A DNA stretch of 64,000 nucleotides, from the NCBI GenBank assembly GCA_033763895.1, contig JANRJQ010000004.1, positions 434,001 to 498,000 on the forward strand, written 5' to 3'. The notes beneath the pieces were generated by a model. It was not told the origin of the DNA, did no database searches, and was given only the letters and a program-made list of their open reading frames with translations. The translations under genes were made by a program, and so were the position numbers. This DNA is from Chloroherpetonaceae bacterium. Lineage in GTDB: Bacteria; Bacteroidota; Chlorobiia; Chlorobiales; Thermochlorobacteraceae. Each line of letters begins with the position of its first letter. Positions within the stretch are counted from its first letter, which is position 1. Shown here in pieces: positions 1 through 64,000 of this stretch.

Positions 1-509
1 ACACTCGCCTCGCCTTGCAATAGTATTTTGTTCCATCAAAATTCTTGTATTGCGAAGGTTGCTCATTTGTTCAAAGATTTGAGATTCTCTCGTGGTGGCA
101 TCGAGCAAGAATGCCGCATTGGAAAGTTTAAGTATTAAATCTCCTTGTTTTACCTGTGCCCCCTGTTCTAAATAAACTTTCTCAATTTGCCCCCCTTGAA
201 TCAGATCTAAGTAGAATGTGGTTTTTGGAAAAACATTTCCGCTAAGAGGAATAAATTCCTGAAATTGCCCAACTTTTACTTCACTGATTAAAAGTTTTGA
301 CCGCTCAACCTTTTTTTTGGAGCTTCCTCGATAAATCAAACCAAAAATAATTGCGAGTGAGAGAACGGCAGAAAAAGCTAACAGAGCAATACGCTCTTTG
401 CTCCAAAACGATTTTTTGATATTTCTATCCATTTTGGAATCCTGATTGATAAAGACTTCACCTTCAATGGAACTCATTGCGCTGCGCTCATCGATTTCGC
501 TTGACATTT
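1..509 (-). CDS. Efflux pump periplasmic adaptor (HlyD/MacA-type), 5' part only
   Basis: This reading frame runs off the left edge, so only about the first 169 residues are visible. It opens with a short cytoplasmic segment, then one membrane helix at about residues 45-65 (LLAFSAVLSLAIIFGLIY). A lipoyl/barrel-sandwich half follows, with the pattern GGQIEKVYLEQGAQVKQGD and then LILKLSN. This is the usual plan of membrane-fusion proteins that link an inner-membrane ABC or RND pump to an outer-membrane channel. The start ATG at 509 is preceded by GAAGAGAA; an in-frame ATG at 477 is an alternative. It is transcribed away from the sigma-54 response regulator at 822, which probably controls it. Which pump it serves cannot be told from this end. 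Confidence 0.8.
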
Positions 510-627
510 CTCTTCAGGTTTTTTTATTTATGTGAAATTTCATTTCTCTCCCTAATTATGACACCAAAAACGAGGTGGATATTTCAATTCGAATATCAGT
601 GACGATTTCAACTTTTTATTATATCTG

Positions 628-644
628 TTCAATTTCTATGCCAA
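628..644 (-). promoter_or_regulatory. Candidate sigma-54 (-24/-12) promoter for the adaptor gene
   Basis: On the minus strand the bases read TTGGCATAGAAATTGAA. Against the sigma-54 consensus TTGGCAC-N5-TTGCA this matches the -24 GG block and the TTG of the -12 block at the right spacing. The expected C of the -12 GC is replaced by A. A start about 12 bases further on would give a leader of roughly 110 nt before the ATG at 509. The match is imperfect and rests on inspection only, but its position relative to the two dyads upstream is what a sigma-54 activator needs. Confidence 0.45.
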
Positions 645-712
645 GTCAGAACCCTTATAAAGACTGGAGTTTCATTGAAAATTGACATGTGGTTTAACCA
701 GCGTCTTCCCTT

Positions 713-750
713 TGTCCAAGCTTGGACGATTCAACGTCCGCCAATGGACA
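713..750. promoter_or_regulatory. Two tandem TGTCC-N6-GGACA dyads, candidate activator sites
   Basis: Positions 714-727 are a perfect 14-base palindrome, GTCCAAGCTTGGAC. Positions 736-749 read GTCCGCCAATGGAC, the same arms with a different centre. The left arm of the first is extended to TGTCC and the right arm of the second to GGACA. The sites are 22 bp apart centre to centre, close to two helical turns. They lie about 70-120 bp upstream of the -24/-12-like element at 628-644 and about 75-110 bp before the regulator gene at 822. This suits dimer sites of the adjacent sigma-54 activator acting on the divergent efflux operon. The function is inferred. Confidence 0.6.
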
Positions 751-821
751 TTCAAAAAATATTTCTTGTATTGATGGGTGAATTCGTGAAGCGTGGTATT
801 TTATTTTGAACGAATTAAAAC

Positions 822-2213
822 ATGATGCTGAATTCAACTGCAAAACTTCTCATTATCGACGATAATGAAGATGTCCTTTTGGCCGCCAAACTTCTTTTGA
901 AGCCTTATGTTTCGGAAGTAAAAACAGAAACAAAGCCGGAAAAACTTCCCGAGATCCTCTCTTCCAATTCGTACGATGTTATCTTATTGGATATGAATTT
1001 CACTCGCGATGTCAGCGGCGGCGAAGAGGGGCTGTTTTGGCTAAAAGAAATCATAAAAATCGACCCCACTGCAATTGTAATTATGATTACAGCGTATGGT
1101 GATATTGACCTTGCGGTAAAGGCAATCAAAAGTGGCGCAACTGACTTCATTCAAAAGCCGTGGCAAAATGAACGGCTTTTGGCCACCATTTCTACTTCTC
1201 TCAAACTTCTTGAATCAAAACGCGAAACTGCTTCACTAACCCAAAAAAACAAGGCACTTTCCGAAAATGGAGATCGGCTCTTTTCAGAGTTTCTTGGAAA
1301 ATCTCCAGCGATGGAAAAAATATTTTCTACGATTGAAAAAGTTGCACCGACCGATGCCAATATCTTGATTCAAGGAGAAAACGGCACAGGCAAAGAACTC
1401 GTTGCGAGAGCAATTCACCGGGCTTCGGTAAGGAAGAATGACATATTTCTTGCCGTCGATCTCGGGTCACTCTCTGAAACGCTTTTTGAATCGGAATTAT
1501 TTGGGCACAAAAAGGGTGCATTTACAGATGCAAAGGAAGAGCGGATTGGGCGATTTCTCGCTGCCTCAGGCGGTACACTTTTTTTAGATGAAATTGGCAA
1601 TACACCCTTACACCTTCAGGCGAAACTTCTCTCGGCCTTGCAAAGTCAATCGGTTACTCCGCTTGGCAGCAATCTCTCAAAACCAATCAATGTTCGTCTT
1701 ATCACCGCCACCAATGCCAATTTACATCAGCTTTCACGGGAAAAGTCATTTCGGGAAGATTTGCTTTATCGAATCAATACAATTGAAATTCATTTGCCGC
1801 CGCTCCGAGAGCGAGGTCTTGATATCGCGTTACTTGCCACCCATTTCTTAAATCAATTTGCCACGAAGTACAAGAAAGGGGATATGACCTTTACCCCAGA
1901 AACGATTTCTTTGTTTCAAAAAGCTCGATGGCGAGGAAATGTAAGAGAGCTTCGTCATGCCGTTGAGCGTGCCGTCATTCTTGCAGAATCATCCCTACTG
2001 ACACCGGAGGATTTTCCCAATACCGAGATTAACCCTATTGAAATCACCGGTTCGATTCATCAAGAAAAGCATACCGTCAATCTTGAATCGGTGGAAAAAG
2101 AAGCGATTCAAAAAGCGTTGGAACAGTGCAATGGTAATATCACCGAAGCGGCAAAAATTTTAGGTCTTACAAGAGGCTCTCTTTACCGACGTTTAGAGAA
2201 ATATGGTCTATAA
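822..2213 (+). CDS. NtrC-family sigma-54-dependent response regulator
   Basis: The domain order is receiver (about residues 8-125), sigma-54 AAA+ (about 157-390) and a C-terminal Fis-type helix-turn-helix (about 420-463). The receiver has the acidic pair DD13-14, phospho-acceptor D57 in ILLDMNF, T90 and K112. The ATPase has Walker A GENGTGKE (185-192), Walker B GTLFLDE (251-257) and the sigma-54 contact loop GAFTDA (232-237), a common variant of GAFTGA. It should activate sigma-54 promoters when phosphorylated. Its stop overlaps the start of the kinase gene by 11 bases, so the two are one transcription unit. In FCB bacteria this pair often sits beside ABC efflux genes, as here. The start could be 822 or the adjacent ATG at 825. 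Confidence 0.95.
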   Translation: MMLNSTAKLLIIDDNEDVLLAAKLLLKPYVSEVKTETKPEKLPEILSSNSYDVILLDMNFTRDVSGGEEGLFWLKEIIKIDPTAIVIMITAYGDIDLAVKAIKSGATDFIQKPWQNERLLATISTSLKLLESKRETASLTQKNKALSENGDRLFSEFLGKSPAMEKIFSTIEKVAPTDANILIQGENGTGKELVARAIHRASVRKNDIFLAVDLGSLSETLFESELFGHKKGAFTDAKEERIGRFLAASGGTLFLDEIGNTPLHLQAKLLSALQSQSVTPLGSNLSKPINVRLITATNANLHQLSREKSFREDLLYRINTIEIHLPPLRERGLDIALLATHFLNQFATKYKKGDMTFTPETISLFQKARWRGNVRELRHAVERAVILAESSLLTPEDFPNTEINPIEITGSIHQEKHTVNLESVEKEAIQKALEQCNGNITEAAKILGLTRGSLYRRLEKYGL

Positions 2214-3567
2214 GCCCCTACTGTCAAATCTGCGGAAATTTTGGAAAAATTTTCGCTTTCAATTCATCTTAAGGCTTCTGTTCTTATGTCTTCTATTTAT
2301 CGGCGCCTATTCTATTTTTATAACTACCGATTTTGTTTTTACTCCATTACTTTTCACCGCCTTTGGGGTGATTCAACTATGGCTTCTCATTCGTTATGTC
2401 GAACGCACCAACCGTGATCTAACACGCTTACTCGATGCCATACTTTATGAAGACTTTTCACAACAATTCAAGAGCCATACCGAAGGGGAAGATTTCTCCA
2501 AGCTTTATGAGTCCTTTAACCGAATCATTGAAAGGTTTAGAAATACAAGAAAAGAAAAAGAAGCAAGCCTCCAATTTCTCGAAACAACTTTTCAACATAT
2601 CAGTACCGGTTTAATTGCCGTAAATCGCGATGGGACACTTGAGCTGATAAACAATGCTGCAAAGCGATTATTTCAACTCCCTTCCTTAAGAACCATTTCT
2701 GGTCTCTCGCATCTACACACAGGACTCGATGAAAAGCTTCTGGCATTAAAGAGCGGGGAAAAAATGCTTGTGAACTTTTCGATTGAGGGTGACCATACTC
2801 AACTGCTTTTTTCTGCCACTCGCTTCACGATTGATTCAAAAGAGATGATTCTTTTTGCAGTTCAAAACATCCAATCGGAATTGGATGAAAAGGAATTGGA
2901 ATCGTGGCAAAAGCTAATTCGGATTTTAACACATGAAATGATGAATAGTATCACCCCAATCTCATCGCTCGCCGAAACAATGAATAGGATGATAAAACAA
3001 GCCAGTATGGATAAAGAAACCCTTGATGATCTTTTGTTAGCATCAGAGACGATTGCAAAACGAAGCAATGGACTTCTTGAATTTGTAGAATCTTATCGAA
3101 ATCTGACAAAAATTCCTCCACCAAAGTTCTCCGTTTTTCCTTTATACCAAATAATGGAGCGACTTCAAATTTTATTTTCATCTTCTTTTCAAGAATTTCA
3201 ACTTCAATTATCCTTTCGTGTTGAACCCGCCTCATTAGAGCTTATTGCCGATCAAACTTTGATTGAACAAGTGCTTATCAATTTAATTACAAATTCAAGA
3301 CAAGCGATTATTGATAAGCCAAACGGTGCTGTTTGGGTTCGCGCCTTTTTGGATTCTCAATCAAAAGTCATTATAGAAGTTGAGGATAACGGAATTGGGA
3401 TGTCGAAAGAGTTACAAGAAAGAATTTTTATTCCCTTTTTTACAACTAAGCCCAATGGCAGCGGAATCGGACTTTCTTTAGCTCGTCAAATTATGCGCCT
3501 TCATAACGGGAACATTCGTGTACGTTCAACCCCCGAAAAAGGCACATTGTTTATTCTTCGATTTTAG
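2203..3567 (+). CDS. NtrY-like membrane sensor histidine kinase
   Basis: Two membrane helices (about residues 22-41 and 45-66) with almost no external loop are followed by a HAMP-like linker and a PAS-like region (about 125-225). The dimerisation/phospho-acceptor helix has H244 in ILTHEMMNS. The ATPase domain shows the N box NLITNSRQAI, the G1 box DNGIGM and the later FFTTKP...GSGIGLSLA. It is the partner of the upstream regulator, to which it is fused by an overlap. The tiny periplasmic loop suggests that it senses something in the membrane or cytoplasm, for example membrane stress, which would suit control of an efflux pump. The signal itself is unknown. Confidence 0.93.
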   Translation: MVYKPLLSNLRKFWKNFRFQFILRLLFLCLLFIGAYSIFITTDFVFTPLLFTAFGVIQLWLLIRYVERTNRDLTRLLDAILYEDFSQQFKSHTEGEDFSKLYESFNRIIERFRNTRKEKEASLQFLETTFQHISTGLIAVNRDGTLELINNAAKRLFQLPSLRTISGLSHLHTGLDEKLLALKSGEKMLVNFSIEGDHTQLLFSATRFTIDSKEMILFAVQNIQSELDEKELESWQKLIRILTHEMMNSITPISSLAETMNRMIKQASMDKETLDDLLLASETIAKRSNGLLEFVESYRNLTKIPPPKFSVFPLYQIMERLQILFSSSFQEFQLQLSFRVEPASLELIADQTLIEQVLINLITNSRQAIIDKPNGAVWVRAFLDSQSKVIIEVEDNGIGMSKELQERIFIPFFTTKPNGSGIGLSLARQIMRLHNGNIRVRSTPEKGTLFILRF

Positions 3568-3803
3568 CAAATCTTTAACACTAGTCTGTTCATTTTTATT
3601 GATAGATTTTTTCAATGAAGCACCTCCTTTCCTTCCACACTCTTCCCTCAAATTTCTCAAAAATCACGCCCACTCATTTTTTTCATTCGAAAGAAAATAT
3701 AAGTCAACTTATTTTGAAATTATTTCTTTAGGTTTTGTTTTAACATACTCCTAAACCGATTTTTTCGTCAATATTCTAACAACTTCAAACAGTAAACTTC
3801 ATT

Positions 3804-6065
3804 ATGAATTCAACACCAACCCGAGATACTGCATTATTATTGAAGGTTATGAAGCGAGATAAATCTGTCGTTTCATTTGATCAGAGCAAAATTTCAATTG
3901 CACTCAATAAAGCCGGGAATGCCACAGGGGAATTTGGACCTGAAATCGCACAACAGCTTTCTGAAGAAGTGGTTAAAGTTTTAGAGCAAAAATTTGAGGG
4001 CGAGATTCCTACTGTTGAACAAATTCAAGACATTGTTGAAACTGTTCTCATCAAGGAAAATTGGGCGAAAACTGCCAAGGCGTACATCCTTTACAGAAAC
4101 GAGCGCGCTAAAATTCGAGAGCAAAAACGCCCAATTCCCGAAGAAGTAAAAAAATTGGCCGATGAAAGCAAGCATTTCTTTAGAAACGAGCTTTCGGAAC
4201 TTGTTTACTATAGAACTTATTCACGATGGTTACCCGAAAAAGGTCGCCGCGAGACTTGGGTCGAAACTGTAACCCGCTATGTTGAGTTTATGCGTCAAAA
4301 CCTTGGCGATAAACTCACCACTGCGGAGTACGATGAGATTCGGACCGCTATCTTAAAGCAAGATATCATGCCATCAATGAGACTTCTCTGGAGCGCCGGA
4401 GAAGCCGCAAGTCGTACGAATGTTGCTGCTTATAATTGCTCATTCATTGCACCCGAATCGCTTCAAGATTTCGGCGAAATCATGTACATCTTGATGTGCG
4501 GAACAGGCGTTGGCTTTTCTGTTGAACAGCAAACGATTCACCGCCTTCCACAAATCAAAAGGCAAACCGGTAAAAAGCAACCTTCACATGTTGTTTTAGA
4601 CAGCAAAGAAGGATGGGCTGATGCTTTTGTTTTAGGACTTAACACTTGGTTTTCAGGAGAAGATATTTCATTTGATTATTCAACTATTCGCCCACAAGGT
4701 GCGCGCCTTAAAACTATGGGAGGGCGCGCTTCAGGCCCTGAGCCGCTTCGATCTCTCATTGATTTTACGCGAGATCGCGTGCTTCAAAGGCAAGGCAGAA
4801 GGCTTACCACACTTGATGTTCACGACATTATCTGTAAAATCGGAGAAGTGGTTGTGATGGGCGGGGTTCGACGAAGCGCGCTGATTTCACTCTCCGATTT
4901 AGATGATACTGAAATGCGTCACGCGAAGGATGGGGCGTTTTATATGTCTCACCCTGAGCGAAGTATGGCCAACAACTCCGCCATTTATAATGAACGGCCT
5001 ACCGTTTCAGAATTTTTAGATGAATGGCTTTCACTGATCAAATCAGGAAGCGGTGAACGCGGTATTTTCAACCGCTCAACGCTTCTTTCACAACTGCCAG
5101 AGCGCCGCCGAGAAAAATTTGAGCGTTATCTTTCAACTTCAGGTACGAATCCTTGCGGAGAAATCATCCTTCGTTCAAAACAGTTCTGTAACCTCTCAGA
5201 AGTTGTTGCAAGAAGTGAAGACACCGAAGATTCATTGCTTCGCAAGGTTCGCCTTGCAACCATTGTTGGCACCTTCCAATCAACTCTAACTGACTTTCCT
5301 TACCTTTCAGAAGCTTGGAAAAAAAATTGTGAAGAAGAGCGACTTTTAGGCGTATCGATAACCGGTCAGTGGGATTCAGATGCTGCGCGTCAAGCCAGTA
5401 CTCTTTCCAAGCTTAAAACGGAGTCACTTAAAATCAATCAAGAGTACGCTAAGCGCTTTGGGATTAATGCCTCGACTTGTATCACATGCGTTAAGCCTTC
5501 AGGTACGGTCTCTCAATTGGTCGATGCTGCCTCAGGCATGCATGCCCGGCACGCCCCTTATTACATCCGCAGAATCCGTATTTCCGCAAGCGATCCACTC
5601 TTCAAACTTTTGAAAGATCAAAAGTTTCCTTATAAACCTGAGGTTGGTCAAGTCGATGGACAAGCGACGACTTATGTTCTTGAGTTTCCTGTGAAGGCCC
5701 CAGACGGTGCAACGACTCGTGATGATGTCTCGGCGTTGGAACAGCTTGCACATTGGAAATTGGTGAAGACCCATTTTACAGAGCATAATCCTTCTGTCAC
5801 AGTTAGTGTCGGTGAAGAAGAGTGGCTTGAAGTCGGAAATTGGCTTTATAAAAATTGGGAAATCATTGGGGGATTATCTTTTCTTCCAAGAACCAATCAT
5901 GTTTATGCGCTTGCACCTTATGAGGAAGTCAGCAAAGAAACTTATGAAAAGCTTGCCGCGAAATTGCCAAAAATCGATTTCTCCGAAATCGTAGCTTATG
6001 AAGAAAATGATGAAACACAAGGATCAAAAGAGCTTGCCTGTGTCGGCGGCTCATGCGAATTGTAA
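3804..6065 (+). CDS. nrdJ: Adenosylcobalamin-dependent ribonucleotide reductase, class II
   Basis: It reduces ribonucleotides to deoxyribonucleotides using a B12-derived radical, so it works with or without oxygen. The 753-residue protein starts with an ATP cone (about residues 13-105). The catalytic set of the monomeric class II type is visible: C212 in AYNCSF and C462 in CNLSE for the redox pair, C451 and E453 in NPCGEI for the thiyl radical and its acid, and the C-terminal shuttle pair C746 and C751 in CVGGSC. The ATG at 3804 gives the usual N-terminus. The 236 bases upstream show no recognisable cobalamin riboswitch or NrdR box. A terminator follows directly, so it is probably monocistronic. 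Confidence 0.95.
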   Translation: MNSTPTRDTALLLKVMKRDKSVVSFDQSKISIALNKAGNATGEFGPEIAQQLSEEVVKVLEQKFEGEIPTVEQIQDIVETVLIKENWAKTAKAYILYRNERAKIREQKRPIPEEVKKLADESKHFFRNELSELVYYRTYSRWLPEKGRRETWVETVTRYVEFMRQNLGDKLTTAEYDEIRTAILKQDIMPSMRLLWSAGEAASRTNVAAYNCSFIAPESLQDFGEIMYILMCGTGVGFSVEQQTIHRLPQIKRQTGKKQPSHVVLDSKEGWADAFVLGLNTWFSGEDISFDYSTIRPQGARLKTMGGRASGPEPLRSLIDFTRDRVLQRQGRRLTTLDVHDIICKIGEVVVMGGVRRSALISLSDLDDTEMRHAKDGAFYMSHPERSMANNSAIYNERPTVSEFLDEWLSLIKSGSGERGIFNRSTLLSQLPERRREKFERYLSTSGTNPCGEIILRSKQFCNLSEVVARSEDTEDSLLRKVRLATIVGTFQSTLTDFPYLSEAWKKNCEEERLLGVSITGQWDSDAARQASTLSKLKTESLKINQEYAKRFGINASTCITCVKPSGTVSQLVDAASGMHARHAPYYIRRIRISASDPLFKLLKDQKFPYKPEVGQVDGQATTYVLEFPVKAPDGATTRDDVSALEQLAHWKLVKTHFTEHNPSVTVSVGEEEWLEVGNWLYKNWEIIGGLSFLPRTNHVYALAPYEEVSKETYEKLAAKLPKIDFSEIVAYEENDETQGSKELACVGGSCEL

Positions 6066-6087
6066 ATTCACGCCTTTCAAGATCAAT

Positions 6088-6115
6088 AAAGCGAGGTATT
6101 TTGCCTCGCTTTTTT
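6088..6115 (+). terminator. Intrinsic terminator after nrdJ
   Basis: AAAGCGAGG (6088-6096) pairs with CCTCGCTTT (6104-6112) across a 7-base loop and runs into a T tract. It lies 23 bases after the nrdJ stop. Confidence 0.85.
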
Positions 6116-6179
6116 ATTTATCTTATGCACCAGTTATTCTCAGTTGACAATCACTAAGAAAAAAACCAATTCAACATTA

Positions 6180-7067
6180 ATGGAAGGTCAAAAGCAATCA
6201 ATCAATTGGCAAAGCATTTTTTCACCGAAACAACTATTTCTTAAAGTTCTCGGTGTCGCGCTTTCAACAATTGCCATCAAGGGATTTATGATTCCCAATC
6301 ACTTTATGGATGGCGGGGTTTCGGGGATTTCAATTCTGATTCATGAAATCACCCATCTTCCCATTAATATTCTTATCGTTGGTTTTAATCTTCCCTTCAT
6401 CATTATCGGATATCGCCGCTTTGGAAAAACCTTTGGGATGCAAATGGTCATTTCCACTGTTCTTTTAGGTGTTGCACTGACATTTCTTCCATTTCCAACC
6501 GTTACGAACGACCGGCTTTTAACCTCAATCTTTGGCGGTGTATTAATGGGTGCCGGTGTTGGACTTGTGATTCGCGGCGGTGGCGTGCTCGATGGCGCTG
6601 AGGTTATTGCATTGTTCACCACCAAAAAGATTGGTTTAACAAGCTCTGAAATAATTCTTTTTTTGAATGCCCTCATATTCATTTCTGCCGGTTTTGCTCT
6701 TGGTGTTGAAACGGCAATGTATTCGATGATTACTTTTTATACTGCGACTAAAGTTGTTGATTATATCGTTGATGGCTTAGAAGAATACACCGCACTGACC
6801 ATCATTTCTTCTAAACCCGAAACGGTAAAAGTGCTTCTGGTTCAGTTCTTTGGAAAAGCAATTACGGTGTATAAAGGCGAGCGAGGATACCTGCCCGATT
6901 CATTTGAAATTCGAGAAGACACCGATATTATTTTGACCATTGTCACAAGGCTTGAAATTTTGATGCTCACTGAAGCGATTAATGAGGTTGACCCAAAAGC
7001 ATTTATGTTCGCACATAGCATCCGCGAAACAAAAGGCGGTATTGTTAAAAAAATTAAAGCGGATTGA
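6180..7067 (+). CDS. YitT family membrane protein (DUF161/DUF2179)
   Basis: About five membrane helices in the first 200 residues are followed by a soluble C-terminal DUF2179 domain (about 215-290) with the segment [11 protein letters not shown]. Early motifs are [19 protein letters not shown] and [13 protein letters not shown], typical of the family. The molecular role of YitT proteins is unsettled; some are thought to be transporters. The ATG at 6180 is chosen. A TTG at 6144 in the same frame would add 12 mostly polar residues, but it overlaps a TTGACA that could be a promoter element. Neither start has a clear Shine-Dalgarno sequence. Confidence 0.85.
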
Positions 7068-7138
7068 TCTTAATTTTTTTTTCACGAAATCATCAGTTCT
7101 TTTTTCAAATAATTTCCAAAACAAGTTGGGATAAGTTT

Positions 7139-7708
7139 ATGGAAGAGATTGCAAAAAAAACATATACCATAAAAGAGTATCTCGCTCTGGAGGAGAAGGA
7201 CCACATTAAACACGAGTTTTATCAGGGTGAAATTTTCGCTATGGCAGGGGGCACACTTAATCACAGTGCGATTTCTGAAAATATTTTCTTTTCTCTTCGG
7301 AAATTCTTAATCGGTAAAAATTGCACTGCCAAAAGTTCTGATTTTAGAATCGTAACACCCTCAGGGCTTTACACATATCCCGATGCCTTAGTTTATTGCG
7401 GTAACCCTGATTTAAGTGAAAATCAAACGGAGCTAAAAAATCCGGTTCTTATTGTTGAAGTACTTTCTTCGAGCACAAAAAGTTACGACCGAGGAGAAAA
7501 ATTCAAAATGTATCGCTCAATCCCTTCCTTTCGAGAATATTTACTTGTTGATTCAGAATCAATTTTGGCTGAGCATTTTCGAAAGGTTGAAAATGGAGAA
7601 TGGATTCTGCACGAATACACCACAATTGAGTCTGAAATTCCCTTGCTGAGTATCGGATTTTCGATATCACTGAAGGAAATTTATGAAGAGGTTAAGATGG
7701 GCGCATAA
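7139..7708 (+). CDS. Uma2 family protein (DUF820, PD-(D/E)XK fold)
   Basis: The 189-residue protein begins with [17 protein letters not shown] and carries the Uma2 marks [24 protein letters not shown] and [21 protein letters not shown]. The acidic residues in the last two blocks match a PD-(D/E)XK nuclease core. Proteins of this family are abundant in cyanobacteria and FCB bacteria, often in many copies, and their function is not established. The ATG at 7139 gives the canonical length. An in-frame TTG at 7064 would add 25 hydrophobic residues and overlap the YitT gene, which is less likely. Confidence 0.85.
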
Positions 7709-7743
7709 AAGTAACAAGTGCATATTCAAATTTTGTTTTGCCC

Positions 7744-8730
7744 TTATTCCCTCTTTTCGAAAATTTCTCGAATGATATCCTCGATTGGAATATCCTCAAT
7801 CGTAATATCCTTGACCGGAAATGATGATAGGAGTGTTGCCGAGCGAGTGGAAATGTCCTTGCGTGGCAATCTTAATTTTGCATGTTCGTCTTGAACTTCA
7901 GTTACCCTGCCATAAGACCTTAATTCAATTTCGGTTACACTTCGTTCAAAATCAATTGAAAGTAGTTTTTCTGACGAGAATTTTTCGATTATTCCTCCTA
8001 ATGCCCCGTCGAATATGAGCTTTCCGGCATCCATTATCATTACACGATCGCAAAGTTCTTCAATATCCTGCATGTAATGACTGGTTAAAATGATGGTTGT
8101 TTCCCCTGCTTGGCTTAGTTTCTTGATAAATTCACGAATACTTTTTTGAGCCACCACATCAAGCCCGATTGTAGGCTCATCCAAAAAAAGAACTTTCGGC
8201 GCATGTAAAAGAGCACCGATAAGTTCCATTTTCATTCGCTCCCCAAGCGAAAGCTGTCGCAATTGAATTCCGAGTTTGTCCTTCACATCCATCATTCGGC
8301 AAAGCTCATCGAGTCGCTGATGATAGATGGGTGTCGGAATTTCATAAATTTCTTTAAGAAGCAAAAAGGAGTCGTCAGCCGGTAAATCCCAAATGAGCTG
8401 ATTCTTCTGCCCTAAAACGATAGAGAACTGGCGCCGAAAGGCATCACTTCTTTTTGAAGGTTCATATCCCAATACCCTCACATTCCCTTGCGAAGGAAAA
8501 AGTAATCCTGAAAGAATTTTGAGCGTTGTTGTCTTCCCGGCTCCATTTGCACCCAAAAAGCCAACCAATTCCCCCTTTTCAATCTTAAATGAAACATCAT
8601 TGACCGCTTTCTTTATCTGATATTGCCGATTCAAGAGACTTTTCAAGGTTCCCAAAATCCCCGATTCCTTCTTTACCGAGCGATACTCTTTGACCAAATG
8701 AGAAACCTCAATAACACATTCTTTCGTCAT
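7744..8730 (-). CDS. ABC transporter ATP-binding protein (ABC-2/drug-exporter type)
   Basis: The 328-residue ATPase has Walker A GANGAGKTTT, Q-loop region VLGQKNQLIWDLP, signature LSLGERMKME, Walker B VLFLDEP and the H-loop TSHYMQD. A C-terminal DUF4162-like extension of about 80 residues follows. It resembles exporters of the ABC-2 class, which need a separate permease. No permease is adjacent in this window. It is the last gene of a minus-strand run, starting 3 bases after the stop of the lipoprotein nuclease gene. Confidence 0.88.
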   Translation of the reverse strand: MTKECVIEVSHLVKEYRSVKKESGILGTLKSLLNRQYQIKKAVNDVSFKIEKGELVGFLGANGAGKTTTLKILSGLLFPSQGNVRVLGYEPSKRSDAFRRQFSIVLGQKNQLIWDLPADDSFLLLKEIYEIPTPIYHQRLDELCRMMDVKDKLGIQLRQLSLGERMKMELIGALLHAPKVLFLDEPTIGLDVVAQKSIREFIKKLSQAGETTIILTSHYMQDIEELCDRVMIMDAGKLIFDGALGGIIEKFSSEKLLSIDFERSVTEIELRSYGRVTEVQDEHAKLRLPRKDISTRSATLLSSFPVKDITIEDIPIEDIIREIFEKRE

Positions 8731-8733
8731 TCT

Positions 8734-9873
8734 TCAAGGTGCAACATAAACTTCTATGAATACCGGCAAGTGATCGGCAAAGCCTCCCAAATATTTATTT
8801 CCACTGCCGTAGGTTCTATATAAATCCTTTAACCGCCCACGCCGATTTGCATCCGGCGCTTCAAAAAGATAATCTCTTTGAAAAATATTAAACGCTCGGG
8901 TTTCATAGGGTTCATCAAGTTTATCCTCTTTTGCATAAAAGCCGTAATTATCCGTCATCCCTTTACTGATAAGGCATAAATCAATAAACTCCCATTGATT
9001 ACTAAAGATGATTGTTCCTTTCACCTCACCATTTCCGGGGTAAAATTTTGCATAGTTAAAGAGGGGTATATCCTCAGGTTTTCCGGTTGAGGATGCAAGT
9101 TCTTGATGTGTCACCGAAGCCTTCATCACTTCAGTAATCGATTTATTTTCCGGCCCGTCGTTAAAGTCACCCATTATGACAAAGTCGGCCTTTGGATCTG
9201 AAGCATATATACTATCCACCACTTTTCGAAGTGCCGCTGCCGCCAAAAGTCTTTTCGGTTCACTTCGCTCTTGACCGCCTAAGCGTGAAGGCCAATGATT
9301 GACTAAATAGTGAATCGTTTTTCCTTTGTAAGTGAGTGACGCGCGGATAATATCACGTGTCGGTCGCTCACCCTGACCCATATCAACTTTATACTTTGCA
9401 GCGCTTTGAAGAGTAAACTTACTTGCATCATACGCGATACCAACATCAATTCCACGGTTGTCGCCAGATTCAAAATAGGCATACCTGTAATTTTTGGTCT
9501 TCAAACCATCTTCAAAAAGTCTTTCAAGCAACGCTTGATGCTCTACCTCGCAAAAACCCATCACATCGGGCAAGGTTTTTCCTCGCGATTGAGAGAGATC
9601 GGAAATTACTTTGGAGAGATTTGTAATTTTTTTCTGCAACCGCTCTTCTGTCCAAGCCCGTCGCCCACTTGGAAGAAATTCATCATCGTCGGTTGGGTCA
9701 TCAAAGGTGTCAAACAAATTTTCAACATTCCACCACGCTATTAGCACGGTCTCATTTTGTTTTGGAAATCCTTGACTTTTGGTTTGTTCCTTAAGGCTCG
9801 GCTGACTTGTCGCGCTGCACGCCGCGACAATCAAAATGAAAGCGAGAAGGGTTAAAAATCGAAGTTGGTTCAT
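8734..9873 (-). CDS. Lipoprotein endonuclease/exonuclease/phosphatase (EEP) family protein
   Basis: The start at 9873 gives a lipoprotein signal, MNQLRFLTLLAFILIVAAC, with C19 as the lipid-modified residue, so it should sit in the envelope. The EEP fold motifs are all present: WWNVENLF, GFCEVE, NHWPSRLGG, MGDFND and a terminal FADHLPVF. These supply the metal- and phosphate-binding residues of the DNase I/phosphodiesterase superfamily. A secreted nuclease or phosphatase is likely; the substrate is unknown. A longer frame back to 9951 exists but overlaps the upstream gene and hides the signal peptide, so it was rejected. It is tightly spaced between its neighbours. Confidence 0.88.
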   Translation of the reverse strand: MNQLRFLTLLAFILIVAACSATSQPSLKEQTKSQGFPKQNETVLIAWWNVENLFDTFDDPTDDDEFLPSGRRAWTEERLQKKITNLSKVISDLSQSRGKTLPDVMGFCEVEHQALLERLFEDGLKTKNYRYAYFESGDNRGIDVGIAYDASKFTLQSAAKYKVDMGQGERPTRDIIRASLTYKGKTIHYLVNHWPSRLGGQERSEPKRLLAAAALRKVVDSIYASDPKADFVIMGDFNDGPENKSITEVMKASVTHQELASSTGKPEDIPLFNYAKFYPGNGEVKGTIIFSNQWEFIDLCLISKGMTDNYGFYAKEDKLDEPYETRAFNIFQRDYLFEAPDANRRGRLKDLYRTYGSGNKYLGGFADHLPVFIEVYVAP

Positions 9874-9881
9874 TTGTTGTT

Positions 9882-10952
9882 CTATAAATTTTTGAGTCCG
9901 TTCATGCTTGGCTCTTCGTGAGAAAGGCAGTGAATTGCCCCAAGGCCCCATATCAAGTTATAACAATCAATTCCTTGTACTCGCCTTGTTGGAAAACACT
10001 TCTGCAATACTTCAAGTGCTTTAATATCATTTTTTGATCGAAACGTAGGAACAAGCACCGTGTTATTGGCAATATAAAAATTGGCATAGCTTGCCGGCGA
10101 GCGCTGTCCGTCATGAATAACCGGTGTTGGCATTGGAATCGTAACGATTCGAAAAGGATTGCCATCTTGATCGGTAAAGGTTTTCAGTTTCTCATAATTC
10201 TCTTTCAAAATTTCATAATTCTCATCAGAAGGATCATCTTCTATTGCGGTAACGATGGTATTTGCATCCACAAATCTTGAAATATCATCGATATGCCCAT
10301 CGGTATCATCACCCACAATTCCCTCGCCAAGCCAAAGGATTTTGCTCATCCCCAAGTGATCAATAAGGGACTTTTCGATTTGCTCTTGATTTAAATGCGG
10401 GTTTCGGTTTGGATTTAAAAGGCATGATGTGGTGGTAAGCAATACGCCTTTGCCATTGGTATCTATGGAGCCACCTTCCATTATGATTTTGGGATAATGA
10501 ACTGGCAAATTTTTCAAAGCTGCAATTTTGGAAGGGATGTCATCATCCAAGTCGAACGGCGGATACTTTCCTCCCCAAGCGTTATAATCCCAATCAAGAA
10601 TCACCTTTTCAACGCCGCTTGAAGTATGACGAAGCACAAACATTGGCCCGTGATCGCGGCACCACGCATCGTTCGTTGGGAAGTGAAAGTATTGAATATT
10701 CGGTACTGCGTCGCGAATGATTCCCGCTTCTTCTACTCGGCGGCGAATATCGGCCTCCATTTCAGCACCAAGCACATTGATACAAACTTTTTCATGAGGG
10801 CATAAAAAGCGAACGATTTCTATACAAGCTTCCCAAACCAAATTCATATCCATATCAGGCCACGATTCCTGCTTATGCGGCCAAGAAAGCCACGTCGCTT
10901 CATGTTCAGCCCACTCCGGAGGCATAAAAAATCCTTGTTCCTTTAGTGTCAT
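9882..10952 (-). CDS. Agmatine deiminase family protein
   Basis: The family hydrolyses agmatine to N-carbamoylputrescine and ammonia on the route from arginine to putrescine. Diagnostic segments are MPPEWAEHEATWLSWPH, WCRDHGPMFV, GGSIDTNGKGVLLTT, GDDTDGHIDD and the active-site cysteine in GAIHCLSHEEP (C342 of 356). The start at 10952 is chosen because family members begin just before MPPEWAEH. An in-frame start at 11024 would overlap the MFS gene. No N-carbamoylputrescine amidohydrolase (aguB) lies nearby. A peptidyl-arginine deiminase role is a less likely alternative. Confidence 0.9.
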   Translation of the reverse strand: MTLKEQGFFMPPEWAEHEATWLSWPHKQESWPDMDMNLVWEACIEIVRFLCPHEKVCINVLGAEMEADIRRRVEEAGIIRDAVPNIQYFHFPTNDAWCRDHGPMFVLRHTSSGVEKVILDWDYNAWGGKYPPFDLDDDIPSKIAALKNLPVHYPKIIMEGGSIDTNGKGVLLTTTSCLLNPNRNPHLNQEQIEKSLIDHLGMSKILWLGEGIVGDDTDGHIDDISRFVDANTIVTAIEDDPSDENYEILKENYEKLKTFTDQDGNPFRIVTIPMPTPVIHDGQRSPASYANFYIANNTVLVPTFRSKNDIKALEVLQKCFPTRRVQGIDCYNLIWGLGAIHCLSHEEPSMNGLKNL

Positions 10953-11001
10953 ATCAATAAAATATTTTTCATTTCGATAAGTCTGAAAAGCTACACAAAA
11001 G

Positions 11002-12300
11002 TTAGCCTGAGTTTTTTCGTTCACGAAAATTTAACAGTGAAAGCTCACGGATTGATTTCGATTTCCACGCCGTAACCAACACCACGAAAAGGGTCATTCC
11101 TCCACCAAAAATAACCGAAGGAATTACACCCATTAACCGTGCAGCAACTCCTGATTCAAAGGCACCGATTTCATTTGATGAACCAATGAAAATATTATTG
11201 ACTGCCGAAACCCTTCCACGCATGTGATCTGGTGTCGAGAGCTGTAACACTGTTGACCTTATGACCACACTAATTTCGTCAAATGCACCACTGAGCAACA
11301 AAAGGAAACAAGAAAGCAGAAATATACTCGAAAGTGCAAAGCCTATCATCGAAAGCCCAAAACCCGCCACAGCAAGCAAAAGAATTTTACCCGCATTCTC
11401 CTTTGGCGGATGATGTGCCATCCAGAAGGCCATAACAACAGCTCCAATTGCAGGAGAAGCTCTTAAAATGCCTAAACCTTCGGCCCCAACATTTAAAATA
11501 TCCGTCGCAAAAATTGGAAGTAAGGCGACGGCACCTCCAAATAAAACGGCAAATAAATCAAGTGAAATCGCGGATATGATTATCGGATTCTGAAATACAA
11601 ATAAAATCCCTTCGCGTATGCTTTGAAATACAGATTCACTTTGATTTCTTTCAGTTCTAATTTTTGGCTCAATCAAAAACACCATCGAAATTGATAAAAT
11701 CATGAGAAGACTATCCAGAAAGTAAACCGATTTTAACCCCAAAAAACCAACCACTAACCCTCCAGCAGCCGGCCCCGAAATCGCTGCCGTTTGCCAAACC
11801 GTACTGCTCCAAGCTGCTGCGTTTGCATAAAGCGATCTTGGAACAATTTCAGCAAAAAGCCCAAATACCGCAGGTGTAAGAAAACCTCTCGCAATACCGC
11901 TGATAAAAATCACAGTATAAATCGGAAATGCACCACTTGATTGAAAAAAATTTGGTGTAAGAAAAAGGAAGAAGTAAAGGAATAGTGAACAACCTAAAAG
12001 GACAAATAGCGAAATAAGAATAATTTGCTTTCGACGGTGAATATCAGCGAGATGACCCGCATAGAGAGCCACGGCAATTGATGGAATCGCTTCTGCAAGC
12101 CCAACAAGCCCAAGTGAAAGTGAATCTTTTGTAATCTCATAAACTTGCCAACCTACCGCGACAGCTTGCATCTGAATGGCTACAGTAAATAAAAAACGCG
12201 CCGCCAAATAAAGCCGGTATTCTGGGAGTTTTAGCGCTGCATAGGCATCTCTCTCCTCTTGTATTATCTTTTGGAATTCTTGCGATTCAGGATGTGGCAT
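11002..12300 (-). CDS. MFS transporter, EntS/MFS_3-like exporter
   Basis: This is a 432-residue protein with about twelve hydrophobic helices. The first-loop motif GHLADIHRRKQI matches the MFS signature G-X-L-A-D-R-X-X-R-[RK]. A second conserved segment, LSTPDHMRGRVSAVNNIF, is typical of the enterobactin-exporter-like MFS_3 group. The ATG at 12300 is preferred over the in-frame TTG at 12318, which lies in the terminator of the upstream tRNA. It heads the minus-strand run that continues into agmatine deiminase. The exported compound cannot be told; polyamine-related export is a speculation from context only. Confidence 0.85.
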   Translation of the reverse strand: MPHPESQEFQKIIQEERDAYAALKLPEYRLYLAARFLFTVAIQMQAVAVGWQVYEITKDSLSLGLVGLAEAIPSIAVALYAGHLADIHRRKQIILISLFVLLGCSLFLYFFLFLTPNFFQSSGAFPIYTVIFISGIARGFLTPAVFGLFAEIVPRSLYANAAAWSSTVWQTAAISGPAAGGLVVGFLGLKSVYFLDSLLMILSISMVFLIEPKIRTERNQSESVFQSIREGILFVFQNPIIISAISLDLFAVLFGGAVALLPIFATDILNVGAEGLGILRASPAIGAVVMAFWMAHHPPKENAGKILLLAVAGFGLSMIGFALSSIFLLSCFLLLLSGAFDEISVVIRSTVLQLSTPDHMRGRVSAVNNIFIGSSNEIGAFESGVAARLMGVIPSVIFGGGMTLFVVLVTAWKSKSIRELSLLNFRERKNSG

Positions 12301-12318
12301 CAGTAAATTATCTATCAA

Positions 12319-12343
12319 TAAAAAAAGCCGGATTTCTCCGGCT
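12319..12343 (-). terminator. Intrinsic terminator after tRNA-Met
   Basis: AGCCGGA (12326-12332) and TCCGGCT (12337-12343) form a 7-bp stem with a 4-base loop. Read on the minus strand it ends in a run of T (12319-12326). It separates the tRNA from the MFS gene. Confidence 0.8.
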
Positions 12344-12347
12344 CGCG

Positions 12348-12421
12348 TGGTGTAGGGGGGAGTCGAACCCCCGACCTCAGGGTTATGAATCCTGTGCTCT
12401 AACCATCTGAGCTACCACACC
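12348..12421 (-). tRNA. tRNA-Met (CAT), elongator type
   Basis: The minus strand folds as a cloverleaf. The acceptor GGTGTGG pairs with CTACACC with discriminator A, the D arm is GCTCAG...GAGC, the anticodon loop is TTCATAA, and the T arm is GGGGG-TTCGACT-CCCCC. The anticodon is CAT. The G-C first pair and the A31/C39 mismatch are seen in elongator tRNA-Met and are not initiator features. A lysidine-modified Ile2 tRNA cannot be wholly excluded. No CCA is encoded. Confidence 0.93.
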
Positions 12422-12557
12422 ATTTCCCTATTGAACAGCATTATACTTTCCAAAAGGGTTGCAAATATACTATTCACCCTTGGGTTAACAAAAGCCTTTC
12501 ACAGATTTCAATTTTCGTTGATTTCAAGGTTATCTTCAATAAATAAATCTATCATCG

Positions 12558-12941
12558 ATGAGTTTTAGTGAACTGAAAAAATTGACCGATGGGCTGCTTT
12601 ACCCAAGCGAATCTGATTTTCCCTTGATCGCGTTTCATTGGCCCGAAGCCAAAAACTTTGATAGCACTTCGATTGAAAAATTCATTGTTTCCCGTTTTTA
12701 TAATAATAAATCCTTTCACCTTGAGCGTTCTATGCATGAGAATTTTTTAGACCCGATTTGCAAAAATGACCCCACAAATCGATTTAATAAATTGAATCAA
12801 TTCATTAACCGTAATCTTAGAAATCCTCAGGCTTTTCTTTTTTCAGAAAATGACAACCCAAGCGAAAAAAAATTATTTATCGTTGGCTCTTTAAATAGCG
12901 GTGAAGCCTGCGGATTTCATACAACACTTATTGAAACCTAA
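12558..12941 (+). CDS. Nuclease A inhibitor (NuiA)-like protein
   Basis: The 127-residue protein has the NuiA-family opening LTDGLLYPSESDFPLIAF and the closing pattern FIVGSLNSGEACGFHTTLIET. Anabaena NuiA binds and blocks the non-specific nuclease NucA. No NucA-type nuclease (DRGH motif) was seen in this window. The protein is somewhat more divergent in the middle. It is the first gene of a plus-strand run leading to the photolyase. The family assignment is from recall of its motifs; inhibitory activity is inferred. Confidence 0.7.
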   Translation: MSFSELKKLTDGLLYPSESDFPLIAFHWPEAKNFDSTSIEKFIVSRFYNNKSFHLERSMHENFLDPICKNDPTNRFNKLNQFINRNLRNPQAFLFSENDNPSEKKLFIVGSLNSGEACGFHTTLIET

Positions 12942-12944
12942 ATC

Positions 12945-13400
12945 ATGCTCGATATTCATAACTCGGCTCAACTCAGTCACTTGCTGAATCAATTGCAGCC
13001 CAAGGAATCCCCAGTTTTCGGAGCCTTTTCTGCTCAAGGGATGATTGAACATCTCTATTTAAGTCTTCAAATTTCAAATGGTAATCTCCCTCAAACATTG
13101 CATTTCCCTGAGAGAAAAGCAGAGATTATTAAACAAAGACTAATCCACTCGCCCAATGAAATTCCGGTAGGGTTTAAATCGCCAATCGTCCCCGATTTAC
13201 CCCCTCCACTGATTTTTGAATCGATTGAAATGGCGAAAACCAATCTACTTACAGCCCTTTCAAATTTTCATCAGTTTTTTCTTGAAAACCCTGATGCGAA
13301 ACCAATGAATCCCACAATGGGCGAGCTCAACAAAACCGAATGGGAAACCTTTCATACCAAGCATTTTACACATCACTTCAAACAGTTTAAGTTGATTTAA
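12945..13400 (+). CDS. DUF1569 (DinB-like) family protein
   Basis: The 151-residue helical protein begins 3 bases after the upstream stop. It shows the DUF1569 marks FGAFSAQGMIEHLYLSLQIS near the start and MGELNKTEWETFHTKHFTHHFKQF at the end. The conserved histidines (MIEHL, KHFTHH) could form a metal site as in DinB-like four-helix proteins. In some Bacteroidota a similar domain is fused to phenylacetate-pathway enzymes. Its role alone is unknown. Confidence 0.7.
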   Translation: MLDIHNSAQLSHLLNQLQPKESPVFGAFSAQGMIEHLYLSLQISNGNLPQTLHFPERKAEIIKQRLIHSPNEIPVGFKSPIVPDLPPPLIFESIEMAKTNLLTALSNFHQFFLENPDAKPMNPTMGELNKTEWETFHTKHFTHHFKQFKLI

Positions 13401-13460
13401 TCGCTTGCGGGAATGTTTACCACTTTTTTTTTGTCGTAAGTCGAAATCGACTCAACTTAA

Positions 13461-13754
13461 ATGACTGTTTTCATCACCAAAACGGCTCAAGGTCATCTCG
13501 AAGAGCTTGTCGCTTCAGGTCAAATTCATTCACGAAGGTTTCGCCTCATTCTTAAAGGTGTTGCTCAGGCAATGCCAATTTTGGAAATTCAATTTGATAT
13601 GATTCCAAGCGATGATGATGCCTTTCTTCGCCAAGCAGGGTTTGAAATTTACATTGATCGAAATTCAAAAAAACATGCCGATGGTGCAATCATCGATTTC
13701 TTAGAAACTCCATTTGGCGGCACTTTAACTGTAGAAAATCCTTACCGCATCTAA
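13461..13754 (+). CDS. IscA/HesB-like protein lacking all cluster cysteines
   Basis: The 97-residue protein follows the A-type iron-sulfur carrier fold: ITKTAQGHLEELV at the start, RRFRLILKG in place of the first cysteine strand, then GFEIYIDRNSKKHADGAIID and TPFGGTLTVENP. These line up with the IscA blocks around its DG-X-X-X-D-F and F-X-X-NPN regions. True carriers hold the cluster with one central and two C-terminal cysteines. Here there is no cysteine anywhere and the chain ends right after NPYRI. It therefore cannot carry a cluster in the usual way. It lies 14 bases before the iron-sulfur photolyase gene, probably in one transcript. Confidence 0.72.
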   Translation: MTVFITKTAQGHLEELVASGQIHSRRFRLILKGVAQAMPILEIQFDMIPSDDDAFLRQAGFEIYIDRNSKKHADGAIIDFLETPFGGTLTVENPYRI

Positions 13755-13768
13755 CTCTATTTCTTCAA

Positions 13769-15301
13769 ATGCCCAACCTTGCTTGGATTATTGGCGATCA
13801 GCTAACCCCCTCTAACTCAGCGCTTCAATTGCTCGAGAAAAAACATGATTATGTCTTGATGGTCGAATCGCTTGAACACGCAAGCCTTCTCAATCATCAC
13901 AAACACAAATTGATACTCTGCTTTTCAGCGATGCGCCATTTTCGGGAAGAACTTATTGAGTTGGGCTATCAAGTGCTTTACTTTGAATTGGAAGAGAATC
14001 ATTCATTCCAGACAGCACTGAAATCAATTTCAAAAAAAAATCATATTAATCGCATTTTCTTAATGGAGCCGCATGAAAAAGCCACCGTTGAATTTGCAAG
14101 TAATTTCAATCACGACCCGAAAATTGAACTCACCCCCAATACAATGTTTCTGACCGATCGGCATGCCTTCATCAAAAAAAATAAGAAAAAAAAACACTTG
14201 GTAATGGAGCCCTTTTATCGAGAAATGAGAAAGAAACACCGTGTACTGTTGGAGAAGAATGGTCAACCAACAGGTGGGGCGTGGAATTTTGATAAAGAAA
14301 ATCGTTTGCCGTTGAAATCCGATGTCAAACTCCCTGAAGTTTATTCTCCAAAAAAAGATAAAATTGATCGCGATGTAATCGGGGCTGTCGAAAAGTATTT
14401 CCCGAATAATCCCGGTCATACACAAGATTTCTCACTTCCGACAACTCGTGAAGAATCAGAAATTTTCTTTCATGATTTTGTCAAGCACCGCCTCCCACTG
14501 TTTGGTAAATATGAAGATGCTATGCTCGCAAACGAAAGTATTCTATTTCATTCCTCTATTTCACCACTTTTGAATATCGGCCTTCTTGACCCTCTTAAGC
14601 TTGTCCGCGATGTTGAAGCTTGCTTCAAAAAAAATCACGCACCGATTAATTCTGTTGAAGGTTTTATACGGCAAATCATTGGTTGGCGTGAATTCATATA
14701 TGCCTGCTATTGGCTTAAAATGTCCGAGACCGATTACCACAAAGAAAATTTTTTTAATAATACTCACAAGCTCCCAGAGTTTTTCTGGACTGGCAATACA
14801 AAAATGAACTGTCTCTCTCAAGTTATTAACCGAGTAATCAAGCACGGATACTCTCATCACATAGAACGCTTGATGATTCTTGGTAATTTTGCTCTGCTTT
14901 TCGGAGTAAAACCCGAAGAAATCAATCAATGGTTTTGGGAGTTTTATGTCGATTCTTATGATTGGGTCGTTACACCAAATGTTATTGGGATGTCTCAATT
15001 TGCAGATGGTGGATTGGTTGCCACAAAGCCCTACGCGGCAAGTGCCAATTATATTTCCAAAATGAGCAACTTTTGTCATAGCTGCAGTTACAATAAAACT
15101 GAGCGAACCGGAAAAAATGCTTGCCCTTTCAACTATTTGTATTGGGATTTCTATCTCCGCAATGAAGAGAAACTCAGAGGAAATTCTCGCATCGGAATGG
15201 CTTACCAACTCCTTGAAAAAAAGTCAGCCGATGAATTGGTTGCGATTCGTACCTCCGCCGATGAATTTCGTGAAAAAATAAAACCCAATTCATATTATTG
15301 A
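13769..15301 (+). CDS. Iron-sulfur bacterial cryptochrome/photolyase (FeS-BCP)
   Basis: A 510-residue flavoprotein of the (6-4) photolyase type (CryPro, PhrB). The N-terminal antenna domain starts NLAWIIGDQLTP. The FAD-binding helical domain includes GFIRQIIGWREFIYACYW and SYDWVVTPNVIGMSQFADGG. Four cysteines at 348, 436, 439 and 452 have the spacing 88/3/13, the same as the 4Fe-4S ligands of Agrobacterium PhrB (350, 438, 441, 454). It should repair UV lesions in light or act as a light sensor. It closes a run that also holds an IscA-like protein. Confidence 0.93.
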   Translation: MPNLAWIIGDQLTPSNSALQLLEKKHDYVLMVESLEHASLLNHHKHKLILCFSAMRHFREELIELGYQVLYFELEENHSFQTALKSISKKNHINRIFLMEPHEKATVEFASNFNHDPKIELTPNTMFLTDRHAFIKKNKKKKHLVMEPFYREMRKKHRVLLEKNGQPTGGAWNFDKENRLPLKSDVKLPEVYSPKKDKIDRDVIGAVEKYFPNNPGHTQDFSLPTTREESEIFFHDFVKHRLPLFGKYEDAMLANESILFHSSISPLLNIGLLDPLKLVRDVEACFKKNHAPINSVEGFIRQIIGWREFIYACYWLKMSETDYHKENFFNNTHKLPEFFWTGNTKMNCLSQVINRVIKHGYSHHIERLMILGNFALLFGVKPEEINQWFWEFYVDSYDWVVTPNVIGMSQFADGGLVATKPYAASANYISKMSNFCHSCSYNKTERTGKNACPFNYLYWDFYLRNEEKLRGNSRIGMAYQLLEKKSADELVAIRTSADEFREKIKPNSYY

Positions 15302-15491
15302 GTATTTGGCTTGATACCTTTATCCCACCTCAAATTTCTCAAACCGCCCCAATTGGTCTATATTCGCACGCCGTTCATCGAGGTCACCACTATGCTGAAC
15401 ACGGCAAAGCACGATTGCGGCTTTTCTATGTTCAGAATGGTTGGTGATAAGCACGATAACTCGGCGTTTATTCACTTAACTCATTATTATT

Positions 15492-17837
15492 ATGGTACAT
15501 ACAAAAGAAATTGATCTCGGTTCTGGCAGAATATTAAAGCTCGAAACCGGAAAACTCGCCAAACAGGCTGATGGTTCTGTCGTTGCAAGCATTGGCGATA
15601 CAATGGTGCTCGCCACGGTTGTTGCTAAAAAAGATGAACCGCCGCTCGGTCAAGATTTTCTTCCGCTTCAAGTTGAATACCGTGAAAAATATTCGGCAGC
15701 TGGTAAATTTCCCGGTGGCTTTGTAAAACGCGAAGGAAAACCAAGTGAAAAGGAAGTTCTCTCTTCCCGCTTAATCGACCGTGCCCTTCGCCCGCTTTTT
15801 CCAGATGGGTATTACAACGAAACTCAAGTTATCGTTAATGTCCTCTCAAGCGATCGATCCAACGATGCCGATGTTCTTGGCGGTGTTGCAGCCTCAGCCG
15901 CACTCTGCCTTTCCGACATTCCCTTCACAACACCGATGTCAGAGGTTCGTGTCGCCAGAATCAACGGTGAATTTGTCTTGAACCCAACGGTCGAAGAACT
16001 TGCCAATACCGAACTCGACATTTGCATTGGAGGCACCGCCGAAACGATTTGCATGCTTGAAGGCGAAATGAAGGAAATTTCTGAAGCTGAAATGCTTGCC
16101 GCCATTCGCTTTGGCCACGAAGCTATTACCAAAATATCAAATGGAATTTCTGAAATGGTTAAAACCGCCGGAAAACCCAAAAGAGCTTTTGTTCCGATGC
16201 TTCCACCTTCAGAATTAAATGCCTATGTCAAAGGTATTTGCTATTCAAAACTTGAAGCCCTTGCCGCCGAGCCGCTTGCAAAAGAAGCTCGTGCAGAGCG
16301 CACCAAAGAGGTTTATCAAGAAACCGTTAAAAAGACACTTGAGAAATTTAAGGCTGAGTTGACCGAAGAAGTCCTCGCCGCTCATCCGGAAAAGGCCGTA
16401 TTTCTTAATGAGAAAATGATCAAAATCGTCATTCACGATCTCGAGCGCGATGCAATGCGCCGTCAGGTCTTAAAAGGCGGTCTTCGTCTCGATGGCAGAA
16501 ATACCAAGCAGATTCGGCCTATTTCAATTGAACTCGGGTTGTTACCACGCGTTCACGGCTCAGCTCTTTTTACTCGCGGAGAAACACAAGCGTTGGTATC
16601 ATTAACGCTTGGCACCAAAAAAGATGAGCAATTGGTGGACACGCTTTACGAAGGCCCATCCAAGAGATTTATGTTGCATTATAATTTTCCGCCCTTCTCT
16701 GTGGGCGAAGTTGGTCGCTTAGGATTTACAGGTCGCCGCGAAATCGGTCACGGTAATCTTGCCGAACGAGCAATTAAAATGATGGCACCAAGCGAATCCG
16801 AGTTTCCTTATTCGATTCGAATTGTTTCCGATATTCTAGAATCTAACGGCTCTTCTTCAATGGCTTCAGTTTGCGGCGGTACACTTGCTGCGATGGATGC
16901 CGGTGTTCCTATGAAAAAGCCTGTTGCTGGAATTGCAATGGGTCTTATCAAAGAAGGAAAAGAATATGCCGTTCTTTCCGATATCCTAGGTAACGAAGAT
17001 CACTTGGGTGATATGGATTTCAAAGTTGCCGGAACAAAAGACGGGATCACCGCATGCCAAATGGATATCAAAATCGATGGGCTCGATTACAAAATTCTTG
17101 AAGAGGCTTTAGCCCAAGCCCGAGAAGGTCGTATGCATATTTTAGGAAAAATGAATGAAGCAATTGTTGCGCCACGAACCGAGCTATCACGCTATGCCCC
17201 AAGATTAACCACCATCAAGGTTCCGGTTGAATCCATCGGTGCTGTGATTGGCAAAGGCGGCGAAACCATTCGCTCCATTACCCTTGAAACCGGTACTGAA
17301 ATTGATATCGCCGATGACGGAACCATCACAATTGCTTCGGTCAGCGGTGAAGCAGCTGAACGCGCTTTGGAAATTATCAAGAGAATTACAAGCGAGCCCG
17401 AAATTGGAACCATCTATGAAAACGCCCTTGTCAAAGAAGTTCGTGATGAACTTGGAGCTTTTGTAGAAATTCTTCCAAAAGTTGAAGGCTTATTGCATAT
17501 TTCTGAACTCGCACATGAGCGTGTTGGAAAAGCAACCGATATCGTTAAAGCAGGCGAACGCATAACGGTTAAATTGCTTGATGTTCAGAAAGATCCGAAG
17601 TCCGGCAAACCACGACTTCGTCTTTCTTTGAAGGCACTAATTCCGATGCCTGAAGGAATGGAAGCACCGAAGCCAAGAGAACCGCGCGAACCGCGTGGCG
17701 ATTATGGCGGGAATCGTGGCGATGGACGCCGTGACAACCGTGGCAATCGTGACCACCGCGGTGACCGTGGCGATCGAGGTGACAGGGGAGATCGGGGCGA
17801 TAGAAATGGCGGTCATCGTGAACCGCGCGGCGAGTAA
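15492..17837 (+). CDS. pnp: Polyribonucleotide nucleotidyltransferase (PNPase)
   Basis: This phosphorolytic 3'-5' exoribonuclease has two RNase PH modules (about residues 5-220 and 310-540), a KH domain (about 555-615, with [10 protein letters not shown]) and an S1 domain (about 620-695). Conserved segments include [28 protein letters not shown] and [16 protein letters not shown]. The last 65 residues are a low-complexity tail rich in Arg, Gly and Asp, with RGD-RGD repeats encoded by imperfect 9-base DNA repeats around 17755-17805. That tail probably binds RNA or a partner. No rpsO lies upstream, unlike many genomes. The 190-base leader before it shows no clear regulatory structure. Confidence 0.97.
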
Positions 17838-17872
17838 GTTCGATTAAATTTTACGATTTAATTCTGGATAAC

Positions 17873-17914
17873 AATCCTCGCTTCGCTAATTTTTCGGAAG
17901 CGAGGATTTTTTTT
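17873..17914 (+). terminator. Intrinsic terminator after pnp
   Basis: AATCCTCGCTTC (17873-17884) pairs perfectly with GAAGCGAGGATT (17897-17908) over a 12-base loop and ends in eight T. Confidence 0.9.
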
Positions 17915-17928
17915 AACTCAAACCTATA

Positions 17929-18783
17929 ATGCTGATGAATTGGCAGGCCATTCTCTTTTCGTTTACAGCAATGATATTTATGCTTGTCATTGCGCGTTAT
18001 GTTTATCAAGCAGTTATGAAAATTAATATGCACGACGCTGTTGTAATGAAAGACTGCCCTTCAATCGGAATTGCCGTTGCTGGATACCTCTTTGGGGTTG
18101 TCCAAATAATAGCGGCCGTTCTTCGCGGGGATGGTCATACCAGTTTTTTAACCGATGCTCTCATTGTTAGCGCCTATGGCATAGGAGGAATCGTGTTGCT
18201 TTCACTTCTGGCTTTATTTGGCTTTAAGTGGATTCATAATATTGATGTGGTCACTGAAGTTGCCAATCGAAATACCGCCGCCGGGATTATTGCTGCAGGA
18301 GGGTTTATCTCAACTTCTTTGGTGATCGCTGGGACAGTTTCAGGAGATAATACAGGCGGCGATTGGTTAACGGCAATCGTATTTTTCCTTGTTGGACAGG
18401 TTTCTCTTCATGTCCTTACAAGACTCTACCGCATTCTGACCGCCTACGACGATGCAATCGAAATAAATAATGGCAACACCGCCGCAGCCCTTGCCTATGC
18501 CGGTGTGATGATTGGTATTGCTCTTGCCATTCATTATGGCCTTCAAGGAGAATTTGTTGGCTACGGCCAAAGTTTGATCGGATATGGGAAATCTCTTCTC
18601 GTGATTATTTTCTTTTACCCAATTCGTCAATTTTTAGTTCAAGGATTGGTTTTAGGATCAGGATTTGCGATTTATGGGGGTGAATTGGATAAGGAAATTG
18701 CTAGAGATAGAAATATCAGTGTCGGAACAATTGAAGCCGCTGCTTATATCGGTACATCGCTCTTAATCACACAGTTAGCTTAA
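17929..18783 (+). CDS. DUF350 family membrane protein, two-repeat form
   Basis: The 284-residue protein has about eight membrane helices, arranged as two DUF350-like halves. Each half carries a short polar loop with related content: MHDAVVMKDCPSIGIAVAGY in the first and DDAIEINNGNTAAALAYAGV in the second, plus NRNTAAGIIAAGGF. The internal duplication fits the UPF0719/DUF350 family. Function is unknown; family members are often near stress or potassium-related genes. It starts right after the pnp terminator and probably has its own promoter. The first or third codon could be the start. Confidence 0.75.
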   Translation: MLMNWQAILFSFTAMIFMLVIARYVYQAVMKINMHDAVVMKDCPSIGIAVAGYLFGVVQIIAAVLRGDGHTSFLTDALIVSAYGIGGIVLLSLLALFGFKWIHNIDVVTEVANRNTAAGIIAAGGFISTSLVIAGTVSGDNTGGDWLTAIVFFLVGQVSLHVLTRLYRILTAYDDAIEINNGNTAAALAYAGVMIGIALAIHYGLQGEFVGYGQSLIGYGKSLLVIIFFYPIRQFLVQGLVLGSGFAIYGGELDKEIARDRNISVGTIEAAAYIGTSLLITQLA

Positions 18784-18826
18784 TACTTTCCTCATAAAAA
18801 AATATTTTGCAATCACAACAGCTGAA

Positions 18827-18859
18827 AAACAAAATGGGGCAAGAGCCCCGTTTTGTTTT
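18827..18859. terminator. Bidirectional terminator between the DUF350 gene and ftsH
   Basis: A long stem, AAACAAAATGGGGC with GCCCCGTTTTGTTT, has a short AAGA loop. It carries A and T tracts on both sides and lies between convergent genes. Confidence 0.8.
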
Positions 18860-18887
18860 GTGTTAATTTCGGTTGTTTCCAATTCAT

Positions 18888-20924
18888 CTATTCAGCTTTT
18901 CTAGCTTTGAGTTTTTCAACGGCAGCTTCGAGCGCAGCACGTTCTTCTTTCGGCAATTCAACTGGTGCTTCATTTGCCTTTTCTTCATCGCCGAAATCCA
19001 AGTTAGTATTTAAATCATCCATATTCGGGCGTTTACCTAAAATTTCCTCGAGATCTTTATAATTTAAAACTTCACGCCTCAAAAGATCGGTTGCCATTCG
19101 TTCAAGCTTATCACGATTTTCATTGAGCATCCGACGGGTTTCTTGATGTGCTTCATCAATAATTACCTTGACTTCGCTATCAATCAACCGAGCTGTTTCT
19201 TCACCATATTTTTTATCAATGCTCATGCCATAAAGAAACTGATTTGAGGTATCGGCAAAAGAAAGATAACCTACTTTTTCGCTCATACCATAAAGAGCAA
19301 CCATACTATAGGCGATGTCGGTGACGCGTTCTAAGTCGTTTTGAGCGCCGGTTGATATCTGGTTAAAGACAATTTCTTCTGCCACTCTTCCGCCTAAAAG
19401 CCCGCAAATTCTTGCAAAAAGTTCATCCTTTGTCATTAAATACCGATCCTCTAATGGCATATTGAGTGTGTAACCCAAAGCACTCACCCCACGCGGCACA
19501 ATTGTAACTTTTTGCGGCGGATCATTTCCTTCTTTAAGCCAAGAAATAATTGCATGCCCCGATTCATGATATGCCACAATCTTCTTTTCTTTTGGGCTAA
19601 TCACCTTATTTTTCTTTTCAAGCCCTGCTATCACGCGTTCGATTGCATCTTGAAAATCAATCATTTCAATTTGCTCCTTATTTCTGCGTGAAGCAAGGAG
19701 TGCAGATTCATTACAAACATTCGCAATTTCTGCCCCCGCAAAACCGGGCGTTTGAGATGCCAATATTTTTAAATCGACATCTTTGGCAAGCGGCATGTTA
19801 CGAGAATGAACTTTAAAGATTGCCAAACGACCTTTCAAATCAGGTTTATCAACCGTGATTTGTCGGTCAAATCGACCGGGACGAAGCAATGCTGGGTCGA
19901 GAACATCAGGGCGGTTGGTTGCGGCCATCATAATAACACCCTTATCACTTGCAAATCCATCCATCTCAACCAAAAGTTGATTAAGCGTATTTTCTCGCTC
20001 ATCATTTGCACCCATCATCACGCCCTTTCCTCTCGAGCGTCCTACGGCATCAATTTCATCGATAAAAATTATGCACGGCGCTTTTTCTTTTGCTTGCTTA
20101 AACAAATCCCTTACACGAGCTGCACCAACTCCAACAAACATTTCAACGAAATCAGAACCTGAAAGCGAGAAAAATGGAACATTGGCTTCACCTGCAACGG
20201 CCTTCGCTAGAAGCGTTTTACCGGCACCGGGTGGCCCAACCAGCAAAACCCCTTTTGGCAATTTTCCGCCAAGCTTTGTGAATCGCTTCGGATCTTTTAG
20301 AAAATCAACCACTTCCATTACTTCTTCTTTAGCTTCATCAAGGCCTGCTACATCTTTGAAGGTTATTTTTGTATTTTCTTCACCTTCATACAATTGGCCC
20401 TTGCTTTTACCGATATTCATCACTTGCGAATTCGGATTCATCCGGCGGAAAAGGAAGAAGTAAACAGCAATAAAAAGCCCAAAAAAGATAAACCACTGGA
20501 TACTTTCCGTAAACCAATTTCCATCAGCGACTCCCTGATAGCGAACCCCTTTTTCTTCCAAAAGCTTCACAAGGCTTTCATCCTTAATGGCAACGGAGGT
20601 AAATTCGCGAGTATTTGTTTGTCGCTTGAATAGCGATTGCTGTTTCCCCGGAAACTCAACAACCACATTAGGCTTGATGGTATAGGTGACGCGAGAGGGC
20701 GAAATCTTTACATCCTGAATTTTATCTTCAGAAAGCAACTGACGAAACTGGCTGTAAGGCAGTTCTACTGTAGAGCTAGACCACAAAAACGTAATCTGAA
20801 TCCCAATCAAAATTAAAATTGCCATCACATAGTAAATAGCCGAGAATTTTGGTTTTCCGTCTTTATCCTTTTTCTTCTTTTCGCTTCCCTCATCGTTGAA
20901 GCCGTCAAAAAAGTTATTGGCCAT
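18888..20924 (-). CDS. ftsH: ATP-dependent zinc metalloprotease FtsH
   Basis: This membrane-anchored hexameric protease degrades misfolded and regulatory membrane proteins. Two membrane helices (about residues 28-50 and 145-162) flank a periplasmic domain. The AAA+ module has Walker A GPPGAGKT, Walker B IIFIDEID and the second region of homology [18 protein letters not shown]. The protease has the zinc site HESGH. Its 678 residues are the normal length, and the charged C-terminal tail is typical. The start at 20924 matches family N-termini. Confidence 0.97.
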
Positions 20925-21261
20925 ATCGTTTTGTCCTTTCTTTATTCTTAAATCCTAAAAAAATCTCCTGAAAATTTAGGGTAACTCTTTTCTTTACGCA
21001 GCATGTTCAATAAGGTTAGGGATTCAGTGCTGCCAAAAACTTAACCTCAATCCACATTTAACATCAAAAGGTATTTCAAAAATTTAATCTCTATCTAATT
21101 CTAAAGCAATATTTGCAAATCTGTATGTCTATCTATTATTTAATGTAACGCAAAAAAAGGAAATAAAATGCGGCGTGTCGCATTGATTTATTCAATCACA
21201 TCTTGATTAAATCAATACTTGAAGTAAAAAGCAAATTTAGCGAGGAACCAATTTCCCTTTA
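20925..21261. other. Intergenic region before ftsH; weak inverted repeat only
   Basis: The 337 bases carry the presumed ftsH promoter at the left. ATTGATTTA (21182-21190) and TAAATCAAT (21208-21216) form a 9-base inverted repeat without a T tract, possibly a weak end signal for the minus-strand gene at 21262. A short plus-strand reading frame of 12 codons begins with ATG at 21168 after AAGGAAATAAA. It has no gene downstream and is probably chance. Confidence 0.3.
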
Positions 21262-22554
21262 TCAAAGGATAATTGAAAATCCAATTGCAGTATTGAATAA
21301 ATTCTCAGCCCCGTCTTGATTTACGGGAATCGAATAGCCTAATTCAGGGTCAATGGTGATAAAACCAAAGTCAAAGGAAAAGAAAAGATTGAAATCATAG
21401 TTTGTAATGGCAAATACCGAGTTATCAATGATTCTTCTTGATGGCACATTTACAACCGTCCCATTAGCTCTTCTGACTTGCCTTGTTTCGTCGATGAACT
21501 TTGGCACAGTTCCAAAACTTAGGTCAAATGCAGGTTCTATGACCAAGTAACTTCCCAATACATTTTCGATTGTAAAGGGTTTACTGAGAGAAGCATAAAA
21601 ATACCGTTGTGCCGCATCAACTTGTTCGTTGACCACTTGCAGAGGGATTAACCTTCGCACAACTTCAATTGTTTGTTTACCAAAAGTGTAACTAAAGCTC
21701 GATGAAATGAATAAGAACTCGTTGTTGTAAAAAAGTGAAATAGTGATATCATTATTCAATGCGGAAATGCTTTGAGCGCTTTCATTTGAAAAAAATGATC
21801 GTGAATAAGAAACAGAGGCTTTCAATTTATCAACAATCGGAAAAATATATCCCACCGAGAGAGTCGATTGATCCAGCGGGCTTGTTTGATTGGGAATAAA
21901 TAAACCACTGGCACTCAAACGCAGTCCAAATCCAAAGCGATATGAAAGTGAGAGCGAAGCAGAACCATTCCCACCACTTTGATCGGTTCCCCTCCAAACT
22001 TGCTGACGGGAGCCTCTGCCATTAGCTAAGAAATATGAATTGTTGCCTGAAGGTTGCGAAAAATTATCCCTTTGGTATGCACTTCCGCTGACATCCCGAC
22101 TAAAGCCAGAGGCAGCAAAGGCATTTTCAAGTGAATCAAGATCTGCTTCTGAATAAGTTTCTTGTGTGACTGCACCATTACTTATCATTGATGCTAAAAA
22201 TTTTTCATACAATGATTCAGAGAATCGGTCTAAAGAATCTATGGTCTCTATGAGCAATCTTTCTTTTTCCATTTTTCCCAACGGCATTTTACTACTTAGT
22301 ATCAATGAGTCCGTTCGTTCTATAAGTCTTTTTGCTTCGGTTCTAATAATATTTTTGGTTTGAATGGGTAGATCAAAAAAGTCAACCGTGAGCAGAGTAT
22401 CTGTATAACCTAAAATCCGCTTTTGAGTGTACTCAGAAAAATCACTGTTAATAGAATTTTTTTTCGTCTGTCCATTTAAGGAGAAAAATGCACAAAAAAG
22501 AAGAAGGATAAATATGGATTGTTGATGTTTGATAATCATCTCTGGAACTTTCAT
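21262..22554 (-). CDS. Outer-membrane beta-barrel protein of unknown function
   Basis: A signal peptide (IFILLLFCAFFSLNG then Q) is followed by a helical, charged region to about residue 140. A low-complexity Ser/Gly/Asn stretch comes next, then about 240 residues of alternating hydrophobic strands such as GSASLSLSYRFGFGLRLSA. The C-terminal end FNTAIGFSIIL suits barrel insertion. I do not recognise the family. The N-terminal helical part may be a periplasmic or coiled domain. ATG starts at 22554 or 22539 are both possible; the longer frame opens with TTG at 22560. Confidence 0.65.
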   Translation of the reverse strand: MKVPEMIIKHQQSIFILLLFCAFFSLNGQTKKNSINSDFSEYTQKRILGYTDTLLTVDFFDLPIQTKNIIRTEAKRLIERTDSLILSSKMPLGKMEKERLLIETIDSLDRFSESLYEKFLASMISNGAVTQETYSEADLDSLENAFAASGFSRDVSGSAYQRDNFSQPSGNNSYFLANGRGSRQQVWRGTDQSGGNGSASLSLSYRFGFGLRLSASGLFIPNQTSPLDQSTLSVGYIFPIVDKLKASVSYSRSFFSNESAQSISALNNDITISLFYNNEFLFISSSFSYTFGKQTIEVVRRLIPLQVVNEQVDAAQRYFYASLSKPFTIENVLGSYLVIEPAFDLSFGTVPKFIDETRQVRRANGTVVNVPSRRIIDNSVFAITNYDFNLFFSFDFGFITIDPELGYSIPVNQDGAENLFNTAIGFSIIL

Positions 22555-22640
22555 TAGCAAATGTTTTTGATTTCAAATAAAAGTATGACAACTCGTCTCT
22601 ACATCAAGATTAACATTTTTAAAATAAACTTTAAATTTCT

Positions 22641-23345
22641 TTATGGCGTGATTGAAATCATCATGATACTTTCCGGCATCAAAAAAATATAACATACATA
22701 AGCAAATACGGCGGTGGACAAGGGTATGGTAAGGTTATCATCAAAGGTATAATCGCCCAATTTGATAGGAATAAGTTCGGCAATCATTCCGACAAAGGAC
22801 ATCCCTAAAGCAACTCCCCAATGAATTTTTGGAGTGTTAAACGATACTAAAAGAGCGAATACAAAAAAGGCGATACTGCCTTCCAATGACTTTGAGAAAA
22901 TTTTAGTTTTTCCAAATTTTCTTCCAACAAGAGCCGCTGCTGTATCGGCCACGACTAAAATGGCAAATGAAGCAATGGCAATTAACTTCGGAAAAAAGAA
23001 AACCAAAATAAGTGCAGAGAGTGAGACAAAAGTTGCCCCGTTAAAACTTCTTGTCCCTTGTTCATGAGCACGAAGCATACCGCCGAATTGGGCGTAATAC
23101 CAATTTCTCAACGGTGAAAAAAACATCTTCAAGAGATCAACGATAAAAAACCCTCCAAAAAGTATCGCGAGAAGTAGTAACGCCAAATCCCGCTCTATAT
23201 GATAGTAAATGATTGGAATCAAAATTGAGGCTGAATGAATTCCCTTCCGAGCCAATTCATTTTGATAATTAATCTGACCGATTTCCGTTTCAGACAAGGG
23301 TTGACTTTTCATTTCGGGGCTTTTTCTCAATGATTGACTCATCAT
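22641..23345 (-). CDS. DGK1/VTE5/SEC59-family lipid or phytol kinase-like protein
   Basis: The 234-residue membrane protein has about six to seven helices. It carries the family marks ELARKGIHSASIL near the start, DTAAALVGRKFGKTKIFSKSLEGS in the middle and DDNLTIPLSTAVFAY near the end. Members use CTP or similar to phosphorylate lipid alcohols: diacylglycerol, dolichol or phytol. In green sulfur bacteria and plants the VTE5 type recycles phytol for quinones. Which alcohol is used here is not shown by the sequence. Two adjacent ATG codons open the frame. Confidence 0.75.
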   Translation of the reverse strand: MMSQSLRKSPEMKSQPLSETEIGQINYQNELARKGIHSASILIPIIYYHIERDLALLLLAILFGGFFIVDLLKMFFSPLRNWYYAQFGGMLRAHEQGTRSFNGATFVSLSALILVFFFPKLIAIASFAILVVADTAAALVGRKFGKTKIFSKSLEGSIAFFVFALLVSFNTPKIHWGVALGMSFVGMIAELIPIKLGDYTFDDNLTIPLSTAVFAYVCYIFLMPESIMMISITP

Positions 23346-23457
23346 TTATTTGATAGAGAATCCGATTTCTTATTTCGAATTCTTGTTGCATATAGGCTAC
23401 AAAATAAGTCGATAATTGGCATCTACAGATTTATTCTTTTCAACAAATCCAAATGGG

Positions 23458-25944
23458 TTACCAAGAAATACTAAATTCATCTGATTGAAAATCAACAATA
23501 ACGGTACTTATTTTCTTCCCTTTTAAGTTTAAGAAATTTTTAACTGGAGACCATTCTTCCATCGCTCGCATCGGTAATGGAAGAAATTCTTCAGCAGTTT
23601 TTAAGGTTTTTCCGCCAACTTTGACTGCACGTATATTTTCAAATCCGTGTAAAATTACTTTCACCTTTTTCCGCTGAGAATTTCTTTTACCTATCGGTTT
23701 AGACAATAAAATTTGTTTTTTGGACGGTATAAATTCGATTACACGCTTAAAAAAATCCCCATTCTCAAAGTTATAAGTCAAACCGTCATCCTCATAATAG
23801 TTGAATGAACCACCACTCATACCATTATAGACATGAAGATATAAGGTATCTGAAGGGGTTTCGGTGGTATGCATAACCACATTTTGCTGAATAACGACTG
23901 AACCCGCTCTAGCAAAAACAGGTAATTTTTCTAAAGGCGCAAATACAATCTTTTCTGAACCGGCTGAAAGGAGTTCATCAGTATAAACATCATACCAATC
24001 AGTTTCGGGAAAATATACCCTAATGTATTGCTCATTGCTTTTAAGCGGTGCAATCATTAAGGCATCACCAAGGAGAAATTGATTCTCGAACGCCCAATCA
24101 TAAACTTTTGGGTCAAAAGGGGTTTTGTAAACAAGTGATCGTTGAATCGGGGCTCCGGTTGTTGAACTTTCTTCAAATTGAGAATACAGATAGGGTAACA
24201 AGGTATAACGCCATTTTATAAAAGCCTTTGATATCATTTCAACATGTTCACCGTAAGACCAAGGGTCATTTTCACGAGTCCCTCGCATCGAATGCGCGCG
24301 AAAGAATGGCGAAAATGCGCCAACTGAAATCCACCGACCAAATAAATCTTGAGAACTCTTCTCTCCGTTAAATCCGCCAATATCAACTCCGACAAAAGGA
24401 ATCCCTGCGAGCCCCATCGAGTTGAGCAACCGAACCCCAAGCAGAATATGATCATCATTTGCAGCGTTATCACCAGTCCAAACAGCGGAATATCGTTGAA
24501 CACCCGAAAAAGCCGCCCTTGTTAAAATGAATGGGCGTTCTCCTTTCATTAATTTTTTTGCACCTTCATAAGTTGACCTTGACATTTGAAGCCCATAGAT
24601 ATTATGAGCTCTCAAATGGGTGCCAATTTCACCCTCAAAATTGAACATTGTGTTATCAGGATATCGCTGTCCCCAAGTTGCCGGTTCATTCATGTCATTC
24701 CAAAACCCGCGAACACCAGTTTCAACCAAGCCCTGAAATTTTTCACCCCACCATATCCTTGTTTTGGGATTAGTAAAGTCCGGAAAGTGAGACCAACTTG
24801 GCCACACCTCGCCTTGATAAAAATCTCCGTCGGAATATTTGACAAATAAATCCTGAGCCCGACCTTCTTCATAAGCGTGATAGCCCTTTTCTACTTTCAC
24901 CCCCGGGTCAATAATAACCACGGTATGAAAACCAAGTTGCTTTAAGTCTTGCAACAATTCTTTTGGTTTTGAAAAATTTTTTGGATGCCACGTAAAAACC
25001 TTGAAGTTATCCATATAGTCAATATCAAGGTATATCACATCGGCGGGAATCTCTTTTTCTCTGAATGTTTCTGCCATTCGCTTCACCTCTTTATCTGGTG
25101 TATAGCTCCAACGGCATTGCTGGTAACCCAAGCTCCAAAACGGAGGTAAAGGCATTTTTCCGGTAAGTGAAGTGTATTCTTCCAAAATTCCTTGAACACT
25201 TGAGCGAGCAAAAAAATAATAATTCATCTCCCCTGCTTCCGCACTGAATGAAGAAAAGCGTCGGTTTGAAGCCCCGAAATTGAATTCTGTTTTGTAGGTA
25301 TTATCCAAGAAAATTCCATAGAGATTCTTGGAATGAATCCCCATAAAAAATGGGGTTGAAACATATAAAGGATCTTGACCGATACTGTAACCCGGAACAT
25401 CTGAATTCCAATTGGTATAGGCATTGCCGAAGCGGTTTAGAGACCCTGTTTTTTCCCCTAATCCTATAAACTTTTCACCGGGTTGGAGCTTTTTGTAGGT
25501 TGTCACTTTTTGACCAATCCACTGCGTGCTAAATGTTTCATCTTCCGAAAGTATCTCCCCTTTTCGATTCAAAAAGGTTAGTCTCACCGGATCTTTTGAA
25601 ATTCGCAATTCCAAAGAGTCTGTCACCAAGCGAATCGATTCCTGTGTTTCGCTAATTTGAAATTTTGTTTTTTCAGGTCCTTTAACCACCGCATAACTCA
25701 ACGAATCAGCAAAACCCGTCTTAAAGATTCTAATTCGAATTGTCGCCGGGCGATAAACGATAACTTGAATATTGGCACCTTCTGATAGAATTGTTAATCC
25801 ATTTTCCTCTTGCGTCGATTTCAAAATTTTTCCAAATGTGGAAGGCTTCAAGATTTGAGCAAAAATCGGTTCAGATGTGAAAACTGCAAAAAGAATTACG
25901 AATAAAAGGGGATTCAGGCCAGTTCGAGATTTAGCGTGCATCAT
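23458..25944 (-). CDS. Secreted GH31 alpha-glucosidase
   Basis: This 828-residue glycoside hydrolase has a signal peptide (LLFVILFAVFTSEPIFAQ), an N-terminal galactose-mutarotase-like domain, the GH31 barrel and C-terminal beta domains including a DUF5110-like piece (YYEDDGLTYNFENG). The nucleophile is D417 in FWNDMNEP. The acid/base region is AVWTGDNAANDDH. Substrate-site segments DVIYLDIDYMD and FFRAHSMRGTRENDPW are also clear. It should release glucose from alpha-linked oligosaccharides in the periplasm. It stands alone with no sugar transporter beside it. Alpha-xylosidase is an alternative within the family. Confidence 0.93.
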   Translation of the reverse strand: MMHAKSRTGLNPLLFVILFAVFTSEPIFAQILKPSTFGKILKSTQEENGLTILSEGANIQVIVYRPATIRIRIFKTGFADSLSYAVVKGPEKTKFQISETQESIRLVTDSLELRISKDPVRLTFLNRKGEILSEDETFSTQWIGQKVTTYKKLQPGEKFIGLGEKTGSLNRFGNAYTNWNSDVPGYSIGQDPLYVSTPFFMGIHSKNLYGIFLDNTYKTEFNFGASNRRFSSFSAEAGEMNYYFFARSSVQGILEEYTSLTGKMPLPPFWSLGYQQCRWSYTPDKEVKRMAETFREKEIPADVIYLDIDYMDNFKVFTWHPKNFSKPKELLQDLKQLGFHTVVIIDPGVKVEKGYHAYEEGRAQDLFVKYSDGDFYQGEVWPSWSHFPDFTNPKTRIWWGEKFQGLVETGVRGFWNDMNEPATWGQRYPDNTMFNFEGEIGTHLRAHNIYGLQMSRSTYEGAKKLMKGERPFILTRAAFSGVQRYSAVWTGDNAANDDHILLGVRLLNSMGLAGIPFVGVDIGGFNGEKSSQDLFGRWISVGAFSPFFRAHSMRGTRENDPWSYGEHVEMISKAFIKWRYTLLPYLYSQFEESSTTGAPIQRSLVYKTPFDPKVYDWAFENQFLLGDALMIAPLKSNEQYIRVYFPETDWYDVYTDELLSAGSEKIVFAPLEKLPVFARAGSVVIQQNVVMHTTETPSDTLYLHVYNGMSGGSFNYYEDDGLTYNFENGDFFKRVIEFIPSKKQILLSKPIGKRNSQRKKVKVILHGFENIRAVKVGGKTLKTAEEFLPLPMRAMEEWSPVKNFLNLKGKKISTVIVDFQSDEFSISW

Positions 25945-26123
25945 AGGATTTTCTAAACTTTACAAGAAACTCCAATATAAAAGTCAATCTCATTATTTTC
26001 ACTTCTTTACAATTAATTGTTTTGTTTAGGTATCTCAAATTTTTTTCAGAAATATCTATCGCCAAAAGTGTATCAAAATTTCAGCATATTCGTTTGAGTT
26101 TTTTCAAACATATTCACTTTCAA

Positions 26124-27647
26124 ATGTTATTCCCGAGAAAAACAAACGCATCATCGAACAACCTCTTTTTGCAGCCGCTTTTAATCGTCATTTTACTCCT
26201 TTCAGCTCACGCTTTAAGGGCTCAGAATGAATTGGATGCCCTTCGATTTAGCGAGAAACCTCTTGCCGTTCATTCGCGGGCTTTGGGGATGGGCTCTGCC
26301 TATTCGGCAGTATCTGAAGATTTTGGTGCAATGCAATTTAATCCTGCCGGGCTCGGTCAAATTAAACGCTTTGAATTAATGTTAGCTCTTGAAAACTATG
26401 GTTTCTCAAGCAATGCCTCCTATTTGGGAAACACTCAAACTTCAAGTGCTACTCAAACCCTTCCAAGTGCTTTAGGTCTCATTATCCCTATCCCTACATT
26501 TCAAGGAAGCTTCGTCATTGCATTTGGTTTTCAACGAAGCAATAACTTCACAGGCACACAAACCGCTGATGCCTTTAATGCCACCGGATCTATATTGAAT
26601 TCGTTTTCGAACTTAAATCCCATATTTGATTCAAATTTTAACCTTCAAATAGAAGATTACGGGGGCTTAGCTTGGTCAACCTATCTGTTTGATTTGGTGG
26701 GAGGACGTTATGTGAATGAAGGGACCAGTAACCGAGTTCAACAAAATTCTAAAATTAATGAAACTGGTGGGACAAACTTATATAATGCAGGATTTTCGCT
26801 TGAAATTGCTCCTGCCTTGTTTGTTGGCCTTACATTGAATTATTACAATGGCAATTACACATTTAACCGTACTTACAACGAAACCGACAATACAAATGCC
26901 GTGTGGGGATTTCAATCGCTTTCATTGGTCGATAATTTTACAACCCAGATTTCAGGTTGGGGAGTAAAAGGAGGATTTCTTTACAGGCTGGATGAAAATC
27001 TGAGATTCTCCTTTACGGTAGAATCGCCCTATTTATATAGTCTCAGCGACCGCTTTTCAAGCGAATTGCAGTCAAATTATGATTTTCGAAGAGTTCCCGT
27101 ATTTCGAAACGGGGTGCTATTTGACTCTACCAATTCTTCTCAAGACCGTTTTGAAGGCTCATTTGACTATACACTACGAACTCCTTTCGTTTTTGGTTTG
27201 GGTTTCAGTTATGAAGAATCTTGGATGACGCTCGCTGCCGATTTACGATATACTAATCATAAAGAGCTTTCTTACAGCCAAGACAATTCTCCCCTTGATG
27301 ACATCAATACGGTAATTCAAAATCAACTTTCCGCAAGTTATGGGTTAGCGATTGGTCTTGAAATTCGCCCTTCTGAAATCCCATTTCGATTTCGAGGGGG
27401 TTATGGATTCGACACTTCACCTTTCCAATTCAAACTATCTAATCCTAATCAAAATTCTGACTTCGGAGACGCTCGGCAAAGGTTTTCTCTCGGTGCCGGA
27501 ATCATTCTTAGAAAAACACTCACGCTTGACTTCGCCTATGTTTATCAATGGCAAACAGTGGAAAACAGGTTTTACAGCGGTTCTCCTATTATTTCAGACA
27601 AAGTAACGCAATCGTTTCTTTCACTAACGGCAAGCTTCCGATTTTAA
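26124..27647 (+). CDS. OMPP1/FadL/TodX-family outer-membrane transporter
   Basis: After a signal peptide (LLIVILLLSAHALRAQ) the mature protein opens with the family pattern of a plug and first strands: SRALGMGSAYSAVSEDFGAMQFNPAGLG. The rest is a series of beta strands ending in SFLSLTASFRF with a terminal Phe. FadL-type proteins let hydrophobic compounds such as fatty acids cross the outer membrane. The ATG at 26124 is chosen; the frame is open back to a TTG at 26022, but that would bury the signal peptide 50 residues in. Confidence 0.85.
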   Translation: MLFPRKTNASSNNLFLQPLLIVILLLSAHALRAQNELDALRFSEKPLAVHSRALGMGSAYSAVSEDFGAMQFNPAGLGQIKRFELMLALENYGFSSNASYLGNTQTSSATQTLPSALGLIIPIPTFQGSFVIAFGFQRSNNFTGTQTADAFNATGSILNSFSNLNPIFDSNFNLQIEDYGGLAWSTYLFDLVGGRYVNEGTSNRVQQNSKINETGGTNLYNAGFSLEIAPALFVGLTLNYYNGNYTFNRTYNETDNTNAVWGFQSLSLVDNFTTQISGWGVKGGFLYRLDENLRFSFTVESPYLYSLSDRFSSELQSNYDFRRVPVFRNGVLFDSTNSSQDRFEGSFDYTLRTPFVFGLGFSYEESWMTLAADLRYTNHKELSYSQDNSPLDDINTVIQNQLSASYGLAIGLEIRPSEIPFRFRGGYGFDTSPFQFKLSNPNQNSDFGDARQRFSLGAGIILRKTLTLDFAYVYQWQTVENRFYSGSPIISDKVTQSFLSLTASFRF

Positions 27648-27739
27648 ATTGAGAATCTCTGAGGAAACATCTCAAACAATTTTAGGGTTATATCGTATAT
27701 TAGCGTTCAAATTTATTTTAACATTAAATAAATCAACAA

Positions 27740-28456
27740 ATGGAAAACACTGGTTTTGCATATCGCGAAGTTTCAAGCGCTTCTTCGCTAGTTTCGATTG
27801 AAAAGCGTGTGATTAACCAAGTCTTTTTTTGGATGATGCTTGGTCTTCTTTTTACAGCAGGCACCGCTTGGTGGGCTGCCGGCACTGAATCGGTCAGAAA
27901 CATCGTTTTTGGGAATCGTTTGGTTTTTTGGGGACTCATCATTGCCGAACTTGGTTTGGTGTTTGCAATTAGCGGTTTAATCAACCGTATTTCTTCAATG
28001 GCTGCTGCCGGTTTATTTTTTCTTTATTCCGGTTTAAACGGGCTAACGCTCTCTTCCATTTTCTTGGTTTACAACCTTGGTTCAATTGCTGGAGTGTTTT
28101 TAATTACTGCTGGCATGTTTGGTGCAATGGCCGTTTTTGGTGCAACAACCAAAATGGATCTTTCGAAAATTGGCGCTTTGCTTTTTATGGCATTAATTGG
28201 AATGGTTATTGCCGGGCTTGTTAATATATTTTTAGGAAGTAGCATGTTAAGTATGATTATCAGCGCAATTGGGGTGGTTGTATTTACCGGACTTACCGCT
28301 TACGACATGCAGCGTATTAAAGAAATGGCCAGTGCAGCGCTTGATGGTGAAAGTGAAGGGAAAATTGCCGTAATGGGAGCACTTTCAATGTATTTGAACT
28401 TTATCAATCTCTTCCTCTCTTTGCTTCAACTCTTTGGCGGAAGAAACGACGAGTGA
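27740..28456 (+). CDS. Bax inhibitor-1/YccA family membrane protein
   Basis: It has seven membrane helices in 238 residues. The typical family segments are GLLFTAGTAWWAAG, SSIFLVYNLGSIAGVFLITAGMFGAM and VVFTGLTAYDMQRIKEMA, the last with the conserved Asp of the pH-sensitive pore. In bacteria these proteins act as calcium-leak channels or FtsH-associated factors. It has its own terminator. Confidence 0.92.
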   Translation: MENTGFAYREVSSASSLVSIEKRVINQVFFWMMLGLLFTAGTAWWAAGTESVRNIVFGNRLVFWGLIIAELGLVFAISGLINRISSMAAAGLFFLYSGLNGLTLSSIFLVYNLGSIAGVFLITAGMFGAMAVFGATTKMDLSKIGALLFMALIGMVIAGLVNIFLGSSMLSMIISAIGVVVFTGLTAYDMQRIKEMASAALDGESEGKIAVMGALSMYLNFINLFLSLLQLFGGRNDE

Positions 28457-28477
28457 TAGTTTATAGAATTTTGATTG

Positions 28478-28508
28478 TGAAAATGGGCGAGAAATACTCG
28501 CCCATTTT
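28478..28508. terminator. Bidirectional terminator
   Basis: GAAAATGGGCGAG (28478-28490) pairs perfectly with CTCGCCCATTTTC (28496-28508) over a 5-base loop. It lies between the convergent BI-1 and FmdB-like genes. Confidence 0.85.
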
Positions 28509-28544
28509 CATTTTGTGATTCTTGAATAAACTAAATTTTCAAAT

Positions 28545-28847
28545 CTAATTATGATTATGCCCGCAAGCCCCGGTTGCACAGGCAGAAGTCGCGGGAGCCG
28601 GTGCAGGGCTTGGCGTTCCTTCCGTTGAGGTTGCTGCTTCTTTGGTTGCCGGTTTTGCGGAACTTCCGCCATTTTTATAATCTGTGACATACCAACCCGA
28701 CCCTTTGTAAATAACGCCGCCTCCGCCTGAAATAACTCTTAAAACTCGTTGACCCGTGGCAGGGCAAACTTCAAGCGCAGGTTCAGAAATTTTTTGAAAC
28801 ACTTCAAATTGCGTTCCATCTTCACGTTGATATTGATATGTTGGCAT
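28545..28847 (-). CDS. FmdB family small protein with altered zinc ribbon
   Basis: The 100-residue protein starts MPTYQYQREDGTQFEVFQK, the FmdB opening, but the first CXXC knuckle is replaced by QREDGT. Only one cysteine remains in the second knuckle (EVCPATGQ). The conserved block KGSGWYVTDYK is intact. A Pro/Ala linker leads to a Cys/His-rich end, SACATGACGHNHN, that could bind metal. The start at 28847 has a good ribosome site (TAGGAGAATTTAT). A longer frame to 28913 is ignored for that reason. Confidence 0.85.
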   Translation of the reverse strand: MPTYQYQREDGTQFEVFQKISEPALEVCPATGQRVLRVISGGGGVIYKGSGWYVTDYKNGGSSAKPATKEAATSTEGTPSPAPAPATSACATGACGHNHN

Positions 28848-29072
28848 ATAAATTCTCCTAACCAATAAAAATTTAATAATTGCGAAAGTAACTTGAATTT
28901 TCGTTTTATACAACGAGAGCTAACAATGCAAAAGTATCATCAAGTTCCAAAAAGAATTCCTTTCAATTGCGAAATGCAGAATGGAGAAGTAAATTGTGCG
29001 CCTGAATTTTCGTATTCCTTCTCCTGAATCCCGAAATTTTTCAGTTTAAACTCAAAATCTCAAAAATTAACG

Positions 29073-30167
29073 ATGGCAAAAGAAAAACTCGCCGAAAAGG
29101 CACAAGACAAGGGTCCAAAAATGGATCCTGAAAAAAAGAAACAACTTGATTTAGCGCTTGATACCATTGAAAAGCAGTTTGGTAAAGGAACGATCATGAA
29201 GCTTGGCGATGAAGCCCAAATCGTTCCTGTCATTTCTTCAGGCTCTATTACGATTGATGCCGCGCTTGGTGTTGGTGGATTTCCAAAAGGCCGTGTAATA
29301 GAAATTTATGGCCCTGAATCTTCAGGGAAAACCACCATCGCGTTGCATGCCATTGCAGAATCGCAGAAAGCAGGGGGCACAGCGGCATTTGTCGATGCTG
29401 AACATGCCTTCGATCAAAATTATGCGAAACGGTTAGGGGTTGATGTTAAATCGTTGCTTTTCAGTCAACCTGAATCAGGTGAATCTGCGCTTACGATTGT
29501 TGAAACTTTGGTTCGAAGCGGGGCAGTCGATATTGTGGTTGTCGATTCTGTTGCAGCCTTGGTACCTCAGGCTGAATTAGAAGGCGAGATGAGCGATGCT
29601 CAAGTCGGTTTGCAAGCCCGCTTGATGTCGAAGGCGCTTCGGAAACTTACAGGCGCAATTTCAAAGTCGAGTTGTATTGTCATCTTTATCAATCAACTCC
29701 GTGAAAAAATCGGTTCGATGGGTTATGGAGATCCAACGACAACAACCGGCGGACGTGCACTCAAATTTTATTCATCGGTTCGAATTGATGTCCGTCGCAT
29801 TGGCGGTATCAAAGAAGGTACGGATGTCATTGGCAATCGTACCAAGGTTAAAATTGTTAAGAATAAAGTTGCGCCGCCGTTCAAGGAAGTTGAATTTGAT
29901 ATTATTTACGGAGAAGGCATTTCAAAAACGGGCGAACTCATTGACCTTGCTGTTGAAGCAGGAATTATTAAAAAAGCCGGCGCTTGGTTCAGTTTTGAAG
30001 GCGAAAAAGTGGGTCAAGGAAGAGAAGCCGTTCGCGATAAACTCAAAGAAGATAAGGTTCTCTTTGAAAAGGTGTATAAGTTGGTAAAGGATAATTTACT
30101 TTCTATCACGCTCGATGCTGACGATAAATCGGTTGATGCCGAGCAAGAAACTCCGCCAGAGGAATAA
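29073..30167 (+). CDS. recA: Recombinase RecA
   Basis: It is the strand-exchange protein of homologous recombination and the SOS trigger. Key parts are Walker [18 protein letters not shown], Walker [12 protein letters not shown] and the L2 DNA loop [18 protein letters not shown]. At 364 residues it has the normal length, with an acidic C-terminal tail and a Lys/Glu-rich N-terminal extension of about 20 residues. I see no clear LexA-type operator in the 160 bases upstream. Confidence 0.98.
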
Positions 30168-30236
30168 GAATATATCCCCCAAACATCTCCTATTCTGTGA
30201 ATCATGAAGTCTTTGTCAATTTAGAAATTCAATTCA

Positions 30237-30938
30237 GTGTATTTAAGGGGAAAAACTGCATTAATTACCGGAGGAGGTTCAGGGATTGGACTCGCCATAG
30301 CGGAATCTCTTGCAAGTGAAGGCGTTCAAACTATATTAGCTTCACGGCGTTTGGAGGTTTTAGAATCCGCTGCAAGAATGATTTCAAAAAAGTACGGAAC
30401 TCCCTCACACGCTTTGCCACTTGACCTTCGCGACACACGGAGCATTCGCTCCGCAACCGATTCAGTTCTACAAAAATTTGGAAAAGTGGAAATCCTGATC
30501 AATAACTCTGGTTTGGGGGTTGATGCTTCTGCGGTTGAAATGACTGAGGATCAATGGGATCTTGTGATGGATACAAATGTGAAAGGAACTTTCCTTCTTA
30601 CCCAAGCCTTACTCCCCAAAATGATTGAAGCGCGATTAGGCCATATTATCAACATTTCTTCACAGGCTGGGAGAAATGGATATGCGCGAGCAACGGTGTA
30701 TTGTGCATCAAAATTTGCCTTGATTGGATTCGGAAAAGCTTTGCAAGAGGAGGTCAGAGAGTTCAACATTAAGGTTTCAAATTTGCTTCCGGCTTTGGTT
30801 CAAGTTCCACCGCCAAAGAATGACTCAGAAGTTCGGCAAGGGGTTCTTCAAACGGAAGATTTAGCACAAGCGGCACTTTATTTACTTCGACAGCCCGACC
30901 GAGTTAAGTTAGACGATCTCGGGCTTTGGCATATTTAG
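30237..30938 (+). CDS. Short-chain dehydrogenase/reductase
   Basis: This is a classical SDR of 233 residues. It has cofactor motif TGGGSGIG, NNSG (a variant of NNAG), the catalytic Ser in NISSQAG and the YCASK pair (Tyr, Lys). An Arg near the first strand (ASRRLEV) favours NADPH. The substrate is unknown. The start appears to be GTG at 30237: the only nearby upstream ATG (30203) runs into a stop after six codons. It is convergent with der. Confidence 0.88.
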   Translation: MYLRGKTALITGGGSGIGLAIAESLASEGVQTILASRRLEVLESAARMISKKYGTPSHALPLDLRDTRSIRSATDSVLQKFGKVEILINNSGLGVDASAVEMTEDQWDLVMDTNVKGTFLLTQALLPKMIEARLGHIINISSQAGRNGYARATVYCASKFALIGFGKALQEEVREFNIKVSNLLPALVQVPPPKNDSEVRQGVLQTEDLAQAALYLLRQPDRVKLDDLGLWHI

Positions 30939-30954
30939 CGAAATTGACTGAACA

Positions 30955-32286
30955 CTATTTTAGTCGAAATTGAATTTCTATTGGTGTTCCCTCAAAGCCA
31001 AAATGCTCGCGAATTTTATTTTCTACAAACCGCTTATAAGGCTCTTCGATAAGTTTTGCGTTTGCCGCAAAAAATCCGAAGAAGGGAGGTTCTATTGAAA
31101 GTTGGGTAATGTATTTGATTTTGATTTCCTTACCGTTTTTTGCCCACGGCGGGGTTTTCTGAAATTCAGGTAAGAGGTGTTTATTGATTTCACTGGTTGA
31201 AATTCTCTTCCTGCGATTTTCCCAAACTTCAGTTGCCATATCAATCACCTTAAAGACACGCTGTTTTGTAAGAGCTGAAATGTAAATGATGGGAATGAAG
31301 TCTAAACTTTTCAAGTGACTTCTCAATGCCGCCGTATAGGCATCTGCAGTTTTTGAATCTTTTTCAATTAAATCCCATTTATTTACAGCAATCATGATTC
31401 CGCGTTTTCGCTCGATCGCAAGATTAATCACTCTTAAGTCTTGCTTTTCAATTCCTAAAGTTGCATCAAGAACGGCAATGGCAACATCGGCGCGTTCGAT
31501 TGCTTTCTCAGTTCGAAGCGTACTAAAGAACTCGACATTTTCATCGACACGCGCTTTCTTTCTTAAGCCGGCAGTATCGATTAAAATATAATCCCTATTG
31601 TTTCGTTTGAATTCGGTGTCGATTGAGTCGCGGGTAGTTCCGGCAACATCCGTCACGATTTGACGCGTTTCACCAAGAAGGGCATTAACAAGGCTCGACT
31701 TGCCGACATTTGGCCGACCGATTACAGCAAGTTTAATTTTTCCATCCTCAATCACCGCTTCGGAATCAACTGGAAAAAACTCTGTGACACGATCAAGCAA
31801 ATCAGCGACACTATCTCCGTTTAAAGCAGAAACAGGAAAAAATTCACCGATTCCGAACCGTCTAAATTTTTCGGATTCGACACGCATCATTTCACTATCT
31901 GCTTTATTAACGACACAAAATATGGGCTTTCCGCCCGAGCGTTTTCGCAGCATATCAGCAATTTCGTGATCAAGATCGGTAATGCCGGAGCGTAAATCTG
32001 ACACAAAAAGAATGACATCCGCTTCTTCAATGGCACGGATTACTTGCTCACGCACCGCAGCTGAAATATGGTGAGGTTCATCGCCGGCAGTTTCTCCTTC
32101 GCGAGTAAATCCACCGGTATCTAAAAGTAAAAATTCTTTTCCGCCCCAATCTGTTGATAAAGCGTTTCGATCTCGGGTAACCCCGGGCATGTCATCAACA
32201 ATGGCATGCCGTTTTCCAACAATGCGATTAAAAAGTGTAGATTTTCCTACATTTGGTCTCCCGACGATTGCAACAACAGGCTTCAT
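30955..32286 (-). CDS. der: Ribosome-assembly GTPase Der (EngA)
   Basis: Two GTPase domains in tandem are followed by a KH-like C-terminal domain. The first G1 motif is GRPNVGKST with DMPGVTRD and NKAD; the second is GRPNVGKSS with DVAGTTRD and NKWD. It is needed for 50S ribosomal subunit maturation. The 443 residues are standard length, and the C-terminal tail ends in IEIQFRLK. Confidence 0.97.
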   Translation of the reverse strand: MKPVVAIVGRPNVGKSTLFNRIVGKRHAIVDDMPGVTRDRNALSTDWGGKEFLLLDTGGFTREGETAGDEPHHISAAVREQVIRAIEEADVILFVSDLRSGITDLDHEIADMLRKRSGGKPIFCVVNKADSEMMRVESEKFRRFGIGEFFPVSALNGDSVADLLDRVTEFFPVDSEAVIEDGKIKLAVIGRPNVGKSSLVNALLGETRQIVTDVAGTTRDSIDTEFKRNNRDYILIDTAGLRKKARVDENVEFFSTLRTEKAIERADVAIAVLDATLGIEKQDLRVINLAIERKRGIMIAVNKWDLIEKDSKTADAYTAALRSHLKSLDFIPIIYISALTKQRVFKVIDMATEVWENRRKRISTSEINKHLLPEFQKTPPWAKNGKEIKIKYITQLSIEPPFFGFFAANAKLIEEPYKRFVENKIREHFGFEGTPIEIQFRLK

Positions 32287-32322
32287 GAAGTATCTTGTAT
32301 TGAAATATAACCGATTAAAAAT

Positions 32323-32727
32323 ATGGCGCCCAGTAAACGCACCATCTTAATTATAGATGATGATATAAGTATTCTCACCTTATTTTCCCGCGCTTTAGGC
32401 GGTGCACATACGATTGTAACCAAAACAGACGGTGCAGCCGCACTGCAATGGCTTCAAATGGGCAATATTGTCGATATGATTCTCACGGATCTCTCGATGC
32501 CCAATATGGATGGATTTGAATTTATCAAAACCATTCGAACCGGAGGCAAAGAAAATCGTCAAACACCGATAATCGTTTTTTCGAGTCAAAGTGATGTACG
32601 GGTTCGAATTCGCGCGCTTCAATTAGGGGCAGATGATTTTATGCAAAAGCCGGTTCACATTGAAGAGCTTTCACTCAGAATCAATAATCTTTTTCGAAGA
32701 ACCTCGGGCACAAGACTTGATGTGTAA
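32323..32727 (+). CDS. Receiver-only response regulator, first of a tandem pair
   Basis: A single receiver domain fills the 134 residues: acidic pocket DDD near residue 12, phospho-acceptor Asp in MILTDLSMP, Ser in VFSSQSD and Lys in QKPVH. There is no output domain, so it would act by protein contact, like CheY or a phospho-relay carrier. It is divergent from der and followed 69 bases later by a close paralogue. No kinase gene is adjacent. Confidence 0.88.
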   Translation: MAPSKRTILIIDDDISILTLFSRALGGAHTIVTKTDGAAALQWLQMGNIVDMILTDLSMPNMDGFEFIKTIRTGGKENRQTPIIVFSSQSDVRVRIRALQLGADDFMQKPVHIEELSLRINNLFRRTSGTRLDV

Positions 32728-32796
32728 AATTGAATCACTCGAGTGATTTCCATCATTCCGTTTTTGAAAAATAAGTGCGATTGAAAAAACAAACTG

Positions 32797-33183
32797 ATGA
32801 AAAAATCCATCTTGATTATTGATGACCAACCGGATATGCTGTTTATGCTGCGTCGCGTACTTGGAGATGACTTTGAAGTTATAGAAAAAACAGATGGCGC
32901 TTCTGCTCTTTCTTGGCTTGCTGAAGGCAATAAACCAGATATGATTATTTCTGATTTAACAATGCCTTCGATGAATGGAATCGAGTTTCTGAGGTTGGTT
33001 CGTCAAATGCCGCTTAATCGCTATACTCCGCTTGTGATTGTTTCTGCACAAAGTGATATTCGCTTGAAGTTGAAAGCATTTGAAGTTGGGGCAAACGAAT
33101 ATATTGTCAAGCCTGTTCATCCAAATGAACTGCTTATGAGGGTTCGAAACATTTTTAACTTAATAGAACCAAAAAAAGAATAG
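32797..33183 (+). CDS. Receiver-only response regulator, second of a tandem pair
   Basis: The 128-residue receiver domain is built like the preceding gene product (ILIIDDQPD, IISDLTMPSMNG, VSAQSD, VKPVHPNEL). It shares with its neighbour the block KTDGA-ALXWL and the QSDXR segment, so the two look like a local duplication. The phospho-acceptor is the Asp in IISDL. Signal source and target are unknown. Confidence 0.88.
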   Translation: MKKSILIIDDQPDMLFMLRRVLGDDFEVIEKTDGASALSWLAEGNKPDMIISDLTMPSMNGIEFLRLVRQMPLNRYTPLVIVSAQSDIRLKLKAFEVGANEYIVKPVHPNELLMRVRNIFNLIEPKKE

Positions 33184-33196
33184 TATCAAGTTAAGT

Positions 33197-33583
33197 ATGG
33201 ATATGTCAGAGAAAGAGACTCAAACAAAAGGCCAGATTTCAGAAGATTCAGAAACAGTTCCGGACATTCGTATTGGTGAAAGAATCAGAGCGCGTAGAAA
33301 TCGTCCTAAGTCCTTTTTAAGCCGAATTACGGTCAATGAAATCATCGGCTATTCTCTTTCCCTGACCTTTTTTGTACTGGCGGTTGCCGTTTTTATCGGA
33401 AAAGGGATGCCTTCAGGGTCATCAAGGCAATTTCAAAATATGATGACGGGCATTTTTCTCCTTTATAGCATTTATAGATTTGTGGTCACCCGTGCAAAAG
33501 CAGCACAAAAACGTAGAATTGACTCTATCAATGACCATCGTCGAAAACTAGGGGAAGAATCTCCCGATGATAGGGATGAGTAA
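33197..33583 (+). CDS. Small membrane protein of unknown function
   Basis: The 128-residue protein has a charged N-terminal half, two membrane helices (about residues 48-68 and 80-96) and a basic, then acidic, C-terminal tail. It starts 13 bases after the second receiver gene and overlaps the next gene by 8 bases, so it is part of the same operon. I recognise no family. Confidence 0.7.
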   Translation: MDMSEKETQTKGQISEDSETVPDIRIGERIRARRNRPKSFLSRITVNEIIGYSLSLTFFVLAVAVFIGKGMPSGSSRQFQNMMTGIFLLYSIYRFVVTRAKAAQKRRIDSINDHRRKLGEESPDDRDE

Positions 33584-34973
33584 GAATTCGTTTGCACACC
33601 ACGTATTTGGATTTCCTCAAGTATTTTCATTCCTAAATTCTTATCGCAATTTCATTTTTCTTATTGCTTTCGAATTCTTCCTCTTTTCGCTCCTAAATTG
33701 GAATGCAGAGACGATGTCTGGCATTCTTCCTTATTACAACGATTTTTCAGAATACATTCACTCGGGATTTAACCCTAATTATCAATTTCAATTGAATGAA
33801 TATACCTTCCCAATGTGGGGGTATGGTTTTATTCTTGCACTCACGAAGAGTAAAACTCTGATCATTTTTTTTCAGTGTTTTGCATCCTTTTTACTCATCC
33901 TCCTCTCAGAGAGAGTCATATGGCGTCAAATTCGCAACCCAAAGTCTATTCTTATTTTTCGTTTGATTTGTGTGTTAGGCTTTTCGTGGTTTCTTTTTCA
34001 CGGGATTCTTTGGCCATATTCTTTTTCTGCATCATTATTAACCCTTTCGCTTCTTCTCTTATTTGATGGCCTTGAAAGCACTTTCAAGGTTTTTTTTTCA
34101 GGCCTCGCGTTTGGCCTTGCACTGAACTTTCGCTCCGACTATTTTTTATTCGCCTTTCTTATTTTTTTCATTTTTTTCGTTTCATCAATTCTTGAAAAAA
34201 AATATGTGTCTCTCCTAAAGATTTTTATTTGGGCAATAACAATCTTCATTTTTCTCCTTCCTTGGGGTTTTTATTCCAAAGCCAAAACCGGCAATTTTCT
34301 TCTTACTTCATCAAATTCCGGGCATCATTTGTTTATCAGTCTAGGGCAATTACCCGGAAATCTTTGGGGCATTACGCCTTTTGATCATGACCCTAAAATG
34401 AAATCAATAGTTTCCACCTACTTTGGAAAAGAAGTTTCAACGCTCAGTGCAAAAGCAGATCCTCTCTTAAAATCCGCTTGGCGTGATTCTGTTATTGCGC
34501 ACCCTGTAGAGTTTGTAAAGAAATGCGGATTCAATTTTCTTTTGGTTCTTACAAAGCCCTTTTATACAGGGGAAATTGAAAAAACAGTATCGTCTTACTT
34601 CTTTAAGAAATCTTTGTTAGGTGAATTTCGCCCTGATAGTTTTAATCTTAAAGAGTTGCTGTCAACCATTCATAATAACCCGTTATCACTTTTGTTGTTA
34701 CTACCAAAATTTATAGTGATAGGGGTTTCCATCTTGGTTTTTTATTCCGGTCTTTTTTCTTTAGGTCTCTTCTTAAAAGAAATATTTAAAGGGTCTTGGA
34801 AATTTGAACCTTCAACATTACCGCTGCACATTACCGCCTTAGTTATATTGTATCAATTGGCTATTCTCATCGGGGTTTATGCGATGAGCGCTTATCATAC
34901 CAATGTGTATTTGTTTTATGCAATTTTGATTACCATAGTGGGAGATCGTTTTTTTTCAAGTCAATTACGCTGA
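33576..34973 (+). CDS. Polytopic membrane protein, glycosyltransferase-39-like
   Basis: About ten to twelve membrane helices make up this 465-residue protein. The first external loop, with YYNDFSEYIHSG and NEYTFPMWGYGFILAL, resembles the acidic first loop of lipid-phosphate-sugar-dependent (GT-C) mannosyltransferases. That likeness is weak. The start at 33576 overlaps the upstream stop by 8 bases (ATGAGTAA); 33567 is an in-frame alternative. The coding strand is very T-rich, as expected for a membrane protein. Confidence 0.6.
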   Translation: MSKNSFAHHVFGFPQVFSFLNSYRNFIFLIAFEFFLFSLLNWNAETMSGILPYYNDFSEYIHSGFNPNYQFQLNEYTFPMWGYGFILALTKSKTLIIFFQCFASFLLILLSERVIWRQIRNPKSILIFRLICVLGFSWFLFHGILWPYSFSASLLTLSLLLLFDGLESTFKVFFSGLAFGLALNFRSDYFLFAFLIFFIFFVSSILEKKYVSLLKIFIWAITIFIFLLPWGFYSKAKTGNFLLTSSNSGHHLFISLGQLPGNLWGITPFDHDPKMKSIVSTYFGKEVSTLSAKADPLLKSAWRDSVIAHPVEFVKKCGFNFLLVLTKPFYTGEIEKTVSSYFFKKSLLGEFRPDSFNLKELLSTIHNNPLSLLLLLPKFIVIGVSILVFYSGLFSLGLFLKEIFKGSWKFEPSTLPLHITALVILYQLAILIGVYAMSAYHTNVYLFYAILITIVGDRFFSSQLR

Positions 34974-35077
34974 TTGGAAATTGATCACTCTATTTTTGCA
35001 AATGAATTACGAAACGGTAAATTGAAGTTCGAAAAATAAATTTTTACTTTTTTTAATCTCTGAACTTATTAACTCTT

Positions 35078-35356
35078 ATGGCGATGGATGCACTTGGAAT
35101 GGTTGAAACCAAAGGACTTATCGGCGCAATCGAAGCCGCTGATGCAATGGTGAAAGCCGCAAAAGTAGAATTAATTGGAAAAGAAACCATTGGTGGCGGG
35201 TATGTTACAGTAATGGTTCGAGGCGATGTCGGTGCTGTTAAAGCCGCAACGGATGCTGGCGCTGCTGCAGCACAACGAGTAGGCGAATTGGTTTCAGTCC
35301 ACGTCATTCCCCGTCCGCATGCCGAAGTGGAATCGATTCTTCCCAAAAAATCTTAA
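35078..35356 (+). CDS. Bacterial microcompartment shell protein, BMC-H type
   Basis: The 92-residue protein is a single BMC domain that should form hexamers tiling the shell of a protein organelle. It shows [24 protein letters not shown], the loop [23 protein letters not shown] and the ending VHVIPRPH, all standard for PduA/CcmK-type subunits. The pore loop is predicted to lie at about KETIGGG. It is followed after 13 bases by a second shell gene. No enzyme with an encapsulation peptide is near. Confidence 0.93.
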
Positions 35357-35369
35357 CGCGTAACAAGTC

Positions 35370-35936
35370 ATGCGCGGCTTAGCACTTGGGTTAATCGAAA
35401 CCCGCGGGCTTATCGCTGCTTTGGAAGCAGCCGATGCAGCACTAAAATCGGCAGATGTCAAGTTAATTTCAAAAGACCGGGTTGATGCGGCATTGGTTAC
35501 GGTGAAGTTGGTTGGAGAAGTTTCTGCTGTTGAAGCCGCTGTTGAGGCAGGTGCAGCCGCGGCTGCACGCATTGGCAAACTTGTTGGAAAGCATATTATT
35601 GCTCGCCCCGATGACGGCATTTACAACGATTTAATTGCGGTTGAAATTGATTCGCGGAAAAAGAAAAAAGTTACTTCAGTTCTGAAATCGCTTTCAGATT
35701 CAAAACCCGATTTACAGTCAAAAGAAAATGGAGTTGAAGAATCCGTAACTGCTGATGTATCCATCATATTTGATACAATGACCTTAGAAAAGTTTACCGT
35801 TGAGGAGCTTCGCAAAGTCGCACGCAAAATTCCGGATTTTCCTATTCAAGGGCGTGAAATCTCTCGTTCCAATCGTGATGAATTGGCTCGCCTTTTAAGG
35901 CCATATGCTACTGATTACTCGCCGCCACTCATTTAA
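35370..35936 (+). CDS. BMC shell protein with a C-terminal SAP-like domain
   Basis: Residues 1-85 are a BMC domain (LGLIETRGLIAALEAADAAL, GEVSAVEAAVEAGAAAAARIG, HIIARPD). A charged linker of about 50 residues follows. Residues 138-180 form a SAP-like helix-turn-helix with TVEELRKVARKIPDFPIQGR and SRSNRDELARLL. SAP motifs usually bind DNA or protein; BMC-SAP fusions are known from shell-protein surveys, but their role is not clear. It is in one operon with the preceding shell gene, ended by a strong terminator. Confidence 0.85.
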   Translation: MRGLALGLIETRGLIAALEAADAALKSADVKLISKDRVDAALVTVKLVGEVSAVEAAVEAGAAAAARIGKLVGKHIIARPDDGIYNDLIAVEIDSRKKKKVTSVLKSLSDSKPDLQSKENGVEESVTADVSIIFDTMTLEKFTVEELRKVARKIPDFPIQGREISRSNRDELARLLRPYATDYSPPLI

Positions 35937-35959
35937 GCGCTTTTCATTTTTAACACTGA

Positions 35960-35996
35960 AAGCAAAAAGGGTTCTCCAAGAGAACCCTTTTTGCTT
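35960..35996. terminator. Bidirectional terminator between the shell genes and mdh
   Basis: A perfect 17-base arm, AAGCAAAAAGGGTTCTC, is followed by CAA and its complement. It carries A/T tracts on both sides. Confidence 0.9.
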
Positions 35997-36013
35997 GAAA
36001 AGACAACAGAAAA

Positions 36014-37268
<1,255 letters not shown>

Positions 37269-38246
37269 TTAATACAGTATTGATATTCCCGCTCTCAAGA
37301 AATACGCATTTGGTAAATCAAAACTTGTTGCATCTGGCCGTTCATCGACACCTAATTCTTTGTAGCGGCTCACCGAATATTCGTATCTCCGGAGAAGGGT
37401 ATAGCCGGCATCTCCGGTGATGTAAAGCTTATCGAACAAATTATATCGCACGACCCCGCTCAGTGTCGCATTCGCGAAGGCCAATCGATCGCTTTGAGAG
37501 CCTATTCTGTTTTTCACATCACCAATAAAGTAACTCGAGCCAATTAACGCGACGGAAAGCCCTACTTCAAGCGGTTTGCTTAGATACATTGTGAAGTCAG
37601 CACGTTGAGGCAATAAAACATCGAGGAGATACTTTTTCCCAAACAGATTGCCGTTGTTTAAAATATGCAGAAGCGGTATTGCAGGAAGAACTCTTCCAAA
37701 GTTCGAGGGTTGAATTGCAATCCCTAATCCAATTGTGAATGTAGGAGAAACAATGTAATCAGCAAATCCGGCAGCCTCGAATCGGAAATGATTCCAAGTG
37801 ATGTTGAAGAAATCAGAGAAAATCCCGGGACGCAACGCTAAAACTGCTGTCCATTCATCAGAAAGTGAATGAAGAACGGTAAGGTCATATTGAAGCAAAT
37901 GATATTCAGTCTTAATATTTGAAGGTAAAATAGCAGTTGGCATTCCTAACGGATCAGGAGGTGATTGCGATTGGGGAAATTCACGAATGATATTCAAGTA
38001 TCGATAGCTAAATCCATTTAAAATGAGGGTTTCACCCTCTTCACCAAAAATAGATCGTAACGAAGCATTAAAATTTACTGAAAAAGAGGAAAGGGTATTA
38101 CTACTATCACTGATTTCGCTCTTTCCCCACATTTCATAGCGAACGCCAATTTGCTCGCGCTGTGCAATAAGTGTTGAAGGAAAAACTAAGACGAGAACTA
38201 AAAGATAACTGAACGCAAAGATTCTTTGATTGGCTGAGATTCTCAT
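37269..38246 (-). CDS. Outer-membrane beta-barrel protein, DUF6268-like
   Basis: A signal peptide (FSYLLVLVLVFPSTLIAQ) is followed by about 300 residues of beta strands beginning QIGVRYEMWGKSE and ending NAYFLRAGISILY. The opening GETLILNGFSYRYLNI and the segment FDKLYITGDAGYTLLRRYEY look like DUF6268 barrels of Bacteroidota. The function is unknown. It sits 65 bases after the msrA gene on the same strand and may share its transcript. Confidence 0.72.
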   Translation of the reverse strand: MRISANQRIFAFSYLLVLVLVFPSTLIAQREQIGVRYEMWGKSEISDSSNTLSSFSVNFNASLRSIFGEEGETLILNGFSYRYLNIIREFPQSQSPPDPLGMPTAILPSNIKTEYHLLQYDLTVLHSLSDEWTAVLALRPGIFSDFFNITWNHFRFEAAGFADYIVSPTFTIGLGIAIQPSNFGRVLPAIPLLHILNNGNLFGKKYLLDVLLPQRADFTMYLSKPLEVGLSVALIGSSYFIGDVKNRIGSQSDRLAFANATLSGVVRYNLFDKLYITGDAGYTLLRRYEYSVSRYKELGVDERPDATSFDLPNAYFLRAGISILY

Positions 38247-38310
38247 TTCTTAAAGGTTCGTTTACTAACGGATTAACTTCAATATCTCAATTTTCATTGT
38301 TTTTCTAGCT

Positions 38311-38988
38311 TTACTCCACGCCTGCCTTTAAGCGATGCTTAAATTGCTTCTTGAATTTTTCAATTTTCGGGTTGATGACGAAAATGCAGTAGCTGTTGCC
38401 CGCGCCAACACGATTGAAATAATTCTGATGATAATTTTCAGCAACATAAAATGTTGATGCTTCTGTAATTTCTGTCACCACTTTATTATTCCACCAATCT
38501 TGCGCAAGCTTTAAAACTTCCTCAGCATCTTTCTTTTGGCTTTCATTCAAGTAAAAAACACCTGAGCGATATTGTGTACCGACATCATTTCCTTGTCTAT
38601 TCAGTGTAGTTGGGTCGTGTGTTTGCCAAAATACTTCCAACAATTCTTTATAAGATATTTTAGATGGGTCAAATAAAATTCGGCAAGCCTCAGCATGTCC
38701 TGTTTGCCCACTACAAACCTCATCATAAGTAGGGTTGAGCTTTTTTCCTCCGATGTATCCTGATTCTACTTTCTCGACTCCATCAAGCCTTTGAAAAACT
38801 GCTTCGGTACACCAAAAACATCCATTTGCAAAAATTGCGGTTTGTAAGTCTTTAGAAGACATCGTTTCTCCTGTTAAAGTTGCAGTTTGAATTAATTTCG
38901 ATTCTTGTTCTTGAGGCAATTTCTGCTGATTGGAAGTGCATCCAACCATCATCGCGAAGACTGATATTATTAAAACGATTGCTTTCAT
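38311..38988 (-). CDS. msrA: Peptide-methionine (S)-S-oxide reductase, lipoprotein form
   Basis: MsrA repairs oxidised methionine in proteins. The catalytic motif GCFWC places the active cysteine at C57 with C60 after it. Conserved segments YIGGKKLNPTYDEVCSGQTGHAE and YRSGVFYLNESQK are present. The N-terminus has a lipobox (VFAMMVGC, C17), so the enzyme is predicted to be anchored in the envelope and to protect periplasmic proteins. No MsrB is fused or adjacent. Confidence 0.93.
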   Translation of the reverse strand: MKAIVLIISVFAMMVGCTSNQQKLPQEQESKLIQTATLTGETMSSKDLQTAIFANGCFWCTEAVFQRLDGVEKVESGYIGGKKLNPTYDEVCSGQTGHAEACRILFDPSKISYKELLEVFWQTHDPTTLNRQGNDVGTQYRSGVFYLNESQKKDAEEVLKLAQDWWNNKVVTEITEASTFYVAENYHQNYFNRVGAGNSYCIFVINPKIEKFKKQFKHRLKAGVE

Positions 38989-39324
38989 TCGAAAAAGATT
39001 TTTTTAACGAGCACTTGTGAATTTCAAAAACTTCTCTAACTTCATAATCGAAAGTAGCTTCAAATGTTCACAAAAGTATCATAACAAAGTCACATAACTT
39101 TGCGTTTATGGTGAGCATTTTTTTTATGGGACTATCTATCGACAATAAGAAGCAGAGAACGCTTCCCCGTTAACGGGCAACATTCAGGTTTAACATTTTT
39201 TATACATTTGGGCGAGTTTCTCGCCCTTTTTTTTTTGATGAATTCTGATAAAGCAACAAACAAATCAGTAAACAAATTGGTTGTATATTTTAGATTCAAT
39301 CACCATTTATGATTCTTTTTATCA
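38989..39324 (+). other. Intergenic region with a candidate small RNA or 21-codon gene
   Basis: A strong plus-strand terminator at 39210-39236 has no recognised gene before it. TAACTTTG at 39095-39102 fits the Bacteroidota -7 box TAnnTTTG, but no TTTG lies at the right distance upstream. Between them a 21-codon frame runs from ATG at 39108 to TAA at 39171-39173 (MVSIFFMGLSIDNKKQRTLPR). A perfect 12-base palindrome, CCCGTTAACGGG, lies at 39166-39177. A transcript of about 130 nt is plausible. Whether it is coding is unknown. Confidence 0.35.
39210..39236 (+). terminator. Intrinsic terminator with no gene upstream
   Basis: GGGCGAG (39210-39216), TTT, CTCGCCC (39220-39226) and then ten T. It is a very strong signal on the plus strand, between the divergent msrA and kinase genes. 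Confidence 0.8.
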
Positions 39325-41433
39325 ATGACGGTCATACCCGAGCAACTATCGAAACTTCGCACCCGCTTTGACACCTTGCGAGCGAATCCTTCGAGCAACC
39401 CATTCGAGGTTTTAGAGGCAGCAAATGATTTTGCTTGGGAATTACGAATGACTGATGCAAAGCAAGCCCTTTTGCTTGGCTCTGAAACACAAATGCAGGC
39501 TTCCGATTTTGTGACCCCTGAAGCAGAGGAAGGTCTTATAGATTTCATCACTCGAAAAAAGTATATCCTCTCAAGAGCACAACTTATTGTTGGCGAATGT
39601 CATTGGCGTCTCTCTGATTATGTCAATGCCATCAGTAATCTTCAGAATGCTCTCATTGAATTAGAAGCTATCGGGGATGTCCTTGAAAGTAGAAACTTTG
39701 TCGCTCAAGCACTAAACGGATTAGCGATTGTATATGAACGCTTTGGAGAATATCAAAAGGCACTTCAGAATCACCAACAAAGCTTGAGTATTCGACGCTC
39801 AATGCTTGATCGAATCGGCGAAGCCTCCTCTTTAATGGGTATAGGAATTGTGCATCAATATCTTGGTGACTATGCCACTTCGCTCGAATACCTTCATCGA
39901 AGTTTGAAATTAAGGCAGGAAATCACTGACCGTTATGGGGAAGCATCTTCGTACAATCAACTTGGCGCTGTTTACTCTAAAATTAATGACATTTCTAAAG
40001 CCGTTGATTGTTTTCACAAAAGTCTATTTATTCGTCAAGAGTTAAAAGATTATTTAGGGGAGGCAACCGTTCTATCCAATCTTGGGGATGCTTATCTCAA
40101 ACTGACAGAAACAGAGCAAGCCTTAGAATGTTACCAAAAAAGTTTAAAGATTAAACGAGATAGCGGAGATCAGCGCGCTGAAGCAATGGCTTTGATCGGA
40201 ATCGGCAAGGTTTATTTTAGTATCAATGAAGAAGACAAAGCGATATCGTTTTATCTGCAAGCCTATGCCATCAGCAATTTAATTAGCGAGCCGCGGCTTC
40301 AAGCGGAAACTCTCTTTGAAATAGCACGGGCATCGTCTCTTTTACCTAAAGAAAAAATCAAGGATGAAACTGAAAACAATACTTTAATTATCGATTGTCT
40401 TCAGAAATCTTTATCAATTGCTGAACAACTGGGAGCCAAAAACCTTATCTATCCGATTTACCTTCAACTTGCAAAAATTAGTGAAAAAGTAGGCGAAACC
40501 ACTACTGCGCTAAGCTATTACAAACTTTATAATGTTGCTCGCGAGGAAGTATTTAATCTTGAAACGGAAGAGAGAATTCGTCGAATTCGAATCCTCAATG
40601 AAATTGAAAAAAAGGAACGCGAAGCTGCATTTGAACGAAGAGAAGCTGAGATTTACAGACGACGCAATGCTGATTTAGAGCATACCTTAGCAGAGGCTGA
40701 ACGCCAACGCCATATTGCACAAGAAGCCAATGCAATAAAAACAGAACTGCTTGCTATTGCTGCTCATGATATGAAGAATCCTCTTCAATCGATTTTGGGC
40801 TTTACCGAGTTTTTGCTAGAAGAAACCTCAAGAGATTCCGCTGCTCACGAATACCTCACCATCATTCGCCAAAGTGCCAACGGAATGTTTCAACTCATTA
40901 GCGATTTACTTAAAACCGCTTCACTCGAAAGTGGAAGAATAAAGCTTCGGAAAGATCGGTTTAATTTATACTCTACCGTTTTTTTCATTATTGAGTCGTA
41001 CAAATCAACGGCATATCGAAAGTTGCAATCTTTGTATTTCGATTCTCCAGAGGTCATTATGATGACAGGTGACGAAGATCGGGTTCGCGAAGCCGTTGAA
41101 AATCTGATTAGCAACGCAATTAAGTATTCACCCCAAGGGAAAACAATTTTTATTAAGATTGAAATTCTTATCACCCAATTAATTATTTCTGTGAAGGATG
41201 AAGGCTTAGGATTAACCGATGATGACAAGGAAAAACTTTTCGGTCAATTTCAGAGGCTTTCAGCACGCCCCACAGGCGGTGAACCTTCAACCGGTTTAGG
41301 TTTAGCCCTAACCAAACAGATTATTGAACTACACGGCGGTTCAGTTTGGGCAGATTCGCCCGGAAAAAATCTTGGATCAACTTTTTTTATTAAGCTACCG
41401 TTAAAATCTGATTATACAGAGACATCCTTATGA
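39325..41433 (+). CDS. Cytoplasmic TPR-repeat sensor histidine kinase
   Basis: The 702-residue protein has no membrane helix. Residues about 60-420 are tetratricopeptide repeats in roughly 40-residue steps (for example ALNGLAIVYERFGEYQKALQ). A coiled coil follows (about 425-470). The kinase core has the phospho-acceptor His in AAHDMKNPLQS, the N box NLISNAIKYS, G1 KDEGLGLT and G2 TGLGLALTKQI. It probably senses through protein contacts of the TPR solenoid. No response regulator lies beside it. Confidence 0.92.
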   Translation: MTVIPEQLSKLRTRFDTLRANPSSNPFEVLEAANDFAWELRMTDAKQALLLGSETQMQASDFVTPEAEEGLIDFITRKKYILSRAQLIVGECHWRLSDYVNAISNLQNALIELEAIGDVLESRNFVAQALNGLAIVYERFGEYQKALQNHQQSLSIRRSMLDRIGEASSLMGIGIVHQYLGDYATSLEYLHRSLKLRQEITDRYGEASSYNQLGAVYSKINDISKAVDCFHKSLFIRQELKDYLGEATVLSNLGDAYLKLTETEQALECYQKSLKIKRDSGDQRAEAMALIGIGKVYFSINEEDKAISFYLQAYAISNLISEPRLQAETLFEIARASSLLPKEKIKDETENNTLIIDCLQKSLSIAEQLGAKNLIYPIYLQLAKISEKVGETTTALSYYKLYNVAREEVFNLETEERIRRIRILNEIEKKEREAAFERREAEIYRRRNADLEHTLAEAERQRHIAQEANAIKTELLAIAAHDMKNPLQSILGFTEFLLEETSRDSAAHEYLTIIRQSANGMFQLISDLLKTASLESGRIKLRKDRFNLYSTVFFIIESYKSTAYRKLQSLYFDSPEVIMMTGDEDRVREAVENLISNAIKYSPQGKTIFIKIEILITQLIISVKDEGLGLTDDDKEKLFGQFQRLSARPTGGEPSTGLGLALTKQIIELHGGSVWADSPGKNLGSTFFIKLPLKSDYTETSL

Positions 41434-41796
41434 TCAATTCTCACTCCTGATTTTTTCAATCTGTTTTGTTTTTTCTTTCCCCCATTTTGCCATTTCATGA
41501 ACGACCGGAGATAGTGACTGTCCTAGTTTTGTAAGGGTATATTCAACTTTTGGCGGAACCTCAGCATAAACTTTTCTCTCGATAACTTTATCGGACTCCA
41601 ACTCGCGAAGCTGTTGTGTAAGCATTTTTTGAGTGATACCAGATATTTGCCTTTTCAATTCACCAAACCGTTTCACCCCGCTTTTAAGATGATAAAGAAT
41701 TTTCAATTTCCATTTTCCTCCAATTACTTCCATAGTAACATCAACAGGGCAAAGCCCGTCAAAGGAGCATTTTTTTACATCATTTTTTTGGTCCAT
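41434..41796 (-). CDS. HxlR-family winged-helix regulator
   Basis: The 120-residue DNA-binding protein shows the family core CPVDVTMEVIGGKWKLKILYHL, FGELKRQISGITQKMLTQQL and the wing YAEVPPKVEYTLT. C15 in the N-terminal CPVD corresponds to the conserved redox-sensing cysteine of DUF24 regulators such as HypR and YodB. It may respond to electrophiles or disulfide stress. Its stop abuts the stop of the kinase gene. It is divergent from the HtrA-like gene, and the shared region carries a repeated sequence. Confidence 0.88.
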   Translation of the reverse strand: MDQKNDVKKCSFDGLCPVDVTMEVIGGKWKLKILYHLKSGVKRFGELKRQISGITQKMLTQQLRELESDKVIERKVYAEVPPKVEYTLTKLGQSLSPVVHEMAKWGKEKTKQIEKIRSEN

Positions 41797-41828
41797 ATCC
41801 CGCTAATTCAAGTCAGTATTTCAAAAGT

Positions 41829-41863
41829 TACTTTTTGGATACTATAATACTTATTAGTGCCTA
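41829..41863. promoter_or_regulatory. Direct repeat upstream of the HxlR gene, candidate operator
   Basis: TACTTTTTGGATACTA (41829-41844) is followed 19 bases later by TACTTATTAGTGCCTA (41848-41863), matching at 11 of 16 positions. The stretch ATACTATAATAC between them resembles the TACTA-type half-sites of DUF24 regulators. It lies 33-67 bases before the regulator's start, so autoregulation is likely. Confidence 0.45.
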
Positions 41864-41955
41864 CTTTACAAAATAACGCTATTCCTTTACCTTCTTCATA
41901 GCGCACCCGAATATGATTAGGGCCGACGCTTTTAATTAATCAACTATTACTTGCT

Positions 41956-43029
41956 ATGAAATCACATCAATTTTCTGTCTCTCGGCTTCCTTTGACTTTT
42001 GTTTCGAACGAATCTCAAAGTGAACCGATGTCATCATTGAAGGCTTTGGAAACACTCCAAGAAAAAAATGATAAACACGATGATCAATTACTTGATGCCT
42101 ATTCATTTGCTGTTTCAAGCGCCGCTGAAAGAGTTTCTCCTTCGGTTGTTAAAATTGAAACATCAAGAAGTTTTCCCACACGCCTAGAAAAAGCAAGAGC
42201 GACTTCAGGGAGTGGCTCTGGATTTATTTTTACACCGGATGGATTCATCCTTACAAATAGTCATGTTGTAAATGGTGCAAAAGAAATTGTGGTTACGCTT
42301 CTCGACGGCCGAACGGCCACGGCTACATTGATTGGTAATGATGAGCATACTGATTTAGCTGTGCTTCAAATTTCGACCTCTGGCTTGAATATTGCTGCAT
42401 TAGGTGATTCCTCCAAAGTCAAAGTTGGGCATTTGGCAATTGCGATTGGAAATCCTTATGGATTTCAATATAGCGTAACAGCCGGTGTCATTAGCGCCTT
42501 GGGTCGATCGCTTCGATCAAATACAGGTCGATTAATCGATCATGTCATTCAAACCGATGCTGCTTTAAACCCCGGAAATTCTGGAGGGCCACTTGTGGAT
42601 TCAAAAGGCAGAGTCATTGGGGTGAATACCGCCGTTATTCTTCCCGCACAAGGAATTTGCTTTGCGATTGCCATAGACACTGCGAAACGAGTCGCTAGCG
42701 ATATTCTTCAATATGGAAAAGTACGGCGTGGCTACATCGGAATAGCAGGGCAAACTATTCGCCTTCCTAAGCCTGTGATTCGTGCCCACCAGTTGGTTTC
42801 AGATACGGGCGTAATGGTGGCCTCAATCGAAAAAAATAGCCCAGCAGAGCGCGCTGGAATTGAAGAAGGAGATATCATCGTCGCATATGGCGAAGAGTTA
42901 ATTTCTTCTATTGATGATCTGCATCGCTTATTAACCAAAGAACGAATTGGAAATTCTGGTGAACTGATCATCATTCGCTCTCCGCAAAAGACGATTGTAC
43001 CAATAATTCCTGAAGAGAGGGTTTCTTAA
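41956..43029 (+). CDS. HtrA/DegP-like S1C serine protease with PDZ domain, no signal peptide
   Basis: The trypsin-fold domain has the full triad: H103 in NSHVV, D133 in HTDLAVL and S209 in GNSGGPL. One PDZ domain follows (about residues 250-350), with NSPAERAGIEEGDIIVAYG. The first 60 residues are polar and show neither signal peptide nor membrane helix, whereas most HtrA proteins are exported. The start at 41956 or the in-frame ATG at 42028 gives the same conclusion. A cytoplasmic quality-control or regulatory protease is inferred. Confidence 0.9.
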   Translation: MKSHQFSVSRLPLTFVSNESQSEPMSSLKALETLQEKNDKHDDQLLDAYSFAVSSAAERVSPSVVKIETSRSFPTRLEKARATSGSGSGFIFTPDGFILTNSHVVNGAKEIVVTLLDGRTATATLIGNDEHTDLAVLQISTSGLNIAALGDSSKVKVGHLAIAIGNPYGFQYSVTAGVISALGRSLRSNTGRLIDHVIQTDAALNPGNSGGPLVDSKGRVIGVNTAVILPAQGICFAIAIDTAKRVASDILQYGKVRRGYIGIAGQTIRLPKPVIRAHQLVSDTGVMVASIEKNSPAERAGIEEGDIIVAYGEELISSIDDLHRLLTKERIGNSGELIIIRSPQKTIVPIIPEERVS

Positions 43030-43052
43030 GATTTGGAAAATTTGAATCAACA

Positions 43053-43080
43053 AAAAACCGCCGATTTCTCGGCGGTTTTT
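43053..43080. terminator. Bidirectional terminator
   Basis: AACCGCCGA (43056-43064), TTTC and TCGGCGGTT (43069-43077) form the stem. A and T tracts flank it on both sides, between the convergent protease and desaturase genes. Confidence 0.88.
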
Positions 43081-43150
43081 GTTTTAGCAAGCCGCAAACC
43101 TCCTTAGTCGCGGCAACCTCTAAATTCATATTCTCACAACTCTGTGTGCT

Positions 43151-44353
43151 TTAAATGCTACAAGCTTTTGAAAAGCCTTGAATCATTGCCTTCCACATTG
43201 CAACATTGATTTGAAAGTCTCGCTGCGCCTCGGAAAGTTGATGTTTGAGTTCTTCAAGCCTAAAATGAATTTCTTCATTTTTCTTAGCCTTTAGTGCATA
43301 ATATTCTTCTCGAAGCTCTGAGAGTTTTTCTCCTGCATCTAGAATTCTTTTTCGTGCAGCGGCAAGCGTTTCATTGGCATATGTGGCGAGAGCGGGAGAT
43401 TTTTGTGTAAGTGCCTGAAGAATTTCGCGTTCTTGAACAGCCACTCGGCGTTGCAAAATCTTTTCGGGACTCATACGATTTAATCGTGTAGCTAAACCAA
43501 GTAAGTTCATCAAGTAAATCACCCATTTTGTGGGGTCAAAGTGATAAAAGCGAATCCCATTTCGATAGTCACCCGGAAATTCATGATGAAAGTTATGGTA
43601 ACCTTCACCGTGAGTGAGCAGGGCGGTAAACCAACTGTCGCGCGCAGTAATTATGTCTGAATAAGGTCGGGTGCCGATATAATGGCAAAGAGAATTGATA
43701 AAAAAAGTAAGATGATGGTTAATGCTTAATCTTAATGCCCCCGCGACAATAAGTCCTCCAATCGGATCAAGCCATAGTGAAGCAATTAGCATTGGAAAAA
43801 CAAAACTCATAAATGACGCAACCGCGATGTAATATTTATGTTGAAAACGGATTACTGCGTCTTTGGAAAGATCAGGTACAATGGCGGGATTCATTTCCCA
43901 ATTTTTCTTAAAGATCCACCCTAAGTGTGCGTACCAAAAACCTTTTTTTATCGCATAGGGGTCTTCATCTTTATCTTGAAATCGATGATGAATTCGGTGA
44001 TCTGCAGACCACTCCAAAACGGAGCCCTCAAACGCCATTGCGCCCGAGAAAATAAAAAATAATTCTATCGGTCTTTTTGCGTCGTAACTGCGATGAGAAA
44101 AGAGTCGATGATAGCCGGCGGTAATACTCATCCCGGCTATCTTCCAGAGTACAATAGCAAGAATTACCGTTGACCAGTTAAAAAACTCTGAATTCGCCCA
44201 AATGAAGGTTCCTAAAATTCCAATAAGTGGCGTTATGATAAAGAAGTAAAGGTTTGTACGGTTGAGGTGTTTTTTGGGGAAAGACTTTGAAATTTCATTG
44301 GCAGTTTCACTAATGGGTTTACTTACTTCGATTAACGACAAATGATTCAACAT
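43151..44353 (-). CDS. Acyl-CoA/acyl-lipid delta-9-type fatty acid desaturase
   Basis: It inserts a double bond into fatty acyl chains using oxygen and a di-iron centre. The three histidine boxes are H82RLFSH87, H119RIHH123 and GEGYHNFHH, held between about four membrane helices. The catalytic part ends near residue 300. About 100 further residues form a charged coiled coil (ERE...KLSELREEYYALKAKK...LEELKHQLSEAQ), which is not part of the usual enzyme. The extra part may mediate oligomer or partner contacts. Membrane-fluidity adaptation is the probable role. Confidence 0.93.
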   Translation of the reverse strand: MLNHLSLIEVSKPISETANEISKSFPKKHLNRTNLYFFIITPLIGILGTFIWANSEFFNWSTVILAIVLWKIAGMSITAGYHRLFSHRSYDAKRPIELFFIFSGAMAFEGSVLEWSADHRIHHRFQDKDEDPYAIKKGFWYAHLGWIFKKNWEMNPAIVPDLSKDAVIRFQHKYYIAVASFMSFVFPMLIASLWLDPIGGLIVAGALRLSINHHLTFFINSLCHYIGTRPYSDIITARDSWFTALLTHGEGYHNFHHEFPGDYRNGIRFYHFDPTKWVIYLMNLLGLATRLNRMSPEKILQRRVAVQEREILQALTQKSPALATYANETLAAARKRILDAGEKLSELREEYYALKAKKNEEIHFRLEELKHQLSEAQRDFQINVAMWKAMIQGFSKACSI

Positions 44354-44435
44354 ATTATTAAATGTGATTCGATAAAACTTTAACTTAAATTACAAATAAT
44401 CTCAATCAAAGCTGAATTCTGATTTCAAAAAAACG

Positions 44436-45554
44436 TTATTGCTCTGCCGGAGTATATCCCTCACGACGAAGATTCTCTTGCTCCAATTGAATTTGTAGCG
44501 AAATCCGGTGGGAATTACCTAATTGATCGTTCCCATCAAACTTTGCAAAACCATAATCGATATTAACTTGCGAAAGTTTAATTCCTGCGCCAAGTGTCAG
44601 ACGGCGCAAATCGTCCCATCCGGCGCGTATCGAAACAGAATTTTTGTATGTGTATTCTCCGCCCAATCGAATGTTAGAACTGATGTTTCCAATGTAAAAA
44701 TCAGCAGTGCTTTTTCTTCCCTCAAACCGAAAATCGGAATCAATTGAACAAAGAAACCTTCCTTCCCAAAAAGGGGCGACAAAACTCCCCCCGATTTTAG
44801 CAGTTGGTGCAATCAATTCATTTCTTAATGATTGCGCGTTGGGCTTACTTTTTTCTTCTTCACTTAAGCTCCACGAAAGGAACGTTGTGGTTACATCTTG
44901 AATTGAAGCGCCGATCGCAAAGTTATCACTGACAACATACTGTACCCCCACATCGAAACCGATTCCCCACGCAGAAGCAATACTTCCCACATTTCTCAAA
45001 ATTAGTTTTGCATTCGCTCCGTACGAAAGTTGATAGGGTGTTTTTGAAGCAAATGAAATAAAAAATGCATAATCAGCTGCATTGAAACGGCTGATAAAAT
45101 TTTCGGGATTCGCTAAGGGTTGACCGCGAGAATCATCCCAAGCAGCACGGGTATCCGGAATATCTGAAACACTTAACCGAAGTAAGCTAAACCCAATCGT
45201 ATGATTTTCTTGAAGAGGCAATGCGGCTGCGAGATAATCGTACTGGACGACACTTCCAAAACTTTGTGAGTGCATCGCAGCCGCTTGAGGGTAATTCATT
45301 GATGCAAGACCGGCTGGATTCCAATACCCAGCAGTAACATCTGAAATAGAGGCTGAAACAGCTCCACCCATTCCAAGTGAACGAGCACCAACCCCTAAGG
45401 TTAAAAATTCACCGGCGTATTTCCCGATTACGGTTTGTGCGGAAATCGAATTAGAAATTGAAACGATGAGTAAAAAAAGAAAAGCGGTGCTCACCGATTG
45501 ATCTTGTTTGAAACGAATTTTCAATTTTCTATACATTTTCTTTAGAACGAACAT
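44436..45554 (-). CDS. PorV/PorQ-family outer-membrane protein
   Basis: A signal peptide (TAFLFLLIVSISNSISAQ) leads into the family opening GEFLTLGVGARSLGMGGA, then DVTAGYWNPAGLA. Beta strands follow, with a C-terminal strand HRISLQIQLEQ. PorV-type proteins are FadL-like barrels, and in Bacteroidota some serve type IX secretion as shuttles. No other T9SS gene is near, so a role there is not shown. Starts at 45554 and 45536 (both ATG) are possible; the frame opens with a TTG at 45581. Confidence 0.8.
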   Translation of the reverse strand: MFVLKKMYRKLKIRFKQDQSVSTAFLFLLIVSISNSISAQTVIGKYAGEFLTLGVGARSLGMGGAVSASISDVTAGYWNPAGLASMNYPQAAAMHSQSFGSVVQYDYLAAALPLQENHTIGFSLLRLSVSDIPDTRAAWDDSRGQPLANPENFISRFNAADYAFFISFASKTPYQLSYGANAKLILRNVGSIASAWGIGFDVGVQYVVSDNFAIGASIQDVTTTFLSWSLSEEEKSKPNAQSLRNELIAPTAKIGGSFVAPFWEGRFLCSIDSDFRFEGRKSTADFYIGNISSNIRLGGEYTYKNSVSIRAGWDDLRRLTLGAGIKLSQVNIDYGFAKFDGNDQLGNSHRISLQIQLEQENLRREGYTPAEQ

Positions 45555-45731
45555 CACCTTAAGTGCAACTTTATCGATCAATATGATTTGAAGTGCAATT
45601 CACTTAAAATCGAAATGCAGTTGGGAAATTTGAATACAATATAGATACCTCTCCGAATAAAAAAATCCACGTTTCTCTCCTCTTCTAGAGAACAAGAAAC
45701 CAATTTCATTTTATTGTTTTGGCTTTCAGGA

Positions 45732-46328
45732 TTAAGATAGGGAATCAAATGAAATGGATAAGACGCCGTTTTTGAATGTTTGTTCAAAGAGTTCAGAAAC
45801 GGGCGAATCAAAATCAATGACTTTATTGAATCGAAATTCCTTTGATTCAGCGATTAATTCTAAGGCTTGATTCAAACGAATAAGTTTAGCGGATATGGAC
45901 TCAGGTTTTACACCCGGTAATTGAATAACAAGCAACACTTTTGATTTATCGCAAAACAAATCATATTCAGGTTCTATGGTTTTGAATGTTGCTTTTGGTT
46001 CGTCCCTTGTCTTAGCCTCTTTTTTATATCCAGACTTAAATGGGGTCTGCTTTTGATTTTGGTTTCGAGGAATAGACCCTGTTCTTTGATTGCTAGAGGC
46101 TTTGCCGAGAGAAAAGTGGTAATTCGCTTTTAATCCCTCTTTAATTTTTTTTAAATCCAATTCCCCTTCAACGACTTTTTTGTCTTTTTTTTCAGTTTCA
46201 TTTTCGGGTGATAAACCTTGTAAATTATCAGCCAACTTAGCAAGTTTTTCAAGGTTTTCCACCAAGTTACCGCCCAATAAATGACCGAGAACCTCAGTTG
46301 CTTTTTTTGATTCGTGCTCCTTATTCAT
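45732..46328 (-). CDS. gvpH: GvpH-like small heat-shock protein of the gas-vesicle operon
   Basis: The 198-residue protein has a charged helical N-terminal half (EVLGHLLGGNLVENLEKLAKLADNLQ) and a C-terminal Hsp20/alpha-crystallin-like domain (about residues 110-198, LLVIQLPGVKPESISAKL). Gas-vesicle GvpH of haloarchaea has such a domain and stabilises GvpA aggregates or vesicles. It is the last gene of the operon, 44 bases after the gvpV-like gene. The name rests on context plus the Hsp20-type domain. Confidence 0.7.
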   Translation of the reverse strand: MNKEHESKKATEVLGHLLGGNLVENLEKLAKLADNLQGLSPENETEKKDKKVVEGELDLKKIKEGLKANYHFSLGKASSNQRTGSIPRNQNQKQTPFKSGYKKEAKTRDEPKATFKTIEPEYDLFCDKSKVLLVIQLPGVKPESISAKLIRLNQALELIAESKEFRFNKVIDFDSPVSELFEQTFKNGVLSISFDSLS

Positions 46329-46373
46329 TCTGCATTTACAACGACTTTAAGAGAAAGCATATAGGAAAATTTC

Positions 46374-46706
46374 TTAATAGTTTAGGGAAATGGTCTTCCA
46401 CGGTTGGCTGCTTTCTGTTGTGCCTGTCTCAGAGCCCAAACTTGGTGCTGCAGCTGCTTTGGATTCAGGAACGATATTTTTTCGCTCGAAGATTTCTTCA
46501 ATATTTTTTTTGGCTGTATCCAATTGACCTATGATTTCCTTACGGCGCCGTTCAAGGACAGCCAATTCTTTTTCAAGTCGTTCTTTTTCGACCGTCATCA
46601 CATAAAGATCAAGATAGGCACCGCTTTTTCCTCTCGGTTTCGATGAGCGTGAGCGAGGAAGTTTTTTGATACTCCGTGTGCTCTTTAATTCGGCTAAAGT
46701 TTTCAT
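46374..46706 (-). CDS. GvpV-like small coiled-coil gas-vesicle accessory protein
   Basis: The 110-residue protein has a basic N-terminus (RSIKKLPRSRSSKPRGKSG) and a strong coiled coil at about residues 37-75 (ERLEKELAVLERRRKEIIGQ). A low-complexity tail follows. It resembles the GvpV proteins of cyanobacterial and green-sulfur gas-vesicle clusters as I recall them. Its start overlaps the stop of gvpJ by one base (TAATG), so translation is coupled. The role is unknown. Confidence 0.55.
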   Translation of the reverse strand: MKTLAELKSTRSIKKLPRSRSSKPRGKSGAYLDLYVMTVEKERLEKELAVLERRRKEIIGQLDTAKKNIEEIFERKNIVPESKAAAAPSLGSETGTTESSQPWKTISLNY

Positions 46707-47032
46707 TATGGTCTCCTCTTCATCTCTGTAGGTTTTGCAGAAAGCTGTTTTTGTAATTCTTCTACTTTGCGTTTTAGCTGTGTGTTTTCATCATTTTGTA
46801 TTTTTTTGGCCGCTTCGGCTGAAAGATAAGGATCGCTTTGCCACCAATTTATTCCGAGCTGCACGGCTTTATCAACAGAACAAACAACCAACCTTATTTT
46901 GATGTTAAGCAGTTCTACATCTGCCAAATTCACTTTGATATCACCTGCTATTACAACGCCCTTATCCAAGACTCTTTCAAGAATATCGCCTAACGTTGAA
47001 GCATTGGTATTGTGAACAATATTATCTGCCAT
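46706..47032 (-). CDS. gvpJ: Gas-vesicle protein GvpJ (GvpA paralogue)
   Basis: The GvpA-like core LGDILERVLDKGVVIAGDIKV and VELLNIKIRLVVCSVDKA is followed by the GvpJ-type segment GINWWQSDPYLS, absent from GvpA, and a charged C-terminal coiled coil. GvpJ is a minor component thought to act at the conical tips or in nucleating assembly. It lies 5 bases after gvpO. Confidence 0.92.
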   Translation of the reverse strand: MADNIVHNTNASTLGDILERVLDKGVVIAGDIKVNLADVELLNIKIRLVVCSVDKAVQLGINWWQSDPYLSAEAAKKIQNDENTQLKRKVEELQKQLSAKPTEMKRRP

Positions 47033-47037
47033 ATCGC

Positions 47038-47304
47038 TTAGGAGTTTGAATTTTCATTTTGTTTTGCAAATGAAATCACTTCCAAAGCATTGTTGAGTCG
47101 AATTTCGTAAAGATTTCTGTCCATCACTTTACTTGGGATGCCGATAGATTTTATAAAGGCACTTTCTTCATATACTTCTGCATACCCAAGCCATCCTTCA
47201 CTGCTTTTTTCCAACTTATGCAACTTTGCGACTGAGCCGGTCATTTGGGAGGCGAACTCGAGAACTTTTTTTGCAGCTTGTTCAAAATTCATTGAATATG
47301 ACAT
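47038..47304 (-). CDS. gvpO: Gas-vesicle protein GvpO-like
   Basis: The 88-residue protein has the GvpO pattern: an N-terminal helix, then EKSSEGWLGYAEVYEESAFIKSIG, and YEIRLNNALEVISFAKQ, ending with a short tail. In haloarchaea and actinobacteria GvpO is needed for vesicle formation or expression. It starts 3 bases after the gvpN stop and lies 5 bases before gvpJ. Confidence 0.8.
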   Translation of the reverse strand: MSYSMNFEQAAKKVLEFASQMTGSVAKLHKLEKSSEGWLGYAEVYEESAFIKSIGIPSKVMDRNLYEIRLNNALEVISFAKQNENSNS

Positions 47305-47307
47305 TGA

Positions 47308-48336
47308 TTAGTTTCCGCTTGCCCGCTTATCATTTTGCCGCAAGAGAATTAAGTTATTATGAAGATTATCAAAATTCGACTTTGCTCCTAAATTATTTAG
47401 CTTCCCGTTTTGGGAATCGCGATGCAGGGCGGTTCGCTCAACTAACCTTCGAACAATTTGCTTGATTTCATCTTGATTGGTTTTCGACCCGATACGACTT
47501 GTTTCGGACGATAAAATATCTTGACAAATTTTTAAGAAAAAATCGGGCGGTTGAAATACTTTGGTTCTTTGAACCGATAAAGTTTTAGAGATCATAATTG
47601 CAGCACGAACAGTAGGTGCAAATTCACATCGCCCGCTATCTCGCAATTGACGGACGATTCCCACAATTTCTTCGGCATCTTCAGAAGAACATCCTGATTT
47701 AGCAATGACAATCGCGATTTCGGTTTCATAATCAAAATGTTCAAGGTCAATCGTTACCATCCGGTCACGGAGCGCATCTGGTGTTTTGTGAACCCCAGCA
47801 TATTCTTCAGGATTGCTTGTAAAAACGGCAGTAAATGTGGGATGTACTTTGAGCAGATTGTCTTCACCTGATCGACCGTTTGGCATATCAAGCACTTTTT
47901 CTTGGAGTACAGAAAGCAAAACGTTGTTGGCCTCAGGACGTGACCTCGTGAATTCATCATAAAGCAGCGTAAACCCATATTTGCATGCAAGCGTCAAGCG
48001 ACTATCGACCCACCGTTTGCTCAAATCTTCTTCCACTTTCAGTACACGCGATTGAAACCGATCCACCACTTTTCGGCTGTGATATCCAAAATCACCGCCG
48101 ATAAGATCGGTTGTTTTGTATTCTGAATCGCCGTGCATCATCATAATTGGTCGGCCAAGCTTGCTCGCCAAATGCATTGCAAGGGTTGTTTTACCTGTTC
48201 CCGATGCGCCTCGGAGATGAATGGGAAAGCCCGCTTCGATATATGTCATCGCGCGATAGGTCACTTCCTTGACATACTTGGTTTCAACAAAATCGGGGAG
48301 GGGTTTAGCCTCAATCGTTCTGATATCCTCGTTCAT
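47308..48336 (-). CDS. gvpN: Gas-vesicle ATPase GvpN
   Basis: This is a MoxR-like AAA+ protein of 342 residues. It has Walker A GASGTGKT (43-50), the GvpN-specific segment GDSEYKTTDLIGGDFGYHSRKVVD, Walker B TLLYDEFTRS and sensor FTSNPEEYAGVHKTPDALRDR. GvpN supports growth of vesicles beyond the small bicone stage. It lies third in the operon in the common order gvpA-gvpC-gvpN. The last 40 residues are variable. Confidence 0.95.
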   Translation of the reverse strand: MNEDIRTIEAKPLPDFVETKYVKEVTYRAMTYIEAGFPIHLRGASGTGKTTLAMHLASKLGRPIMMMHGDSEYKTTDLIGGDFGYHSRKVVDRFQSRVLKVEEDLSKRWVDSRLTLACKYGFTLLYDEFTRSRPEANNVLLSVLQEKVLDMPNGRSGEDNLLKVHPTFTAVFTSNPEEYAGVHKTPDALRDRMVTIDLEHFDYETEIAIVIAKSGCSSEDAEEIVGIVRQLRDSGRCEFAPTVRAAIMISKTLSVQRTKVFQPPDFFLKICQDILSSETSRIGSKTNQDEIKQIVRRLVERTALHRDSQNGKLNNLGAKSNFDNLHNNLILLRQNDKRASGN

Positions 48337-48383
48337 TGTTCCTTTTTGATTTGACCAATTTTAATCATTGGCCGTTTAGGGAT

Positions 48384-49004
48384 TCAAGGTCTTCTCGAAT
48401 GCTTTTTTTGTGACGGGGCAAATGGAATTTGAATAGCGAACTGACTGGCTACTTTCGCTGATTTTTCAGATTCTTTTGATTCGCTTTTTGTTTTTGAACC
48501 TAAAAGAGAGTTCCATAAATCAAGACCTTCCTTGCGCTCCGTTTTATACGAATCTAATCTGCTAAAAATTGATTGCCGGATGTGATGAATTTCATTCCGA
48601 TTTGCATCCATAAATGTATGAATGTGATTCATCAACGCTTCTTGTTCGTTTAACCTTGCTTCAGTATCAGATTTAAGTTTACTTCTTAATTCGCTTTTTG
48701 AGGCTTCAATCGATTGAATTAGGGTTTGTCGTTCGTTTTGAAAACGGTTTCTAAATTCCATAACAAGGTGAGTAAGCCCGTTTCGTTCATTCGAAAGCTT
48801 TTGATGCAACTCAGTGGCTTGCCTTTTTAAGTCGGCAGCAAGCTCATATTGGGAGTCTTGGTTTTCTTTTCGAATTTGGGCCGTGTCATTCAAGATGTCT
48901 TGTACACTTTGATGACGTGCTTCACTTGCAGCATTGCGGGATTCTTTAGCAGCTGCGATGGCTAATACCGTTGACTTTAAACTTGCGGACATAGTTGTGT
49001 TCAT
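48384..49004 (-). CDS. gvpC: GvpC-like helical scaffold protein of gas vesicles
   Basis: The 206-residue protein is almost wholly amphipathic helix up to about residue 165, then a basic, Ser-rich tail. Recurrent units of about 33-38 residues can be traced by a hydrophobic/charged pattern (for example SVQDILNDTAQIRKENQ, ATELHQKLSNERNGL, FRNRFQNERQTLIQSIE), as in the 33-residue repeats of cyanobacterial GvpC. Its place between gvpA and gvpN is where gvpC usually lies. GvpC coats and stiffens the vesicle. Sequence identity could not be tested, so the name is an inference. Confidence 0.6.
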   Translation of the reverse strand: MNTTMSASLKSTVLAIAAAKESRNAASEARHQSVQDILNDTAQIRKENQDSQYELAADLKRQATELHQKLSNERNGLTHLVMEFRNRFQNERQTLIQSIEASKSELRSKLKSDTEARLNEQEALMNHIHTFMDANRNEIHHIRQSIFSRLDSYKTERKEGLDLWNSLLGSKTKSESKESEKSAKVASQFAIQIPFAPSQKKHSRRP

Positions 49005-49027
49005 TTTTTTTATTCAATAGGAAATAC

Positions 49028-49059
49028 CACCGGCGAGTTTACTCCCATTCTCGCCGGTG
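49028..49059 (-). terminator. Hairpin between gvpA and gvpC, candidate partial terminator or RNA stabiliser
   Basis: CACCGGCGAG (49028-49037) pairs perfectly with CTCGCCGGTG (49050-49059) over a 12-base loop. Read on the minus strand it is followed by GTATTTCCTATT, only a weak T tract, so it should allow readthrough. It lies 21 bases after the gvpA stop. In cyanobacteria gvpA mRNA is far more abundant than the gvpC-containing mRNA. Confidence 0.65.
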
Positions 49060-49080
49060 TAGCCATTTCCTGTAACACGC

Positions 49081-49287
49081 TTAAGCTGCGTTTGATGTGA
49101 GACCAATTGCTTCAGCATACTTTAAGTATGTTTCGACGGAAGCAATAACCACTCGGGCTTCAATCGAAATGAGTTCGATTCCGACGAGGGAGACTCTCAC
49201 AAAAGCGTCCACCACAATCCCTTTATCGAGGACGCGATCGACAACTTCAGCAAGTGATGATGATGATGTTGATTTTTCAATAGCCAT
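49081..49287 (-). CDS. gvpA: Major gas-vesicle structural protein GvpA
   Basis: The 68-residue protein is the ribbed-wall subunit of gas vesicles, which give buoyancy. It has [41 protein letters not shown] and [14 protein letters not shown], very close to cyanobacterial GvpA. It is slightly shorter at the C-terminus. It is the first gene of the operon, and only one copy is visible. The 183 bases before it must hold the promoter; no clear ribosome site is seen. Confidence 0.98.
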
Positions 49288-49470
49288 TGTAGTATAAGTG
49301 TTTGTTTGCTCCGCCGGTTAGTGTCAGAAAGTGGTGGACGGAAACACCAAATCTCTCTGAATATGTGAATTAATCTTCATAACTAACACAACAAAATAAG
49401 ATTGAAATAATTAACCGATAACTTTAATCTAAATCATTCAACTTTTTTTTCATTGATAATCGTTACGTTT

Positions 49471-49929
49471 TCATGAGGTTTTTTGCAACATAATCGTCTT
49501 ACTTGCAATTTCATCAGCAAACTTCAAAGGGCTTTCCGGGTTATTCTTTTCCGCCAAACCAAAAATCTTTTGAGCCACGATATTGAGTCCAAAAAGCCTC
49601 AGCGTCAGTTGCGGCATATATAAAAATGCAGCAGTCAATTCCGGACCTCCGCAAATAAGAAAGGTTGCGATGTCCTTTCCTTTCATACTTTGAAGTAAGT
49701 TGCTTTTATCAAGGGTTTGCGAGAGCCCCGGTGACAAGGCAAGATTATAAATCGGTGAGCCGATAAGTACTAGATCAAATTCTTCAAGAAATGAATAGTC
49801 TGCAAATGGGGGTGTTTTCGCTTTTTCAACATAAAATCCGTAATGCACAAGCCTTTCGCCGATTGCGTCAATAATTCGGTCGGTTGACCCTCCGGTACTT
49901 AGGGCGTCGTAGAGAATAATTGCTTTCAT
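49471..49929 (-). CDS. Flavodoxin-like protein
   Basis: The 152-residue protein has a flavodoxin-type first strand and phosphate loop (IILYDALSTGGSTDRI) and the later strand-loop FDLVLIGSPIYNLALSPG. FMN binding is likely. C-terminal identity is low, and the family partner is unknown; menaquinone- or protoporphyrinogen-linked flavodoxins are possibilities. The start at 49929 (KAIILYD) fits family N-termini better than 49947. Confidence 0.75.
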   Translation of the reverse strand: MKAIILYDALSTGGSTDRIIDAIGERLVHYGFYVEKAKTPPFADYSFLEEFDLVLIGSPIYNLALSPGLSQTLDKSNLLQSMKGKDIATFLICGGPELTAAFLYMPQLTLRLFGLNIVAQKIFGLAEKNNPESPLKFADEIASKTIMLQKTS

Positions 49930-50074
49930 CTTGTAAAAAATTTTCAAAATGGACGATTGTTAAAAGTAAGAAACCCTTGTTAAACAAATCAATTAAAACT
50001 TTAACTTATTCATCAACATCGTGTCTTCTTTCAGCGTTTGAACTTCTTTTATCTAACCTAAATTAATTCCTTTT

Positions 50075-50599
50075 ATGAGTGAAGAAATACAACCATCACA
50101 AAATCCTGTTCAAGAACCTGATAACTTTAATTCGATTCTGATTGGGGGAGGTTTGATTGTTTTTTTTGGTCTTGTTCCTTATCTCTCCTTTGTGAATATG
50201 TGCTGTTTAGGGCTTATTGCCGGTGGAACGCTAAGCGTTTGGCATTATACCAATGCATTCTCACTAACCCTGAGTTCGGGCGAAGGATTTAAGCTTGGGG
50301 CATTAACAGGGATTTTAGGAGGTTTGGTTCTTTATGTCCTTCAAATGCTTTGCTTGGTTCTCTTTGATTATCAGCCCGGCACAGAAGAAATGGGGATGAT
50401 TATGAAATCGTTTATGAAAGGGAACCCTGAGGCCTTAGAAGCTTATGAGCAAGGCATTCAAGATTCTAAGCTTAACGCTTTTAGTGTCAAAAATATTGCT
50501 ATAGGGGTTCTTTCTACAGTAATTATTTATCCACTTTTTGTTGGCTTAGGAGGTACAATCGGTGCCGCTTTATTCAAAAAAGCCCCTGAGGTCAAATAA
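50075..50599 (+). CDS. Membrane protein of unknown function, DUF4199-like
   Basis: The 174-residue protein has four membrane helices, with a soluble acidic loop (about residues 105-145, EEMGMIMKSFMKGNPEALEAYEQG) before the last one. The arrangement resembles DUF4199 or related small membrane proteins of Bacteroidota, but I cannot assign it. It has its own terminator. Confidence 0.65.
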   Translation: MSEEIQPSQNPVQEPDNFNSILIGGGLIVFFGLVPYLSFVNMCCLGLIAGGTLSVWHYTNAFSLTLSSGEGFKLGALTGILGGLVLYVLQMLCLVLFDYQPGTEEMGMIMKSFMKGNPEALEAYEQGIQDSKLNAFSVKNIAIGVLSTVIIYPLFVGLGGTIGAALFKKAPEVK

Positions 50600-50620
50600 G
50601 AATTTATTATGACCGCGTTT

Positions 50621-50645
50621 AAGCCGCCTAAAGGCGGCTTTTTGT
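50621..50645 (+). terminator. Intrinsic terminator
   Basis: AAGCCGCCT (50621-50629) pairs with AGGCGGCTT (50632-50640), followed by TTT and further T-rich bases, 22 bases after the preceding stop. Confidence 0.85.
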
Positions 50646-50759
50646 TTTTCCAACTCAAGCCATACTGGAAAAATGCGTACTTTTGTCGGTGTGAATTGCA
50701 AGTGAAACATCATTCATGCACTCACAACACTCATTTTCTTAAATTTTACTTTAAGACTT

Positions 50760-51956
50760 ATGCCCAAAAAATCAATTAAAGACCTATCTGTATCAGGAAA
50801 GCGTGTTTTAGTTCGCGTTGATTTTAATGTTCCACTTGATAAGAACAAAAAAATTGAAGATGATACCCGCATTCGTGAATCGTTACCTACCATAAAAAAA
50901 ATTATTTCCGACGGGGGTAAAGCCATCTTGATGTCGCATCTTGGTCGTCCAAAAGGCAAGACGCCAGAGTTTTCTTTGGAGCCCGTTGCTCAGAGGCTTT
51001 CGGAATTATTAGGAAAGCCGGTTGCTTTTGCTCACGATTGTATCGGTGACCTTGCATCCTCGGCTGTTTCTGCGATGAATAATGGCGATGTGCTTTTGCT
51101 TGAAAACGTTCGGTTTTATAAGGAAGAAGAGGCAAATGATGCTAATTTTGCTTCTAAGCTTGCTGCACTTGGCGAAGTGTATGTCAATGATGCTTTTGGC
51201 ACGGCTCACCGTGCGCACGGCTCAACTGAAGGGGTTACGAAATACCTTTCGACTGCTGTTGCGGGTTTCTTAATTGAAAAGGAACTTGAATACTTAGGAA
51301 ATGCTACGGATAAACCAAAGCGCCCATTTGTCGCAATTTTAGGTGGTTCAAAAATTTCCGGCAAAATCGACGTTCTTGAAAATCTTTTAAGTAAAGTTGA
51401 TTCGGTTTTAGTTGGCGGCGCAATGATTTTCACTTTCTTTAAAGCGCAAGGCTATAAGGTAGGGAAATCGCTTGTCGAAGATGACAAGCTTGACCTTGCT
51501 AAATCAATTATAGAAAAGGCGAAGTCGAAGGGGGTTGCTTTTTACTTACCAACCGATGTGGTTATTGCGGATCAATTTGATGCATCATCAAATTCGAAGA
51601 TTGTCAATATTGATGCTATAGAAGAAGGTTGGATGGGGCTTGATATTGGGCCTAAAACGACTGAAACCTACAGAAATGTTGTTCTTTCCGCAAAGACCAT
51701 TGTTTGGAATGGGCCTATGGGCGTGTTTGAAATCGAGAAGTTTGCAACAGGTACATTTGCAGTTGCAAAGGCCCTTGCCGACGCAACCCATTCTGGCGCG
51801 ATTACCATCATCGGCGGAGGCGATTCCGCTTCAGCCATAGTGAAGGCTGGGCTGGAAAAATCTGTAACGCATGTTTCAACCGGTGGCGGTGCAAGCTTAG
51901 AGTTTCTTGAAGGGAAAGTTCTTCCGGGAATTGCCGCTCTGAATGAAATGGAATAA
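50760..51956 (+). CDS. pgk: Phosphoglycerate kinase
   Basis: It catalyses the ATP-forming (or, in carbon fixation, ATP-using) step between 1,3-bisphosphoglycerate and 3-phosphoglycerate. The diagnostic start [12 protein letters not shown] is present, followed by [16 protein letters not shown], the hinge and the nucleotide site GPMGVFE. The end has [13 protein letters not shown] and [14 protein letters not shown]. Its 398 residues are the normal length. No other glycolytic gene is adjacent. Confidence 0.98.
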
Positions 51957-51982
51957 TATTTAACTTCAATTCATCATTCGAT

Positions 51983-52026
51983 AAACGGGAGAAAAAGGGC
52001 AGGCTTTCTCTCTCCAGTTTATTTTT
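51983..52026 (+). terminator. Probable terminator after pgk
   Basis: AAACGGGAGAAAAAG and CTTTCTCTCTCCAGTTT form an imperfect stem over GGCAGG, followed by ATTTTT. It is weaker than the other terminators here. Confidence 0.4.
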
Positions 52027-52143
52027 CCTAAGTTGCTCCAAGATGAAGTTTCGCTTCACAAATTATTAGAAGAAAAGCCGTGTTTTGATTTTCTCACTGA
52101 TTTTTGATTGACTCTCTTTTACAACAGGTTTAAGCTTTTAAAG

Positions 52144-52947
52144 ATGCGTTATAACGACGAATACAGACCGGGTAGTGGCAGTTTTATGTTGATGCCGCCG
52201 GCTATCAAATTTATTTTGCTTGCTACTGTAGGAATTTTTTTACTCAAGTTTACAATACTTGATGATTACTTAATGTACTACGGTGCCCTTTGGTCATTTG
52301 AAGACCCACGGTTTCAATTGTGGCAGCCGGTTTCTTACCTTTTTCTTCACGGCGGTTTAGGGCATATCTTTTTTAATATGCTTGCATTGTGGATGTTTGG
52401 AATGGAGATTGAAAACTATTGGGGAACACGCCAATTCACCATTTATTATTTTACTTGTGGTGTTGGCGCAGCGTTAATTAATCTCATTGCCACTTATGGC
52501 TCCGGTACGCCAACTGTTGGTGCATCGGGAGCGGTGTATGGTGTTTTGCTTGCTTTTGGTATGATGTTTCCGGAGCGCTACATCTATTTGTATTTCCTTC
52601 TTCCGATTAAAGCAAAATATTTTGTGATGATTTATATCGCTTTTGAATTCATCGGTACATTCAATACCAATAGTACGGTCGCACATTTTGCTCACTTGGG
52701 AGGAATGATTGTCGGGTATATCTACATCAAAGTGATGCAAGGTGAATTTCCACTTCAGAATTGGATTGAACGAACATTTGCGGAGTCAACGCTCAGTTCA
52801 AATAAGCAAAGCACACGTGATATAAAGCGTGCCCAACAAGAGCGCGTTGATGAGATTTTGGATAAGATTTCGCGGACGGGCTATGAATCTCTGAGTGCCG
52901 AAGAAAAGAAAATTCTCTTGGATGCCAGTAAAGACGACCGATCCTGA
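52144..52947 (+). CDS. Rhomboid-family intramembrane serine protease
   Basis: The 267-residue membrane protein has about six helices. The catalytic serine is S128 in VGASGAVYG and the partner His is in the last core helix, HFAHLGGMIVGY (H184). The oxyanion-region segment HGGLGHIFFNMLALWMFG is intact. A soluble C-terminal tail of about 60 residues follows. It should cut membrane-spanning substrates. The ATG at 52144 is chosen; the frame is open to a TTG at 52108. It sits 35 bases before recJ. Confidence 0.92.
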   Translation: MRYNDEYRPGSGSFMLMPPAIKFILLATVGIFLLKFTILDDYLMYYGALWSFEDPRFQLWQPVSYLFLHGGLGHIFFNMLALWMFGMEIENYWGTRQFTIYYFTCGVGAALINLIATYGSGTPTVGASGAVYGVLLAFGMMFPERYIYLYFLLPIKAKYFVMIYIAFEFIGTFNTNSTVAHFAHLGGMIVGYIYIKVMQGEFPLQNWIERTFAESTLSSNKQSTRDIKRAQQERVDEILDKISRTGYESLSAEEKKILLDASKDDRS

Positions 52948-52982
52948 GTTGCTCTCCTCACATACTGCTGTAAACCTTTCGA

Positions 52983-54725
52983 ATGAAACGATTTCGATAT
53001 ACACTTCTTAAACCCGATTTGCCCACCGTTCGGCGCCTTTCGGAAGAAATCAATGTCAGTGAACCTATTGCGGCTGCTTTGGTAAACCGAGGTATTACAA
53101 CCTTTGAAGAAGCAAAACGCTTTTTTAGGCCTGATATCAGTCAACTTCATCACCCTTTCTTAATGAAGGGAATGCAAGATGCTGTTTCAAGAATTATCAC
53201 GGCATTGAAGGAAAATGAATCCGTGATGATTTATGGCGACTATGATGTTGATGGCACAACAGGAACTTCGATCCTTTATTTGTTTCTCCAAAAAATTATT
53301 CCTCTCATTGGCTCGAAATCTTCGGTTTGGTATTACATCAATGACCGCCGAAGTGAAGGGTATGGAGTTGCGATATCGGGATTAGAAAACGCCGTGCTTA
53401 TCGGTGCAAGCCTTGTTATCTCTGTTGATTGTGGTATCACAGCCATTGAACCCGCGCAATTTTGCCGAGAAAACGGCATTGATTTTATTATTTGTGACCA
53501 TCATCAACCCCCGTTAGATTTGCCCAATGCACATACCATCTTAAACCCAAAGCAAGAGGGTTGTACCTATCCATTCAAAGAACTTAGCGGATGCGGTGTC
53601 GCATTTAAACTTATGCAGGCACTTTGCATAGCGTTAGAGCTTCCAATGGAGTATGCACTCGAACAACTTGATTATGTTGCATTAGCTGCTGCTGCTGATA
53701 TCGTTGAAATGATGGATGAAAACCGCATTTTAATGGCAGAAGGGTTAAGACAAATTACCGCTCGAAATCCGCGTCCCCCGCTACGGGCATTGGCCGTTGA
53801 AGCCGGTCTTGAACTCGGAAAATCAACAAGTTCAAGTGTTGTTTTTACACTTGCCCCACGAATCAACGCGGCCGGCAGACTTGGTCACGCACGTGATGCC
53901 ATTAAATGGTTAACAGCTACAACCGAGGAAGAAGCGGCTCCACTTGCAGCGATTCTAAATGAACAAAATGCTTTACGGCGAGAGCTTGATAAAGAAATTT
54001 TTCAAAGCGCAGAGAAAATGGCTGAAATGATGCTTTCGATTAAGCCACTCTCTTCACTTGTCCTTTACAACCCCGATTGGCATTTAGGAGTTATCGGAAT
54101 CGTTGCTTCAAAAATTGTTGAACGATTCTATTTACCCACTATTATCCTTACTGAAAACCGAGGCGTCTTAAAAGGCTCAGCAAGAAGTGTTTCTGGAGTT
54201 AATATTTACCAAGCGATTTCTATGGCAAAAACTCACCTCATTCAATTTGGAGGTCATGATTTTGCAGCCGGTCTTTCATTGGAAATTGAAAAACTCGATG
54301 CTTTTCGAAATGCTTTTGATGCTGCCTGCGATACCCTTTTCCCTTTTGAATTCCGCACACCTGAAATTGTTATTGACGCTGAAGTTTTGCTTGATATGAT
54401 TACACCAAAGTTCTTTCAAGTACTCATGCAATTTGAACCCTATGGCCCCAAAAATTTAAAACCCGTTTTTCTCACAAAGGGCGTTCGCCCTTATCAAAAG
54501 CCACAGCTTTTGAAAGATTTACACTTGAAGATGAGTTTTTTAGACAGCTCGGGCCGGGTATTTGATGCCATTGGTTTTAATATGCCTGATCAGTATAAGG
54601 AAATTAGTGACGGGCTTGAGAAGAATTCAAAGTCAACAGTTCAATTGGTGTATTCATTAGAAGAAAATGAATGGAATGGGCAAACCAAACTCCAACTTCG
54701 CTTGCGTGATGCGCGGATGGAGTAA
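52983..54725 (+). CDS. recJ: Single-stranded-DNA-specific exonuclease RecJ
   Basis: It is a 5'-3' exonuclease of recombination and mismatch repair. The DHH-family motifs are visible: IYGDYDVDGTTG, the Asp in SVDCGI, DHHQPP, and the DHHA1 motif GGHDFAAGLSLE. A C-terminal OB-like domain follows. The 580 residues match the normal RecJ length. The motif around residue 320, RINAAGRLGHARDA, is also typical. Confidence 0.96.
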   Translation: MKRFRYTLLKPDLPTVRRLSEEINVSEPIAAALVNRGITTFEEAKRFFRPDISQLHHPFLMKGMQDAVSRIITALKENESVMIYGDYDVDGTTGTSILYLFLQKIIPLIGSKSSVWYYINDRRSEGYGVAISGLENAVLIGASLVISVDCGITAIEPAQFCRENGIDFIICDHHQPPLDLPNAHTILNPKQEGCTYPFKELSGCGVAFKLMQALCIALELPMEYALEQLDYVALAAAADIVEMMDENRILMAEGLRQITARNPRPPLRALAVEAGLELGKSTSSSVVFTLAPRINAAGRLGHARDAIKWLTATTEEEAAPLAAILNEQNALRRELDKEIFQSAEKMAEMMLSIKPLSSLVLYNPDWHLGVIGIVASKIVERFYLPTIILTENRGVLKGSARSVSGVNIYQAISMAKTHLIQFGGHDFAAGLSLEIEKLDAFRNAFDAACDTLFPFEFRTPEIVIDAEVLLDMITPKFFQVLMQFEPYGPKNLKPVFLTKGVRPYQKPQLLKDLHLKMSFLDSSGRVFDAIGFNMPDQYKEISDGLEKNSKSTVQLVYSLEENEWNGQTKLQLRLRDARME

Positions 54726-54812
54726 TGATATATCTTCTTCATTTTACAAAACCAATTCAAGCCTAATACGAATAATCAACCTCTTCTTTTTTCACTTTCG
54801 AAGTAAACTTCA

Positions 54813-55322
54813 ATGCGAAATGTCATTTTATATATCGCGACGACCCTTGATCAATTTATTGCCGGGCCAAATGATGAATTGGATTGGCTTTTTTCTCCTG
54901 ATGATTTCAACACCGAAGACTTCACATCAACCGTTGATACGGTACTCTTGGGAAGAAGGACTTATGAAGTGATGCTTAAATTTGGTCAAACACATTATGA
55001 AGGCATGCACAACTTTGTTTTCTCGCATTCGCTACCTCATCAAAAAATGGTTGAAGTTGTTCGAACCCCTGTGGCTGATTTTGTTTCTCAACTAAAAAAA
55101 TCTGAGGGAAAATCGATTTGGCTTGTTGGTGGTTCGGAAATCAATACAATTCTGCTAAACGCCGGTTTGGTTGACGAACTTATTCTGACCGTTCATCCAA
55201 TTTACTTAAACAAAGGGATTCCACTGTTCAAGCCATTCGATCAAAACCTTCATCTTTCTCTTTTGAATTCAAAAAGCTATCCAAACGGAGCGGTTATGCT
55301 TCATTATGCAGTAAAAAAATAA
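54813..55322 (+). CDS. Dihydrofolate-reductase/RibD C-terminal-like reductase
   Basis: The 169-residue protein opens VILYIATTLDQFIAGPND and carries LLGRRTYEV and SIWLVGGSEINTILLNAGLVDELILTVHP split over the sheet, matching the RibD_C/YwjB/YyaP group. NADPH binding is likely; the substrate is unknown. Family members of this type commonly travel with VOC and AraC genes in Bacteroidota, as here. Confidence 0.85.
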   Translation: MRNVILYIATTLDQFIAGPNDELDWLFSPDDFNTEDFTSTVDTVLLGRRTYEVMLKFGQTHYEGMHNFVFSHSLPHQKMVEVVRTPVADFVSQLKKSEGKSIWLVGGSEINTILLNAGLVDELILTVHPIYLNKGIPLFKPFDQNLHLSLLNSKSYPNGAVMLHYAVKK

Positions 55323-55341
55323 AAAGTTGGGGGAGTACTCT

Positions 55342-55830
55342 CTATTTTTCCGGCGGGTTGTAGGTTACGATATCAATATTAATACCATTAGGATCTTGAA
55401 TGGCAAAATGATGATCTCCCCACGGTTCCTTTCTTAGCTCAACCATAATCGGAATTTTTGTTTTTTTCATTTCTTTGTAAACAGCCTCAACACTTTCAAC
55501 CTCAATTGTCAAATAAACCCCGGCTCCTTCAAATGCTTTATGAAATACGGGTTGTTGCGAGGGGTGATTTGGTAAGAGAAAGCTAATTTCAGCGTTATTT
55601 TCGGGAGTATGTAATAGGAGGTAAAAATCATTTTCAAAAGTGACCCCGAAATTCAGAACTTCGGTGTAAAATTTTTTTGTCTCTTTTAGTTTGTTCGTAA
55701 TGATTCCTGCATTGAGTTTCATTTTTTTTATTGATTTAATCGTTGAAGAAGAAGGATTTTGATTGTTATGTTGAGCGAAAAGTGTGATTCCATTTGCCAA
55801 CAGAACAAGAAAAAGAATGATGTGTTTCAT
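55342..55830 (-). CDS. VOC-family (glyoxalase-fold) protein with a signal peptide
   Basis: The C-terminal 125 residues form a vicinal-oxygen-chelate domain: KLNAGIITNKLKETKKFYTE, VYLTIEVESVEAVYKEM and FAIQDPNGINIDIV with the metal-binding His/Glu positions partly kept (DHHF). The first 19 residues are a typical signal peptide (HIILFLVLLANGITLFAQ), so it may be periplasmic, which is unusual for the fold. An internal ATG at residue 37 would make a cytosolic version. It is read toward the reductase gene and is downstream of the AraC gene. Confidence 0.8.
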   Translation of the reverse strand: MKHIILFLVLLANGITLFAQHNNQNPSSSTIKSIKKMKLNAGIITNKLKETKKFYTEVLNFGVTFENDFYLLLHTPENNAEISFLLPNHPSQQPVFHKAFEGAGVYLTIEVESVEAVYKEMKKTKIPIMVELRKEPWGDHHFAIQDPNGINIDIVTYNPPEK

Positions 55831-55931
55831 AAGATTTTCAGTGCGTTTGATTAAAGAATTAACGGCACAAAAATCGGCGAGACTTAAAATTTGAAATAGT
55901 ATAAATCGGACAAAATTTTGGGGAAGGAATT

Positions 55932-56744
55932 CTATTTTGAAAGCCGAACGGCTTTACCGGGAGATAGCCCAAACGCATGTTTGAAATCTTTAATAAAGTG
56001 GGTTTGATCAAAATATCCGAGTGAGATATAATCTGGCACAACCTGCATTTTGTTGCTGAATACAGAAGCAACAGCAGATTGAAATCTCACAACCCGACTG
56101 AAGGATTTTTGTGAATCACCGAGGTAGAATTCAAAAAGACGACGGAGTTGACGAGGGCTTAAGCCTGTATTTAAATCTGATTCTGTATGAACATGTCCTC
56201 TTTTTTTTAAGATTAAGTCGATCGCGCGGTACAAACGTGGGTCAAACGCCAACTGGGTATTGCTTAGGAGTTTTTCAAACAAACGATTCATTTCTTCTCT
56301 CTTTTCAACGAAATCTTGACCACAAGAATGAATCTGTTCTAACGATTTAACAATTGCTTTATTAAGATCTGATAGTGAAAAAACCTGATTTGAAATTTCG
56401 GAGGCATTGATTTGAAACAATTGCGGAAACGCCGTCGGTAAGAACCGAATTCCTGTATAATGAAAACTAAGACCCAACGGAAATTCTGAAAATGCTGTTG
56501 AAAACCCCATTACATAGATTTTTTCAGGTTCTGTGTGTTCAAAAAATATATCGATGCAGCCATCCGCGATGACCCGATAGTTGTAATTTTCGATCAATCG
56601 CTCATTTGTTTTGAGATCCCAATAGCAATAGATAAAGGGTTGAAGCTTGAAACTTGGAGCAAACTCTTTGTATTGGACGTGAGATGAAGTTGAAATGATT
56701 GCGGGCTGGAATGGGCGAAAATTTTTGCGTATGATCTCAATCAT
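55932..56744 (-). CDS. AraC-family transcriptional regulator (DUF6597 type)
   Basis: The N-terminal 120 residues match the DUF6597 sensor region (KLQPFIYCYWDLK, GCIDIFFEH, MGFSTAF). The C-terminal 100 residues hold two helix-turn-helix motifs (LSPRQLRRLFEFYLG and DYISLGYFDQTHFIKDFKHAFGLSPG). It probably controls itself and the VOC gene 101 bases downstream. It is divergent from the recombinase gene. Confidence 0.9.
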   Translation of the reverse strand: MIEIIRKNFRPFQPAIISTSSHVQYKEFAPSFKLQPFIYCYWDLKTNERLIENYNYRVIADGCIDIFFEHTEPEKIYVMGFSTAFSEFPLGLSFHYTGIRFLPTAFPQLFQINASEISNQVFSLSDLNKAIVKSLEQIHSCGQDFVEKREEMNRLFEKLLSNTQLAFDPRLYRAIDLILKKRGHVHTESDLNTGLSPRQLRRLFEFYLGDSQKSFSRVVRFQSAVASVFSNKMQVVPDYISLGYFDQTHFIKDFKHAFGLSPGKAVRLSK

Positions 56745-56894
56745 TTGAGAAAAGTACTTTGTAGGAAAAAAATCCTAAACAACTTCATCATAATTTAACT
56801 GATGCTAATAGATAATTTATACAACTTTGAAAACCGATGGATTCGGGTTCTTCAACCCACTTTCGATCGAATTAAATTCACCTCTATTTAATGA

Positions 56895-57914
56895 TTGAAT
56901 AATGAAATCAACATATCGAAGCCAATTCTTAAAGTGACTTTAGATCAAGCGACTTCTCAACCCAAGCGTGAGCTTCAAGGTGAAATAAAACTTGCTTTGC
57001 GGAGCTTCTTAAATTATTTGACCTTAGAGCGAAATCTCTCTGAGAACACAAAGGTATCTTACAAAAATGACTTACTTCGGCTACTTTTCGCGATGCAAGA
57101 AAAGCATTCATCGCTTTCTGAAGTAAAACCCGAATCACTTCAGTTTTACATTGGAGAACTTTATGACCTTGGGCTAGAACCTTCTTCCGTTTCGCGAAAT
57201 ATCTCAGCTATCCGAAGTTTTTTTAAGTTTTTAGTTTCAGACAAGTTGATTCCCAAAAACCCATCAGAAGAACTCAGTTTACCAAAACAAGGAAATTATT
57301 TACCAACAGTTTTAAGTATTGAAGAAGTCAATCGCCTTCTTCAGATTCCTCTTACTCTTTCAACCGAAGAAAATCAATTGGCTCCTTACTCAACGAATAC
57401 AAGTGTTAAAATGGCACTTCGAGACAAAGCGGTTTTAGAACTGCTTTATGCCACCGGGATGCGCGCAACAGAAGCTGTTACACTGAAACAACAAGACTGC
57501 TTTTTTGATGCCGGGTTTATTCGTGTGTTTGGGAAGGGTTCAAAAGAGCGACTTGTACCGGTTGGAAATTCTGCAATAAAATCAGTTAAGGTTTATCAGT
57601 CAGACATTCGCGCGAAAATCTCTCATCTTGACTCGCTTGATTTTCTATTCTTAAATGCGAGAGGGAAACCGCTTTCTCGAATGACACTCTTCAATATTGT
57701 TCGGGATCATGCCAAACGTGCCGGAATCAATAAAGAAATTTCACCTCATACTTTACGTCATACTTTTGCAACCCATTTATTGGAAGGCGGCGCTGACTTG
57801 CGTGCCGTTCAAGAAATGCTTGGTCATTCAAGCATAAAAGCAACTCAAATTTATACCCATATCGATCGAACGTTTCTCAAGGAAGTTCATGCCTCTTTTC
57901 ACCCAAGAGGATAG
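56895..57914 (+). CDS. XerC/XerD-type tyrosine recombinase
   Basis: The 339-residue enzyme has an N-terminal SAM-like core-binding domain (about residues 28-120, LRSFLNYLTLERNLS) and a catalytic domain. The tetrad is R190 (ATGMRATEA), H285 and R288 (HTLRHTFATHLLEGG), H311 (LGHSS) and nucleophile Y320 (QIYTH). It resembles chromosomal Xer proteins that resolve dimers at dif, not phage integrases. The N-terminal 27 residues are extra; the start is TTG at 56895 or GTG at 56934, with no in-frame ATG. Confidence 0.9.
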   Translation: MNNEINISKPILKVTLDQATSQPKRELQGEIKLALRSFLNYLTLERNLSENTKVSYKNDLLRLLFAMQEKHSSLSEVKPESLQFYIGELYDLGLEPSSVSRNISAIRSFFKFLVSDKLIPKNPSEELSLPKQGNYLPTVLSIEEVNRLLQIPLTLSTEENQLAPYSTNTSVKMALRDKAVLELLYATGMRATEAVTLKQQDCFFDAGFIRVFGKGSKERLVPVGNSAIKSVKVYQSDIRAKISHLDSLDFLFLNARGKPLSRMTLFNIVRDHAKRAGINKEISPHTLRHTFATHLLEGGADLRAVQEMLGHSSIKATQIYTHIDRTFLKEVHASFHPRG

Positions 57915-57943
57915 AATTCACTTTTAACCATCACAAAATTACA

Positions 57944-58144
57944 ATGAAAGGATTGATTGAAACCGGTTGGCACTGCTCTGTTTGTGGAGAATGGAATGAA
58001 ACTACCGTTGATCCTGAGGGTGGCTTTCTTCAGGAATACATCGAAGATTGCTTTGTTTGTTGCCACCCGAATAAACTTGTGGTAACGATTCAAGAGGTAG
58101 AAGGGGAATTGGATGCTTTTATCCTCTCAGAGTACGAGGAATAA
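57944..58144 (+). CDS. CPXCG-motif cysteine-rich protein
   Basis: The 66-residue protein has two cysteine pairs, CSVCGEWN and CFVCCHPN, which match the zinc-ribbon-like Cys_rich_CPXG family (with a Ser in place of Pro), and a conserved acidic middle (DPEGG, QEYIEDC). The function is unknown. It starts 29 bases after the recombinase stop. Confidence 0.85.
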   Translation: MKGLIETGWHCSVCGEWNETTVDPEGGFLQEYIEDCFVCCHPNKLVVTIQEVEGELDAFILSEYEE

Positions 58145-58145
58145 A

Positions 58146-59243
58146 TTATTTGATTTTGTTGATTATCAATTTACGAAATTCAATAAATGGAAGTTCAACA
58201 TATTTATAAGTTAAAAAGGCAAGTCCATAACAAAAACCCCAAATAATAATTATTTTAGAAATAGAGAGAATATAAAATGGATTTTGATAAAACTTAATTC
58301 TATTTATGAAGAAAATCACAATATTTTGATTAAGGTAAATTGAATAAGAAAGCAAAGATGTCCATTTAATTACAAACCATACTTTTCCATCTCCAATCCA
58401 ACTTAAATCTGATAATGCAAAATAAAATATCATCAAAAAAAATGAAAGGACAACTGAATATTGCAGAAGTATAAAATATTTACTAAAGAGATAAAATAGT
58501 GGAAAGTAAAAAAATAAAATCGCCAACCCTGTTCGAAAAAGATTCAAATGATATTTTTCTATTACTTTGCTATGATAAAAATTTAAATACGCTGCAAAAA
58601 CACCTATAGCAATTGAATAAAAATTTGAAAACGTGTGAAAAATAACCCCTCTTGAAAAATGCAGTTTAGAATAATCAGGGTTTATAAATGTAAAGTACAA
58701 CCCAAAACTTATTGAAAATAGAAAAATAAAACAACATGCAATCAATATCGAATTTTTAATACTTACCCTAAAAACTCTTATAATAATAAATACTAAAATC
58801 GGAAGAATTAAATACATCCACTCCTCAACTGCCAAACTCCAAGATTCAGGGAAAATACTTTTTTGAAATGTAGATAAAATATTTTGTATAAAAAATGCAA
58901 ATTTCCACATATCAAATAATTCGTTGTACGATGAAGATTTAAATTTCCAAATTATAAATATATTAATTAATAAAAATAAATAATAGTTTGGAAGTGTACG
59001 AAACCAACGCTTCAACCAAAACTTTAAGACTGTAATGTAATTCGTCTTTTCTTCCAGTTCATTAATAAGAATTCCTCCAATAAGGTATCCGCTCAGAACA
59101 AAGAAAAGCATAACACCCATATTCCCAAGGTTCCACTTTCCCTGAAGAGAAAACCCATAATTTCTAAATACTTCGGAACTATGTACTATCAAAACCAATA
59201 AAATTGCAATAGACCGAAGAAAATCAAGCCCTCTTTTTCTCAT
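58146..59243 (-). CDS. Acyltransferase-3 family membrane protein (OafA-like)
   Basis: The 365-residue protein has about ten membrane helices. It starts with GLDFLRSIAILLVLIVHSSEVF, bearing the conserved His, followed by LFFVLSGYLIGG and the Arg-rich loop (FWLKRWFRTLPNYY). SWSLAVEEWMYLILP completes the family marks. Such proteins acetylate or acylate surface polysaccharides. The gene is much more AT-rich than its neighbours and lies alone in an AT-rich stretch, so it may have been gained by transfer. Confidence 0.92.
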   Translation of the reverse strand: MRKRGLDFLRSIAILLVLIVHSSEVFRNYGFSLQGKWNLGNMGVMLFFVLSGYLIGGILINELEEKTNYITVLKFWLKRWFRTLPNYYLFLLINIFIIWKFKSSSYNELFDMWKFAFFIQNILSTFQKSIFPESWSLAVEEWMYLILPILVFIIIRVFRVSIKNSILIACCFIFLFSISFGLYFTFINPDYSKLHFSRGVIFHTFSNFYSIAIGVFAAYLNFYHSKVIEKYHLNLFRTGLAILFFYFPLFYLFSKYFILLQYSVVLSFFLMIFYFALSDLSWIGDGKVWFVIKWTSLLSYSIYLNQNIVIFFINRIKFYQNPFYILSISKIIIIWGFCYGLAFLTYKYVELPFIEFRKLIINKIK

Positions 59244-59659
59244 TCAACATTATTTTTAAGGAATAAATTAATTAATTACTAATTTAAATTCCCTTATTAA
59301 AGTAATTTAAAATATCAAAATCAAATTTCTTTTCTTTTGAAAAATAATTAAAGGTTAAAATTTTCAATTTCGTGAACCTGTAAATTTTTAGACACTATCG
59401 CTTTAAGATTCAATCTTCTTGAAAGTGATTCAACTTGATACATAAATTAATTGATCGATATTTGTCAAACTTCGCTTATTGGACATTTAATGTATGTTTA
59501 GGATATCTCCTGATTCAGATGAGTGATTTTTTTATGAAATCTGTACTAAACTTCATAAAAGTGTACATCTTTGTTAAGGAAGTAATGATAAGGATTACAT
59601 TTGTGACCTAAAACAAAAAAGCCCGCATATGCGGGCATTTTTGTAATAAGTCGATTTTA
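59244..59659 (+). other. AT-rich intergenic region with a possible 30-residue gene
   Basis: Most of the 416 bases are plain AT-rich sequence. A plus-strand frame from ATG at 59519 to TAA at 59609-59611 would encode 30 residues with a hydrophobic core, VLNFIKVYIFV. It ends 9 bases before a perfect hairpin that terminates both strands. No good ribosome site precedes it. It could be a small membrane peptide or chance. Confidence 0.25.
59615..59642. terminator. Bidirectional terminator
   Basis: GCCCGCATATGCGGGC (59621-59636) is a perfect 16-base palindrome. It has six A before it and ATTTTT after it, so it can act for the toastrack gene on the minus strand and for any plus-strand transcript. Confidence 0.85.
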
Positions 59660-60574
59660 CTATTTCCACTGAACTTTAACCGTTCCTACTCCACATGAGA
59701 GCTGTATATCGATGGTATGGGCATTCGTATTACGATTGGTAGAAGTGAAAAAATTATCTTGAGGCTCAAAGTCATCGGGTAGTGTAACTGATGAAAAAAA
59801 GTTTTCTTCATAACGAACAATAATATTTGAATTTTTAGGAATGTAAACTGTAACACTCCCGGCACCGACAGAAATCTTTGCCGTTAAATCTCTCATTATC
59901 TCTCCTGAGAAATCAATCACGGCATTACTAGCTCCACCAGCATAATTGAAATTTTCAATGTTTGCATTTCCGAGTCCACTCATCACAATTTTAGAAGCAC
60001 CAGATGCAACCCGAAATGATTCCAAAGTCTCTGAATTTGGTTTTTGAAAATAAATTTTCGTTTTGCAAGCCCCACTTTTGAGCGCAAGTTTTTTCAACTT
60101 CAACCCTGAAAGATTTAAATCAGCAGATGCTCCGCCCAAGGTCATATCCAAATTTATTGGCAACGCATCGTTGAGAGACAATCGAAGGTCTTGTATTTCT
60201 TCCGAATTTGAACCTGAACGTAAAAACTCCCCGATTGAAAATACGTCTTCGTTAGATTTAGAAATCTGAGCAATTTTTAGGTGGGCAATTTCATTCTCGT
60301 TGTTTGATTCGGATAAGTGTCGATTTTCATAGTCATGTTGTAGAATCGATGTGTCGTATGAGGAATATTGAAATTCGAATATATTTTCTGAGTTGAATGC
60401 GCGAATGGAGAGACTCATTGCCCCAAGATTTAATGTTGCTTTCAATTGTTTTTCACTTTCACGCTTAAGGTGAATGGTTTTTATTTCTTGGGCATTTCCG
60501 GAAAAAAGCATGAAATCAAAACAAACAACACCTAAAATGAAAAGCTTTAGAAATTGTAATTGAATGGATTTCAT
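59660..60574 (-). CDS. Secreted toastrack/LiaF-like envelope protein
   Basis: The start at 60574 gives a signal peptide (LQFLKLFILGVVCFDFMLFSGNAQ). The mature part is a right-handed beta-helix-like toastrack: repeated strands such as INLDMTLGGASADLNLSG, LKKLALKSGACKTKIYF, FNYAGGASNAVIDFSG and the closing SVGAGSVTVYIPKNSNIIV. Similar domains are found in LiaF-type cell-envelope stress proteins. The frame stays open to an ATG at 60733, which would add 53 residues of no recognisable type before the signal; both starts are listed as possible. Confidence 0.72.
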   Translation of the reverse strand: MKSIQLQFLKLFILGVVCFDFMLFSGNAQEIKTIHLKRESEKQLKATLNLGAMSLSIRAFNSENIFEFQYSSYDTSILQHDYENRHLSESNNENEIAHLKIAQISKSNEDVFSIGEFLRSGSNSEEIQDLRLSLNDALPINLDMTLGGASADLNLSGLKLKKLALKSGACKTKIYFQKPNSETLESFRVASGASKIVMSGLGNANIENFNYAGGASNAVIDFSGEIMRDLTAKISVGAGSVTVYIPKNSNIIVRYEENFFSSVTLPDDFEPQDNFFTSTNRNTNAHTIDIQLSCGVGTVKVQWK

Positions 60575-60808
60575 TCCTCTGCTTTGTGGGTTTTCTTGAT
60601 TGTAATGCTGGCTCAAGGGATACTTTTGAAAAGAAATCGTTTGCCGGCTCTCTGCTTCTATTTGGGTAACCACTTTCCATTCTTGTTGAAGGGCAATTAA
60701 TGCACCTTTAGAATTGATTCTGGAAGAAGCCATCTGAGATGAATGTTAAAACACAGATCTAATGAATATTTGTAACTGTTTTTTTTCGTCCAGATCGGCC
60801 AAAAAGTT

Positions 60809-61312
60809 TCACCAACCGGAAAGCATTTGGTTTAAGATGATTTCAGCCAACTGTTCTGCCGAGTCATCGATTGCCGTTCTTTGCTGAGCTGCATTACCAA
60901 CGGGATAATCTTTAAACGCAGTAAACGTTTTTTTTTGGAAAAGCCATTTTTTTTCCACCTCATCGCGAAATGAGGCAGTTACTGTAATGGTGATACGGTT
61001 TTGGGTTGCTCGTTCATTTGTGCCGCCAAGCGCACTTGGTGCATCAACATATCCGCTAACCGTTGCTTCAAGAACAGCATTGGCCGTTGTTTTGGAAGAC
61101 GCAATGATCAGCGAACTTTGGTTTTGAATTTTATCCGTAAGGCGTGTGGTGAGCGATTCGCGAAGCCGTGGAATCCCGCTCCGTGAGTCATCGTTAAAGA
61201 CCGGGATAAAAATCGATTGAATATGAGGTGGGATGGCATTTCCTGAAAAACTGTAACAACCATTAAATACAAAGGAAATGATGAGTAAACTGAAGTAAAA
61301 CGATTTTTTCAT
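60809..61312 (-). CDS. lptE: LPS-assembly lipoprotein LptE family
   Basis: The lipoprotein signal ends with lipid-modified C19 (SFVFNGCYS). The mature protein opens YSFSGNAIPPHIQSIFIPVF and contains LRESLTTRLTDKI and ANAVLEATVSGYVD, the pattern of Bacteroidota-type LptE. LptE plugs the LptD barrel that puts lipopolysaccharide on the cell surface. No lptD is near. A stable 167-residue length fits. Confidence 0.88.
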   Translation of the reverse strand: MKKSFYFSLLIISFVFNGCYSFSGNAIPPHIQSIFIPVFNDDSRSGIPRLRESLTTRLTDKIQNQSSLIIASSKTTANAVLEATVSGYVDAPSALGGTNERATQNRITITVTASFRDEVEKKWLFQKKTFTAFKDYPVGNAAQQRTAIDDSAEQLAEIILNQMLSGW

Positions 61313-61348
61313 TGCTTATAGAAACTGTTGATACGTTAAAACTTTCTG

Positions 61349-62206
61349 TCAATAGATGGTCCGATCAATTGTGCCTCGCCATTTTCGAAAAGGATAAGTC
61401 AAAAGAAGTTGACGCGCCTTCCACTTTGAAAAAACGGTTTCATAATGGCCGTTTTTTCCATTGCTCCAGTCGCTACAAAGTTTTAACGCGGCTTTTGCGG
61501 CGACACTTGGGTGCTGAGCAAAAATATCTTGCACTGTTAAAAAGCGATCAAGTCTTTTTGCTAATTCGGGTGTTGGGTGGGCTGTCCCTAAAATTTCAGT
61601 TCTAACCATTCCGGGATTTAAAAGCATAAACTCAATATTTCTTCCTTGATACTCTTCTGCCAATGTGTCGGTTAATCGCCGAATGGCAGCTTTTGAACAG
61701 GCATAACCGCTCAAGCAGGCGGTGTTTCTCTTTTCATTATTTGCGCCAGAGCCAGCCATATTGATAATTTTTCCGTGGCCTTGTTTTAAGAAGAAGGGAA
61801 TAACCGCTTTACAAGAATGAAAACTTCCCTTAAGATTGACTTCAATTGGCTCGTACCATTCTTGGGGTGATTGATCAATAATTTTATTAAATGGTTCAGA
61901 AACCCCTGCGTTGTTAATCCACACATCGATTCCACCCATTTTATGAATCGCCTCTGCCATTAGTGCTTGAACCGATGTATAATCTTTGACATCGCAAACA
62001 GCTGCATGCAACTTGGCTGAATTTATATTCTTAGTGTGTTTTTTTTTGATTTCTTCTGCCGTTCTATCTGCATTTTTTTGATTTCGGGAAGTGAACATAA
62101 GCTCCGCCCCATTTAATGCCAATTCTTCAACAATAGCTCTTCCTATGCCCCTGCTTGCACCGGTGATTACTATTTTTTTTCCTTCAACTCGCCATTTTTC
62201 TTTCAT
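61349..62206 (-). CDS. Short-chain dehydrogenase/reductase
   Basis: The 285-residue SDR has cofactor motif TGASRGIG, NNAG, an active-site region NMAGSGANN and the Tyr/Lys pair in YACSK. An Arg after the second strand (TSRNQK) favours NADPH. It resembles 3-ketoacyl or keto-sphingoid reductases, but the substrate is open. It has a clear ribosome site (AAAGGAG) 6 bases before the ATG at 62206. Confidence 0.9.
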   Translation of the reverse strand: MKEKWRVEGKKIVITGASRGIGRAIVEELALNGAELMFTSRNQKNADRTAEEIKKKHTKNINSAKLHAAVCDVKDYTSVQALMAEAIHKMGGIDVWINNAGVSEPFNKIIDQSPQEWYEPIEVNLKGSFHSCKAVIPFFLKQGHGKIINMAGSGANNEKRNTACLSGYACSKAAIRRLTDTLAEEYQGRNIEFMLLNPGMVRTEILGTAHPTPELAKRLDRFLTVQDIFAQHPSVAAKAALKLCSDWSNGKNGHYETVFSKWKARQLLLTYPFRKWRGTIDRTIY

Positions 62207-62301
62207 GAGACTCTCCTTTAGAATAAAATGGTTATTACATTAATCTTTTGAACGCTTTAAAAGAATCACATTGTTCTGTAAATTGCAATTCTTTCTTCAA
62301 T

Positions 62302-62373
62302 GGCGCGGTAGCCAAGTGGTAAGGCAGAAGTCTGCAAAACTTTTATTCGGCGGTTCGATTCCGCCCCGCGCCT
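62302..62373 (+). tRNA. tRNA-Cys (GCA)
   Basis: A cloverleaf is clear. Acceptor GGCGCGG pairs perfectly with CCGCGCC, the D arm is GCC...GGC, and the anticodon stem is GAAGT/ACTTT with loop CTGCAAA, giving anticodon GCA. The T arm is GGCGG-TTCGATT-CCGCC. Discriminator T, no CCA encoded. Confidence 0.95.
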
Positions 62374-62421
62374 CAACCCTCCAATTAAATCAATTCAGAC
62401 GAATCTTATTCATTTCTTCCA

Positions 62422-64000
62422 ATGACTTTACTTCGTAGCAAAGTATTTTCCGCACCAAGTGTGGTTTATCATTTTTTGGTGTTTGGAGTGCTTTTTGGCT
62501 ATGTGATTTTTCCTTTCCTTACGGTTTTATTTGAAAGTTTTCGTACTTCCGATTCTCCTTTCACTTTTAGTAATTACGCACATTTTTTTTCACTTTCAGG
62601 TGGATTTCGTGCCCTTATCAATAGTTTGTTACTTTCTGTTCTCACTGTTTTATTCTCGGGAATGATTGGAACAACCATCAGTTTACTGCTTACTCGTTAT
62701 AATTTTCAATTCAACGAATTTCTAGCCTCTTTTTTCATACTTCCAATCGCGATGCCTCCCTTGGTTGGCGCTTTGGCTTTTCAACTTCTCCTATCTGATT
62801 TTGGGCTCTACGCCTCGATGCTTGCATTTCTTTTGGGTCAGCCTGAAGGGAGTATCTCTTTAGAAGGATTTCCGGCTGTGCTTCTGATTCATATTTTTGC
62901 ATTTACACCGCACTTTTTGATTTTTGTTAAACCGGCATTAAACAAGATTGATTCATCTGTTTTAGAGGCGTCTGAACTTTGTGGGGCTTCGCCAAGTCAA
63001 ACCTTTCAAAAAGTTCTTTTGCCTCTCATTAGGCCTTCTCTGCTTACTGCCTCGATTCTTGTTTTTACTTTAAGTATGGCATCATTTACGGGCCCGCTTC
63101 TTTTTAGCGGAAAAACCCCTTTTCTTACGGTCGAATTGTTTAACCAAAAAACACTGGGAAATTATGGTCAGGCGAGCGCGATGACCCTGATTCTCCTCCT
63201 AATTTCCGTGCCACTCGTTGGGCTTTATCATCTTTCCGAAAAATATGCTCAGGGGTCAAAAACATTTCGAGAATCACAACTCAAGATGGCACCCGTGTGG
63301 GCTTGGGGAATAGTCAGTACCGGTTTGATTTTCTTTTTTTTGCCCCTTCTCTCTCTTCTATTTCTTGCTTTCGGTGAAGGAATCATGACTTCCACCTCAT
63401 TTTTTCCCGAATCTTTTTCGTTTCATGCATTGATCAATCTCTTCAATACCCCTTCAATTTGGGAATCATTTTCAAATAGTTTTCGACTTGGGCTTTTGGC
63501 AAGTGTGCCAAATCTTTTTTTTGGTTTGATTGCCGGATATGCGATTTCCAGAAAAAAAATCGTTTTACCCACTTTTGTAGATAGTGTGATTTCAATCCCA
63601 CTTTCGATTCCCGCCACGGCACTTGGAATTGCTGTTTTAGCGGCCTTTTCAAGCAATGGTATTTTTTCGAATCTCATCACATTTAATGGTTTTCTTCTCG
63701 GAACATCTCTTTTACCGCTTGCTTATTTTATTCGCCATTTGCCATTTATCACCCGAAGTGTATCATCCGCTTTGGATGTCTTTAATTATTCTTTGGTTGA
63801 AGCAGGAACAACTTTAGGTGTAGGTTACTTGAAGGTTATCACAAAAATTATGCTGCCCATTATCATTGGCTCGGTAATTTCAGGATTTATGTTTACGCTG
63901 ATTAGCGCCATCATTGAATTCCCTTGCTCGATCCTTCTTTATACACCTGATAATATTCCTGTTTCAGTTCAAATCTTTTCGCTAATGCGAGACGGTAGTT
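62422..64000 (+). CDS. Two-module ABC transporter permease, iron/thiamine type (FbpB/ThiP-like), truncated
   Basis: The frame runs off the right edge after about 526 residues. Two copies of the permease module are present. Each has about six helices and an EAA loop: EASELCGASPSQTFQKVLLP in the first and EAGTTLGVGYLKVITKIMLP in the second. Fused tandem permeases of this type serve Fe(III) or thiamine import with a periplasmic binding protein and an ATPase, which should follow outside the window. The substrate cannot be decided here. Confidence 0.88.
   Translation, partial: MTLLRSKVFSAPSVVYHFLVFGVLFGYVIFPFLTVLFESFRTSDSPFTFSNYAHFFSLSGGFRALINSLLLSVLTVLFSGMIGTTISLLLTRYNFQFNEFLASFFILPIAMPPLVGALAFQLLLSDFGLYASMLAFLLGQPEGSISLEGFPAVLLIHIFAFTPHFLIFVKPALNKIDSSVLEASELCGASPSQTFQKVLLPLIRPSLLTASILVFTLSMASFTGPLLFSGKTPFLTVELFNQKTLGNYGQASAMTLILLLISVPLVGLYHLSEKYAQGSKTFRESQLKMAPVWAWGIVSTGLIFFFLPLLSLLFLAFGEGIMTSTSFFPESFSFHALINLFNTPSIWESFSNSFRLGLLASVPNLFFGLIAGYAISRKKIVLPTFVDSVISIPLSIPATALGIAVLAAFSSNGIFSNLITFNGFLLGTSLLPLAYFIRHLPFITRSVSSALDVFNYSLVEAGTTLGVGYLKVITKIMLPIIIGSVISGFMFTLISAIIEFPCSILLYTPDNIPVSVQIFSLMRDGS

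Follow-up and report, generated by a model that had tools for sequence, protein, structure and literature searches.

Why does a small protein of the A-type (IscA/HesB) family that contains not a single cysteine lie immediately upstream of an iron-sulfur photolyase, and does it serve that photolyase? The window, by which we mean the whole stretch of 64,000 nucleotides that was analyzed, codes for this protein, P0001 (97 amino acids, no cysteine), at 13461 to 13754 of the forward strand, in an open reading frame that begins with ATG. The Pfam family PF01521 (Fe-S_biosyn) recognizes it with 27.7 bits (gathering score, 26.3), while it falls far under all of the A-type equivalog cut-offs of NCBIfam (36.4 bits with TIGR00049, for which the cut-off is 58.8), so that the likeness to A-type proteins is one of family and P0001 satisfies no equivalog model. 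A profile of the five nearest relatives, from which P0001 was left out, gives it 46.1 bits versus 4.8 for the best of 1000 shuffles of P0001, and a profile of canonical carriers only gives 28.5 bits versus 5.0 for the best shuffle, so the family match is not due to chance. The core residues of the A-type family are also kept. The A-type homology of a cysteine-free protein, which the preliminary description had put forward, holds at this family level.

A-type carriers are defined by the cluster ligands Cys-Xn-Cys-X-Cys (PMC7144353). Canonical IscA, SufA, and ErpA, including the two copies in the window genome (L017 and L025), share both fold and profile with P0001 and possess these ligands, whereas P0001 lacks them and is the only one among the A-type proteins listed that has no cysteine. 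In the alignments, residues 33 to 36 (13557 to 13568, forward strand) read GVAQ where the nearest relatives have CA(G/A/S)C, with Gln36 in the column of canonical Cys35. The protein ends with PYRI-stop (13740 to 13754, forward strand), while the relatives run on past this point as YG(S/T)S(A/V)CW(W/L), so that the C-terminal cysteine tail is absent. The former cysteine positions are then a glycine, a glutamine, and nothing, and the ligand loop contains no His, Asp, or Glu. This rules out the known mode of cluster carriage for P0001, which has neither the three cysteines nor any of these residues in the loop, and agrees with the non-carrier role that had been suggested previously. With all cysteines lost, P0001 is probably not an iron-sulfur carrier, and this is the best-supported part of our interpretation. 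A frameshift as the source of the loss was considered and rejected, as the other two frames after the Tyr95 codon give no cysteine and the loop is of the same length as in the relatives.

The predicted structure supports an A-type (HesB/IscA) fold, as the preliminary description had anticipated. With 18 relatives as the alignment, AlphaFold gave a model with a pLDDT of 91 and a pTM of 0.81, a confidence that leans on those relatives, and its best Foldseek match was [2Fe-2S]-bound IscA (1x0g; E value, 1.3e-6; TMq, 0.82). The run without an alignment was uninformative (pLDDT, 35), and the statement about the fold of P0001 therefore rests on homology.

The closest relatives of P0001 form a divergent third group of A-type proteins, found in three genomes of Chlorobiales (G009, G010, and G012; Chloroherpeton-like genomes and ES-bin-17) and, from a different Bacteroidota family, in two further genomes (L046 and L047). 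The Chlorobiales proteins are L042 (1501-1815) of G010, which is Chlorobiales ES-bin-17 (JACMJS01, a 100% match to the L042 protein) and belongs to the same order as the window genome (G000), together with L043 (1501-1818) and L044 (1501-1812). Third-group proteins have three cysteines each. The GGGC of canonical carriers is CA(G/A/S)C or CSAC in them, and their C terminus, of the form YG(S/T/A)S(A/V/T/S)C(W/F), replaces the canonical CGCG. In the Chlorobiales proteins this amounts to an unusual ligand set, CAxC and one C-terminal cysteine followed by WW or WL. L046 and L047 have CSAC...STCF or SSCF, and their gene is found on the reverse strand in the middle of the locus, flanked by a peroxiredoxin gene and by a large divergent open reading frame. 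P0001 is similar to these five proteins in length, fold family, and PF01521 membership (31% identity to L042 over the alignment), but they have CAxC or CSAC and one C-terminal cysteine, whereas P0001 has none and adjoins the photolyase instead.

In the tree, P0001, the third group, and a DsrR fragment are split from 13 canonical carriers with a support of 99/100. P0001 is a long end branch (2.56 changes per column), and no settled branch order is obtained inside the third group. The window genome has two canonical A-type carriers with three cysteines (G000:C4:892644 and G000:C11:132269), and P0001 groups with neither of them. Searches of the genome contigs with P0001 found no close orthologues, and those with L042 as the query found only ES-bin-17 itself.

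The third-group gene lies directly after comEC in G009 and G012 (L043 and L044) and one gene past a comEC-like end in G010 (L042), these being presumptive comEC genes that we named from their translations. The comEC gene of the window genome is intact at C4:955747 and no A-type open reading frame was seen beside it, which suggests that the P0001 gene has probably moved; the idea of copy replacement at the ancestral comEC site was discarded on the same observation. A mobile or phage origin was discarded as well, as P0001 had no match in plasmids or phages, just one weak PHROG of unknown function.

We think there are fair grounds to regard P0001 as a diverged, non-carrier copy from the third group, most likely a protein-binding regulatory or adaptor module, which came to adjoin the photolyase by rearrangement. 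Its ancestor would already have belonged to the unusual third A-type subfamily of the order, with CxxC and one C-terminal cysteine. The copy would then have lost every cysteine, and with them the carrying of iron-sulfur clusters, and would have been kept under selection as a folded protein, as suggested by a frame that is open on a very long branch together with the retained core residues of the family. Its present position, 14 bases before the photolyase, may stem from a lineage-specific rearrangement. The two genes could be cotranscribed, and P0001 would not be needed for loading the cluster into the photolyase.

The A-type fold has been put to such use elsewhere. Cysteine-free homologues of IscA are already known, namely, DsrR of Allochromatium vinosum (2k4z), which like P0001 has an IscA-like fold without conserved cysteines (Foldseek probability, 1.00; TMq, 0.78). 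DsrR is not a cluster binder according to the title of Grimm et al. 2010, as cited in PMC11406059, and has been reported from Pseudomonadota, SAR324, Nitrospirota, and Nitrospinota only (PMC11406059). However, DsrR is encoded with dsr genes, and dsrA had no match in the window genome, so the role of DsrR itself is unlikely for P0001 and was rejected. The tree, in which both proteins are long branches, does not pair them, and the AU test gives a P value of 0.099 for keeping them together. The second precedent is PdhI/YneR of Bacillus subtilis, which has a weakly IscA-like fold and inhibits pyruvate dehydrogenase E1 by binding to it (PMC10090944), and whose structural match to P0001 is weak and one of fold only (9a4q; TMq, 0.53). 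By analogy with DsrR and PdhI/YneR, P0001 is probably a protein-binding module. A chicken IscA1 copy is also without the motif (PMC7144353). With P0001, the A-type fold has apparently been stripped of its cluster ligands in a second bacterial lineage, and through the CxxC...CW(W/L) group, the probable source of P0001, the transition from carrier to non-carrier can be followed step by step.

The same loss of ligands would be seen if P0001 were a relic, as the preliminary description had also considered, namely, a functionless carrier paralogue in neutral decay whose frame happens to be still open, and the long branch, the occurrence in a single species, and the redundancy with the canonical carriers of the genome all fit this reading. 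We nevertheless consider it unlikely, since the frame is intact over its 97 codons, codon use is host-like (CAI-like value of 0.74, compared with 0.66 to 0.74 in seven neighboring genes), and the sequence still fits the profile of its relatives at 46 bits. In simulations, only about 5% of the frames were still open at 0.5 neutral substitutions per site, and 1.6% at 1.0.

The neighbor is a FeS-BCP or PhrB-type (6-4) photolyase (13769 to 15301, forward strand; PF04244, 223.8 bits), which follows the P0001 open reading frame on the same strand after a gap of 14 bases. As had been described, its cysteines 348, 436, 439, and 452 are in exact register with the 4Fe-4S site of PhrB (4dja, 461 bits), and beyond the alignment of these four cluster cysteines nothing unusual was seen in comparison with PhrB. 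The preliminary description went further and proposed that P0001 is a scaffold or chaperone for this photolyase, and that the pairing might be conserved. A dedicated accessory of this kind would act on the photolyase as a chaperone or regulator without carrying a cluster, binding it so as to keep its cluster domain open or to gate DNA binding, and would be coexpressed with it from a short operon. Such a role would agree with the short gap, the shared strand, the A-type fold, and a target that is itself an iron-sulfur protein. Adjacency of genes by itself is, however, weak evidence for a partner in iron-sulfur maturation, and the distribution of the pair speaks against it.

Orthologous photolyases were identified in G010 and in eight members of the same family, as full-length matches with 58 to 63% identity in G010 and in seven of the eight, the eighth family match being a fragment at a contig edge. 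All nine of the other full copies in the order, including a duplicate in one genome, have the four cysteines with the same spacing, yet none of these nine loci has an A-type gene within 1.5 kb, and the genes upstream of the photolyase vary among loci. Six-frame HMM scans covered the same-order loci, another 30 photolyase loci from Bacteroidota, and a viral contig (with flanks of 1.5 kb for most) and detected no A-type frame besides P0001. In 394 sampled Bacteroidota genomes, the photolyase family was found at 132 places in 131 genomes; none of the 131 places other than that of the window showed adjacency to an A-type gene, the nearest other pair being 17 kb apart, although the genome-level PF01521 search behind these counts did not report P0001 itself, so an equally diverged copy near a photolyase could escape it. 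A profile containing P0001 gave no further strongly P0001-like protein in the same 394 genomes, and our literature search found no paper naming both HesB and photolyase. The nearest relatives of P0001, moreover, occur beside or near comEC and without any link to a photolyase, an observation that the preliminary description had itself named as refuting its proposal.

The proposed link between P0001 and the photolyase is thus not supported by these data, and a dedicated accessory seems quite improbable. We give even less credence to a lineage-specific variant, in which P0001 was recruited by this one photolyase as a partner, binds its apo or cluster domain, and regulates or stabilizes it without carrying a cluster. 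From the earlier interpretation we keep the non-carrier A-type fold and the FeS-BCP neighbor and give up the dedicated helper and the conserved pairing. P0001 has the appearance of a common kind of gene copy that was repurposed, or is decaying, and not of a helper to the photolyase. Cryptic binding of a metal or cluster through ligands other than cysteine, for example as a mononuclear iron donor, would suit the retained fold and the proposals that some A-type proteins are iron donors, but it is hardly credible given what stands at the lost cysteine positions and the composition of the loop.

The genes upstream of P0001 are codirectional with it and code for a NuiA-like (nuclease A inhibitor-like) protein (12558 to 12941, forward strand; PF07924, 56.9 bits), which heads the string, and, 3 bases further on, for a DUF1569 protein (12945 to 13400, forward strand; PF07606, 24.2 bits). 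The complete string of four genes (NuiA-like, DUF1569, P0001, and photolyase) was seen in the window genome only, and relatives of the DUF1569 gene in G003 and G010 have no photolyase adjoining. Last, TTTAAGTTGA / TCAACTTAAA form a perfect inverted repeat of 10 nucleotides, the first arm of which lies at the end of the DUF1569 gene (13386 to 13395), while the second starts shortly before the P0001 start codon and runs into it (13452 to 13461).
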